NCBI RefSeq assembly: GCF_900101815.1
Contig: NZ_FNAO01000003.1
Location: 1 to 64,000, forward strand
From: Pricia antarctica
Lineage (GTDB): Bacteria > Bacteroidota > Bacteroidia > Flavobacteriales > Flavobacteriaceae
Reading direction: 5' to 3'
DNA: 64,000 bases
This document shows, piece after piece, positions 1 to 64,000 of the stretch. The first letter of the stretch is position 1, and each line of letters opens with the position of its first letter. A program made the position numbers and the translations under genes. The notes under the pieces were generated by a model. It searched no databases and was not told the origin of the DNA. It saw nothing but the letters and a program-made list of their open reading frames with translations.

Positions 1-32
1 TTCTCGAATTCCGTTTGTTCTTCTTTTCTCAT
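1..32 (-). CDS. Start of a gene running off the left edge (partial)
   Basis: On the minus strand an ATG at 32-30 opens a frame reading MRKEEQTEFE before the window ends. It lies 53 bases downstream of the FUSC gene stop and points the same way, so it could be the next gene of that operon. Ten residues are too few to name a family, and there is no strong ribosome-binding site. The call rests only on position and open frame. Confidence 0.3.
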   Translation of the reverse strand, partial: MRKEEQTEFE

Positions 33-85
33 GGTTCTGTCTGAATAAAATTAATGATTAAAATTTATTTCAGACAGAGTTCAGT

Positions 86-2314
86 TTACACTCTCGTATC
101 CCCCGCAAACCGCAACATTTTCTCACTTAACGAGAATAACCATTGCATCTGCTCCGTAACTAAATGGGCTTCCTGACGGTTCCGTTTGGTAGCATCGGCG
201 GCACTGGAGTGCTCCTCGTATTTTTGCTGCCATATCTTAGAAGCTTCGGTCGACACCAATCCATCCGCGGGAATGTGATATGGGGCATTAAAATTTTCAT
301 CTCTTAAAGACTGAAGCACTTGAGCGAGGTTTTCCTCTATTTTTTGTGCGCTCGTCGTAAAAGTTTCAGAAGCTTCAGTAGTATTATGCTGCTGAATATA
401 GGTACTCAAAGAGGCCAACGATGATAAAAACGTGTGGTTCAATACGACCATTTCGTATATTTTATCAAGATTTTTCTGTTTCGAACGGGGTTCTTGGGCC
501 ATACGCTGAAAAGCGGAACTTAGGTTCGATGTTTCTAGAAAAGCTTCTTTTCGTGAAATTTTGAATTCCGTGGATGCTTTGCCTTTCTCTTGATAAAAAT
601 TGGCGATACAATGCAGAAAAGCTTTGTTGGCCTTGACGCTTTTCTCGATAGTTGAACTGATTTCCAAAAAGCTCCAGGCAGGCCATAAAAAACGCAGGGC
701 CAGAAACGAAAGGCCCGCCCCGATGAGTGTATCCAATATTCGAAATTGGATGACGGTCAGTACATCGGGACGTATGATAGCATATATAAATACTACGCTT
801 AGCGTAATAAACGTGGCCGAGGCCTTATAGTTTTTCTGAACCATGGAAAAAGCCACAACCAAAGAGGCGATGCCCAAACCTCCATAAATATAGGGGTCTT
901 CGATAAGAAAAACCAGTCCAGACGCAATGGCTCCGCCGATGAGCGTACCGATAATACGGTCTTTGGTGCGGGTTTTGGTTAGGCCATAACTGGGCCGCAT
1001 GATCACGATGATGGTCAGCAATATCCAATACGGGTTCTGGAAATCCAAAAATACGCCCAAAGTATAACCGACCATTACGGTTACCGCCAAACGCAAGGCA
1101 TGTTTGAAGATGGTGGACTTAAAACTAAGGTTGCGCAGCAAAAGCTTGGGATCGTAATCTTGATCTGCAATAAAACGTTTGGATACCTCTTTATCGATAA
1201 AATCGATGGTGTCGGTCTCGGGATCACCCAATAACCATTTTATCCGTTTTAACTTTTCAAATTGTTTTTCTTGGTATTCGTATAGGTTTTGCAGCATCAG
1301 ATACTCCTGATAATCAGTATTCGCTTTATCGGCGTTAAAGGTCTCTAGATGACGTCCAACATTTTCAAAGGATGCCGAAAGATTTCTGTTGGTGGGGTAT
1401 TTTCGAGTATTATCCCCCGCTTCCGCGATCATCCGCAACTGACGCGCTATTTCGAAAATCAGTTCTTGAAAGCTTTTGATGAATTCGGGATATTTTTTGA
1501 GCAAGGCATCCATCTTGTCGTATTGCACGGGATTGGCCATCGCCGTTTCCAGAATATCGATAAGTTCGACAAAGACCAATAACCGTTTCCCTTGGTAGTT
1601 TGATTTTCCCGAGCGTGTGCGGCTCTGGATCAAAATCTCCCGCAAGATCCCATGCGTATCCGTCAACTCGCTCTGCAAAATCAATAATCGGGATTGCAAT
1701 TTTTTTCGGTCGGCATTCGGTCCCACTAGTTTACCGCGTGTTTCAAGATACCGGGCGGTGAGTAAAAAGGTTTCCGATAAGATTTCTTCGGTCTGGGCCT
1801 TGGGATTCAAACGGTACCAAAGTGTGGATAAAAGCAAATACCAGAGTCCCCCCAGCCCGATTAAAAGGGCGTACTGATAGATTTTAAGGGTTTCGACCGT
1901 ATGGGCAAAACTCAAAACCAATGCCAACAGTCCGGAAAAACTGATGAGAGAGGCCCTAAAACCGTAAACGGCAAGAAAAGAAATAGCAAAAACAAGAACG
2001 CCAAGTACCGGCACAAGAAGCCACGGACTAAAATGTAGATAGCCACCGATAAAACTGACAACCATGGCCAGTGATGCCGAAAAAAGGATACCGTATTTTT
2101 TGTGACGATAACTACCGTTGACATCACTGGGGGAACTCCAAAATGCGCCAAAGCAAAGTGCCAGTCCGATTTCGAAATGATCTGACCCAATGCCCAAAAC
2201 AATGGGTACCGTCACCGCGATACCGATCAGAATGGCCTTTGAAAAATCGGTGCTCTTCAAGAACTGCCACAGCCCTTTCGTATTTTCGGAAAGCTTTTGA
2301 GAAGATAGTTTCAA
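86..2314 (-). CDS. FUSC/YccS-family inner-membrane protein
   Basis: This 742-aa protein has two hydrophobic blocks, at about residues 25-165 and 405-550. They are separated by a long charged, largely helical region and followed by a soluble C-terminal tail. The layout matches the FUSC/YccS/aromatic-acid-exporter-like family of inner-membrane proteins. Members are thought to move small organic acids or aromatic compounds, and the substrate here cannot be read. The only usable start is TTG at 2314, because an in-frame stop lies about 20 bases upstream and no ATG occurs before the first membrane block. It begins 46 bases after the glutamate synthase-like gene on the same strand, so the two are probably co-transcribed. 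Family assignment is fairly sure; transport function is family inference. Confidence 0.82.
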   Translation of the reverse strand: MKLSSQKLSENTKGLWQFLKSTDFSKAILIGIAVTVPIVLGIGSDHFEIGLALCFGAFWSSPSDVNGSYRHKKYGILFSASLAMVVSFIGGYLHFSPWLLVPVLGVLVFAISFLAVYGFRASLISFSGLLALVLSFAHTVETLKIYQYALLIGLGGLWYLLLSTLWYRLNPKAQTEEILSETFLLTARYLETRGKLVGPNADRKKLQSRLLILQSELTDTHGILREILIQSRTRSGKSNYQGKRLLVFVELIDILETAMANPVQYDKMDALLKKYPEFIKSFQELIFEIARQLRMIAEAGDNTRKYPTNRNLSASFENVGRHLETFNADKANTDYQEYLMLQNLYEYQEKQFEKLKRIKWLLGDPETDTIDFIDKEVSKRFIADQDYDPKLLLRNLSFKSTIFKHALRLAVTVMVGYTLGVFLDFQNPYWILLTIIVIMRPSYGLTKTRTKDRIIGTLIGGAIASGLVFLIEDPYIYGGLGIASLVVAFSMVQKNYKASATFITLSVVFIYAIIRPDVLTVIQFRILDTLIGAGLSFLALRFLWPAWSFLEISSTIEKSVKANKAFLHCIANFYQEKGKASTEFKISRKEAFLETSNLSSAFQRMAQEPRSKQKNLDKIYEMVVLNHTFLSSLASLSTYIQQHNTTEASETFTTSAQKIEENLAQVLQSLRDENFNAPYHIPADGLVSTEASKIWQQKYEEHSSAADATKRNRQEAHLVTEQMQWLFSLSEKMLRFAGDTRV

Positions 2315-2360
2315 AACCGAACGATTATGTCGCTAAGATACGGTTCAAAATCACACCGAT

Positions 2361-3950
2361 CTACTTCATTATCCGCGTCAATTGAAAATAACGTTGGTAA
2401 TTGTCGGGGATGGTATCGATTTCCAACAACGAACCTTCCTGCATATACGGATAGATCTCATCATAGGTCTGCACATTGTACATACCTACCCGTTTGCTGA
2501 TATGGCTACGGTCAAGTTCATCAAGACCGTTCAGGCCTGCAGCGGCCACTAGCTCTAAAAGACTGTGAATAGTAGCCTCATGATAATTTTTTACTCGGGG
2601 TGCCTTGTCATCGACCACTAGCCCTTTTACCAGGGATCTGTTCTGGGTGGTAACCCCCGTCGGACATGTATTCATATTGCATTGCAAGGCCTGAATGCAG
2701 CCTACAGACAACATCATGGCCCGCGCACTGTTACAGCCATCGGCACCCAACGCAATGGCCCTTGCCATATGAAAACCGGTAATAATCTTGCCCGCAACGA
2801 TTACTTTGATCTCTTTTCTCAACCCGAAGCCTACCAAGGTATCGTGCACGAAAATCAAACCTTCGCGCAAGGGCATGCCCATGGTATTTGAAAATTCCAT
2901 CGGGGCGGCATCCGTGCCGCCCTCTCCCCCATCGACCGTAATAAAATCGGGAGTAATTCCCGTATAAATCATAGCCTCACAGAAGTCCATAAACTCCTGT
3001 TTTCTGCCGACGCACAATTTGAATCCTATGGGTTTTCCATCGGACAGACCTCGCAGTTTTTTAATGAAGTTCATGAACTGTATCGGATCGGCAAAAGCGG
3101 AATGCGAAGGGGGCGAATGTACCGCAATACCGGGTTTTATATGCCTAATCTTTGCTATTTCCTCCGTATTTTTTACCGCAGGCAAAATTCCGCCATGCCC
3201 GGGCTTCGCTCCTTGCGACAATTTAATCTCTATCATCTTTACTTCGGGCCGAATCGCGTTTTCCCGAAATGTCTTTTCGTTAAACGTACCGTCATCGTTC
3301 CTACAGCCAAAATAACCGGTACCGACCTGCCAGATTAGGTCGCCACCATATTTTAGATGATGGTCGCTAATGCCCCCCTCGCCGGTATTATGGGCAAAAT
3401 TGCCCATTTTAGCGCCCTTGTTCATGGCCATTATTGCATGGTCGCTCAAAGAACCGAAACTCATGGCCGAAATGTTCAAAAGACTTGAAGAATAGGGTTG
3501 CAAACAGTCTTTACCCCCAATTTTCAATCGCGGAAATTCCCCGATTTCCTTGGGGTTGTGTTTAGCGTACATCGAATGTTCCATCCATTCGTAACCGGCA
3601 TGGTAAAGGTCCATCTGCGTACCGAAAGGCTCCGTATCTGTAGCTCCCTTGGCCCTCCGATAAACTACCGACCTTAAAATACGGTTCAGTGGTCTACCTT
3701 CGGTATCGGTCTCCACAAAATATTGTTGGATTTCGGGCCGTATGTCCTCCAAAATATATCTGAACCGACCGATAAGGGGAAAATTGCGTCGAATGGTATG
3801 TTTTTTCTGAAGGATGTCAATAACGCCCATCACAATCAACGGGCCTACCAGAATAAACCACCACAATACAGGGGGCCATACCGTTGCTACACCTACGATG
3901 AGAACAACTAACACAACGCTAATTAGGATAAAATACTCGCGGACTTTCAT
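2361..3950 (-). CDS. FMN-binding glutamate synthase-family protein, membrane anchored
   Basis: This 529-aa protein has one or two membrane helices at residues 5-45, then a glutamate synthase central/FMN barrel domain from about residue 100 to 490. Visible family motifs are MSFGSLS, NTGEGG, GHGGILP and VDGGEGGTDAAP. A C-x5-C-x4-C set (C418, C424, C429) sits where glutamate synthases bind a 3Fe-4S cluster. It lacks the N-terminal glutamine amidotransferase domain and has no neighbouring NAD(P)H subunit, so it is not a complete GOGAT. Related stand-alone proteins are widespread, and their substrate and electron donor are poorly known. It starts at ATG 3950 and is probably the first gene of an operon with the FUSC protein. 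Confidence 0.88.
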   Translation of the reverse strand: MKVREYFILISVVLVVLIVGVATVWPPVLWWFILVGPLIVMGVIDILQKKHTIRRNFPLIGRFRYILEDIRPEIQQYFVETDTEGRPLNRILRSVVYRRAKGATDTEPFGTQMDLYHAGYEWMEHSMYAKHNPKEIGEFPRLKIGGKDCLQPYSSSLLNISAMSFGSLSDHAIMAMNKGAKMGNFAHNTGEGGISDHHLKYGGDLIWQVGTGYFGCRNDDGTFNEKTFRENAIRPEVKMIEIKLSQGAKPGHGGILPAVKNTEEIAKIRHIKPGIAVHSPPSHSAFADPIQFMNFIKKLRGLSDGKPIGFKLCVGRKQEFMDFCEAMIYTGITPDFITVDGGEGGTDAAPMEFSNTMGMPLREGLIFVHDTLVGFGLRKEIKVIVAGKIITGFHMARAIALGADGCNSARAMMLSVGCIQALQCNMNTCPTGVTTQNRSLVKGLVVDDKAPRVKNYHEATIHSLLELVAAAGLNGLDELDRSHISKRVGMYNVQTYDEIYPYMQEGSLLEIDTIPDNYQRYFQLTRIMK

Positions 3951-4163
3951 GACATCATTTTTTCAATACCAAGATTAGCTTTGGTGCGGCAAAGGTAAGA
4001 ATAGGTTCTATATTTTAAGGTGTCGTCAAAATTTTAATTGTATTATGAGAATATGTTATTTCCAGCTCAGCTCCAGTTCGCTAGTGTCGCATTGATATCT
4101 TTCTTTCCCAATATTAAAACTTTGGAAACGACCTCTCCATAAAAGGTTGGGATTCCAATAAAC

Positions 4164-4211
4164 TTCACTTTGCCGAATAGCCGTTTCACTGCCCAATTTA
4201 GTCGTTTCACT
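4164..4211 (+). promoter_or_regulatory. Helically phased direct repeats, candidate LytTR binding site
   Basis: A 13-base word TAGYCGTTTCACT occurs at 4178-4190 and again at 4199-4211, differing only at Y. A weaker upstream copy keeps TTCACT at 4164-4169. The three TTCACT cores are exactly 21 bases apart, two turns of the helix. The array ends 33 bases before the -7 element of the next gene. LytTR-domain regulators are known to bind two direct repeats about 21-23 bases apart, and known sites of this class contain a similar TTTCA core. A LytTR regulator is encoded 1.8 kb downstream. The repeats are seen; the binding protein is inferred. Confidence 0.6.
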
Positions 4212-4244
4212 CAAAAAGTCCCAATTTCAGGGGTAATGCGATCG

Positions 4245-4252
4245 TATATTTG
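4245..4252 (+). promoter_or_regulatory. Candidate Bacteroidota -7 promoter element
   Basis: TATATTTG matches the TAnnTTTG -7 element and lies 42 bases before the ATG of the small secreted protein. No clear TTG is found at the usual -33 distance. A weak -33 would suit an activator-dependent promoter with the phased repeats just upstream. The rest of the 344-base gap (3951-4294) shows no gene. Confidence 0.5.
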
Positions 4253-4294
4253 TCCCATAAAATAAAACGAAGCATAACAACATAAAAATATATT

Positions 4295-4711
4295 ATGAAA
4301 AAAGCAACAACATATTTAGGTATCCTATTCTTGGGAACGGTACTAACGTCCTTTTCCTCAACCCCTGATTGTAAGACCAATTGCGAACCGCTACCCATCG
4401 ATACAATTAATTATATCGAACCGACGGAGGAGGTCGCACTGGATTTCGATACGAAAGCCTATCTTCCCGATGGCTTTGATGCCTATAAAGGAATGGACGC
4501 AGATATATCTAAAGTGGTGTTTATAGAAAAAGAGGAAGAAATGGACCTCGGCTTTAATACCGCATTCTATTTGCCCATCGACTTTGACGCTTACAAGGGT
4601 ATGGAACTCAACCTTGAAGACGTAGTTTTTATCGAAGATGAGGAAGCCATCGAACTGGATTTTAACGTCCAAAATTATCTTCCGGAAAATTTCAACGCCT
4701 ATTCCAGATAA
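4295..4711 (+). CDS. Small secreted protein with three 36-aa repeats, unknown family
   Basis: This 138-aa protein starts with a signal peptide (charged MKKATT, then a hydrophobic stretch to about residue 22). The mature part holds two full and one partial copy of a 36-residue repeat. Each repeat starts with a hydrophobic-acidic strand such as ALDF, runs through YLPxxFDAYKGM, and ends in a VVFIE-acid strand. The last copy stops at NFNAYSR. The mature part is strongly acidic. I do not recognise a named family. It ends in a clear intrinsic terminator and is preceded by its own promoter and phased repeats, so it looks like a single-gene transcript controlled by the adjacent LytS/LytTR pair. That link is inference. 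Confidence 0.72.
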   Translation: MKKATTYLGILFLGTVLTSFSSTPDCKTNCEPLPIDTINYIEPTEEVALDFDTKAYLPDGFDAYKGMDADISKVVFIEKEEEMDLGFNTAFYLPIDFDAYKGMELNLEDVVFIEDEEAIELDFNVQNYLPENFNAYSR

Positions 4712-4765
4712 GAGCATGGGCAAAACAATGCTCTAAGTCATTCATATGGCAGAAATAAAATTAGG

Positions 4766-4795
4766 CCCTCAAATCAGATTTGAGGGTTTTTTTTT
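4766..4795 (+). terminator. Intrinsic terminator of the small secreted protein gene
   Basis: A perfect 8-base stem CCCTCAAA / TTTGAGGG with a 5-base loop is followed by nine T residues. It separates the small gene from the histidine kinase gene, so the kinase needs its own promoter. Confidence 0.88.
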
Positions 4796-4849
4796 ACAAA
4801 CCATCCTTTTGAAATCTATTACCGAAAAAATTTCCCCTGAAATTTAATG

Positions 4850-4857
4850 TACATTTG
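4850..4857 (+). promoter_or_regulatory. Candidate promoter of the histidine kinase gene
   Basis: TACATTTG matches TAnnTTTG and lies 26 bases before the ATG of the kinase, just after the preceding terminator. No good TTG is present at -33. The position supports a transcript carrying kinase and regulator together. Confidence 0.45.
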
Positions 4858-4883
4858 AAACATCCCCATAAAAGCATTTTTCC

Positions 4884-5918
4884 ATGGCCTTAACACAAGT
4901 CAAACAATCCGCGATTATTAAGATTGCCGTGCTAATCGCCATCTTGGCATCCCTTCCAAAGACCATTTTTTTATATGAAATGATTATGGAAGGCAATCCA
5001 GGATTTTCCATGATTTGGATCATGGATATGCTCTACCGCTTGGTTTTTTTCCTTTTGTTCTCTTGGGCTATTTTGGAACTGAACGCCAACATCGGCTACG
5101 CTAAGTACAAATGGTCGACCAAAATGCGAATGGCCGTTTTGGTCATGATCAACATTGCGATCCTGATCACGGCCCTTGCATTGTTCAAATTCCTTTATCC
5201 TATTTTGCTTGGCACCGAAATTTCGGCACGTGACAACGGATTTTTAAACTTTACCTATGCCAACATGCTGATCGTTCTGTTCTTTATAGGAAGGATCCTG
5301 CGCCTGCAAACCGATAAGCAAGAAAGCCGTTTAGAGAACGAGCGTCTCAAGCAACAGAGTTTACAGAACGAACTTATGGCGTTAAAAAACCAGATCGACC
5401 CACATTTTCTGTTCAATTCCCTCAATTCCTTAACCTCCTTGATCCGGGAGAACGAAAAGGCAACACGATTCGTCAAGAAACTGTCACATATGTATCGGTA
5501 TATCTTGCAAAGTGGTGAAAGCGATCTAGTGAGCGTTAGGGAAGAGCTCAAATTTACCGAAAGTTATACGCACTTGATACGTACCCGATATCGCGACCGA
5601 TTTTCGATAAATATTCAAATAAATGAAAAGTTTTTAGATCAAGAAATCCCTCCGTTGGCGTTACAGCTATTGGTAGAAAATGCCGTAAAACACAACGAAA
5701 TTTCAACGAGCAAGCCTTTAACGGTACATATTTACTCTCAGGAAGGCTCGCTCTATGTGGAAAACAAGATACAACCGCGGACGGTATTGAAAGAAGGCAC
5801 TAAAAATGGATTATTGAACTTGAAGAAAAGATATGTGTTGCTGCTCAAGAAAGAGGTCAAGGTACATACCAAAAATAATATCTTTGCAGTAGAACTGCCC
5901 TTGGTCAAGCAACCGTAA
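4884..5918 (+). CDS. LytS-type sensor histidine kinase (His_kinase family)
   Basis: This 344-aa kinase has an N-terminal membrane region with about four helices (roughly residues 10-30, 45-65, 82-105 and 122-140) and no large sensor domain outside the membrane. A short coiled coil follows, then the His_kinase motif QIDPHFLFNSLNSL with phospho-acceptor H174. The ATPase N-box is LLVENAVKHNE with N266, and a degenerate GLxNLKKR segment follows. This is the kinase class that pairs with LytTR regulators, and its partner starts 64 bases downstream. The signal is unknown. The start is ATG 4884, a short distance after a TAnnTTTG element. Confidence 0.93.
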   Translation: MALTQVKQSAIIKIAVLIAILASLPKTIFLYEMIMEGNPGFSMIWIMDMLYRLVFFLLFSWAILELNANIGYAKYKWSTKMRMAVLVMINIAILITALALFKFLYPILLGTEISARDNGFLNFTYANMLIVLFFIGRILRLQTDKQESRLENERLKQQSLQNELMALKNQIDPHFLFNSLNSLTSLIRENEKATRFVKKLSHMYRYILQSGESDLVSVREELKFTESYTHLIRTRYRDRFSINIQINEKFLDQEIPPLALQLLVENAVKHNEISTSKPLTVHIYSQEGSLYVENKIQPRTVLKEGTKNGLLNLKKRYVLLLKKEVKVHTKNNIFAVELPLVKQP

Positions 5919-5982
5919 CGTAGCATGCCAAGTTTCGAGATTTAATGAACAGTCCGAACAACCAGTCAAATACGCTTAAGAT

Positions 5983-6747
5983 ATGATGAAAGTACTGATC
6001 GTAGAAGACGAATTGGCGGCCAGTGACAACCTAGCCTATCTGTTACATAGCATCAACAAGAATATCGAGGTGGTGCAAGTCTTGGATTCGGTAAAAGCAT
6101 CCGTGGATTTTTTCTCCAGACCCCATGATGCCGAATTGGTATTTATGGATATTCATCTGGCCGATGGCATTTCATTCGAGATTTTTGAACAGTCGAGCAT
6201 CGACATTCCCGTTATATTCACGACCGCCTACAACCAATATGCCCTGAAAGCCTTTAAGTTCAACAGTATCGATTATTTATTGAAACCCATAGATAAAGAA
6301 GAGTTGGCAGATGCCCTGCATCAATTCAAGGTGCAGAACAAGGGAAAAAGAATCGACGACCAACAGGTAAAGGGCCTACTTGATTTAATACAGACCGAAC
6401 GCAAGAGTTTTAAGACCACTTTTCTAGTCAGCCATCGCGACCAACTGATTCCCCTAAAAACGAATACTATCGCCTATTTCAGAATAGATACCGGTATCGT
6501 CAAAGCGATTACCTCAGATAATACTTCCTATTCCGTTGACGACAAACTTGAAGATGTCGAAGAAGAATTAGATCCCAGCCTTTTCTACCGGGCCAACAGA
6601 CAGTTCATCATCAACAAAGAGGCGGTCGTCAATCTTAAAAGCTATTTTAATGGTAAACTGATTGTTGAGGTAAAACCCATTTGTCCCGAGCGCATTGTAA
6701 TCAGCAAAGCCAAAGCCACCGAATTCAAGGATTGGCTGGGATCTTGA
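5983..6747 (+). CDS. LytTR-family response regulator
   Basis: This 254-aa regulator has a receiver domain at residues 1-120 with phospho-acceptor D56 in VFMDIHLADG and the conserved FNSIDYLLKPI ending. A LytTR DNA-binding domain follows at about 145-250, with the typical FYRANRQFIIN segment. It is encoded directly after its kinase and is almost certainly its partner. LytTR proteins bind direct repeats about two helical turns apart, which is what lies upstream of the small secreted protein gene at 4164-4211. ATG codons at 5983 and 5986 are both possible starts. Confidence 0.94.
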   Translation: MMKVLIVEDELAASDNLAYLLHSINKNIEVVQVLDSVKASVDFFSRPHDAELVFMDIHLADGISFEIFEQSSIDIPVIFTTAYNQYALKAFKFNSIDYLLKPIDKEELADALHQFKVQNKGKRIDDQQVKGLLDLIQTERKSFKTTFLVSHRDQLIPLKTNTIAYFRIDTGIVKAITSDNTSYSVDDKLEDVEEELDPSLFYRANRQFIINKEAVVNLKSYFNGKLIVEVKPICPERIVISKAKATEFKDWLGS

Positions 6748-7151
6748 TACCACTTTAGGGTTATCTAGAGACAAAACACCTTCAATAGTTGGTTCCTAAA
6801 TCTTCCCGTTTACATGGGATTAGTTATGAACTCATTTAGACTTTTTCTTTTACCTACGAATATCACATCTTGAGGGCCTACTTCCTTATTCTTGACAACC
6901 GTAGCCCTGCTATGCCGTTACAAAGTGACTTCATCTGACCTCAAAAGCCAATATTCTCGGTTCCAGACAATACCTCTAAATAAGTTCCCTATCAAATGGA
7001 GTTCGATGCTACGCTATGTGGGTGTCGAAAGATCGGTGTTGATTAAAGAGGATAGTTCCCTAACGGAATACTCTTGGAAATACGTACTCTAGAACATAAC
7101 TTTTTCGTTTTGAGAAATTGGAGGCTTATTTTTTCGGATAAAAAGATGAAC
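6748..7151. other. Gene-free gap after the two-component pair
   Basis: About 400 bases between the regulator stop and the terminator of the TonB receptor gene. The only open frame (6892-7092, TTG start) has no recognisable protein features. I see no hairpin, repeat or RNA gene here. Confidence 0.6.
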
Positions 7152-7180
7152 AAAAAAAAGGCCACCTTTTCAGGTAGCCT
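7152..7180 (-). terminator. Intrinsic terminator of the TonB receptor gene
   Basis: Read on the minus strand, GGCTACCT and AGGTGGCC pair (one G-T wobble) around a short loop and are followed by a run of eight T residues. It begins 26 bases past the receptor stop codon. Confidence 0.82.
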
Positions 7181-7205
7181 TTATAGGTATAGTTGATTTC
7201 TAAAA

Positions 7206-10064
7206 TTATTTAAGCGTAAGGTTCAATCTCGCGAACAGATACCTCCCACCAACACCGAACTGCTGTGCCCTACGCGACCAATCGAATCGGCCGTCGCTGC
7301 GGTTGCCGTATTGATCGAACGCCCGCTCGGGATAGATGTCTAACAAGTTGTTCGCACCAACTGTAAGTGTTAGCGCATCCGTGAATTTGTAGCCGACGGA
7401 TAGATCGGTCACTATTCTCGAACCGAATACTTGTTGATTCTCAAAGGTAGTAGTGGCCTCGGTCACCTCACCAAAATAGACATTCCTTAAAAAGAATACT
7501 AATTTATCGGAAGTCAGGCTATTCGACAAATTAATTTTAGTTCGTGGTACGGCCTCTTCCAAATAGACCCTACTATCTTCAGGAAAATAAGTGTCAACTA
7601 GTCCCGCGTTGGTCAATACTTGCGACGCATTAATATCACCGATTTGATTGGTACGGGAAAAAGTACCAGCCAAGTCGGACTTTAACCTCCAATTCGTGCC
7701 TAGATTGGCGTTGTGGGTGATTACCGCATCAAGGCCCCTAGATTCGGTATTGATTGCATTGGCAAAAAAGGACGCCGCCGTCGCATTGGCCTGACGCAAA
7801 AGATTATCCAATTCAGTACCGGTACCTGGACCCTCGAATTGACCCGTATAGACCACTCTATCATCGATTTCAACATAATACCCATCTATTGTAAACGTCA
7901 GATTGGCATCGGGAATTTTTGCGGTAAGACCCAAACTGACACTTTTTGAGGTTTCTTCCTTGAGATCGGGAATTCCCAAAAGGTTTGCAGCCCTACTGTC
8001 ATTGGCGAAAGTACCGACTTCCTGTGGATTTCCTTCGTTATCAAAAATGGTCGAAGTAGAGTTAAAATTAATCTGATGCAAAGATGGTGCCCTAAAACCG
8101 GTATTCGCAGCACCCCTAATGTTAATGTTATCCGTTATTTTATATCTCGTGGATAACTTAAAATTAATGGTGGATCCAAAATCACTGTAATTTTCAAAAC
8201 GTGAAGCAAAACTGACCAAGAATTTTTCAGATAAATCAGCTTCTAAATCCACATAACCTGCCACACTACTACGACCTCTCGAGAGTTCGTTGCTGGGAGC
8301 AAATCCAGGAAATACCTGCGACCCGCCCGGTCTGCTATTCCCAAAGAAATCTTGGGAAGCTTGTTGAGAGGCTAACGTAATACGTTGGCCATTTGCGGTA
8401 TACTGGGCGTAAGAAGGCTCCTCGCCCGCTTGTATATCGTACTTTTCAGTACGATACTCCGCTCCAAAAGCAACGTTAAGTCCAGCCATGACATCGTCGA
8501 AATATTGGGTGACATCGAGGTTGGCGGTGTTTTGAGTGAATGAAAATCCACCAGCATCGAAAATAGTAGGTGAAGCCCGCTGCATAGAGGCGTTATAGGT
8601 ATTTCCTATCGTATACAAAAAAGCGTTTCGGCCGTAGGTATTACTCAAATCAACATCCCAATCGCCTATTTTTCCTTTTATACCAACGGCAAGAGATTGG
8701 TCTTTGATATTGGAATTGATTTCTGGCAAAAATCCGTTGATGTAGGCCGGTGTATAGGTCCGGCTTTGGTTTGGCAATCTGTAAAAGCCCCCGGAATTGC
8801 CGGTACGTGAGCTTAATCCGGCAAAGGAATACACTTCCGTACCGTTATCGTCCAAGGGTAAAGAGAAATTGGCGAAAAAACGACCGCCGCGCAAAGCAGA
8901 TTGTCCGACTCGCATATTGTAATCGCTGCGTTGTTGACCACGGGCCGATAGTTCAGCTTCCGTAGCATCCGCACCAAGTATAGGCTGTAACTCTGCTTTA
9001 GTGGTAGCCCCGTTCAGCGCGATACCAGCCTGATTAGCGTATTGAATGACATCGGCCACATCATCGTCCAACAGATTAGTAATATCGTAGCCATCAGCGT
9101 TGGCAACACGCTCGACAACGTTGTATTGATTGAAGACAGTTCCTTCCCATTCCTTCATCCTGCTATAATCCTGTCGCACATCGAAATCTCCAGAGAGATT
9201 CAGAAAGCCGCCATTATCACCCAAGGGCACGCCATAACTTGCTGCGACGTTGGTGGATGCACCATCTACACCACCGGTCTGGTCGTTGGCATTTTTGGTG
9301 AAATTAGCTCCCGTAGTTACTGAGGTGTTCAATTCATTAACGCTTCTGTTCAATACGATATTGATGACGCCAGCGATTGCATCGGAACCATACTGGGCGG
9401 CAGCACCGTCGCGCAAGACTTCTATCCGCTGAATGGCAGCGGCGGGAATCGCGTTTAAATCGGTACCCACACTACCTCGGCCGAAGGTACCGTTTACGTT
9501 GATCAACGAAGAGTTGTGCCGCCTCTTACCATTGATCAGCACTAAGACCTGATCGGGACCAAGACCTCGTAAAGAAGCGGGGTCGATATGGTCTGTACCA
9601 TCGGCAATCGTCTGCGTGTTCGAGGTAAAGGAGGGAGCGACGTAGTTCAGAATCTGGTTCAGGTTGACCTGTGGGCCTACGCTGTTCAGTTCTTTCATAT
9701 CGATGACATCTACCGGCACCGCACTTTCAATCGCGGTTCGGTTCGGGGCGCGGGACCCAATAATCACAACTTCCGATAAGGCTACACCTGACGATAGTTG
9801 TATGCTCATCTCCCCTGCTTCCGCTGTGGTTTCCTTAGTTTCGAAACCGATGTAGGAGACCACCAACGTATCGCCAACCTCGGCATTGATCGAAAAATTA
9901 CCGTCAAAATCCGTCGTAGCTCCCGTTGTGGTACCCTTTATGACTACCGAAGCGCCGGGCAAGGGGGCCTGTTCGTCATCCAAAACGATTCCCGTTATTT
10001 GGGCGCTGGCTATGCCGACGACACCAAATAATAGAACCAATACGATAAAGTACTTTGTTTTCAT
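7206..10064 (-). CDS. TonB-dependent outer-membrane receptor with N-terminal carboxypeptidase-like domain
   Basis: This 952-aa protein has a signal peptide ending near AQIT. A carboxypeptidase-like regulatory domain (about 22-95) follows, with GTTTGATTDFDGNFS and ending in LVVSYIGFETKE. The plug domain (about 110-230) contains LRGLGPDQVLVLINGKRRH and IEVLRDGAAAQYGSDAIAGVINI. A long TonB-dependent beta-barrel extends to the end, with the FRAPSLHQ segment and a closing aromatic strand. There is no SusD partner next door, so it is a plain receptor rather than a SusCD polysaccharide system. The substrate is unknown; an iron carrier, a vitamin or a peptide is possible. It is monocistronic, with its own terminator, and diverges from pepT. 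Confidence 0.93.
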   Translation of the reverse strand: MKTKYFIVLVLLFGVVGIASAQITGIVLDDEQAPLPGASVVIKGTTTGATTDFDGNFSINAEVGDTLVVSYIGFETKETTAEAGEMSIQLSSGVALSEVVIIGSRAPNRTAIESAVPVDVIDMKELNSVGPQVNLNQILNYVAPSFTSNTQTIADGTDHIDPASLRGLGPDQVLVLINGKRRHNSSLINVNGTFGRGSVGTDLNAIPAAAIQRIEVLRDGAAAQYGSDAIAGVINIVLNRSVNELNTSVTTGANFTKNANDQTGGVDGASTNVAASYGVPLGDNGGFLNLSGDFDVRQDYSRMKEWEGTVFNQYNVVERVANADGYDITNLLDDDVADVIQYANQAGIALNGATTKAELQPILGADATEAELSARGQQRSDYNMRVGQSALRGGRFFANFSLPLDDNGTEVYSFAGLSSRTGNSGGFYRLPNQSRTYTPAYINGFLPEINSNIKDQSLAVGIKGKIGDWDVDLSNTYGRNAFLYTIGNTYNASMQRASPTIFDAGGFSFTQNTANLDVTQYFDDVMAGLNVAFGAEYRTEKYDIQAGEEPSYAQYTANGQRITLASQQASQDFFGNSRPGGSQVFPGFAPSNELSRGRSSVAGYVDLEADLSEKFLVSFASRFENYSDFGSTINFKLSTRYKITDNINIRGAANTGFRAPSLHQINFNSTSTIFDNEGNPQEVGTFANDSRAANLLGIPDLKEETSKSVSLGLTAKIPDANLTFTIDGYYVEIDDRVVYTGQFEGPGTGTELDNLLRQANATAASFFANAINTESRGLDAVITHNANLGTNWRLKSDLAGTFSRTNQIGDINASQVLTNAGLVDTYFPEDSRVYLEEAVPRTKINLSNSLTSDKLVFFLRNVYFGEVTEATTTFENQQVFGSRIVTDLSVGYKFTDALTLTVGANNLLDIYPERAFDQYGNRSDGRFDWSRRAQQFGVGGRYLFARLNLTLK

Positions 10065-10212
10065 AATGTGTTTGTTTTTGTTAATTTGAATGCTGAAATT
10101 AAGTAATTATTATGCTAATACGTAAGAAAACAGTCATAAATATTGTTCTACATAACAGACCAACATCCAGATTATCGTCGATTTCGTACTTTTAGTTCAA
10201 ATTTGAGATACC

Positions 10213-11442
10213 ATGCAACCTATCATCGAGCGCTTTCTGAAATACGTGAAAATCGATACACAGAGCGATCCAAATTCCAAAACTACGCCCAGTACGGAAA
10301 AACAATGGCTTTTTGCTGAAGAACTGGTCGATGAACTTGAAGAGATCGGTCTAGAGGATGTTACAATCGATGATAATGCCTACATCATGGCCACTCTACC
10401 AAGTAATGTAGAGGAGGAGGTGCCAGTTATAGGGTTCATCTCGCATTTTGATACAAGTCCAGATTTTTCGGGAACGGATGTAAACCCCCAAATTGTCGAG
10501 AATTACGATGGAAAGGATATTGTGCTCAATGCTTTGGACAACATCATACTTTCCCCTGATTATTTTGAGGATTTACTGGAATATAAAGGACAGACCCTGA
10601 TTACCACGGATGGCACTTCCCTTTTGGGAGCCGATGACAAAGCAGGAATTACCGAAATCGTGACGGCGATGGAATACCTGATCGATCACCCGGAAATCAA
10701 ACATGGAAAAATACGGATAGGCTTTACGCCCGATGAGGAAATAGGACGCGGCGCACACCTTTTCGATGTGGACAAGTTCGGAGCCGAATGGGCCTACACC
10801 CTAGACGGCAGCCAGATCGGGGAACTGGAATATGAAAATTTCAACGCCGCAAGTGCCAAAGTGACCATTTCGGGAAAAAGCGTACACCCGGGTTACGCCA
10901 AGAACAAGATGGTGAACGCCATCAGCATCGCCACGGAATTCCTTCAAATTTTACCCCCGGAAGAAACACCCCAACACACCGAAGGGCGGGAAGGCTTTTT
11001 TCACGTGCACCATCTCAAAGGCGGAATCGAACATGCGGAATTCGAATTGATCGTTCGCGACCACCATGCAACACTTTTCGAAAAACGAAAACAACTGCTT
11101 TGTGACATCGCCGCAAAACTGAACAGCGTTTATGGAGACTGTATCGCGTTAGAAATCAAGGACCAATATTTCAACATGCGGCAAAAAGTAGAGCCGGTCA
11201 TACATATCGTCGATATTGCCAAAAAGGCCATGGAAGCCGTCGGAGTGACGCCGATTATTAAACCGATCCGTGGCGGTACCGATGGTTCGCAATTAAGCTA
11301 TATGGGGCTTCCCTGTCCCAATATCTTTGCCGGAGGGCATAATTTTCATGGGAAATATGAATATGTACCCGTTGAGAGCATGCAAAAAGCGGTTGAGGTT
11401 ATTGTGAAGATTTGTGAAATCGTCGCGACTAGAACAACGTAA
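10213..11442 (+). CDS. pepT: Peptidase T (tripeptide aminopeptidase)
   Basis: This 409-aa protein matches the length of PepT, a cytoplasmic M20-family di-zinc enzyme that removes the N-terminal residue from tripeptides. Visible motifs are SHFDTSPD (metal ligand H78, catalytic D80), LLGADDKAG (bridging aspartate), TPDEEIGRG (catalytic and metal glutamates), [10 protein letters not shown], and the final ligand in [11 protein letters not shown]. It starts with [19 protein letters not shown], the usual PepT opening. It stands alone, divergent from the TonB receptor and convergent with the oxidoreductase gene. Confidence 0.95.
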
Positions 11443-11453
11443 AATTCCAAACT

Positions 11454-11504
11454 CAAAGCACCAAATTCCAATCTCTAGTTTTGGGATTTGGTGCTTTGAT
11501 TTTT
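11454..11504. terminator. Long hairpin between convergent pepT and oxidoreductase genes
   Basis: A 16-base stem, CAAAGCACCAAATTCC at 11454-11469 and GGGATTTGGTGCTTTG at 11483-11498 with one wobble, has a 13-base loop. Five T residues follow on the plus strand. It probably ends pepT transcripts and could act in both directions. The left arm is part of a longer CAAA/TTCCAA word-repeat stretch beginning at 11444. Confidence 0.75.
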
Positions 11505-12852
11505 AAATCATCGGCAACTTCCACCCGTTCTGATAATTCGCTTTCAAATAGGCGTTGGCTGCTTTCTCTTTAAACTCCCCCGCGATTTCATCCCAGTAAA
11601 TGCGATTACCGGTCTTGAAGGCTACATTGCCCATATGGGATACGACGGCCGCATCATAGCCCACTTTGATAGGGGCGTTCAAGCTGGCAAGGTCCCTACT
11701 TTTTACGGATTCGATAAAGTTGACGGTGTGCAGGTCGAGTCCGCTTACGCCTCCCGTACCGTGTGATTCAGCTTCCATTTTCGGGATGCCCGGTTTGCCC
11801 CATCCTTGGAATTCCGATTCGGGAATAATTTCCCAACCATTGCGATCCACGACCAAGGTACCGTTATTGCCAATAAAGGCCACCCCGTGGTTCCTACCAT
11901 AATTACCTCCGTCAATACCGGTGGCATGTTCCCAAAGAATCGAAAATCCATCATACTCGTATACTGTCTGTAAGGTATCGGGAGTTTCAGAAGCATCATC
12001 GGGGTACGCGAATTTTCCGCCCAAGGCCATGACAGATTTGGGAGTGCCCGCCTTCATGCCGTACAATGCATAATCCATCATATGTACGCCCCAGTCGGTC
12101 ATCAATCCACCTGCATAATCCCAGAACCATCGAAAGTTGAAATGGAAACGGTTGGGATTGAACGGTCGTTCGGGCGCCGGTCCCAACCACATCTTGTAGT
12201 TCACGCCTTCCGGCGCTGCAGCATCGGGCAATATGGGTACTGGTTTCATCCAACCCTGATAGGCCCAGGCCTTCGCCAAACGGATGTTCCCCAATTTTCC
12301 GGAATGCACAAAATTAATGGCATCGACAAAATGCGGCTGACTGCGTTGCCATTGTCCTATCTGTACCATCCGATCGCTGGCGCCCACGTAGTTCAACATG
12401 ATATTGGATTCTTGAATGGAATTGGCAATCGGCTTTTCGCAATACACATCTTTACCCGCCTGCAGGGCATCGGTCAACATCAGGCAATGCCAATGGTCGG
12501 GCGTGCCGATGATGACCACATCGATATCCTTATTTTCCAACAATTTCCGATAGTCCCTGTACCACATCGGTTTTTTGATGCCTGCCTTTTCAAGATCCGC
12601 GGTACGGGCCTTTAGCACGTTTTCATCGACATCGCAAAGGGCGATTACGTTTGTCTCGCTAATTTTCAGCATCGAACTCAAATCACTAAAACCCATGCCA
12701 TTGCAGCCAATAAGTCCGACATTGATACGATCGTTCGCCCCAACAGGGGTACGCATCGCGGCCAAAAGTTCCATGGGAAATAGGAATGCCGCACTGGAGC
12801 CCGCCAGGGCCAAAGTGCTTTTTTTTATGAAATTTCTTCTGTTCTGGTACAT
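11503..12852 (-). CDS. Gfo/Idh/MocA-family oxidoreductase with Tat-type signal
   Basis: This 449-aa protein begins with a twin-arginine-like signal (NRRNFIKKSTLALAGS), followed by the nucleotide-binding Rossmann start INVGLIGCNGMG at about residue 42. The family catalytic motif EKP is present in DVYCEKPIANS with K140. The C-terminal half has the beta-sheet substrate domain, with HFNFRWFWDYAGG and DWGVHMMDYAL. Exported members in Bacteroidota usually act on sugars or sugar derivatives with a tightly bound NAD(P), and the substrate is not readable here. No sugar-utilisation genes lie next to it. Confidence 0.9.
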   Translation of the reverse strand: MYQNRRNFIKKSTLALAGSSAAFLFPMELLAAMRTPVGANDRINVGLIGCNGMGFSDLSSMLKISETNVIALCDVDENVLKARTADLEKAGIKKPMWYRDYRKLLENKDIDVVIIGTPDHWHCLMLTDALQAGKDVYCEKPIANSIQESNIMLNYVGASDRMVQIGQWQRSQPHFVDAINFVHSGKLGNIRLAKAWAYQGWMKPVPILPDAAAPEGVNYKMWLGPAPERPFNPNRFHFNFRWFWDYAGGLMTDWGVHMMDYALYGMKAGTPKSVMALGGKFAYPDDASETPDTLQTVYEYDGFSILWEHATGIDGGNYGRNHGVAFIGNNGTLVVDRNGWEIIPESEFQGWGKPGIPKMEAESHGTGGVSGLDLHTVNFIESVKSRDLASLNAPIKVGYDAAVVSHMGNVAFKTGNRIYWDEIAGEFKEKAANAYLKANYQNGWKLPMI

Positions 12853-12951
12853 AATCCTTCTTTAAATTTGGTGAACAAGTTAGTAATTTCAACGGTAAAA
12901 ACGATATAGGGGCGTTTTTTATCCAAGACAGCCGTTCAACAAGGTCTACAA

Positions 12952-12985
12952 CAAAAAAAGCATCGATTTAAAAAACCGATGCTTA
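12952..12985 (-). terminator. Intrinsic terminator after yajC
   Basis: On the minus strand AAGCATCG pairs with CGATGCTT around an A/T-rich loop, and a run of T residues follows. It starts about 22 bases past the yajC stop. Confidence 0.82.
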
Positions 12986-13006
12986 AAACATGTAGAAACT
13001 TGCCCT

Positions 13007-13294
13007 TTATTTCTTTTCGGGCGCGTTCAATTTTTTACTCATTTCCATGGAAATTGAAGAGCGGTCGAATTTGAGTTTTCCGGCCATTGTCTCCAAGATA
13101 CAGGAAAAATCCTTATCGTTCAGATCCATAATCTTGCCGTGCAATCCGCTTTTGGTAATTACCCGGTCGCCCTTTTTCAGTTCGGCGGCGAATTTTTTTT
13201 CATCTTTTGAACGTTTCATTTGTGGGCGTATCATAAAAAAATATGCCACCACAAAGATTAAGATCATCGGAAGAAACTGTCCTATGTCACCCAT
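13007..13294 (-). CDS. yajC: Preprotein translocase accessory subunit YajC
   Basis: This 95-aa protein has one membrane helix at residues 6-22, then the YajC hallmark FFMIRPQMKRSKDEKKF. A small beta-rich cytoplasmic domain with LKKGDRVITKSGLHGKI follows. YajC associates with SecDF at the inner-membrane Sec translocon. It is the last gene of the nusB, DUF1573, yajC series on this strand, an order common in Flavobacteriia, and has its own terminator. Confidence 0.95.
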   Translation of the reverse strand: MGDIGQFLPMILIFVVAYFFMIRPQMKRSKDEKKFAAELKKGDRVITKSGLHGKIMDLNDKDFSCILETMAGKLKFDRSSISMEMSKKLNAPEKK

Positions 13295-13546
13295 TATTTA
13301 TTTCAATTTTCTTGGTTAGTGTTCTACTCTCGGTTTAAACGTAAAGCCTTACTTCTTGCCTATCGATTTAAAAACAATCAACTTAAGACCCACCGACCGG
13401 CAAGTCTTACGTCGACCTAATATGCCAGCGTTAAGTGAAGCAAAAATCGTCACATCATCCAATGTGCCTTTTCAGCATTAACATAACACAGGGATATATC
13501 TTTCGCGTCATCTATACAAAGGCAAGCGCAAGGTGAAATCAATTTT

Positions 13547-14017
13547 TTAAGAATTCGGGCTAACGGGACCGGCGTTCTTTGGGTTTACAAAGGCCTTGAT
13601 GCGCAACATCTCCGAACCTTTCTCGGTATTTGCGGTCACAGTAATGGTCTTGCTCACCTGATTTTGTCCGGATCCGTTAAACTTTACTATCAATTCTCCG
13701 GTTTCACCGGGAGCGATAGGATCTTTCGGTGGGTTCGGAACGGTACAGCCGCAAGAACTGGTCGCATTGGTAATGATCAACGGCGCGTTACCGGTATTTT
13801 TAAATTTGAATGCAGTTTCTTGGGGAGTGCCCTGTTCGATAGTTCCGAAGTCGTGCTCCATTTCTTCGAACTCCATAACGGGTACTTGGTTGCCGGCTTC
13901 ATCGCGTTGTGCCGCTTCGGCTACGTTATCCGACTTAATCTTGCTCGAGGCATTATCCTTACAAGATGTGAAAGTCATTACTGAAATGGCACTTAAGGCT
14001 AAAATTACTTTTTTCAT
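13547..14017 (-). CDS. DUF1573 lipoprotein
   Basis: This 156-aa protein has a lipoprotein signal (FTSC, lipidated cysteine C19). The mature part holds one DUF1573 domain, an Ig-like beta-sandwich of the ASPM/SPD-2/Hydin type, with EHDFGTIEQGTPQE, FKFKNTGNAPLIIT, SSCGCTVP and PIAPGETGEL. Such proteins sit in the envelope of Bacteroidota and their role is unknown. It lies between nusB and yajC, a conserved neighbourhood. Confidence 0.9.
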   Translation of the reverse strand: MKKVILALSAISVMTFTSCKDNASSKIKSDNVAEAAQRDEAGNQVPVMEFEEMEHDFGTIEQGTPQETAFKFKNTGNAPLIITNATSSCGCTVPNPPKDPIAPGETGELIVKFNGSGQNQVSKTITVTANTEKGSEMLRIKAFVNPKNAGPVSPNS

Positions 14018-14191
14018 GGTCTGTACTATTTAATTAGTCTGCAAAATTAATAAATTTTTTATAAGTAGTATTACGTCGATCAAAACGAATAGATACCCCC
14101 TTAACGTATTTATTTCGATTTTATTGGGTAAACACTTCTGCTCCTATAAAATTCCCCAAAACCTACTAATTTCCAGTGAGCCTAAGTATAA

Positions 14192-15139
14192 TCAAATTAG
14201 TCCCCTGCCGATTTTATTCAGTTTATTTTCGGTTTTATATTCCCGCACCAGATTATCTAAAATACCATTGATGAAAATGCTACTTTTCGGTGTTGAATAT
14301 TCTTTGGCGATTTCAAGGAATTCATTTATGGTCACTTTTTCGGGAATGGTCGGAAAGTTCAAAAGCTCACATATCGCCATTTTCAATAGGATGGAATCCA
14401 TATCCGCAATACGGTCTTTGTCCCAATTGGGGGTTTTTCCCTCAATTTCCTTGGTCCACTCGGCATCTTTGAGCAAGGTTTTCGTCAACAGTTTTTGGGC
14501 GAAATCCATATCTGAATCATCCTTTAACAATCGGGGCAAAAAGAAGGATTCGGGACGGTTTTCATTCGCTTTTTTGAACAATTTTAAAATAAAAGTATTC
14601 ACAATGGGGATGTCATCCACCCAGGTCAATTTGTCATCCTCAAAATAATCATAGATTTTTTCATTTGGCGCGATGACTTCCTTAAAAATAGATGCTAAAA
14701 AATGTTTGTCTTCTTCGTACGAGCTATTCCCGGAGGACATATATTTGGAATATAAAGGACACTCGACCGTCTCGTTGTACAAAATCTTCACATACTCATC
14801 GTTAAGGTACCAGTTTTTGAGCTTGCGTTTTTTGAGTTCCGCCTTTAAGGCCTCGTTGTTGGCCAACTGGAGCAGCAGTCTATTATTTACGAACTTTTCT
14901 TGATCGGGATAGGTGTCGGATGCGGTCGCCAAATACTTTTTCGAAGACAGTTTCAACTGCTCGCCGGCCCTGTGATGTATTTCGATCATCAAGCTCATCA
15001 TCAGCAAGTAAAGATTGTACATGCTTTCGATACTGTACCGCAGAAATTTCTCCTGCTTTTCCAAAGAATCGTCCTTTGATTGCGTCAGGGCGTAAATGCA
15101 TTGCATGACCTTGATTCTAATGTGCCTTCGTGTCAACAT
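14192..15139 (-). CDS. nusB: Transcription antitermination factor NusB (long form)
   Basis: This 315-aa protein begins MLTRRHIRIKVMQCIYAL, the usual opening of Bacteroidota NusB. The NusB domain is in the C-terminal half, with DDSDMDFAQKLL, DRIADMDSILLKMAICELL and EKVTINEFLEIAKEYS. NusB with NusE starts the antitermination complex on rRNA transcripts. Proteobacterial NusB is about 140 aa; the roughly twofold length is normal for this phylum. It diverges from the ABC transporter gene at 15288. Confidence 0.94.
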   Translation of the reverse strand: MLTRRHIRIKVMQCIYALTQSKDDSLEKQEKFLRYSIESMYNLYLLMMSLMIEIHHRAGEQLKLSSKKYLATASDTYPDQEKFVNNRLLLQLANNEALKAELKKRKLKNWYLNDEYVKILYNETVECPLYSKYMSSGNSSYEEDKHFLASIFKEVIAPNEKIYDYFEDDKLTWVDDIPIVNTFILKLFKKANENRPESFFLPRLLKDDSDMDFAQKLLTKTLLKDAEWTKEIEGKTPNWDKDRIADMDSILLKMAICELLNFPTIPEKVTINEFLEIAKEYSTPKSSIFINGILDNLVREYKTENKLNKIGRGLI

Positions 15140-15203
15140 ACGGTAAAGAACTTTTGGAATAGGATTACTTCTTTTTCAAGCGGCAAAAATAGGAAAAGAA
15201 GTT

Positions 15204-15237
15204 GGTTTCTTGGCCCTTGATTCTTGTTTCTTGGTTA
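15204..15237. repeat. Word-repeat element (TTTCTTGG / TTGATTCTTG)
   Basis: Between divergent nusB and the ABC transporter, the words TTTCTTGG, TTGATTCTTG and TTTCTTGG follow each other with slight changes. It looks like the stuttering intergenic repeats seen elsewhere in this window. No function is apparent. Confidence 0.5.
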
Positions 15238-15287
15238 TCTTTGGCCCATTCAAAATTTATATCCAAGTACACGTATCTGTCATCTGC

Positions 15288-17042
15288 ATGAAGGAACTCC
15301 AACACCTCAACAAATACTTTAAAAAATACTGGAAGAAATTGCTGGTAGGCATCGTAATTACGATTATTGCCAGAATGTTGCAACTGGTAATGCCATCCTA
15401 CGTAAACAAATCCATCGGCGTGGTCGAGCAGTTTATGGATTCTGAAATTGCGGAATCGGAGGCCGAGAGTCTACTTTTAAAATTCATACTTATCATTGTC
15501 GGCGCCGCACTCTTATCGGGATTCTTTACCTTTTTGATGCGGCAGACGATTATCAACGTGTCCCGTTATATCGAATACGACCTGAAAAACGAGGTGTTCG
15601 ACCATTACCAATTGTTAAGTCTCAACTTTTATAAAAAAAACCGCACCGGCGACCTGATGAACCGTATCAGTGAAGATGTGAACCAAGTGCGCCTTTATGC
15701 CGGGCCGGCCTTGATGTACGGCATCAATACGGTTACCCTTTTCGTCTGTATCATCCCAATTATGTTCATTAAGGCACCGACACTTGCCGCCTATGCATTG
15801 ATTCCCCTACCTGTCTTGTCGGTACTGATCTATCATATCAGTAAAGTTATCCATAAACGCAGCACCGTCGTACAGCAATTTTTATCCACTCTCTCTACCT
15901 TTACACAAGAGGTATTTTCTGGGGTATCGGTCATCAAGGCCTATGCACTGGAACCCCGGATCAATACCGAATTAGGAACGCTCGCTTTGGAGGGCAAAAA
16001 TAAGAGCATGAATTTGGCCAAGGTAGACGCCTGGTTTTTCCCATTAATGGTGATGCTAATCGGTATCAGTAACATCTTTGTAATCTACATCGGCGGAAAA
16101 CAGTTTATCGATGGTGAAATCGAATCTGTAGGGGTTATCGCGGAATTCATCCTTTACGTCAATATGCTTACTTGGCCCGTAGCCATTATCGGCTGGTTGA
16201 CCTCCATTGTTCAAAGGGCGGAAGCTTCACAAAAACGGATCAACGAATTTTTACTGGAGGCCCCGGAAATCGTCAATACCGTAAATGAACTTACCCCAAT
16301 AAAGGGGAAAATCGAGTTCAAGAATGTAACCTTCACCTATGAGGATACCGAAATTACAGCCCTCAAAAATCTTTCGTTTACGATTGAGGCGGGAGAAACC
16401 GTAGCCATTCTCGGCAAGACCGGATCCGGCAAGTCCACCATCCTTGACCTCGTTGCCCGGCTATACGATGTGACTTCGGGCGAAATTCTTATCGATGATA
16501 TTCCTATCCAACAATTGAACATCGATAGCTTACGAAAGGCGGTTGGTGCGGTACCGCAAGATGCATTTCTATTTTCGGATTCCATTAAAAACAACATCAA
16601 ATTCGGAAAGGAAGACGCCACGGACGAAGAGGTGGTTCAAGCTGCCAAAGAGGCCGTAGTGCATCAAAATATCAAGGGTTTTTCAAAAGAATATGATACC
16701 GTGCTCGGGGAAAGGGGCATTACCCTCAGCGGAGGCCAGAAGCAGCGGGTGTCCATTGCTCGCGCCCTATTGAAAGATCCCCAAATTTATCTTTTCGACG
16801 ATTGCCTATCCGCAGTGGATACGGAAACAGAAGAAGAAATCTTAAGCAATCTCAAGAAAGCCTCCACTAACAAAACGACGCTTATTGTCAGCCATCGGGT
16901 ATCCTCGGCCAAGAACGCCGATAGGGTACTCGTTCTTAAAGACGGTGAACTCCTACAAGAAGGCAGCCATGAACAACTAAATAATAAGGAAGGATACTAC
17001 AAAGAACTATATATTACGCAGTTGGCAGAGAATACGTCTTGA
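15288..17042 (+). CDS. ABC exporter, fused permease and ATPase (MsbA-like)
   Basis: This 584-aa half-transporter has a six-helix membrane domain (about residues 15-315) and an ATP-binding domain from about 340. Walker A is GKTGSGKST at 376-384, the signature LSGGQ is at 480-484, Walker B is IYLFDD, and the switch histidine is in LIVSHRVSS. It works as a dimer; export of a lipid, peptide or drug is the family role and the substrate is unknown. I chose ATG 15288 because the protein then starts MKELQHLNKYFKKYWKK, the usual opening of flavobacterial homologues. The longer frame from 15210 runs through the word-repeat element. Confidence 0.93.
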   Translation: MKELQHLNKYFKKYWKKLLVGIVITIIARMLQLVMPSYVNKSIGVVEQFMDSEIAESEAESLLLKFILIIVGAALLSGFFTFLMRQTIINVSRYIEYDLKNEVFDHYQLLSLNFYKKNRTGDLMNRISEDVNQVRLYAGPALMYGINTVTLFVCIIPIMFIKAPTLAAYALIPLPVLSVLIYHISKVIHKRSTVVQQFLSTLSTFTQEVFSGVSVIKAYALEPRINTELGTLALEGKNKSMNLAKVDAWFFPLMVMLIGISNIFVIYIGGKQFIDGEIESVGVIAEFILYVNMLTWPVAIIGWLTSIVQRAEASQKRINEFLLEAPEIVNTVNELTPIKGKIEFKNVTFTYEDTEITALKNLSFTIEAGETVAILGKTGSGKSTILDLVARLYDVTSGEILIDDIPIQQLNIDSLRKAVGAVPQDAFLFSDSIKNNIKFGKEDATDEEVVQAAKEAVVHQNIKGFSKEYDTVLGERGITLSGGQKQRVSIARALLKDPQIYLFDDCLSAVDTETEEEILSNLKKASTNKTTLIVSHRVSSAKNADRVLVLKDGELLQEGSHEQLNNKEGYYKELYITQLAENTS

Positions 17043-17133
17043 CATTTTGTGAAAGAAAACTAAAAAATTGTTGGCGTATTGACTTTTTTTTTTCACTTTT
17101 GGATAATAACAACCATAAGAAACCAGAAGAGAG

Positions 17134-17514
17134 ATGGAAGGGAAAAATTCAATAGACCAAGAAGAAATTCACTCCAAAGTGATGCGTGCGGGCAGAAGAA
17201 CCTATTTTTTCGATGTACGCAGTACCAAAGCGGGCGATTATTATCTAACAATCACTGAAAGCAAAAAATTTACCCATGACGATGGGTCATTTCACTACAA
17301 AAAACACAAAATATACCTTTATAAAGAGGATTTTGAAGATTTTCGGGCAAATGTCGAAGAAATGATGGACTTCATTATCGACGAAAAGGGAACGGAAGTC
17401 ATCTCAGAAAGACACCAAAAGGATTTTAAGAAGGAGGATGATGAAGAGCCCGTTCAAAACGTGGAAGTTGAATCGACGGATAATTTTACGGATGTAAGTT
17501 TTGACGATATTTAG
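17134..17514 (+). CDS. DUF3276 protein (PUR-like single-stranded nucleic acid binding)
   Basis: This 126-aa protein has a PUR-alpha-like fold region at about residues 15-85 (RAGRRTYFFDVRS, YYLTITESKK, FHYKKHKIYLYKEDFEDF) and an acidic, low-complexity C-terminal tail. DUF3276 proteins in Bacteroidota resemble PUR-alpha and bind single-stranded DNA or RNA; the cellular role is not established. It lies 91 bases after the ABC exporter on the same strand and is followed by a weak terminator. Confidence 0.88.
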   Translation: MEGKNSIDQEEIHSKVMRAGRRTYFFDVRSTKAGDYYLTITESKKFTHDDGSFHYKKHKIYLYKEDFEDFRANVEEMMDFIIDEKGTEVISERHQKDFKKEDDEEPVQNVEVESTDNFTDVSFDDI

Positions 17515-17537
17515 GACGGGGAATTCCAAGTAGGTCA

Positions 17538-17596
17538 CCCAGGGCGCAGTTGAAAGGCTTACCGCCAAACTCGTAGCCCTGAGCGGGGTCGAAGGG
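17538..17596. repeat. Intergenic CCCTGAGCGnnGTCGAAGGG element, one good and one degenerate copy
   Basis: The 20-base word CCCTGAGCGGGGTCGAAGGG at 17577-17596 has imperfect dyad symmetry (CCCT...AGGG, with CTTCGAC on the other strand). A degraded relative, CCCAGGGCGCAGTTGAAAGG, is at 17538-17557. A very similar word (CTGAGCGnAGTCGAAGGG) is familiar as a dispersed repeat in many bacterial genomes. It lies between the DUF3276 gene and its terminator. Confidence 0.55.
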
Positions 17597-17642
17597 TCAG
17601 ATTTTGCCCAAAATGCTTCACCTTTTAATTTATTGTATAAAT

Positions 17643-17666
17643 TGGCCTTTTTCGGGCCTTTTTTTA
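17643..17666 (+). terminator. Short-stem intrinsic terminator after the DUF3276 gene
   Basis: GGCC, a short T/C loop and GGCC are followed by seven T residues, 130 bases past the DUF3276 stop. The stem is only four to five pairs, so this is a moderate call. Confidence 0.5.
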
Positions 17667-17742
17667 TTTTCACCAGTAGCTTCATCTTGACATACGATTT
17701 TGTATTACTTACTTTTATAATCTGCCCTAAAACGGATTTTGT

Positions 17743-20265
17743 ATGAAAAGCGCCCTATTTCTGATTGCCTTTTTATTTCTTCAAATCGGTTTCTCCCAAA
17801 ACAACCTAGATCTCAGCGACTATCTTCCTCAAAACATCAGCTACGATCCAAAAATACCTATCCCAAAAGATATTATCGGCCATGAGGTCGGCGAATGGCA
17901 CGTTACCCATGACATGCTCGTATTCTACATGCAGGCCTTGGCCAAGGCAAGTGACCGCATAACCCTCGAAAATAGGGGCGAAACCTTTGAGGGAAGGCCG
18001 CTTCTTTTGCTTACCATCACGTCGCCCGAAAACCATCAAAATATTGATAAAATTCAACAAGATCATATTGCGCTTACCGAAAATGGTGGGGGCAGTCCCA
18101 ATCTGGATAGTATGCCAGTAGTGGTCTATCAGGGTTTTTCCATTCACGGTAACGAGCCTAGTGGTGCCAATGCCGGCCTCGCCTATGCCTATTATCTTGC
18201 CGCTGGCCAAGGCCCTGAAATCGAGGGGCTTTTGGAAAATACGGTCATTTTGATGGACCCCTCCTTCAATCCCGATGGGTTGCAGCGCTTTGCCCATTGG
18301 GCGAACACCAATAAAAGTGACCACCTGAATTCGGATAGCAACGATAGGGAATTCCATGAAGGTTGGCCTGGCGGACGCACGAATCACTATTGGTTTGATA
18401 TGAACCGGGATTGGCTGCCGGTTCAACTGCCCGAAAGCCGCGCCCGTATCGCTTCTTTCCATAAATGGATGCCCAATATCTTGACCGACCACCACGAAAT
18501 GGGTACGAATTCTACCTTCTTTTTTCAGCCCGGGGAGCCGACAAGAGTGCATCCCCTTACCCCTAAGATGAATCAAGAACTTACCGCGGAAATCGGGACG
18601 TATCACGCCAAGGCCCTTGATAGCATCGGGTCGCTGTACTATTCCGAAGAAGATTATGACGACTTCTACTATGGCAAGGGCTCTACCTTTCCCGATATCA
18701 ATGGCGGCGTCGGTATCCTTTTCGAACAAGCCAGTTCAAGGGGCCATTTGCAAGAAAGCGAGAACGGCGTCCTTAGCTTTCCGTTTACCATTCGCAACCA
18801 GTTCGTTACGGCTTTATCCACAATCAAGGCGGCCCAAGCCATGCGGGTTAAGATGTTGGAGTACCAGCAAGCGTTTTTTAGGGACATGGGCATCGAATCG
18901 ACCATTGGCCGTGAAAAGGCCTTGGTTTTCGGCGACAGCAAAAATGCCGCAAAAACCTGGCACTTCGCGGAAATTTTACAGCGCCAGAATATCAAGTTCC
19001 ACCAACTTTCCAATGACGTCCGACTTAACGGAAAAGACTATAAAGAAGGATATAGCTATGTAGTGCCGAAAATCCAAAAAAACTATCGTTTGATCAAAGC
19101 CATGTTCGAAAAGCGGACCAGTTTTACCGACAGTATTTTCTATGATATTTCCGCTTGGACCCTTCCCCTCGCCTTCAATCTCGATTATGCCGAATTGCGG
19201 TCCTTGCGCCTTGCGGGAGAGGAAGTTACCAAGCTACCCCCTTTGACCGGAAGCCTGGATGCCCAAAGTGATTATGCCTACCTCTTCGAATGGAACGAAT
19301 ATTATAGTCCGAAGGCGCTGAACAAAATCGCAAACCGAGGCCTTCGCGCCAAAGTGGCCAAAGCGCCATTTAACCTAGAAGGAACCGATTATGGCTACGG
19401 TACCATTATGATACCTGTTCATCGGCAAGCCTTGAATACCGCAGAAATGTACACGTTTTTAAAGGAAGTCGCGCTTGAAAGCAACCTTCAGATTACTGCG
19501 GTAGGCACGGGACTCACCCAGGGTATAGATTTAGGAAGCAACGACTTTGATCCCGTTAAAAAGCAAAAGGTTGCCCTATTGGTCGGTGATGGGGTCCGCT
19601 CGTACGATGCTGGGGAAATCTGGCATCTCTTCGATACCCGGTATGATATGAACATCACCAAAATAGACACGGAATATTTTGATTCCGTCGATTTGAGCGA
19701 ATACACCGATCTTATTATCCCGAGTATGGGCGGTGGTGGTCTTTCGAAAAAACAATCCAATAAATTGAAGGAATGGATCAAAGGGGGCGGCACGTTGATC
19801 GGCTACCAAAACATGGCGGAATCGTTCGCTAAAAATGGACTGATGCACCTGAAATTCAAGAAAGATACCTTAATCGCCAAAAACATCGCCTTCGACCAAA
19901 AAGAGGATTTCGAAGGTGCACAGGTTACGGGCGGAGCAATTTTCGAGGCCAAACTGGATCTTTCGCATCCTATAAACTTCGGGTATAAAAATGATCGGCT
20001 GCCCCTGTTCCGGAACACGAATATCTACATCGAACCCGATAAGAACAGCTATAATAATCCGATTCAATACACAAACAATCCACTTATGAGCGGTTATATT
20101 TCCGAGAAAAATTTGGATCTGCTAAAAAATAGCGTGCCGTTTCAAGTGGAACGAACCGGCAAAGGCCGTGTCATCGTCTTTACCGACAACACCAATTTCC
20201 GCGCATTTTGGTACGGCACCAACAAGCTGTTGATGAATGCTATCTTTTTTGGGGATAGCATGTGA
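17743..20265 (+). CDS. Secreted M14-family zinc carboxypeptidase
   Basis: This 840-aa protein has a signal peptide ending at FSQ (about residue 20). The M14 catalytic domain spans about 50-370: the zinc motif H-x-x-E is GFSIHGNEPSG (H135, E138), with substrate-binding NPDG, RDWLP and the third-ligand region TDHHEMG. A later segment around residues 600-690 (ALLVGDG...IIPSMGGGGLS...GGTLIGY) resembles a class-I glutamine amidotransferase-like fold without its catalytic cysteine. This is the large periplasmic or secreted M14 type common in Bacteroidota, presumably trimming peptides for nutrition. A 307-aa frame on the opposite strand is a shadow. Confidence 0.9.
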   Translation: MKSALFLIAFLFLQIGFSQNNLDLSDYLPQNISYDPKIPIPKDIIGHEVGEWHVTHDMLVFYMQALAKASDRITLENRGETFEGRPLLLLTITSPENHQNIDKIQQDHIALTENGGGSPNLDSMPVVVYQGFSIHGNEPSGANAGLAYAYYLAAGQGPEIEGLLENTVILMDPSFNPDGLQRFAHWANTNKSDHLNSDSNDREFHEGWPGGRTNHYWFDMNRDWLPVQLPESRARIASFHKWMPNILTDHHEMGTNSTFFFQPGEPTRVHPLTPKMNQELTAEIGTYHAKALDSIGSLYYSEEDYDDFYYGKGSTFPDINGGVGILFEQASSRGHLQESENGVLSFPFTIRNQFVTALSTIKAAQAMRVKMLEYQQAFFRDMGIESTIGREKALVFGDSKNAAKTWHFAEILQRQNIKFHQLSNDVRLNGKDYKEGYSYVVPKIQKNYRLIKAMFEKRTSFTDSIFYDISAWTLPLAFNLDYAELRSLRLAGEEVTKLPPLTGSLDAQSDYAYLFEWNEYYSPKALNKIANRGLRAKVAKAPFNLEGTDYGYGTIMIPVHRQALNTAEMYTFLKEVALESNLQITAVGTGLTQGIDLGSNDFDPVKKQKVALLVGDGVRSYDAGEIWHLFDTRYDMNITKIDTEYFDSVDLSEYTDLIIPSMGGGGLSKKQSNKLKEWIKGGGTLIGYQNMAESFAKNGLMHLKFKKDTLIAKNIAFDQKEDFEGAQVTGGAIFEAKLDLSHPINFGYKNDRLPLFRNTNIYIEPDKNSYNNPIQYTNNPLMSGYISEKNLDLLKNSVPFQVERTGKGRVIVFTDNTNFRAFWYGTNKLLMNAIFFGDSM

Positions 20266-20291
20266 AAAAAAGTTCAGGCAGTAGTGCAAGT

Positions 20292-20321
20292 TCAAACTCA
20301 AATAACGTCAAACTCAAATAA
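20292..20321. repeat. Two copies of TCAAACTCAAATAA
   Basis: The 14-base word occurs at 20292-20305 and 20308-20321 between the convergent M14 and acyltransferase genes. There is no hairpin or T tract here. It is one of several short near-tandem word repeats confined to gaps in this window. Confidence 0.6.
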
Positions 20322-20333
20322 TTTTGAGAACCC

Positions 20334-21377
20334 TTAATTCCACCTCACGTACCCCCAATTGAACAAAAATAATCCGATTATAACTGCCATTCCGACAAAT
20401 CCGTTCCAAATTGCGGCGATAACTGCAAAAAGCACCAAGTAAAATATAGGATACACCAGCAGCGCAAAACCGAACCGAAACGTGCCCATAAATTCCGGTT
20501 CCCTCACCTTGGGTTTTATCCCGGTCCGCCATAAGATGATTACCGGGAGATTTAGTACGATAAATATTCCTTTAAAAAACGCTTTTAGCGCGGCGGGGGT
20601 TTGAAGATCCGCTTTTTTGTCATCAGAAGCGTCCCAATTTTTTATCGCGAAATTCGTTTCCGAAGGATTTAGGTAATCGACTTGTAAAGCATCCAATTTC
20701 CTGAGGGTCGCATCATACTTTTTTTCATCCTCAATATGGGTGGTGAGTGTTTTTAAGCTATCGGAAACCACATCCTTTAAAGTATGGATGGTATTTTGAG
20801 TCTCTTTTTCATCGTAATAGTCATTGGCCACAATAGGCATTCCATAATTCAGTGCAACCTTATCGGGAAAACCAGTGTTGCTGCGATAGTTCATCCCTAC
20901 GGGAATGATGTGAATTTTCAATTCAGGGTTCCTCTTCAACGTATTTAAAAGAATGCGTGTAAAACCTTTGCTTAACGGCCGAACCCGACGTTTGATGTTG
21001 TGGTTCGCTTCCGGGAACATTACCATGGCGTGATTTTGCCCAAATAACTGTGAACATTGATCGAAGATTGCCCTGTTTTTTTTCAGGGATTCCCTTCCGT
21101 CGCGAATACGATAAATGGGCAGCATCCTTAGAAAGGCGAAAAATTTAATTAGGGTTGTACGCTCAAACACATCGGAACGGGTCAGAAAGAAAGGTTTTCT
21201 ATGGCAATCTGTTACGATCAGCAACACGTCCATGAGCGCACCTTGGTGATTGGGCAGAAAAAGCACGGGCTCATTTCGGGGCACGTTCTGTAAACCCGAA
21301 ATCTTTATGTTACCGTAATAAAGATATAATCCGGCTTTGACCCAGAGCTTAAGTAGTCGGTATCCTGAATTTTTCAA
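20334..21377 (-). CDS. PlsC-type 1-acyl-glycerol-3-phosphate acyltransferase-like protein
   Basis: This 347-aa protein has the acyltransferase motif NHQGALMD (H44, D50), the H-x5-D form of the glycerophosphate acyltransferase signature. Later it has MFPEANHN, which takes the place of the FPEG block, and two membrane helices near the C-terminus (about 265-345). It probably acylates a lysophospholipid or related acceptor at the inner membrane. The start is TTG 21377: a stop codon lies just upstream in frame, and the next ATG would remove the catalytic histidine. It is convergent with the M14 gene. Confidence 0.85.
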   Translation of the reverse strand: MKNSGYRLLKLWVKAGLYLYYGNIKISGLQNVPRNEPVLFLPNHQGALMDVLLIVTDCHRKPFFLTRSDVFERTTLIKFFAFLRMLPIYRIRDGRESLKKNRAIFDQCSQLFGQNHAMVMFPEANHNIKRRVRPLSKGFTRILLNTLKRNPELKIHIIPVGMNYRSNTGFPDKVALNYGMPIVANDYYDEKETQNTIHTLKDVVSDSLKTLTTHIEDEKKYDATLRKLDALQVDYLNPSETNFAIKNWDASDDKKADLQTPAALKAFFKGIFIVLNLPVIILWRTGIKPKVREPEFMGTFRFGFALLVYPIFYLVLFAVIAAIWNGFVGMAVIIGLFLFNWGYVRWN

Positions 21378-21400
21378 ACGCTAATTAAACATTGACTGGA

Positions 21401-21573
21401 TTAGGAAATTTTAAGTCCATTGATTACGGGGGTTTCCGGCTGCAACAGTACTACGTCTTTACCATCGACGGCACCCAAGATAAGACATTCGCTCATAAAA
21501 TTAGCTATTTTACACTCTTGCCTACCCGCATTTCTATTTTTGTGAAATCGGGCCAAGTTATGGTTTCGGACAT
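21401..21573 (-). pseudogene. Remnant of a CsaA-like tRNA-binding protein gene, internal deletion
   Basis: The minus strand opens with ATG 21573 and reads MSETITWPDFTKIEMRVGK, the usual opening of stand-alone CsaA/YtpR-type tRNA-binding domains. It then hits a stop. In another frame, starting about 60 bases later, it reads ANFMSECLILGAVDGK and VVLLQPETPVINGLKIS, the usual C-terminal end of the same family, with stop at 21401. The middle (about 55-60 residues, including most of the OB fold) is missing. An intact gene would need about 330 bases; 173 remain. I infer one internal deletion with loss of frame. The gene lies beside the broken thioredoxin-like gene. Confidence 0.75.
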
Positions 21574-21897
21574 GTAGTATGGTTTATAATTAAATAGGAT
21601 GGCCGGCTACAAGATACTGTTTTGACCGTAAAATATAAAGTTCCCTAGCTACTTCGCAACCTACTAAAGCTTCTAATTCCCCCGGCACAGGTGTTTCAGA
21701 TTTCTACCAGAACAATCTAAAACTTTGCATGTAGTGGGAATTGTTCTTTTTTAATTTTCGTTGGTCTGAAATAGAAAGGATAAGGATAAAATGATTTCAA
21801 CATCTGAATGCTTCCGACAACCGGCATCAAGATCTTAACTTAATAACCGTAACTTGTAACCCTTAAAGATTAAATAGTAACCAATAATTTCTTCAAC
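21574..21897. other. Gap between two broken genes
   Basis: This 324-base divergent gap holds a possible weak hairpin (GAACAAT at 21710-21716 and ATTGTTC at 21740-21746, followed by T residues) and otherwise nothing I can name. It would have contained the promoters of the two adjacent broken genes. Confidence 0.5.
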
Positions 21898-22454
21898 ATG
21901 TCAAGAACGCCCAGCAATATGCTTCCCCTCGGCACGGTGGCCCCTGAATTCAGCCTCACGGACACGGTAACAGAAAAAACCGTAAACCTACAAGCCCTGA
22001 AGGGGAAAAGGGAACACTAATTATGTTTATATGTAATCACTGTCCCTTCGTTAAGCATGTCAATCCTGAAATCGTAAAACTGGCCGCCGAGTATGAAAAA
22101 AAGGGTATTGGTTTTATTGCGATTTCCAGTAACGATGTGGAAAATTATCCGCAGGATGCTCCCGATTTGATGAAAGATAACGCCAAACAAATGGGCTATA
22201 CCTTTCCCTATCTCTATGACGCTACCCAAGAAACGGCAAAAGCCTATAAAGCGGCCTGTACGCCCGATTTCTATCTTTTCGATACGAATCTGGAATTGGT
22301 CTACCGCGGCCAGCTGGACGATTCCCGACCCGGAAACGGGATCCCGCTGACCGGGAGGGATTTGAGGCGTGCCATGGACGCTTTACTGGAAGGTAAAGAA
22401 ATCGATCAAGATCAAAAACCGAGTATTGGCTGCAACATTAAATGGAAAGCCTAG
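21898..22454 (+). pseudogene. Thioredoxin-like protein gene interrupted by a one-base frameshift
   Basis: From ATG 21898 the frame reads MSRTPSNMLPLGTVAPEFSL up to KGKRE and stops at 22018-22020. The next frame continues without a gap as MFICNHCPFVKHV to a stop at 22454. Inserting one G into the GGG at 22010-22012 restores KGKRGTLIMFICNHCPF, the expected joint in this family of thioredoxin-fold proteins (redox motif C-N-H-C). The restored product would be about 185 aa, with DAPDLMKDNA and TPDFYLFD intact. It is either a real loss of function, a sequencing or assembly error in a G/A-rich run, or, less likely, frameshift expression. The downstream part shows no other damage, so the lesion is recent or artefactual. 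Confidence 0.82.
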
Positions 22455-22649
22455 GGAAGCAGAATTTTGCATCTGTTCCTAACGTATACAATCGCAATAG
22501 AAAATAGACAAATTAATTTTCAGTTTACCATGGCGGCAGCTTTAAGATGTACTGCCGTTTGTTTCTTGCTTTTGTAAACCTTGGTCTGTAAACCGTGGCT
22601 TTGATCATGACCGAACACCTGCCCTAAGCACGGTTGAATCATTCACTTT

Positions 22650-23210
22650 TCACTGCTGGCTGGTGTCTTTATCAAAAGACCTCTTGATCAAATTCTCGAT
22701 ATGGGTATAATGATGGTTGCCATGCCAGGCGTATCGACCGATATTTTCATCGAGCGGTGATGCTACATTTCCATCGGGATGGATAAAAACCCGTTGTAGG
22801 TGATACCTTGAAAGTCCCTTTAAAAGATATACCAACTTAGCGTGAACCGCACTTAGATGGTCTAGCGAAAGGGCTATGGGTGCGGATTTGGCATCGAACA
22901 AATCGGACCAGGATTTTTCGTCGTAGGCTTTGATGATGGGTTTATCTTCCGTCAAGGCCCATTTAAAACGGATATAGCTATGAAGGTGGCTGTCCGCAAT
23001 GTGGTGCACAGTCTGGCGTACCGTCCATCCGCCGGGGCGGTATGGGGTTTCCAGTTGTTCTTCGGAGAGATTTTCTACCAGTTTCCTTAAACGGTTTGGT
23101 AAACGCTCCAAACTTTGGATCCATTCCTCAATGTGGGCATCGGTAATTTCTTGTGGCACTTCATATGTACCAATCGGGTATTTTAGTTTGTCCAAATCCT
23201 TGTTTTCCAT
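22650..23210 (-). CDS. YfiT/DinB-family putative metal-dependent transferase
   Basis: This 186-aa protein has a four-helix DinB-like fold with metal-ligand histidines in TVRQTVHHIADSHLHSY and near the end in YAWHGNHHYTHI. The opening DKLKYPIGTYEVP and the segment YRPGGWTVRQ are typical of the YfiT family, members of which are called bacillithiol transferases or metal-dependent hydrolases. The thiol substrate in this organism cannot be read. It stands alone between the broken thioredoxin-like gene and a peroxiredoxin, which suggests a loose redox and thiol neighbourhood. Confidence 0.9.
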   Translation of the reverse strand: MENKDLDKLKYPIGTYEVPQEITDAHIEEWIQSLERLPNRLRKLVENLSEEQLETPYRPGGWTVRQTVHHIADSHLHSYIRFKWALTEDKPIIKAYDEKSWSDLFDAKSAPIALSLDHLSAVHAKLVYLLKGLSRYHLQRVFIHPDGNVASPLDENIGRYAWHGNHHYTHIENLIKRSFDKDTSQQ

Positions 23211-23319
23211 CCTTTAAAAGTAGTAAACTTTAATACATTTTTAACCATAAGGATATGGCAATTCCTGATTAATCTACTAGATTTATAGGATAAATATTAA
23301 TCTAATAAAACAGATCAAA

Positions 23320-23958
23320 ATGGCAACAATACGACTAGGCGACAAAGCTCCTGATTTTACGGCGGACAGCTCCATGGGGGAAATCAATCTCTACGATTAT
23401 CTTGGCGATAGCTGGGGCATTCTTTTCTCGCATCCGGCAGATTTTACCCCGGTTTGCACGACCGAATTGGGCACCACGGCCCAATTCAAGGGCGAATTCG
23501 ATAAGCGCAACGTAAAAATGTTGGCGCTCAGTGTCGATGATGCCGCCTCGCACAAAGAATGGATAAAGGATATCAACGAAGTGAACGGTACTACGGTCAA
23601 TTTTCCTATCATCGCCGATACGGATCGAAAGGTTTCCGACCTGTACGATATGATTCATCCGAAGGCCGATGACACCCTTACGGTTCGTTCTGTATTTATC
23701 ATCGCACCCGATAGAACGGTAAAGCTGATGTTGACCTATCCCGCCTCTACCGGCCGTAATTTTTACGAGCTACTACGGGTCGTCGATTCGTTACAGCTTA
23801 CCGCAAATCACAAAGTGGCAACTCCCGCCAACTGGAAAAATGGAGAAGATGTTGTTGTGAGTCCTTCTATTTCAACCAAAGATGCCGTCGAAATGTTCAA
23901 AAAAGGCGTAAAGGAAATCAAACCCTATTTGAGGATGACGCCGGATCCAACTACGTAA
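23320..23958 (+). CDS. 1-Cys peroxiredoxin (Prx6-like)
   Basis: This 212-aa protein has the peroxidatic motif P-x-x-x-T-x-x-C in HPADFTPVCTTELG (C46). The Prx6-type C-terminal domain is there as well (about 160-205). C46 is the only cysteine, so it must be reduced by another thiol rather than by a resolving cysteine of its own. It removes hydrogen peroxide and organic hydroperoxides in the cytoplasm. It is a single gene, followed by a terminator. Confidence 0.95.
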   Translation: MATIRLGDKAPDFTADSSMGEINLYDYLGDSWGILFSHPADFTPVCTTELGTTAQFKGEFDKRNVKMLALSVDDAASHKEWIKDINEVNGTTVNFPIIADTDRKVSDLYDMIHPKADDTLTVRSVFIIAPDRTVKLMLTYPASTGRNFYELLRVVDSLQLTANHKVATPANWKNGEDVVVSPSISTKDAVEMFKKGVKEIKPYLRMTPDPTT

Positions 23959-24004
23959 TTCTACATGCCCAACTCCGTTAAAAGAGTTCGGCGAAACTAT
24001 TAAG

Positions 24005-24041
24005 AGGCCATCAGAATCTATCGGATTTGATGGCCTTTTTT
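24005..24041 (+). terminator. Intrinsic terminator after the peroxiredoxin gene
   Basis: AGGCCATCA at 24005-24013 pairs with TGATGGCCT at 24028-24036, with an inner AATC/GATT helix, and is followed by T residues. It starts 47 bases past the stop codon. Confidence 0.88.
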
Positions 24042-24120
24042 AGGATGAGGGGATATTGTCGGTATTAATTAAGTGCGATTACGGTATTATTTCTAACTTG
24101 TAGGATGAAAATTCGTACCC

Positions 24121-24969
24121 ATGTCATCCTCCTTAAAGATAAAAATACTGCTTTTGCCGTGTATCACAGTCCTTCTTGCCAGCTGTGTTAACCTAAAGCA
24201 TGTAGGCAAGTTCTCTGAAACCTCAATCGAGGGTATCGAAAAGTACGAGACCATTTCTCCGGGGTTCTCAAAAGTCTGCCTGCAAGATTGTCAGCAAACG
24301 TACATTCGTAAACTGCAAATTCATAATACGGACTGTGATTGCTCTCAAAACCAAAAGGCCGATAGTATTACCCAAGTAATCTACAACGCCACAAAAGGTT
24401 ATTTTTATGGCTTGTCGCACCTTAGCCAAAACGAACTTACCAATTATAAAACCGATGACTTTACCGAAGCCCTGGCCACCGGTGATTTTGGCCCCATTAC
24501 ATTGAACGAGGCCGATGTGAAAGCCTATTCCGACGTTTCGACACTTGTACTCCGAGCGTTTACCGATGGCTTTCGCCGAAAAAAAATAAAGGAATATGTC
24601 GCCCAAGCCCATGGCCCCTTACTAAAGTTGCTCCACTTTTTAGAACTCAACCTGACCGGTAATCTTAAGGGGAAACTTGAAGTGCAAAAAAGTAGTCTAA
24701 AAAATTTTTACTTTGATTTTATAAGGGATAAAAAATTGTCGGTCTACGAACGCACCAAATTTGCAGAAGACTATTTTCAAAGGATTACAGAAATAGATAA
24801 ACAACAAAACGAGCTCGAAACCTTTATCAAAATTTTACGGGAAGTTGCTGAAGCCCATACCCTATTGTATAACAACGTAAGTAACATGAGTACCGAAGAA
24901 GTAAAAAAGGAATTGGCGGGATACGGCCGGCAAATGAACAAGACAATTTCATCATTGCGCCGGATGTGA
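24121..24969 (+). CDS. Lipoprotein of unknown function
   Basis: This 282-aa protein has a lipoprotein signal ending LLASC, lipidated C22. The mature part has a small cysteine-containing region (VCLQDCQQTY and DCDCSQN, about residues 55-80). The rest is mostly helical and charged (about 140-282), with coiled-coil-like segments such as RITEIDKQQNELETFIKILREV. I recognise no named domain. It lies 127 bases before a small helical protein on the same strand, and the two may be functionally linked. Coding character, signal peptide and length support a real gene. Confidence 0.68.
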   Translation: MSSSLKIKILLLPCITVLLASCVNLKHVGKFSETSIEGIEKYETISPGFSKVCLQDCQQTYIRKLQIHNTDCDCSQNQKADSITQVIYNATKGYFYGLSHLSQNELTNYKTDDFTEALATGDFGPITLNEADVKAYSDVSTLVLRAFTDGFRRKKIKEYVAQAHGPLLKLLHFLELNLTGNLKGKLEVQKSSLKNFYFDFIRDKKLSVYERTKFAEDYFQRITEIDKQQNELETFIKILREVAEAHTLLYNNVSNMSTEEVKKELAGYGRQMNKTISSLRRM

Positions 24970-25018
24970 ACGTAATGGCTTAGGTTGTTTGTTTTTGGTG
25001 TGATCTTCGTGTACCAGC

Positions 25019-25051
25019 GGTCTGCAGTCTGCAGTGTACGGTGTACGGTCT
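25019..25051. repeat. Word-repeat element (GTCTGCA / GTGTACG)
   Basis: The words TCTGCAG, TCTGCAG, TGTACGG and TGTACGG follow one another directly between the lipoprotein gene and the small helical protein gene. The 7-base units change after two copies each. Function unknown. Confidence 0.6.
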
Positions 25052-25096
25052 AAAAATTAGAGTAGTATTGGATAGGGTTTATTTAAATTTAAAAAA

Positions 25097-25486
25097 ATGG
25101 CGCACTTAAAATCGGAACAAGTAAAAGATCTTGCCGACAATCTTCTCAGAATGACCAATGGTCTCGGAAACTATCGCTATGAAAATTCCGAGCGCTTGTC
25201 GGAAGATGAAAATCAGCGGATCAAGGAACTGCACGAAAAGCAACTCTCACACACTACGGAACTATATACCAAATCGGCGGTATTGGTAATGGACGATGTC
25301 GAAACTTCCTTGAAACAAATAGATACCATTACCCTTGAAACCCAAGAGCTCTATAAAAATCTGACCACTGTACAAACAGTTTTGGACCGTGCTACCTCGG
25401 TCTTGACCCTGGCTATCGCCATTATCGGATTGGACCCGAAAGGCATTACTGCTTCCATTAAAGGTTTGTTGGCAAAAACAGCGTGA
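25097..25486 (+). CDS. Small helical protein of unknown function
   Basis: This 129-aa protein without signal peptide is predicted by eye to be almost all helix. Charged heptad-like stretches run through residues 1-95. A moderately hydrophobic segment follows at about 98-112 (VLTLAIAIIGLDP), then a short amphipathic C-terminal helix. I recognise no family. It follows the unknown lipoprotein. Helical proteins with a late hydrophobic hairpin occur among membrane-associating and pore-forming proteins, but nothing here proves such a role. Confidence 0.6.
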   Translation: MAHLKSEQVKDLADNLLRMTNGLGNYRYENSERLSEDENQRIKELHEKQLSHTTELYTKSAVLVMDDVETSLKQIDTITLETQELYKNLTTVQTVLDRATSVLTLAIAIIGLDPKGITASIKGLLAKTA

Positions 25487-25649
25487 TTTTAAAATCCTAA
25501 AATAACCGCGCATCGTCCTTCGAACATTTTCGATTTCTTGGCACCTTTCCGATAAAACGCTTAACCTCTTTTCGCTTTTAACTCCGTACCACTTTATCCA
25601 TTTTCAAAATTTAACTTCCTAAAAAGCTCCCACTTAAATAATTAAATCC

Positions 25650-25657
25650 TATATTTG
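25650..25657 (+). promoter_or_regulatory. Candidate promoter of the cold-shock gene
   Basis: TATATTTG matches TAnnTTTG and lies 32 bases before the ATG at 25690, leaving a short A/T-rich leader. No TTG is found at -33. The leader is much shorter than the long structured leader of the E. coli cspA mRNA. Confidence 0.5.
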
Positions 25658-25689
25658 CACTTTAATTTAATTTTTAATTTTTTAGTATT

Positions 25690-25884
25690 ATGAGTAAAGG
25701 CACAGTAAAATTCTTCAATGATTCCAAAGGTTACGGTTTTATCACTGAAGATGGTTCAAGCGAAGATCACTTTGTACACATTTCTGGTTTAATCGACGAA
25801 ATTCGTGAAGGTGATGTTGTAGAATTTGAACTACAACAAGGTAAAAAAGGATTGAACGCGGTAAATGTGAAAGTAGTAGACTAG
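25690..25884 (+). CDS. Cold-shock-domain protein (CspA family)
   Basis: This 64-aa single-domain protein has both RNA-binding motifs: GTVKFFNDSKGYGFIT (RNP1-type KGYGFI) and DHFVHISGL (RNP2-type). It binds single-stranded nucleic acid, as an RNA chaperone in the cytoplasm. Whether it is induced by cold cannot be told from the sequence. It has its own promoter and a strong terminator. Confidence 0.97.
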   Translation: MSKGTVKFFNDSKGYGFITEDGSSEDHFVHISGLIDEIREGDVVEFELQQGKKGLNAVNVKVVD

Positions 25885-25908
25885 AACGCATAAACTTTTT
25901 TTGTACCA

Positions 25909-25940
25909 AGCCCCGGCAATTTTGTCGGGGCTTTTTTTTT
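25909..25940 (+). terminator. Strong intrinsic terminator after the cold-shock gene
   Basis: AGCCCCGGC and GTCGGGGCT pair (one wobble) around a 6-base loop, followed by nine or more T residues. It begins 24 bases past the stop. Confidence 0.93.
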
Positions 25941-26047
25941 CCATTTATTAAATTTCACGATATTTAATCGATAAAAAGTAGGGTTTTTCCGATTTTTGGT
26001 GTTTCTTAATGAAATCATTTATACCCTAATGTTCAATATTTAATCAA

Positions 26048-26131
26048 ATGTTCACCTTTTTTTCCATCCTCATTATCCTTGTTGTCCTTAATGTACTGCT
26101 TGTTATTCTTAGTACGTATCAAAAAGATTGA
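26048..26131 (+). CDS. Candidate 27-aa single-helix membrane peptide
   Basis: ATG 26048 opens a 27-codon frame: MFTF, a hydrophobic stretch of about 18 residues rich in I, L and V, then a polar tail STYQKD and stop. It is too short for usual gene calling. It fits a single-span small membrane protein, but a short hydrophobic frame could also arise by chance in T-rich DNA. It lies between two terminators. Confidence 0.35.
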   Translation: MFTFFSILIILVVLNVLLVILSTYQKD

Positions 26132-26154
26132 GCGACATACGCGATAAAGTTCAT

Positions 26155-26186
26155 AAAAAAGCCCCGAGCTAATCCCGAGGCTTTAA
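26155..26186 (-). terminator. Intrinsic terminator after the cyclophilin-FKBP gene
   Basis: On the minus strand AAAGCCTCGGG pairs with CTCGGGGCTTT (two G-T wobbles that become mismatches on the plus strand), followed by six T residues. It starts 31 bases past the stop. Confidence 0.82.
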
Positions 26187-26216
26187 TAATTATACCTGTA
26201 AATTTATTTCCGTTTT

Positions 26217-27149
26217 TTATTTTACATCCATCAATTCGACGTCAAATAGCAGTGTTGCATTTGGCGGAATGACACCTCCGGCACCGGCACTTCCATATCC
26301 TAATTCGGATGGAATAACAAAACGTGCTTTATCTCCTATTTTCAACAGACTGATACCCTCGTCCCATCCGGAGATTACTTGACCGGCGCCCAATTGAAAA
26401 TCGATGGGCTGCTTACGTTTGTAGGAAGAATCGAAAACTTGCCCGTTTATCAGCGAACCTTCGTAGTGTACTGAAACGGTCTGACCTTTTTGAGCCTTCG
26501 CCCCATTGCCTTCCTGAATCATTTTATAACGTAGTCCGCTCTCGGTACTCTCAAATCCTGCCGAAATTTTATCGAGTTCCGCTTCCTGGTTCTTTTTTTG
26601 TTCCGCGATACGTTTTTCCTTTGAGCTTTTGAAGGTTTCGAAGGCTGCAACAGCATCCCAATCTTTGGCTTTGTCCCCGACCCTTAGTATTTCGAGACTT
26701 TCAATGTGGTCACCCTGTGCGATGTCATCTACGATGTCTTGACCAGATTCCACATGACCGAAAACGGTGTGCTTGTTGTCCAACCACGGAGTCGGTACAT
26801 GTGTGATAAAAAATTGACTCCCATTGGTGCCCGGTCCGGAATTGGCCATAGAAAGTACACCGGGCTTGGAATGGTTCAAATCAGGATGGAACTCATCATC
26901 GAACTTATAACCGGCATCTCCTGTGCCGATACCTTGAGGACATCCGCCTTGTATCATAAAATCAGGAATAACCCGATGGAATTTCAAACCATCATAATAC
27001 GGCTCACCCTTTGGTTTTACCTTGTTTTCTTGTTTTCCCTCGGCCAAGGCCACGAAATTACCGACAGTGCCGGGTGTTTTTTCGTGAGTAAGTTTTACTA
27101 GTATTTCTCCTTTGGAGGTATTGAATTTAGCGTAGATTCCGTCTTGCAT
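26217..27149 (-). CDS. Peptidyl-prolyl isomerase: cyclophilin-FKBP fusion
   Basis: This 310-aa protein joins two unrelated prolyl isomerase families. Residues 1-160 are a cyclophilin (FHRVIPDFMIQGG, MANSGPGTNGSQFFIT, WLDNKHTVFG). A charged helical linker runs from about 165 to 200. Residues 205-310 are an FKBP domain (VSVHYEGSLINGQVFDSS, VISGWDEGISLLKIGDKA, YGSAGAGGVIPPNATLLFDVEL). No signal peptide is visible, so it should act in the cytoplasm on newly made or stressed proteins. The fusion is known in Bacteroidota. It lies 59 bases after the M28 peptidase gene on the same strand. Confidence 0.94.
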   Translation of the reverse strand: MQDGIYAKFNTSKGEILVKLTHEKTPGTVGNFVALAEGKQENKVKPKGEPYYDGLKFHRVIPDFMIQGGCPQGIGTGDAGYKFDDEFHPDLNHSKPGVLSMANSGPGTNGSQFFITHVPTPWLDNKHTVFGHVESGQDIVDDIAQGDHIESLEILRVGDKAKDWDAVAAFETFKSSKEKRIAEQKKNQEAELDKISAGFESTESGLRYKMIQEGNGAKAQKGQTVSVHYEGSLINGQVFDSSYKRKQPIDFQLGAGQVISGWDEGISLLKIGDKARFVIPSELGYGSAGAGGVIPPNATLLFDVELMDVK

Positions 27150-27208
27150 TTTACTCGTTTTTTGTGAGCACCAAAGGTAATAAAAATGTTTGGGTGTAAG
27201 ATAGCGTG

Positions 27209-28600
27209 CTAGGGTTTCAAAGTACCGAAGTCATCCCCGTATTTATCAAAAAGATAAATTAAACTGGCCATACTGGCGGCCCCGAGTTCGAGTTCGCGTT
27301 TATTGACATATTCGAAGGTATCGTTCGCGGCATGGTGATGTGCGAAATACCGCTGTGAATCGGGCAATAGACCTGCCAGTACCATGCCTTCCTTTTTTAG
27401 GGGAGCAATATCCGCGCCGCTGTACCCTTTTTGAAAGGAGTGGACCATATAGGGTTCGAAAAGCGGTACCCAAGCTTGTACTTTTTTCAAATCGGCATCG
27501 GAGCCGTCGAAGGAAAATCCCCGTGGAGTGAAGCCACCTGAATCGCTTTCCAATGCGAAAACATGGTTTTCGTTGCTCATTTCGGCCTTGGCGGCATATT
27601 CGGTACCACCGCGCAGTCCGTTTTCCTCATTCATAAAGAGTACCGCCCTAATCGTTCGTTTGGGTTTGTAGCCAGAAATTTTGAGAAGGCGAAGTACCTC
27701 CATGCTCTGTACGCATCCGGCACCGTCATCGTGGGAGCCGTCGCCAAGATCCCAAGAATCGAGATGTCCGCCCACCACGATTATCTCATCGGGATGGGTG
27801 CTTCCCGTGATTTCACCGATAACGTTGAACGATTCCACATCGTCGAATTGTTTACTGTTTTGCTTGAAATAAAATTTGGTTTCGGGGTTTAACTTCAAGG
27901 TGGTGGCTAACATCTCCGCAGCATTGGTACTTATTGCGGCAGCGGGAATTCTGTCGGCAACGGCGGTTTCGCCATAGCTCATAGAGCCGGTATGCGGAAA
28001 ATCATCAAGCCGCAGGTTCATTGAGCGCACAATTACCCCGACCGCACCAAATTTGGCCGCTTCTTCCGCACCGGAAAATCGCTGGTCGACAGCTCCTGAA
28101 TACGCATCGAAAGTGCTGATCAAAGTGGGATCCATAGGCCGGTTATAAAACACTATTTTTCCTTCAATTTTAGATCTCCCCAATGCCTTTAGTTCCTCAA
28201 TGCCCTTTACTTCAATGAGTTTCGCCTTCAGGCCGCCCACAGGTGTGGCCACCGAACCGCCAAGGGCGCAAATGGGAACCGTAGTGGTCATACCGGGCGA
28301 TGTCTCCAAATATGCAAATTCGGGAGTACCACGCACCCATTTGGGTACCATCACCGGTTGAAGCCAAACCTTGTCCAGGCCCAATGAATCGAGCTGCGTC
28401 TTGGTGTATTCCACCGCCCGCTGCGCTTCTAAAGATCCCGAAAGCCGACCCCCAATTTGATTGGACAGGTAGTTGAGCCAATCGTACGCCTTGCCCTCTG
28501 TGAGTGCGGCATCATATATCTTTTTAAGTTGTTTTTCGTCATCGTTCTGGGCGTATGAATGAAAACTCGTCAGAAGAAGTAGAATCAATAGCTTTTTCAT
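27209..28600 (-). CDS. Secreted M28-family zinc metallopeptidase
   Basis: This 463-aa protein has a signal peptide ending SYAQ, a PA-like insert (about 120-220) and an M28 di-zinc catalytic domain. Its ligands are visible in VGGHLDSWDLGDGSHDDGAG, MNEENGLRGG, ALESDSGGF and AHHHAANDTFEYV. Its likely job is aminopeptidase or carboxypeptidase cleavage of peptides in the periplasm or outside. Its ATG overlaps the TGA of the PPK2 gene by four bases, so the two are translationally coupled. Confidence 0.92.
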   Translation of the reverse strand: MKKLLILLLLTSFHSYAQNDDEKQLKKIYDAALTEGKAYDWLNYLSNQIGGRLSGSLEAQRAVEYTKTQLDSLGLDKVWLQPVMVPKWVRGTPEFAYLETSPGMTTTVPICALGGSVATPVGGLKAKLIEVKGIEELKALGRSKIEGKIVFYNRPMDPTLISTFDAYSGAVDQRFSGAEEAAKFGAVGVIVRSMNLRLDDFPHTGSMSYGETAVADRIPAAAISTNAAEMLATTLKLNPETKFYFKQNSKQFDDVESFNVIGEITGSTHPDEIIVVGGHLDSWDLGDGSHDDGAGCVQSMEVLRLLKISGYKPKRTIRAVLFMNEENGLRGGTEYAAKAEMSNENHVFALESDSGGFTPRGFSFDGSDADLKKVQAWVPLFEPYMVHSFQKGYSGADIAPLKKEGMVLAGLLPDSQRYFAHHHAANDTFEYVNKRELELGAASMASLIYLFDKYGDDFGTLKP

Positions 28601-29481
28601 CCTTTTTCCTTTTGCAGCTTTTCTTTATAACTATCCAAATCAGCCCTTATTTTGGTATCCAGTTCCGGCTCCTTGATATCCTTGTATTTTTTTAATTCGT
28701 CCCATAAAATCGATGCTACCGATAGTCGGGCGGCTTTTTTGTTGTCCGCTGGCACTATATACCAAGGCGCATGCGGTTTTGAGGTTTTATTGATGGCCTG
28801 CTCGTAACACTTCTGATACTTGTCCCATAATTCCCTTTCTTTCAAATCGCCGGGGGAAAATTTCCAATTCTTTCGTTCAAGGTTCAACCTGCGCAATAAG
28901 CGCTGGCGCTGTTCTTCTTTAGACAGGTGTAGAAAAAACTTAAAGATAATAGTACCCGTATCCGCTATATGCTTTTCAAAATCATTGATTTGATCGAAGC
29001 GTCTATCCCAGAATTTTTGATCAATGTCGGCCACGGAATGGATACCGGGAATGTTCTCTCCCATTATGTATTCCGGATGTACCCGTGTTACCAGTACATT
29101 TTCATAATGGGTACGGTTGAACACGCCGAACTTTCCCTTGGCGGGCAGGGCGATATAATGCCGCCACAGATAATCGTGCTTCAGTTCGAGCTCGGTGGGC
29201 ACTTTGAAACTGTGCACCACTACCCCACGCACATTGAAATCCTTAAAAACCTCGCGGATCAAACTGTCCTTTCCTGCGGTATCCATCCCCTGTAAACAGA
29301 CCAAGACGCTATATTTTCCGTGCGCATAGAGGGTGTCCTGTAGATCACCGAGGTCTTTCCTAATGTCCTTATATTCCTTTTTTAACTGCTTGTCCGACGC
29401 ACCGAAATCCTCGTACGTCTGTTGATTGGAGAGCTTCAGTGGGCCATTGACCTTGAATGAAGTGATTTTTGATATATCCAT
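28597..29481 (-). CDS. ppk2: Polyphosphate kinase 2 family protein
   Basis: This 294-aa single-domain PPK2 has Walker A GMDTAGKDSLIREVF and Walker B DRRFDQINDFE. The lid region WRHYIALPAKGKFGVFNRTHY is followed by RVHPEYI. PPK2 enzymes move phosphate between polyphosphate and nucleotides, usually making GTP or ATP from polyphosphate in the cytoplasm; the preferred nucleotide cannot be read. It starts at ATG 29481 and is translationally coupled to the secreted M28 peptidase, an unexpected partner. Confidence 0.93.
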   Translation of the reverse strand: MDISKITSFKVNGPLKLSNQQTYEDFGASDKQLKKEYKDIRKDLGDLQDTLYAHGKYSVLVCLQGMDTAGKDSLIREVFKDFNVRGVVVHSFKVPTELELKHDYLWRHYIALPAKGKFGVFNRTHYENVLVTRVHPEYIMGENIPGIHSVADIDQKFWDRRFDQINDFEKHIADTGTIIFKFFLHLSKEEQRQRLLRRLNLERKNWKFSPGDLKERELWDKYQKCYEQAINKTSKPHAPWYIVPADNKKAARLSVASILWDELKKYKDIKEPELDTKIRADLDSYKEKLQKEKG

Positions 29482-29676
29482 GGGTTGAAGATAGAAAAAC
29501 CATTCGTTGAACGGTAATCGAAACCGGAAAAAATAACCGTTTGCCCCCAGAAAACATCAGTTTATCCAAAATAACCCAAACGCACTGCGGTGCATCGAAT
29601 AAAATAGGTGGTAAGCCCCTGATAGCGGTAACTTTGCAATGTAAAACACCCAAATTTTACGAACCAAACCTACCGG

Positions 29677-30375
29677 ATGAAGCTTTATTACCTGATACGC
29701 TACACGCTTATTTTCTGTCTTTTTTCGTCTTTTGGTCCGACACAACCTTGCGAATATGCAGGTTCTAACATCGCCTATGTAAAAGCTCAAACGGAAAAAG
29801 CCCTGGAGATGGAAGACTTACAATTGATGCGATTCCATATCTACAAAGCCCTTGATGCTATCGTCAAATCAAAACGCCAGTTAGAGGATTGCGCTTGCGA
29901 GGACGCTTCGGAGCGAATTATCGAGGTATCGGAACTTTTAAAAAGTGCCACCCAAACTTCTTCCCTGACAGCTGCCCGTATTCTGCTCCAAAAAGCTTCC
30001 CATTCTGCCGGGGAAGGTCTTGAGGCCCTCTATGGGCACGAGCAGCATGGCAGCCCTTACGGTACGGACCATCTTACGGTCAATACTACGGATATCGAAA
30101 CCGGGCAAAACCCATCTTTACCACCGGACGAAAAAATAGTGAAACAAAAAATAGATTCCTCGTTAACGAAATACAGCACATCGTTACAAAAAGTGGTAAA
30201 CACGGTAAACTGCAAAGAGGCTCGCGCGTTTGCCACTCGCATCTATGAAAATTGCGAACAACAACTTTTAAGGTCCGATCTTTCGGAGGGGAAAAAGTAC
30301 TATAATTTGAGGACAAAGGAGATTACGGGGAAGGTACTTCAGCAATTGGGAGAATGCGTGCCGAATGGGCAATAA
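29677..30375 (+). CDS. Secreted helical protein of unknown function
   Basis: This 232-aa protein has a signal peptide at residues 1-25 (hydrophobic LIRYTLIFCLFSSFG). The mature part is helical, with repeated Cys-containing patches (QPCEYAG, DCACEDASE, VNCKEARAF, YENCEQQLL, LGECVPNG). The first half resembles helical-bundle periplasmic proteins (KAQTEKALEMEDLQLMRFHI). A low-complexity linker lies at about residues 120-155. I recognise no family. It diverges from ppk2 and is convergent with the response regulator gene. Confidence 0.65.
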   Translation: MKLYYLIRYTLIFCLFSSFGPTQPCEYAGSNIAYVKAQTEKALEMEDLQLMRFHIYKALDAIVKSKRQLEDCACEDASERIIEVSELLKSATQTSSLTAARILLQKASHSAGEGLEALYGHEQHGSPYGTDHLTVNTTDIETGQNPSLPPDEKIVKQKIDSSLTKYSTSLQKVVNTVNCKEARAFATRIYENCEQQLLRSDLSEGKKYYNLRTKEITGKVLQQLGECVPNGQ

Positions 30376-30430
30376 ATCAAAATTTTACATCTTCCTGGCG
30401 CAAAGTGTACGATTGTAAAATCCCGCTTTT

Positions 30431-31594
30431 CTACTTGCTGGCAAAAAGGGTTACATCCTCTTCTGAAACCTCTTTACCCCCTAGAATTATCAGGCGTTCG
30501 ATCACATTTCGTAATTCCCGGATATTACCCGTCCAATCATAGCTTTTTAATAATTTAATGGCCTTTTCAGAAAAAGTTTTGGGTATTACGCCCTGTTCCG
30601 AAGTAATTTTTTTGGAAAAATATTCGATCAAAATAGGAATATCGTCACGACGATCGTTCAGGGCAGGTACTTGCATCAGGATTACGGCCAGACGATGGTA
30701 GAGATCTTCCCGAAATCTACCTGCTTCAATTTCTTTTTTAAGATTCTTGTTGGTGGCGGCCACCACGCGTACATCGACTTTAATATCTTTGTCCGTCCCC
30801 ACCCTTGAGATTTTGCTCTCCTGCAAGGCCCGCAGCACTTTGGCCTGGGCGGATAGGCTCATATCACCGATTTCGTCCAAAAAAATAGTGCCTTTGTTGG
30901 CCGCTTCGAATTTGCCTGCCCTGTCGCGCACCGCAGAGGTAAATGCCCCTTTTACATGGCCGAAAAGTTCGCTCTCTATCAATTCGGAGGGAATCGCAGC
31001 GCAATTGACCTCGATGAACGGCCCACCACTACGCTCGCTTTTTTCATGTATCCAATGGGCGACGAGTTCCTTTCCGGTGCCATTGGCACCCGTTATCAAT
31101 ACGCGCGCTTCGGTCGGGGCAACTTTCTCGATCATCTCCTTGATGACAGAAATGGCTTCGCTTTCCCCGACCATTTCATAATTCTTGCTCACTTTTTTAC
31201 GTAGCTTTTTGTTCTCTACTACCAATACCTTTCGGTCAAGTGCATTGCGTACAGTGGTCAGAAGACGGTTCAAATCGGGAGGTTTTGAAATGTAGTCAAA
31301 GGCCCCCAAACGCATGGTGTTCACCGCAGTATCGAGATCTCCGTGTCCAGAAATCATAATAAAGGGTATTTCGGGCTTTAGCTTCCGAGCGGCTTCCAAT
31401 ACTTCCACGCCATCCATTTTGGGCATTTTTATATCGCAAAGAACCAAATCGTAATCGTTGTTCTTGACCGCTTCCAATCCTTTTAATCCATCTTCTGCTT
31501 CCTCCAGTTGATAGGTATCGTTCTCCTCGGAAAGTATTTTGATCAGCACCCTACGAATGGCCGATTCATCTTCAATTATTAATATTTTTGGCAT
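30431..31594 (-). CDS. Sigma-54 activator-type response regulator without DNA-binding domain
   Basis: This 387-aa protein has a receiver domain (1-120, phospho-acceptor D54 in VLCDIKMPKMDG) followed by an AAA+ sigma-54 activator domain (about 140-375). Walker A is ITGANGTGKE, Walker B is TIFLDEIGDMS, and the arginine-finger region is ENLYHRL-like (FREDLYHRLA). The sigma-54 contact loop reads GAFTSA, with S220 replacing the usual second glycine of GAFTGA. The protein ends at VTLFASK, so the C-terminal Fis-type helix-turn-helix of NtrC proteins is absent. Only 55 bases separate it from the convergent gene, leaving no room for one. It is the last gene of a five-gene operon, and no kinase lies nearby. 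Confidence 0.9.
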   Translation of the reverse strand: MPKILIIEDESAIRRVLIKILSEENDTYQLEEAEDGLKGLEAVKNNDYDLVLCDIKMPKMDGVEVLEAARKLKPEIPFIMISGHGDLDTAVNTMRLGAFDYISKPPDLNRLLTTVRNALDRKVLVVENKKLRKKVSKNYEMVGESEAISVIKEMIEKVAPTEARVLITGANGTGKELVAHWIHEKSERSGGPFIEVNCAAIPSELIESELFGHVKGAFTSAVRDRAGKFEAANKGTIFLDEIGDMSLSAQAKVLRALQESKISRVGTDKDIKVDVRVVAATNKNLKKEIEAGRFREDLYHRLAVILMQVPALNDRRDDIPILIEYFSKKITSEQGVIPKTFSEKAIKLLKSYDWTGNIRELRNVIERLIILGGKEVSEEDVTLFASK

Positions 31595-31604
31595 TGCGTT
31601 TTTT

Positions 31605-32489
31605 TTAAAGTCCTATCCGAAACCCGGCCCTCATATAAAAACTGGGACCGTCGTTCAAAGTAAAAATATCGTCTCTATCCGAATTCCTCAAAACGCCTGT
31701 TTGAAACAGGGTATGACCCCCGTAAATATAGAGGAACATGGATTTCTGGATGGCGTACTGGTATCCCAAAGTAGCCAAGGCGGCAGAGGATGAAATCGAT
31801 GTTGCCGCCCCGCCGCCGGGAAGCACGATGGAATTCTGGAGGTTTACATAATACCCGTCCAATATGAATTCGGACTGCAATTGGTGTTTTTCGTTGAAAT
31901 GATATTTAATAGCCGTTTTTGGTGCGCCTATCACATAGGTCCAATGCTCATGAAAACGTTTTTCATAATATACGATCGGCAGCGGCACTCTAAGGGCGAC
32001 CGTTGAATTGTAGGCGATACCTAATACCAATTTAGAAGGCTTATCGACGTGTTTCTTTTCTCTAAGCACTCCGGCCGTCACATTAAAGGAGATATCTCCC
32101 TTTCCTATCGGTTGACCTAAAGTGGAAGATAAGCGCGGGGTCACGACGCCAATAATTCGCCAAAATTCATTGTACCGATACACATAGGCCAAATTGAAGT
32201 CGGCGACGTGCAAATGCCGCAGCCCCTCTACCCCACTGGGAATTCCGTCACGACGAAGCCCGTAGTCCAAACGGTTGTACTCGCCCCCGATGATGATGTT
32301 ACTTGAATCTTTTAAGGTAATGGGCACGTTCACCACCAGTTTTATACGTGATAATTTGGCTCCTTGATCGTTTCTGGGCATCATCATATATTCTGCCCTG
32401 AAAATATCGGGAGTTTGCGCAACTCCGCAAACCGTCCATAAAGAGCCCGCCCAGAAACAAACGTATTTTAATCTTCTTCGAATCTTCAT
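31605..32489 (-). CDS. Outer-membrane beta-barrel-like protein (DUF6268-like)
   Basis: This 294-aa protein has an N-terminal signal peptide ending VAQ. The remainder has alternating amphipathic strands and ends in an aromatic-glycine strand (FYMRAGFRIGL), as outer-membrane barrels do. It looks like the DUF6268 group, but I cannot confirm that without a search. Its ATG overlaps the MscS stop by four bases, and the sigma-54 activator-like gene begins ten bases after its stop, so it is in the middle of a tight operon. Confidence 0.75.
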   Translation of the reverse strand: MKIRRRLKYVCFWAGSLWTVCGVAQTPDIFRAEYMMMPRNDQGAKLSRIKLVVNVPITLKDSSNIIIGGEYNRLDYGLRRDGIPSGVEGLRHLHVADFNLAYVYRYNEFWRIIGVVTPRLSSTLGQPIGKGDISFNVTAGVLREKKHVDKPSKLVLGIAYNSTVALRVPLPIVYYEKRFHEHWTYVIGAPKTAIKYHFNEKHQLQSEFILDGYYVNLQNSIVLPGGGAATSISSSAALATLGYQYAIQKSMFLYIYGGHTLFQTGVLRNSDRDDIFTLNDGPSFYMRAGFRIGL

Positions 32490-33418
32490 TTCGTATCGGC
32501 TTTATTAATGGCATTTCGGTGTTCGAACGGCCCGGATTGAAATATATGCACATCTCTCTGTGGGAAAGGAATGCTAACTCTATTTTCCCTGAACTTAGCG
32601 TCGATTTCATACCGCATCTCACTTTTTAATCGCGGATCGCTAAAGCTATCATTGATATAAAAGTTCAGGGAAAATAGCAGGGCAGAATCCCCAAAATCAT
32701 CGAACTGCACAAAAGGTTTCGGGTTTTTGAGGACGGTTTTATGGTTCTTTGCGATAGATTCCAGAATTTTGGTGACCAATGCTACGTCACTACCGTAGGC
32801 AACACCTATAAGTATCTTTTCCCGGGTCATTTTGTGATTCTGGGTGTAGTTGTAAATGATGTTGGTGATAAAATGATGATTGGGAATAACGACTACCTTG
32901 TCGTCGCGGGTTATGGCCCTGGTCGTTCTCAACTTGATTTCGAAAACCTTGCCCACCCTCCCGTCGACCTCGACGATATCGCCTACGTGGAGCGATTTGT
33001 CCGTAATGATAAAAATACCGCCCAGAATATCCTTAAAAATATCTTGAAGCGCAAGCCCTAGACCGACGAACAATACTGCGGATGCCGTAAGCAACAGGGT
33101 AATATCGATACCTGCCGAACTCATGGTAATTACGATTACGGCAACATAGACGGAATATCTGATGAACTTGAAAAAACTGATGAACTTCAGCTTATCGTCA
33201 CTATCCATTTTCCGGGTCAACAGATGCCGCAACCACTTCAGCAGAAAAGCGGTAACAAAAAAAGCGATAACCAATGCCACTAATAGACCTATGGTAATAT
33301 TAATTTTATTATCGCCTTCCCCAAAACTAAGTCCCAAACCGAGAAACTCCTTTATAGCGCCCCAGATATCCTTCTCGACAAACTCTTCTACCTTGCTCAT
33401 ATCTTCTTGGCCCATCAT
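32486..33418 (-). CDS. MscS-family mechanosensitive channel
   Basis: This 310-aa small-conductance channel protein has about three membrane helices in residues 30-135. They include the pore helix in the family-typical region VGLGLALQDIFKDILGGIFII. The beta domain (VGDIVEVDGRVGKVFEIKLRTT) and the C-terminal alpha-beta domain (IGVAYGSDVALV) follow. It relieves turgor or responds to membrane tension in the inner membrane. I chose ATG 33418, which overlaps the permease stop as TGATG; a GTG at 33433 is an alternative. The overlaps on both sides suggest translational coupling. Confidence 0.92.
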   Translation of the reverse strand: MMGQEDMSKVEEFVEKDIWGAIKEFLGLGLSFGEGDNKINITIGLLVALVIAFFVTAFLLKWLRHLLTRKMDSDDKLKFISFFKFIRYSVYVAVIVITMSSAGIDITLLLTASAVLFVGLGLALQDIFKDILGGIFIITDKSLHVGDIVEVDGRVGKVFEIKLRTTRAITRDDKVVVIPNHHFITNIIYNYTQNHKMTREKILIGVAYGSDVALVTKILESIAKNHKTVLKNPKPFVQFDDFGDSALLFSLNFYINDSFSDPRLKSEMRYEIDAKFRENRVSIPFPQRDVHIFQSGPFEHRNAINKADTK

Positions 33419-34746
33419 CAGTATTTTAACCACCTGAACAATTCTTTATAGGTGGGCTTTTTGCCGTACATCAAGATGCCTACCCTGTATATTTTAGCGG
33501 CGAGCCATACAATTCCGATAAAAGTAATTATTAATAAGAGGATGGAGGTCACCAGTTCCCAAATCGGCACCCCGCCCTCACCAATACCCCCGGGTAAACG
33601 CATAAGCATAACGATGGGAGAGGTCAATGGAAAAAGGGAAAACCCAACAGCTATGGGACCATTAGGATTGCTGAATACCGAAAAGAACCCGACATAAATA
33701 GCCAACATTAAAGGAAGGATAATGGGAAAGATAAACTGTTGCGTATCCGTTTCATTATCCACCGCTGCTCCGATGGCCGCATAAATGGAACTATAGATCA
33801 AATAGCCCAAAATAAAATAGATCAGAAAAAAGGTAATCAACATCGCCCAAGGAATCTTGAAAAGTTCCTGGGCATAGATTTGTAGGGTCTGATCGGCAGT
33901 CGGAATCGGTGGACCAAAATTAGCCCCGACCGCGGCCCCACTGTTCATGGAAGAAGGATCGATGTCGAATATGGCAAAGGCCACGATCAATAACAGTCCG
34001 CCTGAAACGATCCAGATCGCGAACTGGGTAACCCCAGCCAAAGAAGTACCTATAATCTTGCCCAACATCAGTTCGAAGGGTTTTACCGAAGATATGATGA
34101 CTTCAATGATCCGGCTGGTCTTTTCTTCGATAACGCTGCGCATTACAAAACCGCCATAGATGATTATGAACATCATGATCAAATAACCGAACCCACCTCC
34201 AATAAAGGCTTTTATTTCATTGATACCCTTGATGTTCAAATCGCCGTCGTAGGTGGCCGTATTGATTTCGAAACGACTGTCGATCGACTCAAAATCAGTA
34301 GTAGAAACACCCATTTTTTGCAAACGTTCCTGTCGCAATCGCTGTTGAAAAATACCATCCAGCCTATCTAGAACATCCGTATTGGGAGCATCCTTTGTAT
34401 AAAGAAACGATCCCTCAGCCACTTTTTCCAGATCTTTTCCGTTGGGAATGTAGAGCAAGCCGTAATAGCCTTGATTTGCCGTAGAATCTTTTGCGGCCTC
34501 CAAAGAAATATCGCTAAAGTGCACATATGAGGTACCCTCGCTCATCAAAAATTCATGTGTGAAATAGTCGCTTTCGTTCAAAAGGCCAATAATTCGCTTT
34601 TCGCCATCGTTGATCTTGGTCAAATAGGCGATAAGTACTACCATGGCGACCATTAAAATGGGACTTAAAAAGGTCATGATCACGAAGGACTTGTTACGCA
34701 CCTTGGCCAGATATTCCCGCTTTATGATAAGTGGCAGTTTATTCAT
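33418..34746 (-). CDS. ABC-2 type transporter permease (NatB-like)
   Basis: This 442-aa membrane protein has one N-terminal helix (about 20-40), a large extracytoplasmic domain (about 45-190), then five to six helices (about 195-425), as in NatB/ABC-2 export permeases. The typical conserved segment EEKTSRIIEVIISSVKPFELMLGKIIG is partly shown as EEKTSRIIEVI. I chose ATG 34746, giving MNKLPLIIKREYLAKVRNKS; it overlaps the ATPase stop by eight bases. The substrate is unknown: sodium export is the NatAB role, but many members do other things. Confidence 0.9.
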   Translation of the reverse strand: MNKLPLIIKREYLAKVRNKSFVIMTFLSPILMVAMVVLIAYLTKINDGEKRIIGLLNESDYFTHEFLMSEGTSYVHFSDISLEAAKDSTANQGYYGLLYIPNGKDLEKVAEGSFLYTKDAPNTDVLDRLDGIFQQRLRQERLQKMGVSTTDFESIDSRFEINTATYDGDLNIKGINEIKAFIGGGFGYLIMMFIIIYGGFVMRSVIEEKTSRIIEVIISSVKPFELMLGKIIGTSLAGVTQFAIWIVSGGLLLIVAFAIFDIDPSSMNSGAAVGANFGPPIPTADQTLQIYAQELFKIPWAMLITFFLIYFILGYLIYSSIYAAIGAAVDNETDTQQFIFPIILPLMLAIYVGFFSVFSNPNGPIAVGFSLFPLTSPIVMLMRLPGGIGEGGVPIWELVTSILLLIITFIGIVWLAAKIYRVGILMYGKKPTYKELFRWLKY

Positions 34747-35674
34747 GGATACCCTTGCTTTGTACCGTTTGGATAAAAATTTCGCTGGCCGAGGGAATGG
34801 TTTCCACAAAATGGTTGATATTCGCCTTGGTAGAAAGGTAATTCAGTACCGACCCGGAGTTGCTGTCGGGAAGCTGTACCGTAAAATCAAGCTGCTTCTC
34901 CCCTATATTGTACTTTGATGAGCTAATATCGAATTTGTCGGCCAACTCTTTCAAAATCATATCGCCGTTGTCGGTTTCAAGCCCCACCTGGTAAATATTG
35001 TTCTTATAGGCCCTTTTGATATCGGAAAGCTTTCCGTCCAATATTTTTTCCGAACGGTGAATCAGGGCGATATATTCGCAAAGCTCTTCTACCGATTCCA
35101 TTCTGTGGGTCGAAAATATGATTGAGGTACCGTTTTCCTTCAATCGTAGAATCTCATCCTTAATAATATTAGCATTGATGGGGTCGAAACCACTGAAAGG
35201 CTCGTCAAAAATAAGAAGTTTGGGTTCGTGAAGTACGGTTACTATAAACTGAATCTTCTGGGCCATACCCTTGGAAAGTTCTTGAATCTTTTTGTTCCAC
35301 CAATCTCCTATTTCTAGACGTTCGAACCAAAATTTCAGGCGTTTTTGTGCCTCTGATTTCGAGAGCCCCTTCAACTGTGCCAAATACAGCACCTGCTCCC
35401 CTACTTTCATCGATTTGTACAAACCTCTTTCCTCTGGCAAATAGCCTATCATGGCAATATGTTGGGGTTTTAAAAGTTCGCCATCGAAATAGACCTCGCC
35501 TTGGTCAGGAAAGGTAATCTGGTTAATAATTCGAATAAGCGTCGTCTTTCCGGCACCGTTGGGGCCTAAAAGGCCGTAGATACTATTTTTAGGGATTTCC
35601 AATGAAACCTTATCAAGGGCGGTGTGCCCCCCGTAGCGTTTGGTGACTTCCTTCGTAACCAAAATGTTGTTCAT
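34739..35674 (-). CDS. ABC transporter ATP-binding protein (NatA-like)
   Basis: This 311-aa ATPase has Walker A GPNGAGKTTLIR, a Q-loop around GYLPEERGL, signature LSKGMAQK (a variant of LSGGQ), Walker B LLIFDEPFSGFDP and switch FSTHRMES. DUF4162-like residues follow from about 220. It pairs with the following permease (eight-base overlap). The EERGLY segment is typical of the NatA/YhaQ group. It is the first gene of the operon with permease, MscS, outer-membrane protein and response regulator. Confidence 0.93.
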   Translation of the reverse strand: MNNILVTKEVTKRYGGHTALDKVSLEIPKNSIYGLLGPNGAGKTTLIRIINQITFPDQGEVYFDGELLKPQHIAMIGYLPEERGLYKSMKVGEQVLYLAQLKGLSKSEAQKRLKFWFERLEIGDWWNKKIQELSKGMAQKIQFIVTVLHEPKLLIFDEPFSGFDPINANIIKDEILRLKENGTSIIFSTHRMESVEELCEYIALIHRSEKILDGKLSDIKRAYKNNIYQVGLETDNGDMILKELADKFDISSSKYNIGEKQLDFTVQLPDSNSGSVLNYLSTKANINHFVETIPSASEIFIQTVQSKGIHE

Positions 35675-35702
35675 GCAAGCAATTTTTCCAAAGATATGGC
35701 AT

Positions 35703-35741
35703 TAAAACAAAAACCCACCCTTAAACGAATTCAAGGATGGG
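35703..35741 (-). terminator. Intrinsic terminator after dnaJ
   Basis: On the minus strand CCCATCCTT pairs with AAGGGTGGG (one wobble) and is followed by TTTTTGTTTT. It lies about 175 bases past the dnaJ stop and just upstream of the ABC operon start, so it insulates the ABC genes from grpE-dnaJ transcription. Confidence 0.82.
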
Positions 35742-35915
35742 AAAAAAAATTGCTATGAAAAAGAAAATTAATATTGGTTTCCCAATATCAATTTCAAATA
35801 TACGGTTTTTATTTAGAAATAAAAGTTTTTCGAAAAAATCTGTGGAAGAGCAAGTCCGACTCGTCTTGAGTTTCTCTTTTACCTACGATTTTCATCTGAA
35901 CTCAAGCCAAGTTCG

Positions 35916-37043
35916 TCAAGAGAACATATCCTTGACCTTTTCAAAGAAAGATTTATCGGATTTCTCGGGCTTGGGCTCGAAATTATCGTCGCCCTGCATA
36001 CGCTCGAAAAATTCCTTTTGTTCTTTGTTCAGCTCTTTGGGCGTCCATACATTGACGTGTACCAATAAATCTCCGGTACCGTAACCATTGATACTTGAGA
36101 TACCTTTTCCACGCAGGCGTAAGATTTTACCGGATTGGATGCCCGGTTCCAGCTTAATGCGCACCTTGCCCTCTACGGCATCTATCTCCTTTGAAATGCC
36201 CAACACGGCATCCGAAATACTGACGTACAGATCGTAATGCAAATTATCACCTTCACGCTTCAACGTATCGTGGATTTCGGTCTCCATGGCCACTAAAAGG
36301 TCGCCGGGAACACCGTTGCCCGGGGCGTCGTTGCCCTTTCCGGGAACTTTCAGCTGCATGCCTTCCTCCACGCCCGCAGGTATCTTGATCGATACGGTCT
36401 CTTCGACCATCTTCATGCCCTGTGCATCGGCATCATTGGGTTTTTTATCCAAAATCTGCCCACTTCCCCCACAGGTACTACAAGTGGCCGCTGTCTGCAT
36501 ACGACCTAAAATGGTATTCGTAATCTTGGTTACCTGCCCGCGACCGTTGCAGGTACTGCATGTGGTATAGGTTACACCCTCGGCCTGGACCTTCCGGCGG
36601 ACCTTGACCTTTTTTTCGACCCCGTTGGCGACTTCCTTTAGGGAAAGTTTTACGCGAATGCGCAAATTACTTCCCTTGACCCTTGGTTGACCACCGCCAC
36701 CAAAACCGCCGAAACCACTAAAGCCGCCTCCACCGCCGCCAAATGCACTCCCGAAGATATCGCCGAATTGGCTGAAAATATCGTCCATGTTCATACCGCC
36801 CCCTCCGAAACCACCACCACCTTGAAATGCGGCATGGCCGAATTGGTCGTATCGTGCCTTTTTATCGGCATTACTCAATACTTCGTAAGCTTCCGCCGAT
36901 TTTTTGAACATGTCCTCGGCACTGGCATCCCCGGGATTTTTATCCGGATGGTACTTCAAGGCCTTTTTGCGGTAGGCCTTTTTAATTTCTGCCGCGGAGG
37001 CATTTTTGGTAATGCCCAATATGTCGTAATAATCTTCCTTCAT
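35916..37043 (-). CDS. dnaJ: Chaperone DnaJ
   Basis: This 375-aa protein has a J domain (1-70, HPD in KYHPDKNPG), a Gly/Phe-rich linker (about 75-120), a zinc region and the C-terminal substrate-binding domains. The zinc region has only two CxxCxGxG motifs (CSTCNGRG, CSTCGGSG) instead of four, so only one zinc site can form; I recall this form from flavobacterial DnaJ. It stimulates DnaK ATPase and delivers unfolded proteins. It follows grpE by 84 bases on the same strand. No CIRCE-like repeat is visible upstream of grpE. Confidence 0.96.
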   Translation of the reverse strand: MKEDYYDILGITKNASAAEIKKAYRKKALKYHPDKNPGDASAEDMFKKSAEAYEVLSNADKKARYDQFGHAAFQGGGGFGGGGMNMDDIFSQFGDIFGSAFGGGGGGFSGFGGFGGGGQPRVKGSNLRIRVKLSLKEVANGVEKKVKVRRKVQAEGVTYTTCSTCNGRGQVTKITNTILGRMQTAATCSTCGGSGQILDKKPNDADAQGMKMVEETVSIKIPAGVEEGMQLKVPGKGNDAPGNGVPGDLLVAMETEIHDTLKREGDNLHYDLYVSISDAVLGISKEIDAVEGKVRIKLEPGIQSGKILRLRGKGISSINGYGTGDLLVHVNVWTPKELNKEQKEFFERMQGDDNFEPKPEKSDKSFFEKVKDMFS

Positions 37044-37127
37044 TCTTATTGTTTGGTTGCTGCCCTGCTCTCGAGTATCGATCGTAACGCACTAAAACCG
37101 GCAGCAGTATAAATTCGCAAAAAAATG

Positions 37128-37691
37128 CTATTTCCCTACCACTACTTTAGGATGGCGGATGATACGTTCGCCGAGCTTAAAGCCACGTTCGATAACATCG
37201 ACAACCTTACCCTTCATTTTTTTGTCGGGAGCCGGTATCTGCGTAATGGCATCGTGTACCTCGGCATCAAATGAATCCCCCACCTTGACTTCCACTTCCT
37301 CAAGACCTTTCGACCTAAGGGTTTCGCGTAATTTAACCCGAATCAATTCCACTCCCTTGAACATCTCTTTATCCTTAGATTTGGCCAATTCCTTTAGGGC
37401 GCGGTCAAAATCGTCTAAAACCGGCAATAGCGAAGTAATGACTTCCTGGCCTGCGGTCTTAAACATATCCATCCGTTCTTTGGATGTACGTCTCTTAAAA
37501 TTTTCAAACTCAGCAAAAAGGCGAAGAAACTTATCCTTTTCCTTGGCCAAATCATCACGCAACTGTTCTTCCTCGGTGAGTTCGTCTTGCTCGGGAGTTT
37601 CAGGGGATTCCACGTTCATCTCCATTTCGTCATCCAACAAATCCTCGTCCATCTGTTCGTCAAAATCCTCTGTTATATCTTTTTCACTCAT
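37128..37691 (-). CDS. grpE: Nucleotide exchange factor GrpE
   Basis: This 187-aa protein has a very acidic N-terminal region (residues 1-45), a long coiled coil with FLRLFAEFENFKRRTSKER, and the C-terminal beta domain with VIERGFKLGERIIRHPKVVV. It releases ADP from DnaK. It is the first gene of a grpE-dnaJ operon. Confidence 0.96.
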   Translation of the reverse strand: MSEKDITEDFDEQMDEDLLDDEMEMNVESPETPEQDELTEEEQLRDDLAKEKDKFLRLFAEFENFKRRTSKERMDMFKTAGQEVITSLLPVLDDFDRALKELAKSKDKEMFKGVELIRVKLRETLRSKGLEEVEVKVGDSFDAEVHDAITQIPAPDKKMKGKVVDVIERGFKLGERIIRHPKVVVGK

Positions 37692-37850
37692 GTGTGTTTT
37701 GCCGTTAAATTCTTGAATACTGATGTTTAGATTGGCAAAAGTACTGCCAATTCGGTGAAAATGTCAAAATGGCATAAAAAGAAATGGACGCTGGGCAGTT
37801 GCACTTGTCGGTATCCCATTTTCCGAACGCTTATAGATAATGGTATCTAT

Positions 37851-37880
37851 AAAAAAAGCATCCCAAAGTGAGGGACGCTA
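37851..37880 (-). terminator. Intrinsic terminator downstream of the epimerase-like gene
   Basis: On the minus strand GCGTCCC pairs with GGGATGC (one wobble) around a 7-base loop, followed by seven T residues. It lies about 100 bases past the stop at 37981. Confidence 0.78.
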
Positions 37881-37980
37881 TAGTGGTACTATTTATTAGT
37901 TACTTTCTAATCAAGAGCGTGTTCAAAAACCCTGCTTCGTCAAACTACCGGTTTTCAGTTTGCATTGGCCGTAACATGCA

Positions 37981-38961
37981 CTAAGAGCTATATTCCTTAT
38001 TATAAACAACATCCGATGCGTTTTCATTTTGCCCGTTGCCGTAAATTTCCTTGAGGGCCACGCAAACATTGGGATAAGTAAAGATAAATCCTTCCTCCTC
38101 TATTTTTTTACAACTGACCCTTTGGCTCGCAAAAAGAAGATAGGCCATCTCACCGAGAATGGTCTTCATTACAAATTTCGGGATATTGGGAAGGAACAAA
38201 GGTCTATCGACTGCCTTGGCGATTTCTTTGACCAATCGGTTGTTCGTAACGGGATTGGGACCTACACCGTTAAATATCCCAATGAGCGCATTTTCGACGG
38301 TAAAGAGAAACATGCGTGCCAGATCCGAAACATGGATCCAGGATTGCCATTGCTCCCCACTGCCAAAAGCGGCACCCACGTAATTTTTGACCGGTTTTGC
38401 CATTTCGGGCAGCGCACCGCCATCCGATGACATTACGAGACCGATTCTAACTTTTGCGACACTGAAATCAAAGTCATTAAAGGCATCGGCTTCCTTCTCC
38501 CAGACCTCAACAACCTCGCCCAAAAAACTATCGTCGATTTTCTTTTCGATCTCGGTATAATAACTTGAAAGGGAATCGGGATAGACCCCGATAGCAGAGG
38601 CAGAAACAAATGAGGTTATCGCCTTATAATTGCCCGGTTTTAAGGTCTTTTGTTTTTTAAGCGCCCTGTGCAAAGTGCGAAGTGTATTGACCCTGCTTGA
38701 GAGAATTTCCTTTTTGTTATGGGTAGTCCATCTTTTTGAAATGCTCGCCCCGGCCAGATTGATAATGGCGGTAACGCCTTCAAAACATGCTTCATCGATT
38801 ACCCCCGAATCCGGATTCCAGTAGAATCCATGATAATCCGGTTTGGTAACCATTTTGTCTTTGCTGGTCGTCAAATAATTGACCGATATCTTACGAGCCT
38901 GACATTGTCTGACAATTTCATTGCCTACCAGTCCGGTTGCACCTGTAATCAAAATTCTCAT
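37981..38961 (-). CDS. TIGR01777-family NAD(P)-dependent epimerase-like protein
   Basis: This 326-aa extended short-chain dehydrogenase/reductase starts with the nucleotide-binding motif ITGATGLVGNEIV. The family motifs are GFYWNPDSGVID, AIINLAGASISKRWT, SSRVNTLRTLHRAL, SASAIGVYP and WQSWIHVSDLARMF. Members resemble YfcH of E. coli, and their substrate is unknown. A C-terminal DUF1731 region (LPNIPKFVMKTILGEMAYLL) is present. It is monocistronic. Confidence 0.93.
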   Translation of the reverse strand: MRILITGATGLVGNEIVRQCQARKISVNYLTTSKDKMVTKPDYHGFYWNPDSGVIDEACFEGVTAIINLAGASISKRWTTHNKKEILSSRVNTLRTLHRALKKQKTLKPGNYKAITSFVSASAIGVYPDSLSSYYTEIEKKIDDSFLGEVVEVWEKEADAFNDFDFSVAKVRIGLVMSSDGGALPEMAKPVKNYVGAAFGSGEQWQSWIHVSDLARMFLFTVENALIGIFNGVGPNPVTNNRLVKEIAKAVDRPLFLPNIPKFVMKTILGEMAYLLFASQRVSCKKIEEEGFIFTYPNVCVALKEIYGNGQNENASDVVYNKEYSS

Positions 38962-39105
38962 AGTTCAAAGGTAAGCCTTCTCAGTACCATGAAATTGCCA
39001 TTTAATTCGGATTTAACAGTATTGCTTGGCATTATGCCGTATTGCTTAACCTTATGTTAAGAATATAGTCGGATTCGACCGTAAATATGCAGATGCAAGT
39101 ACGAT

Positions 39106-39765
39106 TTATTTCTTGGCCCGAAGCATTTCTCGTTTTCCGGGCGGGCCGGGCAAGCGTTCGACGGTAAACCCGACCGATTGCATGGCACGACGTACACTTC
39201 CCTTTGCGGCGTAGGTGGTCAGTACGCCATTCCTGTTAAGGGCACGGTACATTTTTGAGAAGATGTCTTCCGTCCATAGTTCGGGTTGAACCCGAGCTCC
39301 GAAGGCATCGAAATAGATTAGATCGTACCGATTTTCATCCTCGATACGGGAAAAATCCTTTCGTTGTTTTTGTAGGCTAAAATCCGATGAAATTCTGAAA
39401 TTTTTCTCCCAGGGGTCTTCGTGCATCCTAAGAAATTCGGCGGCATACCCTTCCGCTTTCAATTCGGAAACATAATTGAGCTGTTGTAGTTCCGCGACGG
39501 AAATGGGATAGGCTTCCACTCCCGTATATTGTACCGAAATATCTAGTTTTTTAGCCTCCAAAAAGGTGATGAAAGCGTTCAGACCGGTGCCGAAACCAAT
39601 TTCCAGAATGGCAATTTTACGATGGGGGAACAGGGAAAGTCCGTGTTCGATAAATACGTGATAGGCTTCTTGTACCGCTCCGTGTTTGGAATGGTACTGC
39701 TCGTCCCATTCTTCGATTTGAATGGTTTTTGAGCCGTCGGCGGTTGTGATTATTTTCCGTTTCAT
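39106..39765 (-). CDS. mnmD: tRNA 5-aminomethyl-2-thiouridine methyltransferase MnmD
   Basis: This 219-aa methyltransferase has the SAM-binding motif ILEIGFGTGLNAF and the family block DLIYFDAFGARVQPELWTED. The ending SVGFTVERLPGPPGKREM is typical of MnmC N-domain-like enzymes. It performs the last methylation making mnm5U at the wobble position of some tRNAs. It has no FAD-dependent MnmC C-domain, so it is the stand-alone MnmD form. I prefer ATG 39765 over an upstream TTG. It diverges from ilvE. Confidence 0.9.
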   Translation of the reverse strand: MKRKIITTADGSKTIQIEEWDEQYHSKHGAVQEAYHVFIEHGLSLFPHRKIAILEIGFGTGLNAFITFLEAKKLDISVQYTGVEAYPISVAELQQLNYVSELKAEGYAAEFLRMHEDPWEKNFRISSDFSLQKQRKDFSRIEDENRYDLIYFDAFGARVQPELWTEDIFSKMYRALNRNGVLTTYAAKGSVRRAMQSVGFTVERLPGPPGKREMLRAKK

Positions 39766-39880
39766 GTCCCTCAAAACGTATTGGGCTGTTACAAAGTTGC
39801 TACAAAATTGGACATTTTTGAACGAAAAAGGAAGAAGGAATTGGTAAGAATGCGTAATTTTAATCCTTCAAAACAAAATT

Positions 39881-40945
39881 ATGGAGACGACCATGCAAAA
39901 TATCAGTATCGAAAAAACGGAAAAAACGAAAATAGATCAGGTAGATTTTGACAATCTGGCGTTCGGAAGCGTGTTTACCGATCATATGCTAGTCTGCGAT
40001 TACCGAAATGGCGCTTGGGAAGTTCCCCAAATAATGCCATATCAGGCCATTAGTTTGGAACCTTCCGCAAAGATATTTCATTATGGACAGTCCATCTTCG
40101 AAGGGATGAAAGCCTACAAAGATGCCGATGAAAAAATTTGGCTCTTCCGTCCGCTTGAAAACCATAAACGTTTGAATATTTCAGCCAAAAGGATGGCCAT
40201 ACCCGAACTGCCCGAAGAATTTTTTATGGATGGGTTAAAGCAACTCATAAAACTAGATGAAAATTGGATACCCAAAAAAGAAGGTAGCGCCTTGTACATT
40301 CGCCCTTTTATCTTCGCTACGGGAAAAGGCTTCCACGCCTCGCCCGCCGATGAGTACAAATTTATTATCTGCCTAGCTCCTTCCGGCCCCTATTTTTCGG
40401 GAAAAGTAAAGGTGCTTATCGAGGAAAAATATTCTCGATCGGCCAACGGTGGCGTAGGTTTTGCCAAAGCGGGCGGTAATTATGCGGGACAGTTCTTTCC
40501 GACGCAACTGGCCGTAAAAAAAGGATATCAACAAGTCATTTGGACGGATGACCACAATCACGAGTTTATCGAAGAAGCCGGGGCTATGAACATTTTTGTA
40601 CGCATCAACGATACCTTGATCACAGCACCGATCAGCGACCGTATATTGGATGGCATCACCCGGAAAAGCATTCTACCAATCGCCGAAGACGAAGGTATAA
40701 CCACCGAAGTGCGCAAAATAACCGTCGGCGAAGTGGTCGAAGCGGCCAAAAACGGCAGCTTGAAAGAAATGTTCGGTGCCGGTACCGCCGCGGTGATATC
40801 GCCCATAGCTACTTTTGGTTATCGGGAAGTGGACTATGACCTACCCGAACTCGAAAGCAGTTTTGCCTCACGACTTAAAAAACGAATTATCGATATTCAG
40901 TACAATCGCGCAGAAGATCTTTTTGGATGGCGGCATGGGGTTTAA
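39881..40945 (+). CDS. ilvE: Branched-chain amino acid aminotransferase
   Basis: This 354-aa fold-type IV PLP enzyme has the long bacterial/eukaryotic BCAT length. Motifs seen are FHYGQSIFEGMKAY, LYIRPFIFATG, the PLP lysine K196 in VGFAKAGGNYAG, EEAGAMNIFV, and the terminal GTAAVISPIATFGYR. It catalyses the last step of valine, leucine and isoleucine synthesis and the first of their breakdown. The usual start is ATG 39881, with ATG 39893 as an alternative. It is a single gene whose end overlaps a 10-base inverted repeat. Confidence 0.95.
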   Translation: METTMQNISIEKTEKTKIDQVDFDNLAFGSVFTDHMLVCDYRNGAWEVPQIMPYQAISLEPSAKIFHYGQSIFEGMKAYKDADEKIWLFRPLENHKRLNISAKRMAIPELPEEFFMDGLKQLIKLDENWIPKKEGSALYIRPFIFATGKGFHASPADEYKFIICLAPSGPYFSGKVKVLIEEKYSRSANGGVGFAKAGGNYAGQFFPTQLAVKKGYQQVIWTDDHNHEFIEEAGAMNIFVRINDTLITAPISDRILDGITRKSILPIAEDEGITTEVRKITVGEVVEAAKNGSLKEMFGAGTAAVISPIATFGYREVDYDLPELESSFASRLKKRIIDIQYNRAEDLFGWRHGV

Positions 40946-40971
40946 ACTGAAAACTTCGTGATTTAAACCCC
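40937..40971. repeat. Perfect 10-base inverted repeat across the ilvE stop
   Basis: GGGGTTTAAA at 40937-40946 and TTTAAACCCC at 40962-40971 enclose the ilvE stop codon in the left arm and a 15-base loop. There is no T tract, so it is not a standard terminator. It may stabilise the 3' end or act with a factor. Confidence 0.6.
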
Positions 40972-41024
40972 CAGATCCGCAAATTTGATATCGATGTAGG
41001 ATTATTGGGTGTTTACATATGCTC

Positions 41025-41411
41025 TTACCGCTTCAAAACGCCTAAAATATCCGGTTTAAAATAGTTGGGGCCTTTTAACACTTTACCGTCCTCACGGTAA
41101 ATGGGTTTGCCGTCGGCCCCCAGTTTGCTCATATTGCTACGCTGGATTTCGGTAAAAACTTCTTCGATCTTGTGCTGCATGCCGTGCTCGAGAATCGTAC
41201 CGCATAAGATGTAAAGCATATCGCCCAAGGCGTCCGCTACTTCCACTAGATCATCATTATTGGAGGCCTCAAGATACTCTTTGTTCTCCTCGTCCATTAA
41301 GTTAAAGCGTAGTGTGTTTTTTGCGGCGCCCAAATCGGCCCGCATCGTTTCGGAAACACCAAGTCCGAAAGATGTATGGAACAGTTCTACCGCACTTATT
41401 TTGTTTTTCAT
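41025..41411 (-). CDS. MazG-like nucleoside triphosphate pyrophosphohydrolase
   Basis: This 128-aa all-helical protein has the metal-binding EExxE...ExxD pattern of the MazG/HisE-like superfamily (MDEENKEYLEA, then LVEVADALGDMLYILCGT). The ending GKVLKGPNYFKPDI is typical of the small stand-alone family. It probably hydrolyses a nucleotide triphosphate or phosphoribosyl-ATP-like substrate. There are no his genes nearby, so a housecleaning role is more likely than histidine synthesis. Confidence 0.87.
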   Translation of the reverse strand: MKNKISAVELFHTSFGLGVSETMRADLGAAKNTLRFNLMDEENKEYLEASNNDDLVEVADALGDMLYILCGTILEHGMQHKIEEVFTEIQRSNMSKLGADGKPIYREDGKVLKGPNYFKPDILGVLKR

Positions 41412-41461
41412 ATCGAAATATTTAGCTTCTATAGGTTCACAATGAACGAAATTATCCGCTC

Positions 41462-41503
41462 GGAAACAAGAGGAGAGTGATTGGAAACAAGAGGGGATTG
41501 ATT
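41462..41503. repeat. Imperfect 21-base tandem duplication
   Basis: GGAAACAAGAGGAGAGTGATT is followed directly by GGAAACAAGAGGGGATTGATT. It lies between the divergent MazG-like gene and the small membrane protein gene. The period of 21 bases is two helical turns. It resembles the other word repeats of the window, though an operator role is possible. Confidence 0.55.
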
Positions 41504-41576
41504 TGAGATGTACCTGAGGTCAGTTTTAATCTGCTATACCGTTTGGAAACCTTAATTTTGCTAAAACATCCATTTT

Positions 41577-41765
41577 ATGTTCAGTACCGGACAACTCATT
41601 TTCGCCCTACTTTTTGCGATCAGCTTTATCGCCATTATCATTTTTAGCTATAAAAAGGATAAAAAACTGCACAAAAAAAATTATAAAGGAGTGCAGTGGG
41701 TCGCTATGGCCTTTATAGCTTTCATTCTTATCTTGTTTGTTATAAAATACCTACTTAAAAACTAG
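41577..41765 (+). CDS. Small two-helix membrane protein, unknown
   Basis: This 62-aa protein has two hydrophobic helices (about residues 6-23 and 42-59) around a basic loop (YKKDKKLHKKNYKG). The positive loop suggests that both ends face the periplasm. I recall similar short proteins in flavobacteria, but no function. A TAATTTTG -7-like element lies at 41553-41560. Its coding pattern is convincing despite the size. Confidence 0.72.
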   Translation: MFSTGQLIFALLFAISFIAIIIFSYKKDKKLHKKNYKGVQWVAMAFIAFILILFVIKYLLKN

Positions 41766-41844
41766 ACCTAGTTTTGCGGATATAAAAAAAACGCAGCAGT
41801 GACAACAATAATTAAGTTTGTCTCGTATATTATACCAAATAACG

Positions 41845-41852
41845 TATTTTTG
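41845..41852 (+). promoter_or_regulatory. Candidate promoter of the 59-aa protein gene
   Basis: TATTTTTG matches TAnnTTTG, with a TTG at 41818-41820 (24-base spacing, slightly long), 25 bases before the ATG at 41878. Confidence 0.45.
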
Positions 41853-41877
41853 CGTTGTTTATAAAAGGGGCAAACAC

Positions 41878-42057
41878 ATGTTAAGTTTTTTTACTATACT
41901 TCTAATCTTGGTCGGGGCAAATGCCGTCTTCATGGTATTCAGTCTTTCAGGTACGTCCAACGGACGAAAAAAATCCAACGACACCGTATCTAAAACCAGA
42001 TCCTCAAAGGTCTATCGTTTGCAGAATTTTTCTTCCAAAATCAAGAAGGCGGTTTAA
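41878..42057 (+). CDS. Small single-helix membrane protein, unknown
   Basis: This 59-aa protein has one N-terminal hydrophobic segment (MLSFFTILLILVGANAVFMV) and a basic, serine-rich tail to VYRLQNFSSKIKKAV. The start at ATG 41878 follows a candidate promoter; a longer frame upstream would run through that promoter. No family recognised. It could be a membrane-anchored basic peptide. Confidence 0.58.
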   Translation: MLSFFTILLILVGANAVFMVFSLSGTSNGRKKSNDTVSKTRSSKVYRLQNFSSKIKKAV

Positions 42058-42143
42058 ATACACTGCTTTTTCCGAAATATAACCTAAGGGCGTATCTATT
42101 AAATCGCTGTAGGATACCCATTTTATTTTCTTAATTTGCACCG

Positions 42144-42515
42144 ATGAAACAATGGTTGCTCGTTTTTATCGGGGGCGGAATAGGAAGTGTATTGCGATAT
42201 CTTATCTCCAAGTCTTTCAATACTTATTTTGCATATTTTTACCTTGGTACTTTTCTGGTCAACATTTTGGGCTGTCTATTCATTGGCCTCATATTGGGCC
42301 TTTCGTTCAAGGGCAATTACCTCTCCGAAAATCAGATTTTGATACTGGCCACCGGCTTCTGCGGGGGCTTTACCACTTTTTCCACTTTTGCCTTTGAAAA
42401 ACACGCCCTTTTAACTGCGGGTGAGCTTTTTCATTTTTCCTTCTACCTTATTAGTAGTATCGTCGTCGGCATAGCGGCCGTCGCATTCGGCCTTTGGCTG
42501 GCGAAAGTCCTTTAA
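42144..42515 (+). CDS. crcB: Fluoride exporter CrcB (Fluc)
   Basis: This 123-aa protein with four membrane helices has the Fluc motifs GGGIGSVLRYLIS, GTFLVNILGCLFIG and GFCGGFTTFSTFAFE (phenylalanine-lined pore segment). As a dual-topology dimer it forms a fluoride channel in the inner membrane. A single gene suggests a homodimer. I looked for a fluoride riboswitch in the 86 bases upstream and did not find one. Confidence 0.94.
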   Translation: MKQWLLVFIGGGIGSVLRYLISKSFNTYFAYFYLGTFLVNILGCLFIGLILGLSFKGNYLSENQILILATGFCGGFTTFSTFAFEKHALLTAGELFHFSFYLISSIVVGIAAVAFGLWLAKVL

Positions 42516-42730
42516 AAACAACCGATTATCCATTTTTTCTTTGTAATTGGGTTGACTCTATACCGATTCCAGATAGTATGGGAAATCAATTGAGCGTTCA
42601 CTGCCATGTGTTATGTAACAGATGAACCCCGCCAATTTACCACAATTCACTTCATATTTTATTCTCCAAGTCGTCCAACATTTAAAAAGTTTGATATTCA
42701 ATATCATTTTTTTAATCATTTAATAATAGA

Positions 42731-42807
42731 ATACCCCAAAATTTCAAGGGTATAAATTATTAATACTATAAAAATGGAATCAATACCCCTAATTTTTTAT
42801 GGGGTAT
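42731..42807. promoter_or_regulatory. Two ATACCCC inverted repeats, candidate operator of the PII-Amt operon
   Basis: ATACCCC at 42731-42737 pairs with GGGTAT at 42748-42753. A second, longer copy has ATACCCC at 42783-42789 and GGGGTAT at 42801-42807. The left arms are 52 bases apart, about five helical turns. The second copy ends 13 bases before the -7 element TACATTTG. The identical words in an otherwise A/T-rich region suggest a dimeric regulator. The protein is unknown. Confidence 0.55.
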
Positions 42808-42820
42808 ATTTTAATTAACA

Positions 42821-42828
42821 TACATTTG
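42821..42828 (+). promoter_or_regulatory. Candidate promoter of the PII-Amt operon
   Basis: TACATTTG matches TAnnTTTG, 25 bases before the PII ATG. The -33 region lies inside the right inverted repeat, so a bound protein there would block or assist polymerase. Confidence 0.5.
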
Positions 42829-42852
42829 GCGCTCTTAACATAAATCAAACAA

Positions 42853-43191
42853 ATGAAACAAATCGAGGCAATTATCAGAAAATCCAAGTTCGACGAGGTC
42901 AAAGAGGCCTTGCATCGCATCGAGGTCAACTTCTTCACCTATTGGGACGTAACGGGAGTGGGGAATGAAAAACAAGGGCACGTGTACCGGGGTATTTCCT
43001 ATAGTACAAGTGATATCCAAAGACGATACCTATCCATTGTGGTGTCCGACGATTTTGTACAGAGAACGGTCGATACCCTTTTAGAGGTGGCTTCGACCGG
43101 TAATGTCGGTGACGGTAAAATATTCGTTTCCGAGGTCATCGAGGCCTATAGAATCCGGACCAAGGAAAGCGGACACGCAGGAATCAACTAA
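42853..43191 (+). CDS. PII-family nitrogen regulator
   Basis: This 112-aa protein has the PII ferredoxin-like fold. It begins MKQIEAIIRKSKFDEVKEAL, and the B-loop and C-terminal signature are TGNVGDGKIFVSEVIEAYRIRT. The T-loop (GHVYRGISYSTSDIQRRY) differs from the proteobacterial one and lacks the usual GAEY sequence, so uridylylation as in enteric bacteria is not assured. It probably controls the ammonium channel encoded 27 bases downstream by plugging it when nitrogen is plentiful. It is co-transcribed with amt. Confidence 0.93.
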   Translation: MKQIEAIIRKSKFDEVKEALHRIEVNFFTYWDVTGVGNEKQGHVYRGISYSTSDIQRRYLSIVVSDDFVQRTVDTLLEVASTGNVGDGKIFVSEVIEAYRIRTKESGHAGIN

Positions 43192-43218
43192 AAAACAACC
43201 AATAAAACCCTTAAGAAA

Positions 43219-44457
43219 ATGGACGTAGGATTATTTACAGCAAACAATATATGGATGATGATCGCCACCGCTCTGGTGTTCTTCATGCATACCGGGTTCT
43301 CCTTTTTGGAAATCGGATTGACCCGATCAAAAAATACGATCAACATTTTATTCAAGAATATATTTATCATTACGGCGGGACTGCTGCTCTACTATGCCTG
43401 GGGCTTCAATTTAATGTACCCCGGATTTGAGGAAGGATCGGCAGGTATTTTCCAATTTTCAATGGATAGTTTTGGAATTGCCCCCCCGGAAAACGGAATG
43501 ACCCCCGAATATGCCGATGGAGGCTACACGTGGTGGACCGATTTTCTCTTTCAGGGCATGTTCGCAGCTACAGCCGCTACCATTGTATCAGGTGCGGTCG
43601 CGGAACGGGTGAAAATCGGAGCATTTATGGTTTTCACGGTCTTTTACGTGGGACTGGTATACCCTATTGTAGGGGCATGGAAATGGGGCGGCGGCTTTTT
43701 GGATGCCTGGGGCTTCTACGATTTCGCAGGTTCTACCTTGGTTCACTCCGTCGGTGGATGGGCCGCTTTGGTCGCCGTCGCACTATTAGGGCCCCGTATT
43801 GGCAAATTCGGTGACGATGGAAAATCCAAAGCGATTCCCGGTCACAGTATTCCCATGGCAACTGCAGGGGTGTTGATCCTTTGGTTGGGCTGGTTCGGCT
43901 TTAACGGCGGATCGGTACTTTCCGCAGATCCCGAACTGACTTCCTTGGTCTTGGTCACCACAAGTTTGGCCGCTGCCGCCGGGGGTATGGGCGCCGTGCT
44001 CTTGAACTATATTCTATACAAGAATTTGGACCTTACCATGTTCCTCAACGGTATTTTGGGAGGCCTAGTGGGTATTACCGCGGGAGCGGACCTTATGTCA
44101 CCCAACGAAGCCATCATCATCGGATTTTTGGCAGGTCTTATCATCGTACTCGGCGTAGCCCTTGTCGATAAACTTAAATTGGACGATCCGGTAGGTGCTG
44201 TTGCCGTTCACCTGATCTGCGGTATTTGGGGTACCCTGGCCGTAGGTATCTTTGGCTCAAAAGCCGGTGGCGGTCAATTTATGACCCAACTGTACGGAGT
44301 CTTGATCGTCGGTGCTTTCTGTATCGTATGCTCCTTGATTATTTTGAGCGCCTTAAAAGCCATTATGGGCATACGGGTTTCAAAGGAAGAGGAAGTCGAA
44401 GGTCTCGATATTCACGAGCACGGTATGGATGCGTATCCCGATTTCACTAACGATTAA
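43219..44457 (+). CDS. amt: Ammonium transporter Amt
   Basis: This 412-aa protein has about eleven membrane helices. The twin pore histidines are visible as H176 (STLVHSVGGWAAL) and H331 (VAVHLICGIWGTLAVG). The family motif GGxxxxxxAGxxALVAVALLGPRIG is seen in part. The soluble tail ends in EEEVEGLDIHEHGMDAYPDF. It moves ammonium across the inner membrane as a trimer. It lies directly after its PII regulator, and a porin gene follows beyond a terminator. Confidence 0.96.
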   Translation: MDVGLFTANNIWMMIATALVFFMHTGFSFLEIGLTRSKNTINILFKNIFIITAGLLLYYAWGFNLMYPGFEEGSAGIFQFSMDSFGIAPPENGMTPEYADGGYTWWTDFLFQGMFAATAATIVSGAVAERVKIGAFMVFTVFYVGLVYPIVGAWKWGGGFLDAWGFYDFAGSTLVHSVGGWAALVAVALLGPRIGKFGDDGKSKAIPGHSIPMATAGVLILWLGWFGFNGGSVLSADPELTSLVLVTTSLAAAAGGMGAVLLNYILYKNLDLTMFLNGILGGLVGITAGADLMSPNEAIIIGFLAGLIIVLGVALVDKLKLDDPVGAVAVHLICGIWGTLAVGIFGSKAGGGQFMTQLYGVLIVGAFCIVCSLIILSALKAIMGIRVSKEEEVEGLDIHEHGMDAYPDFTND

Positions 44458-44474
44458 AGTATAACCTAAAAAGC

Positions 44475-44505
44475 AAACGGAGCGTTTTGCAGAACGCTCC
44501 GTTTT
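44475..44505 (+). terminator. Intrinsic terminator after amt
   Basis: AAACGGAGCGTT at 44475-44486 pairs with AACGCTCCGTTT at 44493-44504 around a 6-base loop, and a short T run follows. The porin downstream may be read only by partial read-through or from its own promoter. Confidence 0.87.
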
Positions 44506-44575
44506 ATAACCGTTTCAGATTTTAATCACTCAAAATAATCATCCGCCTTGCGGTGGATAACTTAAATCAAAACCT

Positions 44576-45646
44576 ATGAAAGCGATTACATATACAAAAT
44601 ACGTAAAAAATCTTGTTTTATTGGGATTACTACTCTTTTCGAACGTAGCTATTTTTGCGCAGGAGGAGGAAGACACGGAACCGAAATTCACTATTAGCGG
44701 CTCAATCGATGCCTACTACCGGGCAAATTTAAACGGGGATAACTCAGCACCGGATGGTGTGCCCAATGCAGCTCCAGGTTCATCATTTGCCAATTTACCC
44801 GGATTCGCTCTGGGAATGGCAAACGTCATTTTGGGCTATGAAGGCGAAAAAGCAGGCTTCGTAGCTGATTTGGTTTTTGGCCCTAGAGGTACGGATGCCA
44901 TTTTTGCCTCCCCTATTTACTCGGCCACCGGCAATATTGTCAATCAACTTTATGGCTATTGGAACGTTTCCGATAATGTAAAATTAACTTTGGGGAATTT
45001 CAATACGTTTTTGGGCTATGAGGTTATTTCTCCAGTTGCCAATTTTAACTACAGCACTTCCTATTTGTTTTCTTACGGACCTTTTAGCCATACCGGTTTG
45101 AAAGCGGATTTTACGCTGTCAGAAGATTTCAGCATGATGCTGGCCGTTATGAACCAAACGGACATTACAGAACTCAATTTGACCGGAAAGTATGCCTATG
45201 GTGCACAATTGGGGTATAGCGGACAATATCTCAATCTCTTGATCGATAATGGCTCTTATGAATTAGACTATACCGGAGGATTTAACCTTTCGGAATCTTT
45301 TTTCTTAGGGATTAATGCCGCTTATTTCGACGGAGACGAAGGCATAGGAAACTTTGCCGGTGCTGCTTTGTACCCCCAATATACTACCTCCGAAAATTTT
45401 ACGATTGGATTGCGGGGTGAATATTTTACGGAAACTGATGGATTTGGGGCCATTGGTACTGCTGAGGCCGATGATAGTGTTTTTGCCGTGACCTTAACGG
45501 GAAGCGCCACCATAGGCAATTTAATAATCAAACCGGAATTACGATTGGATACCGCATCCGACGAATCCGAAAATTTCTTGGATAGTGATTTGATGGCACA
45601 GAAGAGCCTATCCTCTTTCGTTCTGGCCGCCATCTATTCCTTCTAA
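44576..45646 (+). CDS. Outer-membrane porin-like beta-barrel protein (BBP2 type)
   Basis: This 356-aa protein has a signal peptide ending IFAQ and then KFTISGSIDAYYRANLN, the usual opening of the Bacteroidota BBP2/OmpL-like porin group. Barrel strands follow, with repeated aromatic residues (LYGYWNVSDNVKLTLGNFNTF), and the end LSSFVLAAIYSF is a terminal barrel strand. A porin next to PII-Amt suggests ammonium or small-nitrogen entry across the outer membrane. That role is inferred from position only. Confidence 0.87.
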   Translation: MKAITYTKYVKNLVLLGLLLFSNVAIFAQEEEDTEPKFTISGSIDAYYRANLNGDNSAPDGVPNAAPGSSFANLPGFALGMANVILGYEGEKAGFVADLVFGPRGTDAIFASPIYSATGNIVNQLYGYWNVSDNVKLTLGNFNTFLGYEVISPVANFNYSTSYLFSYGPFSHTGLKADFTLSEDFSMMLAVMNQTDITELNLTGKYAYGAQLGYSGQYLNLLIDNGSYELDYTGGFNLSESFFLGINAAYFDGDEGIGNFAGAALYPQYTTSENFTIGLRGEYFTETDGFGAIGTAEADDSVFAVTLTGSATIGNLIIKPELRLDTASDESENFLDSDLMAQKSLSSFVLAAIYSF

Positions 45647-45677
45647 AATAGAAAATTACAGGTTAAGTGTTGTACTT

Positions 45678-45715
45678 AAAAACCCCGTCAGCCCCAAACT
45701 GACCGGGGTTTTTTC
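45678..45715. terminator. Hairpin terminator between convergent porin and DUF1684 genes
   Basis: AACCCCGTCAG and CTGACCGGGGTT pair with one bulge around a short loop, followed by six T residues on the plus strand. A run of A on the left arm gives T residues on the minus strand, so it probably serves both genes. Confidence 0.85.
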
Positions 45716-46373
45716 ATTTCCCTTTCGGCTTGAAGGCCTTTACCCCTGCCCTGATTTCTGTGTCTATGGCGTTTATCGATGGTACAATAGGACATGAATA
45801 TTTTTTGTTGTAGGCGCAATAGGGATTATACGCTTTGTTAAAGTCGATTCGGATGACATCGCCCTCGGGAATGCGAAGATCGATATATCGGCCTCCGGTG
45901 TAGGTTTCCTTATCATTGGTATCATCGGTAAAAGGAAGAAACAGGTAATCGCGGTACTTTTCCTGCTGCATCAATTCCTGGTCTTGATAGACTTCCAGTT
46001 GCCGTTTTTTTCCGAACAGGGTAAAGTGGGCGATACCATAAACTACGTTCTTAGAGGTTCTATCAGTGGTCGTGGGCATGGCAAAGGGAAGGGATTCCGG
46101 GGTACGCACCAATCGGGCCTGGACGACATAGGTGGTATCCGGATCGAAAAAATCCAAGCTTTCAAAGTCCTTTCTATAGCGGTCCGGCAAAGGCGAGGTT
46201 TCGGGGTCTTTGTATTCTTCGTTCAGCTCCTTTTGAAATTCGAGGATATCGGCCAAGGCGTCGGTCGGCGCCTCGGTAATTTCATCCTTTTTACTGTCAT
46301 GGTACTTTTTTTTCTCCTTGCAGGCGGTAGAAAACAGAATCACTGCCAGCACTATATATAACGTTGGTTTCAT
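45714..46373 (-). CDS. DUF1684 lipoprotein
   Basis: This 219-aa protein has a lipoprotein signal ending FSTAC (C18 from the ATG at 46373). The DUF1684 motif set is visible as GIAHFTLFGKKRQLEVYQ, YTGGRYIDL and FNKAYNPYCAYNKKYSCPIVP. Members are envelope proteins of unknown activity. I prefer ATG 46373 to the upstream ATG 46406 because it puts the signal peptide at the start. It is convergent with the porin gene, with a shared terminator. Confidence 0.88.
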   Translation of the reverse strand: MKPTLYIVLAVILFSTACKEKKKYHDSKKDEITEAPTDALADILEFQKELNEEYKDPETSPLPDRYRKDFESLDFFDPDTTYVVQARLVRTPESLPFAMPTTTDRTSKNVVYGIAHFTLFGKKRQLEVYQDQELMQQEKYRDYLFLPFTDDTNDKETYTGGRYIDLRIPEGDVIRIDFNKAYNPYCAYNKKYSCPIVPSINAIDTEIRAGVKAFKPKGK

Positions 46374-46424
46374 TGTTTTCCATTTTTTTCCCTTGGTATA
46401 AGCCACAGGAAAATAAATCCCATT

Positions 46425-47837
46425 TTAATCCAACCCGTAACGGGACGCTTTCAAATATTTTGCCACAATGTCATTGAACTCCGGGGTAAGGCGTAACAAT
46501 GCGGTATCTTCAAGGTCATAGAGTTCCGCCCTGTCGGTATATCCATTTTTCAAAAGTTCTTCCAGATAAAAAAGGGCGGTACTCGTGTCGTCGACCTTGG
46601 CGTTATACGAAATGATCTTCAGGTAACTCGCATAATCTTTGGGGTTGATTACGGTCTTCAACATCCAAAGGAAATTTAAGGCTTCCCCGTCGACCGGATC
46701 TCCTGATTTCACGATATCGATATTATCGGCGACCAAAGCGTTGACATAGCCGTTCAAGCGTTTGCCCAATTGCTGTTGTAATTCGTCGGGGTTTTTGATA
46801 AACTTTTCGATCTCTTCGATCTGGTACTTCCACCATCCGAGGTTGTTATAGTTATAGGTCAGTATGTCTTCCTCCAAATAATACACATAATCCTCCTTTA
46901 TTAAACTTTCCTTGAATAAAATAGCCGTTTGGTCTCGGTTGCGAGTCTTGAAAATGTTACTTCTTTTCAAGGTCTTTTGGCTATCCTTTATCGAACCGAT
47001 TTCTCGAAAGGGGCTATAGATTTCCAACATTTCGTCAAGAAGGTTATAGGCCATTAAGGGCTTGTTCGCTGTGAAGAAGATGTTGGCCCGTGTTAGACTC
47101 TCTTCGTATTTGGCATTAATAAAAGCGTCGTCTTTGGGTATACGGCCTTTGGCCATGGCCGCCAAGGTAAATATTTCGAGGGCATTACCCAGCATATCCG
47201 CATCGGGCCAATTATGGCCCCCTTCGAACATCAGCAGTTGGTTCGGAAATTTCATGCGATTCAATAGGTTCTCCGTCTCCAGCATTTGGGGATAGTTATA
47301 GTCTTCATTACCAACGATACCAATTAAGTGAAAAGGATTTTTAGAGGTCAGCAGCTCGGTATTCGCCACGGTCGCGCCACAGATCAAAACACCTTGAATC
47401 CCTTTGATAAAAGCGGGTATCAAGGTCGAAAAGCGACCGCCGCCGGAAAATCCCCCGACATAGATCCGCTCTTTATGGATCGGCAAAAATCGGGTCACGG
47501 CATTGAACATTCTATTGGCGATCAGAATATTGTCGGAAATAGGCAAGGTATCCCTTACATTGTTGGAGGCCGCCAAGATATAGCCCTGCTCCTCGGCCGC
47601 CGCAGAAATGAGACTCATGGCCTGTTTGCCATGGCCATCCATATCAAAAACGAATAGTATCGGCCAAGTCGAGGAAACCTCGAATTTTTGGGGAAGATAT
47701 AACGAAAAGGTCTCCGATATCGTATCGTTAATGGATACGGGAAGGGAGTCGATAACGATTCCTTTTTTTAAGGTCATCTGCTGGGCGGAGCAAGAAATGC
47801 TAATGCCCAGGGCGATTACGGTCAATAGTTGCTTCAT
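46425..47837 (-). CDS. Secreted alpha/beta-hydrolase (esterase-like) with helical C-terminal domain
   Basis: This 470-aa protein has a signal peptide ending SCSAQ. An alpha/beta-hydrolase domain spans about 30-240: WPILFVFDMDGHG, the nucleophile elbow GFSGGG, the acid region GIVGNEDYNYPQM and the histidine in FEGGHNWPD. A helical repeat region, possibly TPR-like, follows to the end. It resembles esterase-D or feruloyl-esterase-like hydrolases, substrate unknown. It lies 51 bases before the DUF1684 gene on the same strand. Confidence 0.82.
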   Translation of the reverse strand: MKQLLTVIALGISISCSAQQMTLKKGIVIDSLPVSINDTISETFSLYLPQKFEVSSTWPILFVFDMDGHGKQAMSLISAAAEEQGYILAASNNVRDTLPISDNILIANRMFNAVTRFLPIHKERIYVGGFSGGGRFSTLIPAFIKGIQGVLICGATVANTELLTSKNPFHLIGIVGNEDYNYPQMLETENLLNRMKFPNQLLMFEGGHNWPDADMLGNALEIFTLAAMAKGRIPKDDAFINAKYEESLTRANIFFTANKPLMAYNLLDEMLEIYSPFREIGSIKDSQKTLKRSNIFKTRNRDQTAILFKESLIKEDYVYYLEEDILTYNYNNLGWWKYQIEEIEKFIKNPDELQQQLGKRLNGYVNALVADNIDIVKSGDPVDGEALNFLWMLKTVINPKDYASYLKIISYNAKVDDTSTALFYLEELLKNGYTDRAELYDLEDTALLRLTPEFNDIVAKYLKASRYGLD

Positions 47838-47936
47838 AGTACTTTAATCATCAAAAATCTAGCCAGATACATTTAAGATTGAATCTTGCCATTGCGAAAG
47901 GCGAGTCAGTTTTCGGCAGACTCTGAGCTTTAAAAA

Positions 47937-50009
47937 CTAACGTTTCAAGGAAAAGTGACTCTTAAATTCCTTCTGCACATTGTCTTTAACATAGGCTATT
48001 CTAAACCAGTAATCACTGGCGGGCATTCTGTGGTCGTTGGCGGTACCGTCCCAACCGGAGCCGTTATTGAACTGGTACAATAAGGTGCCGTATTGGTCAA
48101 AAATCGCAATTTCGGCTTTTTCGATTTCGGGAAATCCGACAATTTGCCAGATGTCGTTGTTGCCATCGCCATTGGGCGTGAAAAAACGGGGAAAATCCAC
48201 CACCAAAAAGTCCTCGGAAAGTACACTGCAATTCTCGCTATCGGTAACATAGGCGACATGCTCGCCGGCACTGAGGTCTTCAAAGCGGTTCGAAGTACCG
48301 AAATCACTATCATCAACGGCAAAAAGATACGTGCTTTCCCCTTGCGCTTTAATTTCAACGGTGTTACTATCGGAAAATAGATCGGATACGAAATCCACTT
48401 CGAATACTTCCGGCTGCTGCGATGGAAGTACTTCGGTGGCAATGGAAAATTCGCAACCGAATTCCAGGTTTTGCAAGAGCACATGATAGGTGCCCAAGGC
48501 GGATGCGGTGAAGGAAGGGCCGGTAGCATCGGTAATCCTATTTTCTTCCGAAATAGTTTCTGTGTACCATGTAAACATATACTTTGAAAGGGACAAGCCG
48601 GTGTCCAATACCGGTAAAGGTTCCAATTTTTCACCTTCCCCATCGAAACACAATATATAGGATGCTTTCAGGGAAGATTCAAAATCAAGACCTTGGACTT
48701 TCAACTGAAAAGGGACTATTTCGGAACAACTTTGGCCCGATGAAAGCCGCGCATATATGGTTTCGGTGCCCTGTACCTCGTAGTTTTCGGGATTTTCAAT
48801 AGGATTTGTAAAGTTCTGGGCATCTACTTCCGAAGCAAAATAGGTGACCCCGTAAACGGCCGAATCTTGGGTACCCATCATACGGGTTCCGTTGGTGGAA
48901 AAATCGAAGGTTTCGCTACCGTCGCCGTCTAAATCACAAGCGGTTATATCTACCGGATTTCCATTTATTTTCGGAGGCACTATAAACTCCACCGTCAGAC
49001 CGCCATCGGAAATACAGGATGCCGAAAAAATAAGATCGACCCGGTACTGTCCGTTTTCCGTGAGTGTCACTTGCGGATTGCCCGCCCATTGCGCGACCTC
49101 GCTTCCGTCTTTGTACCAGCGATAATCCTGAACGCCTTCTACCGTGGCATCCAAGGGGATGTTCTCACCGATACAGGCGGGATTGCCGTTGGCTACCGTT
49201 CGGTCTTCCCCCAAATCATATCCCAAAGAAAAACTGCCCGCTTCCAAAAAAACGGCGGAATCGACTTGGGAATCCTGATTGTCGGAAATTACAAGTTTGA
49301 TGGTGTAGGATTCCCCGGGTGTAACCAGGGATTCCGCCTTCAGGCTCTCGGTCTGCCCGTAAAAGGATATGGGATCGTTGGCACCGTTTAATTTGCCGAA
49401 AAAGTCGATGTTACGGGCATCACATTGCCCCTGTATCCCAGGCCGGATAGTCGTTGCCCTAACCGGTTCTTCCGTACCGGGAACGATGGCCAAATTTGTC
49501 GAAACCCCTTGGGAATCGGTCAAGATAAACGCAAACACGTCCGAATAGGTACACTGGTAGTTCTCCTGATACTCTTCGGAAGCAAACAGAAAATTAAAAT
49601 TGATACTATTGGTAAGCGGTACAAAATCGAACTGGATATAGGTGGCATTGAACAGGTTGCCTGTATTGGTGACCGTTATCAGGTCTTGGTCGCCCGGCCA
49701 GCTTTCGGTGCCCGAATCATTGATGCCCGTATTGGGGCCTTGGGCGTCCCTCGCCCTGCCAGTCGATAGAATGATACCTTCCTTGTAGGGAAAATCCGTA
49801 GCATTGGCATTAAAATAGCCGATACCGTTTACGTTCTGCTCGGTACCCGTAAAACTGCTGTAGCTTGAGGTCGCGGCACAGTTGCTATTGATCAGAACGT
49901 CACGCACCAATTGCTCAACGGTATAGCCCGAATCATCGACCGTGATCTGGCCGAACAGGGCGTAGTTGCCCATAAAAAATATACCGATGATTAGGACTCC
50001 GATTTTCAT
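47937..50009 (-). CDS. Choice-of-anchor-L surface protein with T9SS type B sorting domain
   Basis: This 690-aa secreted protein has a signal peptide ending LFGQ. The choice-of-anchor-L domain spans about 25-270 (VEQLVRDVLINSNCA, GIILSTGRARDAQGPN, FNFLFASEEYQENY). Ig-like/PKD-type segments follow (about 275-590). The gliding-motility-type C-terminal domain has FFTPNGDGNNDIWQI and IFDQYGTLLYQF. The last module directs secretion by the type IX system (type B sorting) to the cell surface. The likely role is adhesion or surface-bound function. It is monocistronic. Confidence 0.92.
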   Translation of the reverse strand: MKIGVLIIGIFFMGNYALFGQITVDDSGYTVEQLVRDVLINSNCAATSSYSSFTGTEQNVNGIGYFNANATDFPYKEGIILSTGRARDAQGPNTGINDSGTESWPGDQDLITVTNTGNLFNATYIQFDFVPLTNSINFNFLFASEEYQENYQCTYSDVFAFILTDSQGVSTNLAIVPGTEEPVRATTIRPGIQGQCDARNIDFFGKLNGANDPISFYGQTESLKAESLVTPGESYTIKLVISDNQDSQVDSAVFLEAGSFSLGYDLGEDRTVANGNPACIGENIPLDATVEGVQDYRWYKDGSEVAQWAGNPQVTLTENGQYRVDLIFSASCISDGGLTVEFIVPPKINGNPVDITACDLDGDGSETFDFSTNGTRMMGTQDSAVYGVTYFASEVDAQNFTNPIENPENYEVQGTETIYARLSSGQSCSEIVPFQLKVQGLDFESSLKASYILCFDGEGEKLEPLPVLDTGLSLSKYMFTWYTETISEENRITDATGPSFTASALGTYHVLLQNLEFGCEFSIATEVLPSQQPEVFEVDFVSDLFSDSNTVEIKAQGESTYLFAVDDSDFGTSNRFEDLSAGEHVAYVTDSENCSVLSEDFLVVDFPRFFTPNGDGNNDIWQIVGFPEIEKAEIAIFDQYGTLLYQFNNGSGWDGTANDHRMPASDYWFRIAYVKDNVQKEFKSHFSLKR

Positions 50010-50152
50010 AGCGCTTTCCCGAGAGACGAGCGTTAATTCTCATCAATCAGAAGTTAAATATAGTGAACTCCTTTTGAACGCCTCCCATACTTTCAATCCA
50101 AAAATCCGTTTAATCGTCAAAATTAGTACCTTGACCGCGGTTAATTTCAATA

Positions 50153-50650
50153 CTAGGGCATGACTTTTTTTGAACTTGAACTTGATCCTTGCGCCTGAGC
50201 TTTCTTCCCGATCGGCGCATTTGTTACGACATTCGAAAGTATAATATGCGTGCGGGTTTCGCCGTATTGGATGAGTTTATCGATAAATTCCTCGAGGTGA
50301 AACTGGTCGTTGAGTATTACTTCCATAACGATATTCTCGTTTCCGGTGATGCGATAGCAATTGACCACTTCCTTATAGGTCGTTACCATCGCCAGAAAAG
50401 GTTTTAATTTGCCCATAAAAGCCCGCAACGTAATGATGGCCTTGAGCTGATGCCCCGTTTTGGCGTGGGATACCTTGGCCTTATACCCTTCGATGATTCC
50501 GAGATCTTCCATTTTTTTTACCCGCTCCGCTACGGCGGGAGGTGTTAGGCCTACTTTACGGCCGATACTGGCGAAGGTTTCCCTTGCGTTCGCTTGCAAA
50601 CAGTCCAATATTTTCCAGTTCAAATCGTCGATAGTTGAATCCAAAGTCAA
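50153..50650 (-). CDS. Lrp/AsnC-family transcriptional regulator
   Basis: This 165-aa protein has an N-terminal helix-turn-helix (DDLNWKILDCLQANAR, IGRKVGLTPPAVAERVKKME) and a C-terminal RAM ligand domain (VVNCYRITGNENIVMEVILND). The extra basic-serine tail (GSSSSSKKVMP) is unusual. The start must be TTG 50650 or TTG 50644, because a stop lies directly upstream in frame and no ATG precedes the helix-turn-helix. A perfect palindrome sits 24 bases upstream. It probably senses an amino acid; neighbours do not show which. Confidence 0.92.
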   Translation of the reverse strand: MTLDSTIDDLNWKILDCLQANARETFASIGRKVGLTPPAVAERVKKMEDLGIIEGYKAKVSHAKTGHQLKAIITLRAFMGKLKPFLAMVTTYKEVVNCYRITGNENIVMEVILNDQFHLEEFIDKLIQYGETRTHIILSNVVTNAPIGKKAQAQGSSSSSKKVMP

Positions 50651-50673
50651 AAGTTATTATAAAGTTAGTATCC

Positions 50674-50697
50674 ATAGCAAAAATACATATTTGCTAT
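50674..50697. promoter_or_regulatory. Perfect palindrome ATAGCAAA-N8-TTTGCTAT, candidate Lrp operator
   Basis: ATAGCAAA at 50674-50681 and TTTGCTAT at 50690-50697 form an exact 8-base inverted repeat with an 8-base A/T spacer. It lies between the divergent Lrp-family gene and the four-helix-bundle gene, 24 bases from the regulator's start. Lrp-type sites are A/T-centred palindromes of similar size. Autoregulation is the likely function, possibly also control of the divergent gene. Confidence 0.65.
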
Positions 50698-50784
50698 TGA
50701 TTCGAAAGATAAAATATAGAATACCGACGTAACTTTATATTCTGTAGTAACGAACTCACATGGAGTTCATTTTGTCGATCTATA

Positions 50785-51180
50785 ATGACGTATCAAAGTT
50801 TCGGTTCTTTACCGGTATATAAGAAAGCACTTGAACTCCGCCATATGAGCCGGGAAATCGCTTCGTACGTATCTTTCAACAAAAATCTGTTGAAACTGTA
50901 CCAATCGAACAGTCATCGCGACAACATCGCCGATTCACTATTGACCGATGCGATACTCATTCCCCAAAAAATTGCGTTGGCGGAATCTACGACCTGCCAT
51001 AACGAGCGTATGAAGATTGCTACCTACATCAATATCATGATACGGAATATAAATTCGTATTGTAGAGGCTTGGAAAAAGATGGCGTTAAGGAAATCGAAT
51101 ACCTGAACTTGCTCCGTCAAGAAATCAAAAGTTTCCGAAAATCCTTCAAAATTTGGCGCGGATCGTTATCCGCCGAGTAA
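50785..51180 (+). CDS. Four-helix-bundle-like protein
   Basis: This 131-aa soluble protein of about four helices begins with SFGSLPVYKKALELRHMSREI. That resembles the LxVYKKA/LxVWQKA opening of the 23S rRNA intervening-sequence/four-helix-bundle family. The middle part is divergent and the GxIxEG-type motif is not seen, so membership is uncertain. It diverges from the Lrp-family gene and may share the palindrome. purU follows after 121 bases. Confidence 0.66.
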   Translation: MTYQSFGSLPVYKKALELRHMSREIASYVSFNKNLLKLYQSNSHRDNIADSLLTDAILIPQKIALAESTTCHNERMKIATYINIMIRNINSYCRGLEKDGVKEIEYLNLLRQEIKSFRKSFKIWRGSLSAE

Positions 51181-51301
51181 ACTGGGGGCTTCCCGATAAT
51201 TGACTTCATCCCTGAATTTGACGTAAGTCCGGCCCAGGTATCTTCACCAAGCTATACCAAATTCCATTTATTGTCCTAAATTTGGGATTAAAAACCATCC
51301 C

Positions 51302-52153
51302 TTGAAAACGACCATTCTCATTCATTGTCCCGATCAACAGGGCATTATCAGTGCCGTAACCGGTTTTGTACATGCCAAAGGTGGCAACATTGTATATCTC
51401 GATCAGCACGTCGATCAGCAGGCCAATGTATTTTTTATGCGTTTGGAAAGCAATTTTGATGCGGACCTCTTTTCGGAATCCGACTTTGAGAAGGAATTCC
51501 AAAAGAATTTGGCCGCGCGTTATACCATGCAGTGGAGCATGCATCGGGCGGGTAGACTACCGAAAATGGCCCTTTTTGTATCCAAATACAATCACTGTTT
51601 GTACGATTTGTTGAGCCGTTACAGTTCCGGGGAGTTAGAAGTGGATATCCCATTTGTAGTCAGCAACCACGCCGATCTTCGCCCGATTGCCGAACAGTTC
51701 AAAATTCCTTTTTACCATATTCCAGTTACCAAGGCGAACAAGGGCGATGCCGAAAACGAGCAGCTGAAGCTACTGGCTTCCCATGATGTGGATTTTATCG
51801 TTTTGGCGCGTTATATGCAAATCGTAAGCGCCAAGATTATTGATCACTATCCCAATAAAATCATCAACATCCACCACTCCTTCTTACCCGCGTTCGCCGG
51901 GGCCAAACCCTACCACGCTGCGTTCAAAAGAGGGGTGAAAATCATCGGCGCCACTAGTCACTACGTTACTGAAAACCTTGACGAAGGCCCCATAATCGAA
52001 CAGGACGTAACGACCGTTACCCACGCCCACCGAATTGCCGATTTTATCACCAAAGGCCGCGACCTTGAGAAAATCGTCCTTGCCCGCGCGGTAAAGTTGC
52101 ATGTACAGCGGAAGACGATGGTCTATGATAATAAGACGGTGATTTTTTATTAG
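51302..52153 (+). CDS. purU: Formyltetrahydrofolate deformylase
   Basis: This 283-aa protein has an ACT domain (1-85, TILIHCPDQQGIISAVTGFV) followed by a formyl-transferase domain. The latter has IINIHHSFLPAF (catalytic Asn and His), the PYHAAFKRGVKIIGATSH block and the catalytic Asp in ENLDEGPIIEQD. It hydrolyses 10-formyl-THF to THF and formate, balancing one-carbon pools. The start codon is TTG 51302: it gives the normal N-terminus, and no ATG fits. The next gene is convergent. Confidence 0.94.
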   Translation: MKTTILIHCPDQQGIISAVTGFVHAKGGNIVYLDQHVDQQANVFFMRLESNFDADLFSESDFEKEFQKNLAARYTMQWSMHRAGRLPKMALFVSKYNHCLYDLLSRYSSGELEVDIPFVVSNHADLRPIAEQFKIPFYHIPVTKANKGDAENEQLKLLASHDVDFIVLARYMQIVSAKIIDHYPNKIINIHHSFLPAFAGAKPYHAAFKRGVKIIGATSHYVTENLDEGPIIEQDVTTVTHAHRIADFITKGRDLEKIVLARAVKLHVQRKTMVYDNKTVIFY

Positions 52154-52215
52154 GGTTTTGATATCCGGCAAAATCCGCCAAAAATGATGCGTACGAAGTA
52201 GGTAGTTGCCCTATC

Positions 52216-52992
52216 TCATTGCTTGGTACCTTCAAGATACACCCAACTCTTCTTCCGCATAAACTCCCAAATCGCCAATCGGTCATGCGTATCGACGAGG
52301 GATTGAAAATCGGGGTCCACTTCGCAGAAATACAGAAAGTCATCGATTTTTTCTTTGGGAATCTTCAATTTCGTGGTGTAGAGGGAATCCACATAAAAAT
52401 CCCTTACACGTTCGGTACGGGCGTATATTTTATTGCGTTCGACCCGCTTTTTCAATAGTTTCTTGCGACCCGTAATGGTGTTGATCAATGGATCTAAACT
52501 CATTATCGGGTTGGCGGTCGCTGCATATAGCTCCCTTTCCGCTTTGCTGATGGGTTTTACATAGGCATTGGGCAAGCCGAGGGTGGAGGTCGTGACGACG
52601 GGCTCGATATCGAGATTGGAAAGATCCCTTGCAATATCACCCGACAGGTTGTAAGGCGTGACGACGACCTCATCAAGTTCCGTAAGTGCCTCTTCCAAGG
52701 GAATCAGTACTAATTTGCTTTCGAGAAGATTCAGGGTGACGACAATTTCCTTGCGTTTGTACTGTACGGCGGAAAAAACCAAGGTATCGTTCAAGTGTAC
52801 GGAAATGGCAAAAAAGCCATCGCTATCGGTAATGGTAGCCCTATCAGTGGTCGTATTGAGTACATGGGTAGCGGCCACATCGCCATCATCGCTGTAGACC
52901 CGACCTTCCATTTTTTCCGAAAAGAAATCCTGTCCCTGTGCTGAAGCCGCCATGATCAGGCAACAAGGAATCAGAATATGTTGTATCGGCAT
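52216..52992 (-). CDS. Carboxypeptidase-like regulatory domain protein, second of a pair
   Basis: This 258-aa protein has a signal peptide ending SAQGQ. A carboxypeptidase-like domain (about 27-100) follows, of the sort that precedes the plug of TonB receptors, then the receptor-like link ELDEVVVTPYN. Instead of a plug and barrel there is a helical C-terminal domain (about 115-255) with LKIPKEKIDDFLYF. The ATG at 52992 overlaps the stop of its upstream paralogue as TGATG. The conserved LK-x-P-x-x-KI-x-DFL motif is shared by the pair. Function unknown. Confidence 0.78.
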   Translation of the reverse strand: MPIQHILIPCCLIMAASAQGQDFFSEKMEGRVYSDDGDVAATHVLNTTTDRATITDSDGFFAISVHLNDTLVFSAVQYKRKEIVVTLNLLESKLVLIPLEEALTELDEVVVTPYNLSGDIARDLSNLDIEPVVTTSTLGLPNAYVKPISKAERELYAATANPIMSLDPLINTITGRKKLLKKRVERNKIYARTERVRDFYVDSLYTTKLKIPKEKIDDFLYFCEVDPDFQSLVDTHDRLAIWEFMRKKSWVYLEGTKQ

Positions 52993-53738
52993 CACTCCTC
53001 TTCCATCTGCTTCCGATAGGCCTTGCTTTCATTCACCAAAAAATCCAAGAGCTCGAACTCGTTGTCCTTTAATAATAAGGAATACTCGGGATGGGCATCA
53101 TCTACATAGAACAAAAAATCATTGATCTTGTCCTGTGGCAGTTTCAGATCGACCACAAAGAACTCATCATCGTACACCTGCCGCAATACCTCGCTCATTT
53201 TCAGGCGAGGCCGTTTGTCCGCATCATCCTTTTGACCCGATTTCGCCAAGGCCTTGAAAATATTGACAAAATTAATGCCGTTTTGTAGGCCCCTTTCCTG
53301 TTGGCTTATGGCGATGTTCTCCACTTCGGTGGAGCGGTCGGTCTCATATTCCACCTTTTTAAAACGTGCGTTCTGGGCATCGAGAAACTTTTCCTGATTT
53401 TCGGGGCTCACCACCACCTCGTCTAGTTCGGTCACCTTTTCGTTCACTTCGATGACCAGACGTTCATTTTCAAGAATCGCCTCGGTAATCTCTACGACTT
53501 TTAACTGATAATTGACCGCGGAAAACGCCAGCTGATCCCCGACTTTCACTCGAATCGCGTATTCTCCCGCATTATTCGATATCACCGCATTTTCGGTATC
53601 AATATTGATCACGTTCTGGTTCGGTACCGGCACATTGCGGTACAATACGGCACCACGAAGCACTTCGCGCCCATCATCTTGCGCAAATACGGTCGTAAGG
53701 GTAAAAAGAAATAAAATTAGAGTAGGGATATACTTCAT
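52992..53738 (-). CDS. Carboxypeptidase-like regulatory domain protein, first of a pair
   Basis: This 248-aa paralogue of the following gene has a signal peptide ending VFAQ and a carboxypeptidase-like domain (about 25-100: VLRGAVLYRNVPVPNQNV, AFSAVNYQLKVVEI). The link is ELDEVVVSPEN, and the helical C-terminal domain has VDLKLPQDKINDFLFYV. It ends in an acidic tail, MEEE. It is translationally coupled to the next gene. The LDEVVV link is what normally joins this domain to a TonB receptor plug, so the pair looks like receptor N-termini without receptors. Confidence 0.78.
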   Translation of the reverse strand: MKYIPTLILFLFTLTTVFAQDDGREVLRGAVLYRNVPVPNQNVINIDTENAVISNNAGEYAIRVKVGDQLAFSAVNYQLKVVEITEAILENERLVIEVNEKVTELDEVVVSPENQEKFLDAQNARFKKVEYETDRSTEVENIAISQQERGLQNGINFVNIFKALAKSGQKDDADKRPRLKMSEVLRQVYDDEFFVVDLKLPQDKINDFLFYVDDAHPEYSLLLKDNEFELLDFLVNESKAYRKQMEEE

Positions 53739-54041
53739 TGGATTGTTTTAAACAGGATTACTGGAAACAGGATTACTGGATTTTTCGATGGTCAGGATGA
53801 TGAGTTTTTTCTATGACGGAAATAATAAATGATAATTAATCCAGTTCATAAAGAAAATACAAGTTTCGATCTAAAAAAAACGGCAGCGGATAAACTTTTG
53901 TTAATTTGCGGCCGGTACTACCGCCCAACCGAACCTACCTAGCCATTTATATTGGCCGTTTACCTTGGCCGAAGTGTATTTCATCCCATTAATTAGATTT
54001 ATGGATGGATACTTTTATTTTTGTTATACCTTTTTTTTAAT
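53739..54041. other. Divergent gap before the repeat surface protein
   Basis: This 303-base gap holds the 15-base tandem duplication at its left end and a TTAATTTG sequence near 53900, close to the -7 consensus. A T-rich stretch lies just before the ATG at 54042. I see no gene or hairpin. Confidence 0.5.
53751..53780. repeat. Exact tandem duplication of AACAGGATTACTGGA
   Basis: Two copies of the 15-base word lie 12 bases upstream of the first gene of the carboxypeptidase-domain pair. It could be an operator or a chance slippage product. Confidence 0.65.
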
Positions 54042-57000
54042 ATGTATCGTATGAGAACACGAATTGCATTTCCAATACTTATCATCGGTCTACTTATCGG
54101 TAGTTTTGCCTCGGCCCAGGTAAAGATTGGCGATAATCCACAGACCATTGATCCGGCCTCCGTGCTTGAGCTCGAAAGTACCGAAAGGGTACTGGTCATT
54201 ACCCGGGTCGATTCGATACAGATGTCGAATATCGTACCTAATCGTGGCGCCCTGGTCTACAATACATCGGCGGACTGTGTCTTTTACTACAACGGTACGG
54301 ATTGGATCAACCTTTGTGGTGACGGCGCCGTCGGTGGTCTTACCACGGATCCCATCGTAAACCCCCAAGCTACTATCGTCATCACCCCTACCCCGAACGG
54401 TGGAAACATCGAAATCGCCAAGAGTAGCATCAACAGCAGTATGATTATCGATGGCGGCATCAACGGTATCGATATCCAGAACGGTTCAATCGGGCGGGGC
54501 AAGCTACAGAACAGTTCGGTAGACCGGACGAAATTGGCGGAAAACTCCGTAGGCCCATACGCCATCGACAACGACAGTATCGACCTTTCGGATTTTAATA
54601 ATAGTACCGGATTTATTCGGGATACGGATCTTATCAGTGGGGATGCGGATAATGCGATTGTTGCAGGTGCCGATGGCGGGGCCTATTATGATGATTCGGG
54701 ATTGCAGACGGCCATAGCCGCCAATACGGCAGGTATTGCTGCGGATGGGGATACGGATGCAGGAAATGAAATTCAGGGATTATCGATATCTGGAAACCAG
54801 TTATCGCTTTCGTTAGGGGGCGGTTTGGTCACGTTGCCTACTTCGAATGGCTCGGAGACTAATATACAACCGACTGGAAATAGGATTACGGTTTCGGGCA
54901 ACGGAACCGCGGGTACTCCTTTTATTATCGATGCGGAGAATGAAGTGGATGGGGATATTTCGAATGAACTTATTACCGCTTCCGAATTGAATGGCAATAT
55001 ACTGACCCTAACCGAAGGGGGTAACCTATTTAATATTGATTTGACAGGTCTGGGCGGCGGTGGGAGTGCTCCTACCGTAATTAATTCGACACCCAGTATT
55101 AGCGTATTGGGGGATGGTTCAGCTGCTACTCCATACGAACTTGCCACCATTGGTACTAGCGGGGGTGGAACTACCGAAGAAGTTGATGGCATTACCCTTA
55201 GCGGCTTCGGTACCCCATTAGATCCATTTACCATAGTACCGGGTGGTGATGGACAAATATTAACAACTGTTGGTACTGATGTTACTTGGGCGGATTTGCC
55301 AACAGGCGGTGGCGGCGTTGTCGCGCCAACCGCTGCCGAAGTGCCTGTTACGACTAATCCAATTAATTATACCGCTATCACCCAAGATGTGGAGGCGCAT
55401 TTAGTCGGGATTGATTTAGCTTTGGCTTCAGGCGGTGGAGGCGGGGGATCCGACAATCAAACGGCCGCCCAAGTACCTTTTGCTCCATATCAATCTATAC
55501 TAAGCAATAATGTTCAAGCAGCTGTGCAGGAGCTAAAAGACGAGTTGGATGCTTTACCTTCCGGTGGCGGCGGAGGCAATCAAGATTTGGGTCAGGTCTT
55601 GACCCAGGGAAATGATGGTGGCGGATTACTTATTAAAAATATTGGTAATCCAGAGGATGATCAAGATGCCGCCACCAAATCCTATGTCGACGGGGCTATC
55701 ACTTCCGGTGGCACGCCATTAAACGACGGTAATTTTCTGATTGGCGATGCTACGAACGCTGCCCAGCCCGTTGCAATTAGTGGTGATGCCACAATTGACA
55801 ATACTGGTGTTTTGACGATTGCCGAAGCTGCAATTACGTTGGAAAAGTTGAACCAGATGGGGGCCGCGAACGACCAGGTCCTCAAATGGGACGGTACCGC
55901 ATGGGCGCCGGCAGCAGACGCCGGGGGAACCCCATATACGGACGGGGACGGGATTACGCTCACCGACAACGTTTTCAGTGCGGACGATTTGGCAGGGGAG
56001 GTTACCGGGCCGACCTCCGCAACGGTGATCGCCGGGAATGCGGTGACCTCCGCCAAGATAGCAAACGCCACCATCCTTGCGGAGGACCTTGCGGACATGG
56101 GGGCCGCGAACGATCAGGTCCTTAAATGGAACGGTACGGGTTGGGCACCGGCAGCAGATGCTGGTGGAACCCCATATACCCCGGGTACCGGCCTTACCCT
56201 TACGGGAACCGATTTCAACGTGGTCGATCTTGCAGGTGAGGTCACCGGGCCGACCTCCGCAACTGTGATCGCCGGGAACGCCGTCACCTCCGCCAAGATA
56301 GCCAACGCCACCATCCTTGCTGAGGACCTTGCGGATATGGGGGCCGCGAACGACCAGGTCCTTAAATGGAACGGTACGGAATGGGCACCGGCAGCAGATT
56401 CCGGTGGAACCCCATATACCCCGGGTACCGGCCTTACTCTTACGGGAACCGATTTCAACGTGGTCGATCTTGTAGGTGAGGTTTCCGGGCCGACATCCGC
56501 CACGGTCATCGCCGGCAACGCCGTCACCTCCGCCAAGATAGCCAACGCCACCATCCTTGCGGAGGACCTTGCGGATATGGGAGCCGCGAACGATCAGGTC
56601 CTTAAATGGAACGGTACGGAATGGGCACCGGCAGCAGATTCGGGTGGAACCCCATATACCCCGGGTACCGGCCTTACTCTTACGGGAACCGATTTCAACG
56701 TGGTCGATCTTGTAGGTGAGGTTTCCGGGCCGACATCCGCCACGGTCATCGCCGGGAACGCCGTGACCTCCGCCAAGATAGCCAATGCCACCATCCTTGC
56801 GGAGGACCTTGCGAACATGGGAGCCGCAAACGACCAGGTCCTTAAATGGAACGGCACCGCATGGGCACCGGCAGCTGACGCCGGATTCGTATTCACGAAC
56901 ACCGACAGGATTATTGGAGATGGAACATCAGGAGACCCTCTGACTATAAGAAATGATGCAATTACCGCATTTGAATTGGCTAATGATGCAGTGACTATTC

Positions 57001-57767
57001 CAAACATTGCCGATGCCAATGTAACGCCTGCAAAAATACAGCCATCACCAACCGACGGGGAAGTGCTAACTACGGTCGGCGGAAATGTAGTCTGGGCCGC
57101 TGGAGAGACAACTACGTTGTCTTCTGACGGTTCAATAACAATAGTAAAAACAGGAAATAATTATGATTTGTCGGTCGGAGAAATATCTGGTGGTTTTGGA
57201 GGACAAATAACTGACGACTCGATAACAGCTTCCGATTTACAAGCAGATTCGGTCGATAGTCAAGAAATTAAATCTGGAGCCGTAAAAACAGGTGAGATAT
57301 TTGATGGCACAATAACCGATATTGATATTAATGCAGGCGCAGCTATTGACGGAACAAAAATAAACCCAAATTTCGGGCCTCAAGATATTAGCACAACTGG
57401 TAGTGTCACCGTCGGTGTTACAATAGTTCATCCGGACTACGTATTCGAAAAATATTTTAAAGACTCCTCCAAACTAAAGAAAACCTACAACTTCAAAACC
57501 TTAGAAGAAATCGAAACCTTCATCAAAAAAAACCACCACCTCCCCGGCATCAAATCAGCCGAACAGGTCAAAAAGGACGGTTTTTGGAATCTAAGCGAAT
57601 CGAACCTACAAAACCTCGAAAAAATCGAAGAACTCTACCTCCATACCATCGAGCAAGAGAAAAAAATCAACCAATTACAATCGGAAAAAGAAGTCTTATC
57701 GGATGAAGTCAAAGCCTTGCGAAATGATTTGGAAGAAATCAAGACCATGCTCAAAAAATTGAAATAA
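54042..57767 (+). CDS. Large secreted surface protein with near-identical 80-aa repeats and coiled-coil end
   Basis: This 1241-aa protein has a signal peptide ending SFASAQ. The N-terminal domain resembles those of flavobacterial fibre-like proteins (DPASVLELEST, GALVYNT, CVFYYNGTDWINLC). A long glycine-, asparagine- and threonine-rich beta region follows. Residues 606-925 are four 80-residue tandem repeats plus a partial fifth (core NDQVLKWNGTxWAPAAD, PTSATVIAGNAVTSAKIA). The C-terminal segment reads KKNHHLPGIKSAEQV and ends in a 50-residue coiled coil. It resembles phage-tail-fibre-like adhesins of Bacteroidota. No T9SS domain is visible on it; the next gene has one. I chose ATG 54042 (54051 is also possible). 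Confidence 0.85.
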   Translation: MYRMRTRIAFPILIIGLLIGSFASAQVKIGDNPQTIDPASVLELESTERVLVITRVDSIQMSNIVPNRGALVYNTSADCVFYYNGTDWINLCGDGAVGGLTTDPIVNPQATIVITPTPNGGNIEIAKSSINSSMIIDGGINGIDIQNGSIGRGKLQNSSVDRTKLAENSVGPYAIDNDSIDLSDFNNSTGFIRDTDLISGDADNAIVAGADGGAYYDDSGLQTAIAANTAGIAADGDTDAGNEIQGLSISGNQLSLSLGGGLVTLPTSNGSETNIQPTGNRITVSGNGTAGTPFIIDAENEVDGDISNELITASELNGNILTLTEGGNLFNIDLTGLGGGGSAPTVINSTPSISVLGDGSAATPYELATIGTSGGGTTEEVDGITLSGFGTPLDPFTIVPGGDGQILTTVGTDVTWADLPTGGGGVVAPTAAEVPVTTNPINYTAITQDVEAHLVGIDLALASGGGGGGSDNQTAAQVPFAPYQSILSNNVQAAVQELKDELDALPSGGGGGNQDLGQVLTQGNDGGGLLIKNIGNPEDDQDAATKSYVDGAITSGGTPLNDGNFLIGDATNAAQPVAISGDATIDNTGVLTIAEAAITLEKLNQMGAANDQVLKWDGTAWAPAADAGGTPYTDGDGITLTDNVFSADDLAGEVTGPTSATVIAGNAVTSAKIANATILAEDLADMGAANDQVLKWNGTGWAPAADAGGTPYTPGTGLTLTGTDFNVVDLAGEVTGPTSATVIAGNAVTSAKIANATILAEDLADMGAANDQVLKWNGTEWAPAADSGGTPYTPGTGLTLTGTDFNVVDLVGEVSGPTSATVIAGNAVTSAKIANATILAEDLADMGAANDQVLKWNGTEWAPAADSGGTPYTPGTGLTLTGTDFNVVDLVGEVSGPTSATVIAGNAVTSAKIANATILAEDLANMGAANDQVLKWNGTAWAPAADAGFVFTNTDRIIGDGTSGDPLTIRNDAITAFELANDAVTIPNIADANVTPAKIQPSPTDGEVLTTVGGNVVWAAGETTTLSSDGSITIVKTGNNYDLSVGEISGGFGGQITDDSITASDLQADSVDSQEIKSGAVKTGEIFDGTITDIDINAGAAIDGTKINPNFGPQDISTTGSVTVGVTIVHPDYVFEKYFKDSSKLKKTYNFKTLEEIETFIKKNHHLPGIKSAEQVKKDGFWNLSESNLQNLEKIEELYLHTIEQEKKINQLQSEKEVLSDEVKALRNDLEEIKTMLKKLK
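55857..56882 (+). repeat. Tandem 240-bp repeats inside the surface protein gene
   Basis: Exact 240-base period, with units starting at 55857, 56097, 56337 and 56577 and a partial fifth at 56817. Units 3 and 4 differ at fewer than ten positions by eye, and unit 2 is close to them; unit 1 is more diverged in its middle. The near-identity, including third codon positions, points to recent duplication or gene conversion and to likely copy-number variation. Confidence 0.96.
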
Positions 57768-57937
57768 CGTATACAAGGACCAACGTTTACTTTGAAATAA
57801 TCTCCTTGTCAGCAAAGCGGCCCTTATTTGAAAATGATGGAAGCTTTTAATAGGTTGATCCCAGTGTGTTGCACCAATTAACTGACAAAAGCGATTTTAC
57901 AAAAATCGATGGCTTAAACATCGACCATAGACGATTT

Positions 57938-59089
57938 ATGAAAGAAAAACTCTTCATACTATTTATATTCATCGCTTTGCGCCTCCACGCTCAAACCGCC
58001 CTGCAAAACACGGGCAACCTGCGTATACATGAAAACGGCCAAATGGGCTTCCATACCAATCTGGTCAACGATGGGCTTTTCGATGAAAACCTGGGACTGG
58101 TCGGGTTTTACGGCGATTTGCCGATAAGTATTTCCGGGGCGTTGTTCCCTTCCTTTTTTGATGCGGAATTCGTCACCCAAAACGGAGTGGTCCTAAACAA
58201 TACCCTAAACATTATAAACAATGTCAACTTTATAACGGGAGACGTATCTACGCCTAGAGCCGATTCTGGTACCACCCTGAATTTTCTCGACAACGCTTTT
58301 TCCACCGGGGAAAGCGATATCGGTAAGGTCGAAGGTTATGTCAGTCTGGCCGGGCAACAGGGGTTTACGTTTCCCGTGGGCGATTTCGAACAATTACGGC
58401 CGCTGATCTTAAACTCCACCAATATCAATACAATCAGCAAATGCGCCTATTTTTTCGAAGACCCCAATACCCCCAGTACGTTTGCCACTTCCTTTAGTAC
58501 CAGTGCCCGACCGGTCAATATCAGTAAAATCAGTACCGTAGAATTCTGGCGGTTGGAAGGTTCGGAATCCTCTACCGTGCAGCTCAGCTGGAACGAACGC
58601 AGCGACATTGCCAACCTGACCAATGACGTATCCGAAATCGTTCTGGTAGGTTGGAGCAAGGCTTTGAACCAGTGGGAAAATCTTAGCGGTCCCACCACTA
58701 TGGGCGACCTTTCACAAGGCTTTGCCGTTTCCAATGCATTTATTCCCGACAACTATGCGGCGATAACTTTTGGCGCATCCGCAGAACCCCGCGATTATCT
58801 CGATCTTGACGATTATCTCGTCAGCCCGAACGGAGACGGCATCAACGACTTTTTGAATATTCCCGAATTGGCGCAATCCCCCAACAACCACATGAAAATC
58901 TACGACCGAAACGGGTCCAAGGTTTTCGAAAAAGTCAATTACTCCAATGAATTCAACGGTTTTTCAAATGTAGACAACCTGGTAATATCTAGGGATAAGG
59001 GCCTACCTTCCGGCGTGTATTTCTATATCGTTTCCATGGACGATATCAGTCTTATGTTTCAAGGGTTTTTGTATTTGGCGAACGACTAG
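57938..59089 (+). CDS. Secreted protein with T9SS type B sorting domain, partner of the repeat protein
   Basis: This 383-aa protein has a signal peptide ending RLHAQ and a beta-rich middle (about 20-290) with FPVGDFEQLRPLIL and VEFWRLEGSESSTVQLSW. The gliding-motility-associated C-terminal module has YLVSPNGDGINDFLNI, IYDRNGSKVFEK and GLPSGVYFYIVS. It should be exported by the type IX system and fixed on the surface. The start is ATG 57938; longer GTG-started frames have no signal peptide. It lies 170 bases after the repeat protein gene, and I infer a shared surface role. Confidence 0.88.
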   Translation: MKEKLFILFIFIALRLHAQTALQNTGNLRIHENGQMGFHTNLVNDGLFDENLGLVGFYGDLPISISGALFPSFFDAEFVTQNGVVLNNTLNIINNVNFITGDVSTPRADSGTTLNFLDNAFSTGESDIGKVEGYVSLAGQQGFTFPVGDFEQLRPLILNSTNINTISKCAYFFEDPNTPSTFATSFSTSARPVNISKISTVEFWRLEGSESSTVQLSWNERSDIANLTNDVSEIVLVGWSKALNQWENLSGPTTMGDLSQGFAVSNAFIPDNYAAITFGASAEPRDYLDLDDYLVSPNGDGINDFLNIPELAQSPNNHMKIYDRNGSKVFEKVNYSNEFNGFSNVDNLVISRDKGLPSGVYFYIVSMDDISLMFQGFLYLAND

Positions 59090-59254
59090 ACAGGTTCAGT
59101 CCCAAGTGGCAAAACAGAAAAAAATCAGTGAATATTCGCTTTTATTCCATAATAATACGCTCAGCCCGCCCGAAAAAACGGATTGGCAGTATATTTGTAA
59201 GGTAGCAAAATACCAAAACCAAAATATCCTCCGTTAACTTAGTAAACCATCACC

Positions 59255-59989
59255 ATGCAAAGACGTTCCTTCCTCCAAAAAACAGGTCTAACCGGACTGG
59301 CATTGACTGCCCTGCCCCATCTGTCCTTTTCAAACGATTTTGAATATTCCATTTTAGAGTTGATGGGCAAGGCCGATATCGAGTTATATGGCGAAGGCTA
59401 TCAACTAAAAAAAGAGGCACACGACGCGTTTGTCACCATGAAAAAGGCGGCCTATAGCGACGGTATCGACCTTAAGCCGGTATCGAGCTATCGGAGTTTC
59501 GAACATCAGCGTTCCATTTTTGAGCGGAAATACCAGCGCTATACCGATGACGACGGAATGAAACCCATTGCGGCGATCGATAAGATCATCGAATATTCTA
59601 CCATTCCCGGTACTAGCCGACACCATTGGGGAACTGATATCGATATCGTCGACGGCTACCGAAAAGTCGAGGGCGATGTGCTAGTGCCTTCCAAATTTGC
59701 CGAAGGCAAACCCTATGCGGATTTCAAAAAATGGATGGACGAAAATTCCAAAACCTACGATTTTCATCTGGTCTATACCGATACTCCCGGGCGCCGTGGC
59801 TTTAAATACGAGCCTTGGCATTATAGCTACGCCCCGATATCCATTCCCATGTTGGCCGAATTCCGCAGAAAGAACATCATGCTCCTCCTACAAAAAGAAG
59901 ATTTTATCGGAAGCGACCATTTTACCGAAGGTTTCTTGACCCATTACATCGAAGACAATATTCTGGATATTAATACAGAGTTGTTGTAA
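59255..59989 (+). CDS. M15-family D-Ala-D-Ala carboxypeptidase-like protein (VanY type)
   Basis: This 244-aa protein has an N-terminal Tat-like or Sec signal (MQRRSFLQKTGLTGLALTAL). The M15 zinc motif is SRHHWGTDIDI (His...Asp ligands), and the last ligand and catalytic Glu lie in YEPWHYSYAP. The substrate-binding region SSYRSFEHQRSIFERKY is typical. It probably trims peptidoglycan stem peptides in the periplasm. The M48 protease gene follows 42 bases downstream. Confidence 0.93.
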   Translation: MQRRSFLQKTGLTGLALTALPHLSFSNDFEYSILELMGKADIELYGEGYQLKKEAHDAFVTMKKAAYSDGIDLKPVSSYRSFEHQRSIFERKYQRYTDDDGMKPIAAIDKIIEYSTIPGTSRHHWGTDIDIVDGYRKVEGDVLVPSKFAEGKPYADFKKWMDENSKTYDFHLVYTDTPGRRGFKYEPWHYSYAPISIPMLAEFRRKNIMLLLQKEDFIGSDHFTEGFLTHYIEDNILDINTELL

Positions 59990-60031
59990 TCATCTTTTTC
60001 GTATCTTGAATCCCTTATCAAAAAATAAACC

Positions 60032-60823
60032 ATGCGACGAGGGAATTGGAAAATACGGATACTAATCGGGCTGGCCATTGTGGGCTTCGCCTATGTGCAA
60101 CGCTGTAGTAACAAAGAGGAAAACCCGTATACCGGAAGGTCTCAGACCATTAACATGAGTGCCGATCAGGAGATTGCGATCGGGCTGCAAAGTACCCCTG
60201 AAATCGCACAGCAGTACGGCGGACTTTATCCCGACGAAAAATTACAGGCCTATGTCGATAAGGTAGGCAAAAGTCTGGTCCAGAACAGCATCGCCAAAGA
60301 GACCCCCTATCAATATGATTTCCATCTCTTGGCCGATGACCAGACCGTCAATGCCTTTGCCCTGCCCGGCGGACCCGTTTTTATCACCTATGCGCTTTTT
60401 AAAGAATTGAACGAGGCCCAATTGGCCGGCGTTTTGGGCCATGAGATTGGCCACGTCATCGGCAGGCACTCCGCAGAACGTATCGCGGACAGCGAATTTT
60501 GGCAGACCGTTTCTACTGGCGCATCCGTAGGTGCCGATATGGGAGGGGTCGTAGCTGGCATCGGCCAGAATACCCTCTTGAAAAACGGGCGCGGCGACGA
60601 GTTGGAAAGCGATGACCTTGGGGTTCTTTTTATGATGCAATCCGGATACGATCCCGAAGAAATGATTCAAGTAATGGAAATTCTAAAAGCCGCCTCAGGA
60701 GGCTCGGAGAGGGTGCCGGAATTTCAAAGTACCCATCCCGACCCCGGCAATCGCATCGAAAGAATTCGGGAATCGATCGAGAAATATCGAAATGAAGAGG
60801 GTGTCTTGAAGGTTGCCAGTTGA
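60032..60823 (+). CDS. M48-family zinc metalloprotease (BepA/LoiP-like)
   Basis: This 263-aa protein has the zinc motif HExxH (H137, E138, H141 in GHEIGHVIGRH) and a third-ligand region DELESDD (E190). FALPGGPVFITYALF and STHPDPGNRIERI are typical of periplasmic M48 proteases that check outer-membrane proteins. The N-terminal segment (ILIGLAIVGFAYVQRC) is a membrane anchor, or a lipoprotein signal with a poor lipobox. It is close behind the M15 gene and probably co-transcribed. Confidence 0.93.
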   Translation: MRRGNWKIRILIGLAIVGFAYVQRCSNKEENPYTGRSQTINMSADQEIAIGLQSTPEIAQQYGGLYPDEKLQAYVDKVGKSLVQNSIAKETPYQYDFHLLADDQTVNAFALPGGPVFITYALFKELNEAQLAGVLGHEIGHVIGRHSAERIADSEFWQTVSTGASVGADMGGVVAGIGQNTLLKNGRGDELESDDLGVLFMMQSGYDPEEMIQVMEILKAASGGSERVPEFQSTHPDPGNRIERIRESIEKYRNEEGVLKVAS

Positions 60824-60861
60824 AGTTTACAAGTCGCCTGCTGAAGTTTGGCACTTGAAAC
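60805..60861. repeat. Word-repeat stretch (TTGAAG / CTGAAGTTTG)
   Basis: TTGAAGGTTGCCAG, TTGAAGTTTAC and CTGAAGTTTGGCAC follow one another across the M48 stop codon. The pattern matches the other stuttering elements, here reaching into a coding end. Confidence 0.4.
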
Positions 60862-61041
60862 TAGTCCATAGAATTATTAATGGCCTGATGTTCCATTTCG
60901 TATTTCAATTTTACGTTGAACGGGTATTAAATTCGTTGAGTCGTCCCTCTATAAAGCAGTAATTTTCGTACATTTGTGTTGCCCAAGTATATCTTACCCA
61001 GTGATCTTCAACCCTCTTAGCTGTGACTAAATCACCTCTAT

Positions 61042-61209
61042 ATGGGTACGCTATCACATTTTCGAACTATTTATATCCAAGCTTTTAAGGGCTGTAAGCC
61101 TGAGATACTGGTGGTACTGCTAAAAGTATATTCGGTGTTCTGCGCCCTGATGCTCTTTTTGGCCGTATATGCTTTTATGGACAGGGCCTTAAATGGATTT
61201 GATTTTTAG
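61042..61209 (+). CDS. 55-aa membrane protein, possibly DUF6747
   Basis: ATG 61042 opens a 55-codon frame, MGTLSHFRTIYIQAFKG, followed by one long hydrophobic helix (about residues 22-45: ILVVLLKVYSVFCALMLFLA) and the tail DRALNGFDF. I recall similar short proteins in flavobacteria under DUF6747, but cannot check here. A terminator begins 46 bases after its stop, and a TACATTTG element is at 60969-60976. These support a real gene. Confidence 0.68.
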   Translation: MGTLSHFRTIYIQAFKGCKPEILVVLLKVYSVFCALMLFLAVYAFMDRALNGFDF

Positions 61210-61255
61210 AAATCCGCTGCTTCTTTACTTGTCCCCCTCCTACAACTAAAAAATA

Positions 61256-61298
61256 AAACCCGATTATCCGCACGAAGCAAGATAATCGGGTTTCTTTT
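61256..61298. terminator. Strong hairpin terminator between the 55-aa gene and the ankyrin gene
   Basis: AAACCCGATTATC at 61256-61268 and GATAATCGGGTTT at 61281-61293 form a perfect 13-base stem with a T-rich tail on the plus strand and A residues on the left. It serves the convergent genes on either side. Confidence 0.88.
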
Positions 61299-61328
61299 TC
61301 TGCCGTTTTTAACGACCGCTTGGATATA

Positions 61329-61724
61329 TCAACTGCCTAAAGCCGTTTCCAAAACGGCAAGGGCATCCACGGCATTCGAGAGTTCGGCATATTTTTTTAC
61401 CGAGAAGCCGTTGTCGCTCTTAATCTGCAAGTCGGCGCCGCTTTCGATAAGCAGTTCCAGAATTTCCACTTTGTTGTAACGGGCCGCGAACATCGCAGGG
61501 GTCATGCCCAATGATTTTTGGTTGACGTCTTCGCCGAGGTCGACCAAACTTTTTACGGTATTGTAGTCCCCTTTTACGATGGCCTTACAGAACGAACTGA
61601 TATTGACTTCCTTGATGTTCTTGGTGATGGCAGGCCCATCGGTTGCAGCTGAAATTTCCTTGGCACTAAGGCCGGTCACGGCGACCATAAAGGCCGCGGC
61701 AACAGTTAGAATCGTTTTTCTCAT
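61329..61724 (-). CDS. Small secreted ankyrin-repeat protein
   Basis: This 131-aa protein has a signal peptide (residues 1-21, ending LSAKEI) and about two to three ankyrin repeats. They are visible as VKSLVDLGEDVNQKSLGMTP, AMFAARYNKVEILELLIESGADL and QIKSDNGFSVKKYAE. Ankyrin repeats bind other proteins; the partner in the periplasm is unknown. It is monocistronic. Confidence 0.87.
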   Translation of the reverse strand: MRKTILTVAAAFMVAVTGLSAKEISAATDGPAITKNIKEVNISSFCKAIVKGDYNTVKSLVDLGEDVNQKSLGMTPAMFAARYNKVEILELLIESGADLQIKSDNGFSVKKYAELSNAVDALAVLETALGS

Positions 61725-61941
61725 GATGAATGATTTAGATTGATGAAATAATTAATTTATAAAGGAATTCTCGTGAAATCCTATACTAAAGAGACGAAGC
61801 TTGCCCTATAATGTTTCATCATCCCGTACAAAATAACATTATTTTAACATTTTGGTCCTGTACATAGTTTAAAAAGCTACGGGAAATACTGGGTATACTA
61901 AATGGATAGCTTTATTTTTGACTACCGATAAAAATCCAAAA

Positions 61942-63459
61942 ATGAACAAAAAAGTAATACTCATGATTTTGGACGGATGGGGCAAGTCACCCGATCCCAA
62001 AATCTCCGCTATAGATAACGCCAACACCCCCTTTGTCGACTCACTCTACAAAGAGTATCCCAATGCCAATCTCTTGACCGATGGCATGAACGTAGGCCTT
62101 CCCGAAGGCCAAATGGGCAATAGTGAGGTGGGCCACATGAATTTAGGTGCGGGCCGTATCGTTTATCAAGATTTGGCCAAAATCAATCTGGCCGTCAAAG
62201 AAAATACGCTCAAAGACGAAAAGGTATTAAAGGATGCCTTTGACTACGCCAAGAAAAATAATAAGGCCGTACACTTTTTAGGCCTGGTAAGCGACGGCGG
62301 GGTACACAGCCACATTAACCATATCAAGGGACTGATCAAAGCCGGATATGATTATGGAGTGTCAAACATGTTCGTACATGCTTTTACCGATGGTCGCGAC
62401 GTCGATCCTAAAAGTGGGAAGGGTTTCTTGGTAGATTTAAAGGAATTCGCTTCCGATAAACATACGAAACTGGCTACCGTAATCGGCCGATATTATGCGA
62501 TGGACCGAGATAAACGCTGGGAACGGATCAAACTGGCCTACGATGCCATGGTCAATGCCGAAGGCGAAAAGTCTTCGGATATTGCCGAATCCATGCAGAA
62601 AAGTTATGACGCCGATATCACCGACGAGTTTATCAAGCCGATCATTATGACGGATGCCGAAGGCGAACCGGTCGCCCAAATCAAAGAAGACGATGTAATC
62701 ATTTTCTTCAATTTCAGGACCGATCGTGGAAGACAGCTGACCGAGGTCTTGACCCAGATAGACATGCATGAAAAGAATATGCATAAGCTGAACCTGTACT
62801 ACGTAACCCTTACCAACTATGATGATGCCTATAAGGATATTCACGTGGTCTATAACAAAGAAAATATCAAGGAAACCTTAGGGGAAGTATTGGAAAAAGC
62901 CGGAAAAAAACAGATCCGTATCGCCGAAACCGAGAAATATCCGCATGTGACCTTCTTTTTTAACGGAGGAAGGGAAGTTCCTTTCGATGGCGAACAGCGT
63001 TTGTTGTGTCCATCGCCCAAGGTCGCGACCTATGACCTGCAGCCTGAAATGAGCGCCTATGAGATTCGGGATGCCATTATTCCCGAACTGCAAAAAGGCG
63101 AAGTCGATTTTGTATGCCTGAACTTTGCCAACCCCGATATGGTAGGCCACACCGGCGATATGCAAGCGGCCATCAAAGCCTGCGAAACTGTCGATGCTTG
63201 TGCCAAGTCCGTCATTACGGTGGCCAAGGAAAACGGATATTCTGTCATCGTTATCGCCGACCACGGCAATTGCGAGACCATGGTCAATCCCGATGGCAGT
63301 CCTAATACATCGCACACTACCAACCCCGTACCTCTAATTTTGGTGGATGACGATATCAAAGAAATCAAAGATGGAGTCTTGGGCGATATCGCACCGACCA
63401 TTTTGAAAATGATGGGCATCGAACAGCCGGAATTGATGACTAGGCATGCGTTGGTCTGA
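61942..63459 (+). CDS. gpmI: 2,3-bisphosphoglycerate-independent phosphoglycerate mutase
   Basis: This 505-aa protein matches the family length. Motifs are MILDGWG, the catalytic serine S61 in GNSEVGHMNLGAGR, HAFTDGRDVDP, FFNFRTDRGRQ, CLNFANPDMVGHTGD and ADHGNCE. It interconverts 3- and 2-phosphoglycerate in glycolysis using manganese. I chose ATG 61942 rather than the upstream TTG at 61918 because it gives MNKKVILMILDGWG. map begins 21 bases downstream. Confidence 0.97.
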   Translation: MNKKVILMILDGWGKSPDPKISAIDNANTPFVDSLYKEYPNANLLTDGMNVGLPEGQMGNSEVGHMNLGAGRIVYQDLAKINLAVKENTLKDEKVLKDAFDYAKKNNKAVHFLGLVSDGGVHSHINHIKGLIKAGYDYGVSNMFVHAFTDGRDVDPKSGKGFLVDLKEFASDKHTKLATVIGRYYAMDRDKRWERIKLAYDAMVNAEGEKSSDIAESMQKSYDADITDEFIKPIIMTDAEGEPVAQIKEDDVIIFFNFRTDRGRQLTEVLTQIDMHEKNMHKLNLYYVTLTNYDDAYKDIHVVYNKENIKETLGEVLEKAGKKQIRIAETEKYPHVTFFFNGGREVPFDGEQRLLCPSPKVATYDLQPEMSAYEIRDAIIPELQKGEVDFVCLNFANPDMVGHTGDMQAAIKACETVDACAKSVITVAKENGYSVIVIADHGNCETMVNPDGSPNTSHTTNPVPLILVDDDIKEIKDGVLGDIAPTILKMMGIEQPELMTRHALV

Positions 63460-63465
63460 AAACTT

Positions 63466-63473
63466 TATCTTTG
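63466..63473 (+). promoter_or_regulatory. Candidate promoter immediately before map
   Basis: TATCTTTG matches TAnnTTTG and ends six bases before the map ATG. If used, transcription would start at or within a base or two of the ATG and give a leaderless mRNA. Read-through from gpmI is an alternative. Confidence 0.35.
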
Positions 63474-63479
63474 CAAACT

Positions 63480-64000
63480 ATGGTCAAAATCAAAACATCC
63501 GAAGAAATCGAATTGATGCGCGAAAGTGCCTTGGTCGTCTCCAAGACTTTGGGCATGCTGGCATCGGAAATCAAACCCGGGGTAAATGCGCTTTATCTGG
63601 ATAAACTTGCGGAAGATTACATCCGCGAGCAAGGTGCGGAACCTGGTTTTTTAGGAATGTACGACTTTCCGAATACCTTGAATATGAGTCCCAATGCCCA
63701 AGTGGTACATGGTATTCCCAATAAAGAACCGCTGAAAGAGGGCGATATTCTCTCTGTGGATTGTGGTGCCCTTAAAAACGGATATTACGGTGACCATGCT
63801 TATACCTTCCCTATCGGGGAAATAGATCCCGAAACCGAAAAACTGTTGCGGGTCACGAAGGAGTCCCTCTATATCGGCATCCGTGAATTTAAGATCGGCA
63901 ACCGAGTGGGCGACGTGGGCTATGCTATACAAAACTACTGCGAAGGGCATGGCTATGGCGTGGTACGCGAGTTGGTAGGGCATGGTTTGGGGAAAAAACT
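63480..64000 (+). CDS. map: Methionine aminopeptidase, type I (partial, runs off right edge)
   Basis: ATG 63480 opens a frame that continues past the window end; 173 codons are visible. It reads MVKIKTSEEIELMRESA. Later come AQVVHGIPN, the first metal-ligand aspartates in LSVDCGALKNGYYGDHAYTF, and GHGLGKKL with the next histidine ligand region. It removes the initiator methionine from nascent proteins. The last metal ligands and the C-terminus are outside the window. It follows gpmI by 21 bases. Confidence 0.94.
   Translation, partial: MVKIKTSEEIELMRESALVVSKTLGMLASEIKPGVNALYLDKLAEDYIREQGAEPGFLGMYDFPNTLNMSPNAQVVHGIPNKEPLKEGDILSVDCGALKNGYYGDHAYTFPIGEIDPETEKLLRVTKESLYIGIREFKIGNRVGDVGYAIQNYCEGHGYGVVRELVGHGLGKK

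Follow-up and report, generated by a model that had tools for sequence, protein, structure and literature searches.

A paired palindromic element upstream of PII-Amt genes is a putative operator of nitrogen assimilation in Flavobacteriales

In Bacillota, the MerR-type regulators GlnR and TnrA act through TGTNAN7TNACA operators, palindromes with an A/T-rich centre and arms 14 bp apart that precede glnA, amt-glnK and gltB-type genes. In cyanobacteria, the sites of the activator NtcA (GTAN8TAC) lie near -41 of sigma-A type promoters of a nitrogen regulon, and the glnA RNA motif (RF01739) is a riboswitch candidate. NtrC works from paired palindromes before glnK-amt and glnA on sigma-54 promoters, whose -24/-12 consensus is TGGCAC-N5-TTGC. 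The TetR repressor AmtR of Corynebacterium binds palindromes before amt-glnK, glnA and gltBD; we know of no fixed pair among AmtR operators. For the Flavobacteriales, a search of open-licence PubMed Central found no described nitrogen regulator and no ACCCC/GGGGT operator. The available part of a study of Flavobacterium psychrophilum reports one sigma-54 factor and three proteins with a sigma-54 activator domain, and links the predicted sigma-54 promoters to envelope stress and gliding (PMC9723704).

Here we analyze a paired element in a 64,000-nucleotide stretch of the Pricia antarctica genome (contig NZ_FNAO01000003.1, positions 1 to 64,000; hereafter the window). Both of its inverted repeats lie inside the 337-bp gap between a gene ending at 42515, which from its sequence we take to be crcB-like, and the PII gene; PII, Amt and a porin gene follow in this order on one strand (Table 1). 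An earlier note on this DNA had described the repeats as sharing one seven-base arm, standing 52 bases apart and overlapping the -33 zone of the PII-Amt promoter. The separation is exact, with left arms starting at 42731 and 42783. The common arm holds for the two left arms, which are identical, but not for the right arm of the distal repeat, where AGGGTAT leaves 6 of 7 arm bases paired (an alternative reading is ATACCC-N11-GGGTAT). Likewise, only the proximal repeat overlaps the -33 zone, the distal one being centred about 53 bp further upstream. Against the NCBIfam model TIGR03644 ("probable ammonium transporter, marine subtype"), the Amt protein scores 443.8 bits, the cut-off being 514.

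Table 1. Features of the PII-Amt locus of P. antarctica (positions in the window)
Feature	Position	Strand	Basis
Distal palindrome, ATACCCC-N9-AGGGTAT	42731..42753	+	sequence; better kept of the two in relatives
A-rich element ATAAAAAT, midway between the palindromes	42768..42775	+	each column at least 70% conserved in 70 aligned PII promoters
Proximal palindrome, ATACCCC-N11-GGGGTAT	42783..42807	+	perfect arms; overlaps the place of the -33 element; conserved
-7 box TACATTTG, sigma-A type, fits TAnnTTTG	42821..42828	+	sequence; conserved position in relatives
PII, GlnK-type nitrogen regulatory protein, 112 aa	42853..43191	+	PF00543, E 3.7e-23
Amt ammonium transporter, 412 aa	43219..44457	+	PF00909, E 9.3e-116
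Outer-membrane porin, probable third gene of the operon	44576..45646	+	PF07642 (BBP2), E 8e-61

The element shares with GlnR/TnrA operators an A/T-rich centre and the kinds of genes that follow, but its arms are different (ACCC/GGGT throughout the flavobacterial sites, with no match to TGTNAN7TNACA), it comes as a fixed 52-bp pair, and a MerR regulator is only a candidate here. The likeness to NtcA lies in a nitrogen regulon with sites near a sigma-A type promoter; here, however, the ACCC/GGGT arms are 14-15 bp apart and GTAN8TAC is absent from the repeats. Paired palindromes before glnK-amt and glnA recall NtrC, but the promoter has a TAnnTTTG box instead of -24/-12 elements and the sites abut it: by eye, TTGGCGC occurs within 42826-42841, with no TTGC at -12. 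AmtR operators stand before the same amt-glnK, glnA and gltBD genes, yet they differ in sequence and are bound by a TetR repressor, and the pair here is fixed.

The earlier note proposed a genome search for ATACCCC-N10/11-GGGGTAT; a search for the exact palindrome with spacers of 8 to 13 bases (ATACCCC-N8..13-GGGGTAT) returned a single copy in the 4.85-Mb genome, the proximal repeat itself. A lone degenerate site is not rare: the pattern allowing two mismatches matches twice in the window against 0.71 expected, a number reached in 13 of 100 shuffles. The loose pattern ACCCC-N9..13-GGGGT gives 24 forward matches in the genome against 14 for a reversed control and is thus mostly chance, and a single-site model (R1) was too weak for genome-wide use, several of its matches being intragenic. 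What is unusual is the pair: nowhere else in the window is its twin score of 28.8 reached (23.6 at the next unrelated place), and 20 Markov-shuffled windows give 25.1 at most.

The pair is conserved before PII-amt operons of relatives, where the earlier note would have taken its absence as a refutation. PII was matched at E ≤ 0.001 in 27 of 60 relatives. Among 25 close orthologues (L003-L027, the window's own locus excluded), the repeats lie directly upstream of PII in 14 and upstream of the porin gene in 7 more where that gene comes first, so that 21 carry the module, 2 lack it and 2 are cut by a contig end (L023, L025). The two that lack it are in genomes G023 and G007, which do have PII and count against the operator reading. 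A second set comprised the best 80 of 577 loci, from Zobellia, Maribacter, Flagellimonas/Muricauda, Robiginitalea, Arenibacter and others, of which 79 were testable after exclusion of L196, which has no upstream sequence. A twin score of at least 24 was reached by 72 of these 79 PII upstream regions against 2 of 3160 shuffles (0.06%), and a score of at least 26 by 52 of them against no shuffle; the relatives share kinship, and counts over loci are not independent.

The geometry is kept along with the motif. Searched between 46 and 58 bp in the same 79 loci (from the best 80 of 577), the step between left arms was 52 bp in 36, 53 in 30, 51 in 7, 54 in 5 and 57 in one, and hence 51-54 bp in 78 of 79. 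A TAnnTTTG box follows the proximal left arm at 36-39 bp in 70 of the 79. The consensus of these 70 PII promoters reads aaTACCCctAAAaTttt.GGGgtatttTT.TtATAa..ATAAAAAT.a.......acCCcctaatTTTt.agGGT.Tt.att.ttTTaAcATATATTTG, in which the distal palindrome is nearly symmetric and the proximal one weaker, its right arm most of all. The BBP2 porin adjoins PII-amt in 75 of the 80 loci (best 80 of 577) and is the first gene of the operon in other genera, which suggests that it provides an outer-membrane step in the uptake of ammonium or small nitrogen compounds.

The same element occurs at other nitrogen genes of the relatives: between the divergent glnN (GSIII) and glnA (GSII), upstream of gltB and upstream of ald. 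The 52-bp step was present in each of the ten glnA promoters checked, and the distance from the proximal ACCC to the -7 box was 33-37 bp (search ranges, 49-55 bp for the step and 28-42 bp for the box). In several of them the proximal site is reduced to its left half; what stays constant is therefore that the left arm recurs after five helical turns. The array can exceed two units, since the ald promoter of genome G029 (L053, 1396-1510) has three ATACCCC left arms in the same direction, 52 and 54 bp apart, before its alanine dehydrogenase gene. We built a model of 104 positions (R2) from 35 modules, searched 36 genomes with it and counted unique places by hand. At E ≤ 1e-5 it found 49 places in the 36 genomes, 48 of them upstream of PII-amt, porin-PII-amt (where gltB usually has the same upstream region), glnA/glnN, ald or a stand-alone amt; the single exception precedes a lipoprotein-like gene. 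Once the 13 modules used in training are removed, 35 of 36 places remain upstream of nitrogen genes. Within the P. antarctica genome, R2 matches before PII (1.8e-16), between glnN and glnA (1.5e-9, L248) and, weakly, before gltB (0.004, L249); no ald gene was found in the stretch of this genome that was examined. From its presence at amt operons, glnA/glnN, gltB, ald and other amt genes, the element is best described as a conserved, putative operator of a nitrogen-assimilation regulon, and the suspicion of the earlier note that a nitrogen regulator acts at this promoter gains support from the same distribution.

Two further observations concern related sites. Stand-alone amt genes with the paired element in relatives (L255, L267, L294, L295, L297) encode proteins whose starts differ from that of the window's Amt. 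A single palindrome, AAACCCC-N8-GGGG, immediately precedes or overlaps the beginning of a gene for a LytTR-type response regulator in L095, L107 and L097, from three genomes; L095 is in the P. antarctica genome itself (C19:133108). This palindrome has neither a partner nor the -7 geometry.

R2 was also run, under stricter filters, on 148 genomes from across the phylum. Of the 15 genomes listed for the window's family it matched 13; beyond the family it gave four marginal matches (5e-4 to 8e-4), none upstream of nitrogen genes. Direct reading of glnN upstream regions is more sensitive. Within the order, this reading covered 13 glnN loci: 4 belong to the window's family, and the other 9 are spread over seven further family codes. 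The best palindrome was equalled by at most 4 of 100 shuffles in 7 loci (codes f1, f5, f7, f10 and f13), one of which, in G045, has a full pair 53 bp apart. Three of the remaining six show half-site pairs that are not significant alone (G037, G049 and G055, with 43, 46 and 10 of 100 shuffles as good) and three show nothing; G019, G030, G040 and G053 are site-bearing by this reading. Among 28 glnN loci outside the order, L462 beats 60 of 60 shuffles, L475 is equalled by 4 of 60, and the rest are at the level of chance. The element thus extends to further families of the Flavobacteriales upstream of glnN and looks specific to this order, as far as these upstream regions tell.

We consider, with a probability of about 0.8, that the pair is a tandem operator for one dimeric regulator of flavobacterial nitrogen assimilation, through which sigma-A RNA polymerase would be recruited when nitrogen is scarce. 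The motif, its geometry and conservation, the target genes and the -7 box can all be read in the DNA. The fixed 52-bp step, the constant orientation to transcription and the TAnnTTTG box point to a protein-DNA geometry at a sigma-A promoter, and the target gene set points to nitrogen. For the -7 element of sigma-A promoters, the available part of the F. psychrophilum study gives the consensus TAnnTTTG, located at -12 to -5 (PMC9723704). With the box placed there, the centres of the palindromes would fall near -38 (proximal) and near -91 (distal), counted from the inferred start site. One dimer would occupy the better-conserved distal palindrome and another the weaker proximal palindrome, in place of the -33 element. 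Because 52 bp is about five helical turns, both would sit on one face of the DNA and could touch, possibly across a bend at the A-rich middle. We infer that a protein binds, that binding is cooperative and that nitrogen limitation is the signal; the bound protein would then bring the polymerase to the TAnnTTTG box and raise expression of PII, Amt and the porin, of glutamine synthetase and glutamate synthase and, where present, of alanine dehydrogenase. The 2-3 bp variation of the arm-to-arm spacer across aligned PII promoters is unusual for a rigid dimer and counts against a dimer operator.

The bound protein probably activates rather than represses. Among 70 promoters, 11 have TTG in the -33 zone, where shuffled segments give 33.5; this shortage favours dependence on an activator, although the GGG arm may itself produce it. 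With the same operator and regulon, the protein could instead repress, by blocking the -33 zone under nitrogen excess. Repressors overlapping the promoter are a common kind and the proximal site does overlap it, but the better-conserved site is the distal one, 53 bp upstream, and the missing -33 element leaves nothing to block, so that we regard repression as the less likely mode, if a serious one. Data from outside the order warn against assuming a direction of regulation: in Prevotella ruminicola, the available part of a published study reports higher amtB, glnK, glnN-2 and gltBD with plentiful ammonium (PMC5552732). That the arms are complementary, with variable, A/T-rich loops, could also speak for action at the RNA level, with a pair of hairpins forming in a leader whose promoter lies further upstream. 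Such a reading is very improbable, given that the element lies upstream of the conserved -7 box, that CCC and GG are invariant instead of covarying, and that the outer pairs are often broken. Unlike the cyanobacterial glnA RNA motif, the module has no match in Rfam in six loci, including L222, at E up to 5.

As to the protein that would bind the tandem operator, the window holds a gene of the Lrp/AsnC family (50165-50641, minus strand; PF13404, PF01037) with no ATG at the expected start. A gene of this type lies within 7 kb of PII-amt in 56 of the 80 loci (best 80 of 577), and another type of the family adjoins ald, both of which could designate an Lrp/AsnC protein, such as the product of 50165-50641, as the regulator. 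The phyletic pattern contradicts this: G042 and G048 (99% complete) and G045 (92%) have a site upstream of glnN without any PF01037 protein, and G013 has the module but a single Lrp gene, of the universal type. A search for autoregulation found no operator before the six Lrp genes of P. antarctica, before the universal Lrp type in relatives or before the short MerR gene of P. antarctica, which tells against both families, and we reject an Lrp/AsnC regulator as highly implausible. In several PII-less genomes, an AsnC/Lrp gene lies about 20 kb from glnA.

The short MerR-type protein (PF13411; 109 aa in P. antarctica, L389) occurs as one short copy per genome examined and is present in 43 of 43 genomes, which is weak evidence, as presence does not discriminate among proteins that every genome has. 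A distance of 14-15 bp between the arms fits MerR-type operators. Of 29 genomes counted as site-bearing, G037, G049 and G055 among them, 28 have an Asn in the wing that none of the 6 site-less genomes has (Fisher 4.3e-6; the column ranking second gives 3e-3). The pattern is post hoc, found after looking; the site-bearing G019 has Ser in the wing, and glnN itself is absent from three of the six site-less genomes. On a tree that leaves out the wing column, and with G037, G049 and G055 excluded from the test, site and wing state change together in, on average, 2.9 of 3 supported independent pairs and never in the opposite direction; with three such pairs, significance is out of reach (sign test, p 0.25). 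The short MerR protein is therefore a post hoc lead and not a finding, and as the regulator it is doubtful. A fuller version is just as speculative: this near-universal 109-aa MerR protein might be the nitrogen master regulator of the Flavobacteriales, a TnrA-like activator from another branch of the MerR fold, whose wing Asn would help to read ACCC/GGGT and for which two dimers 52 bp apart would form the obligate activating unit.

The shared site at many flavobacterial nitrogen genes points to an undescribed, putative nitrogen regulator. Since the element defines both a regulon and a fixed geometry, it offers a direct handle for isolating this regulator and brings the nitrogen response of a large and ecologically important order within reach of testing.
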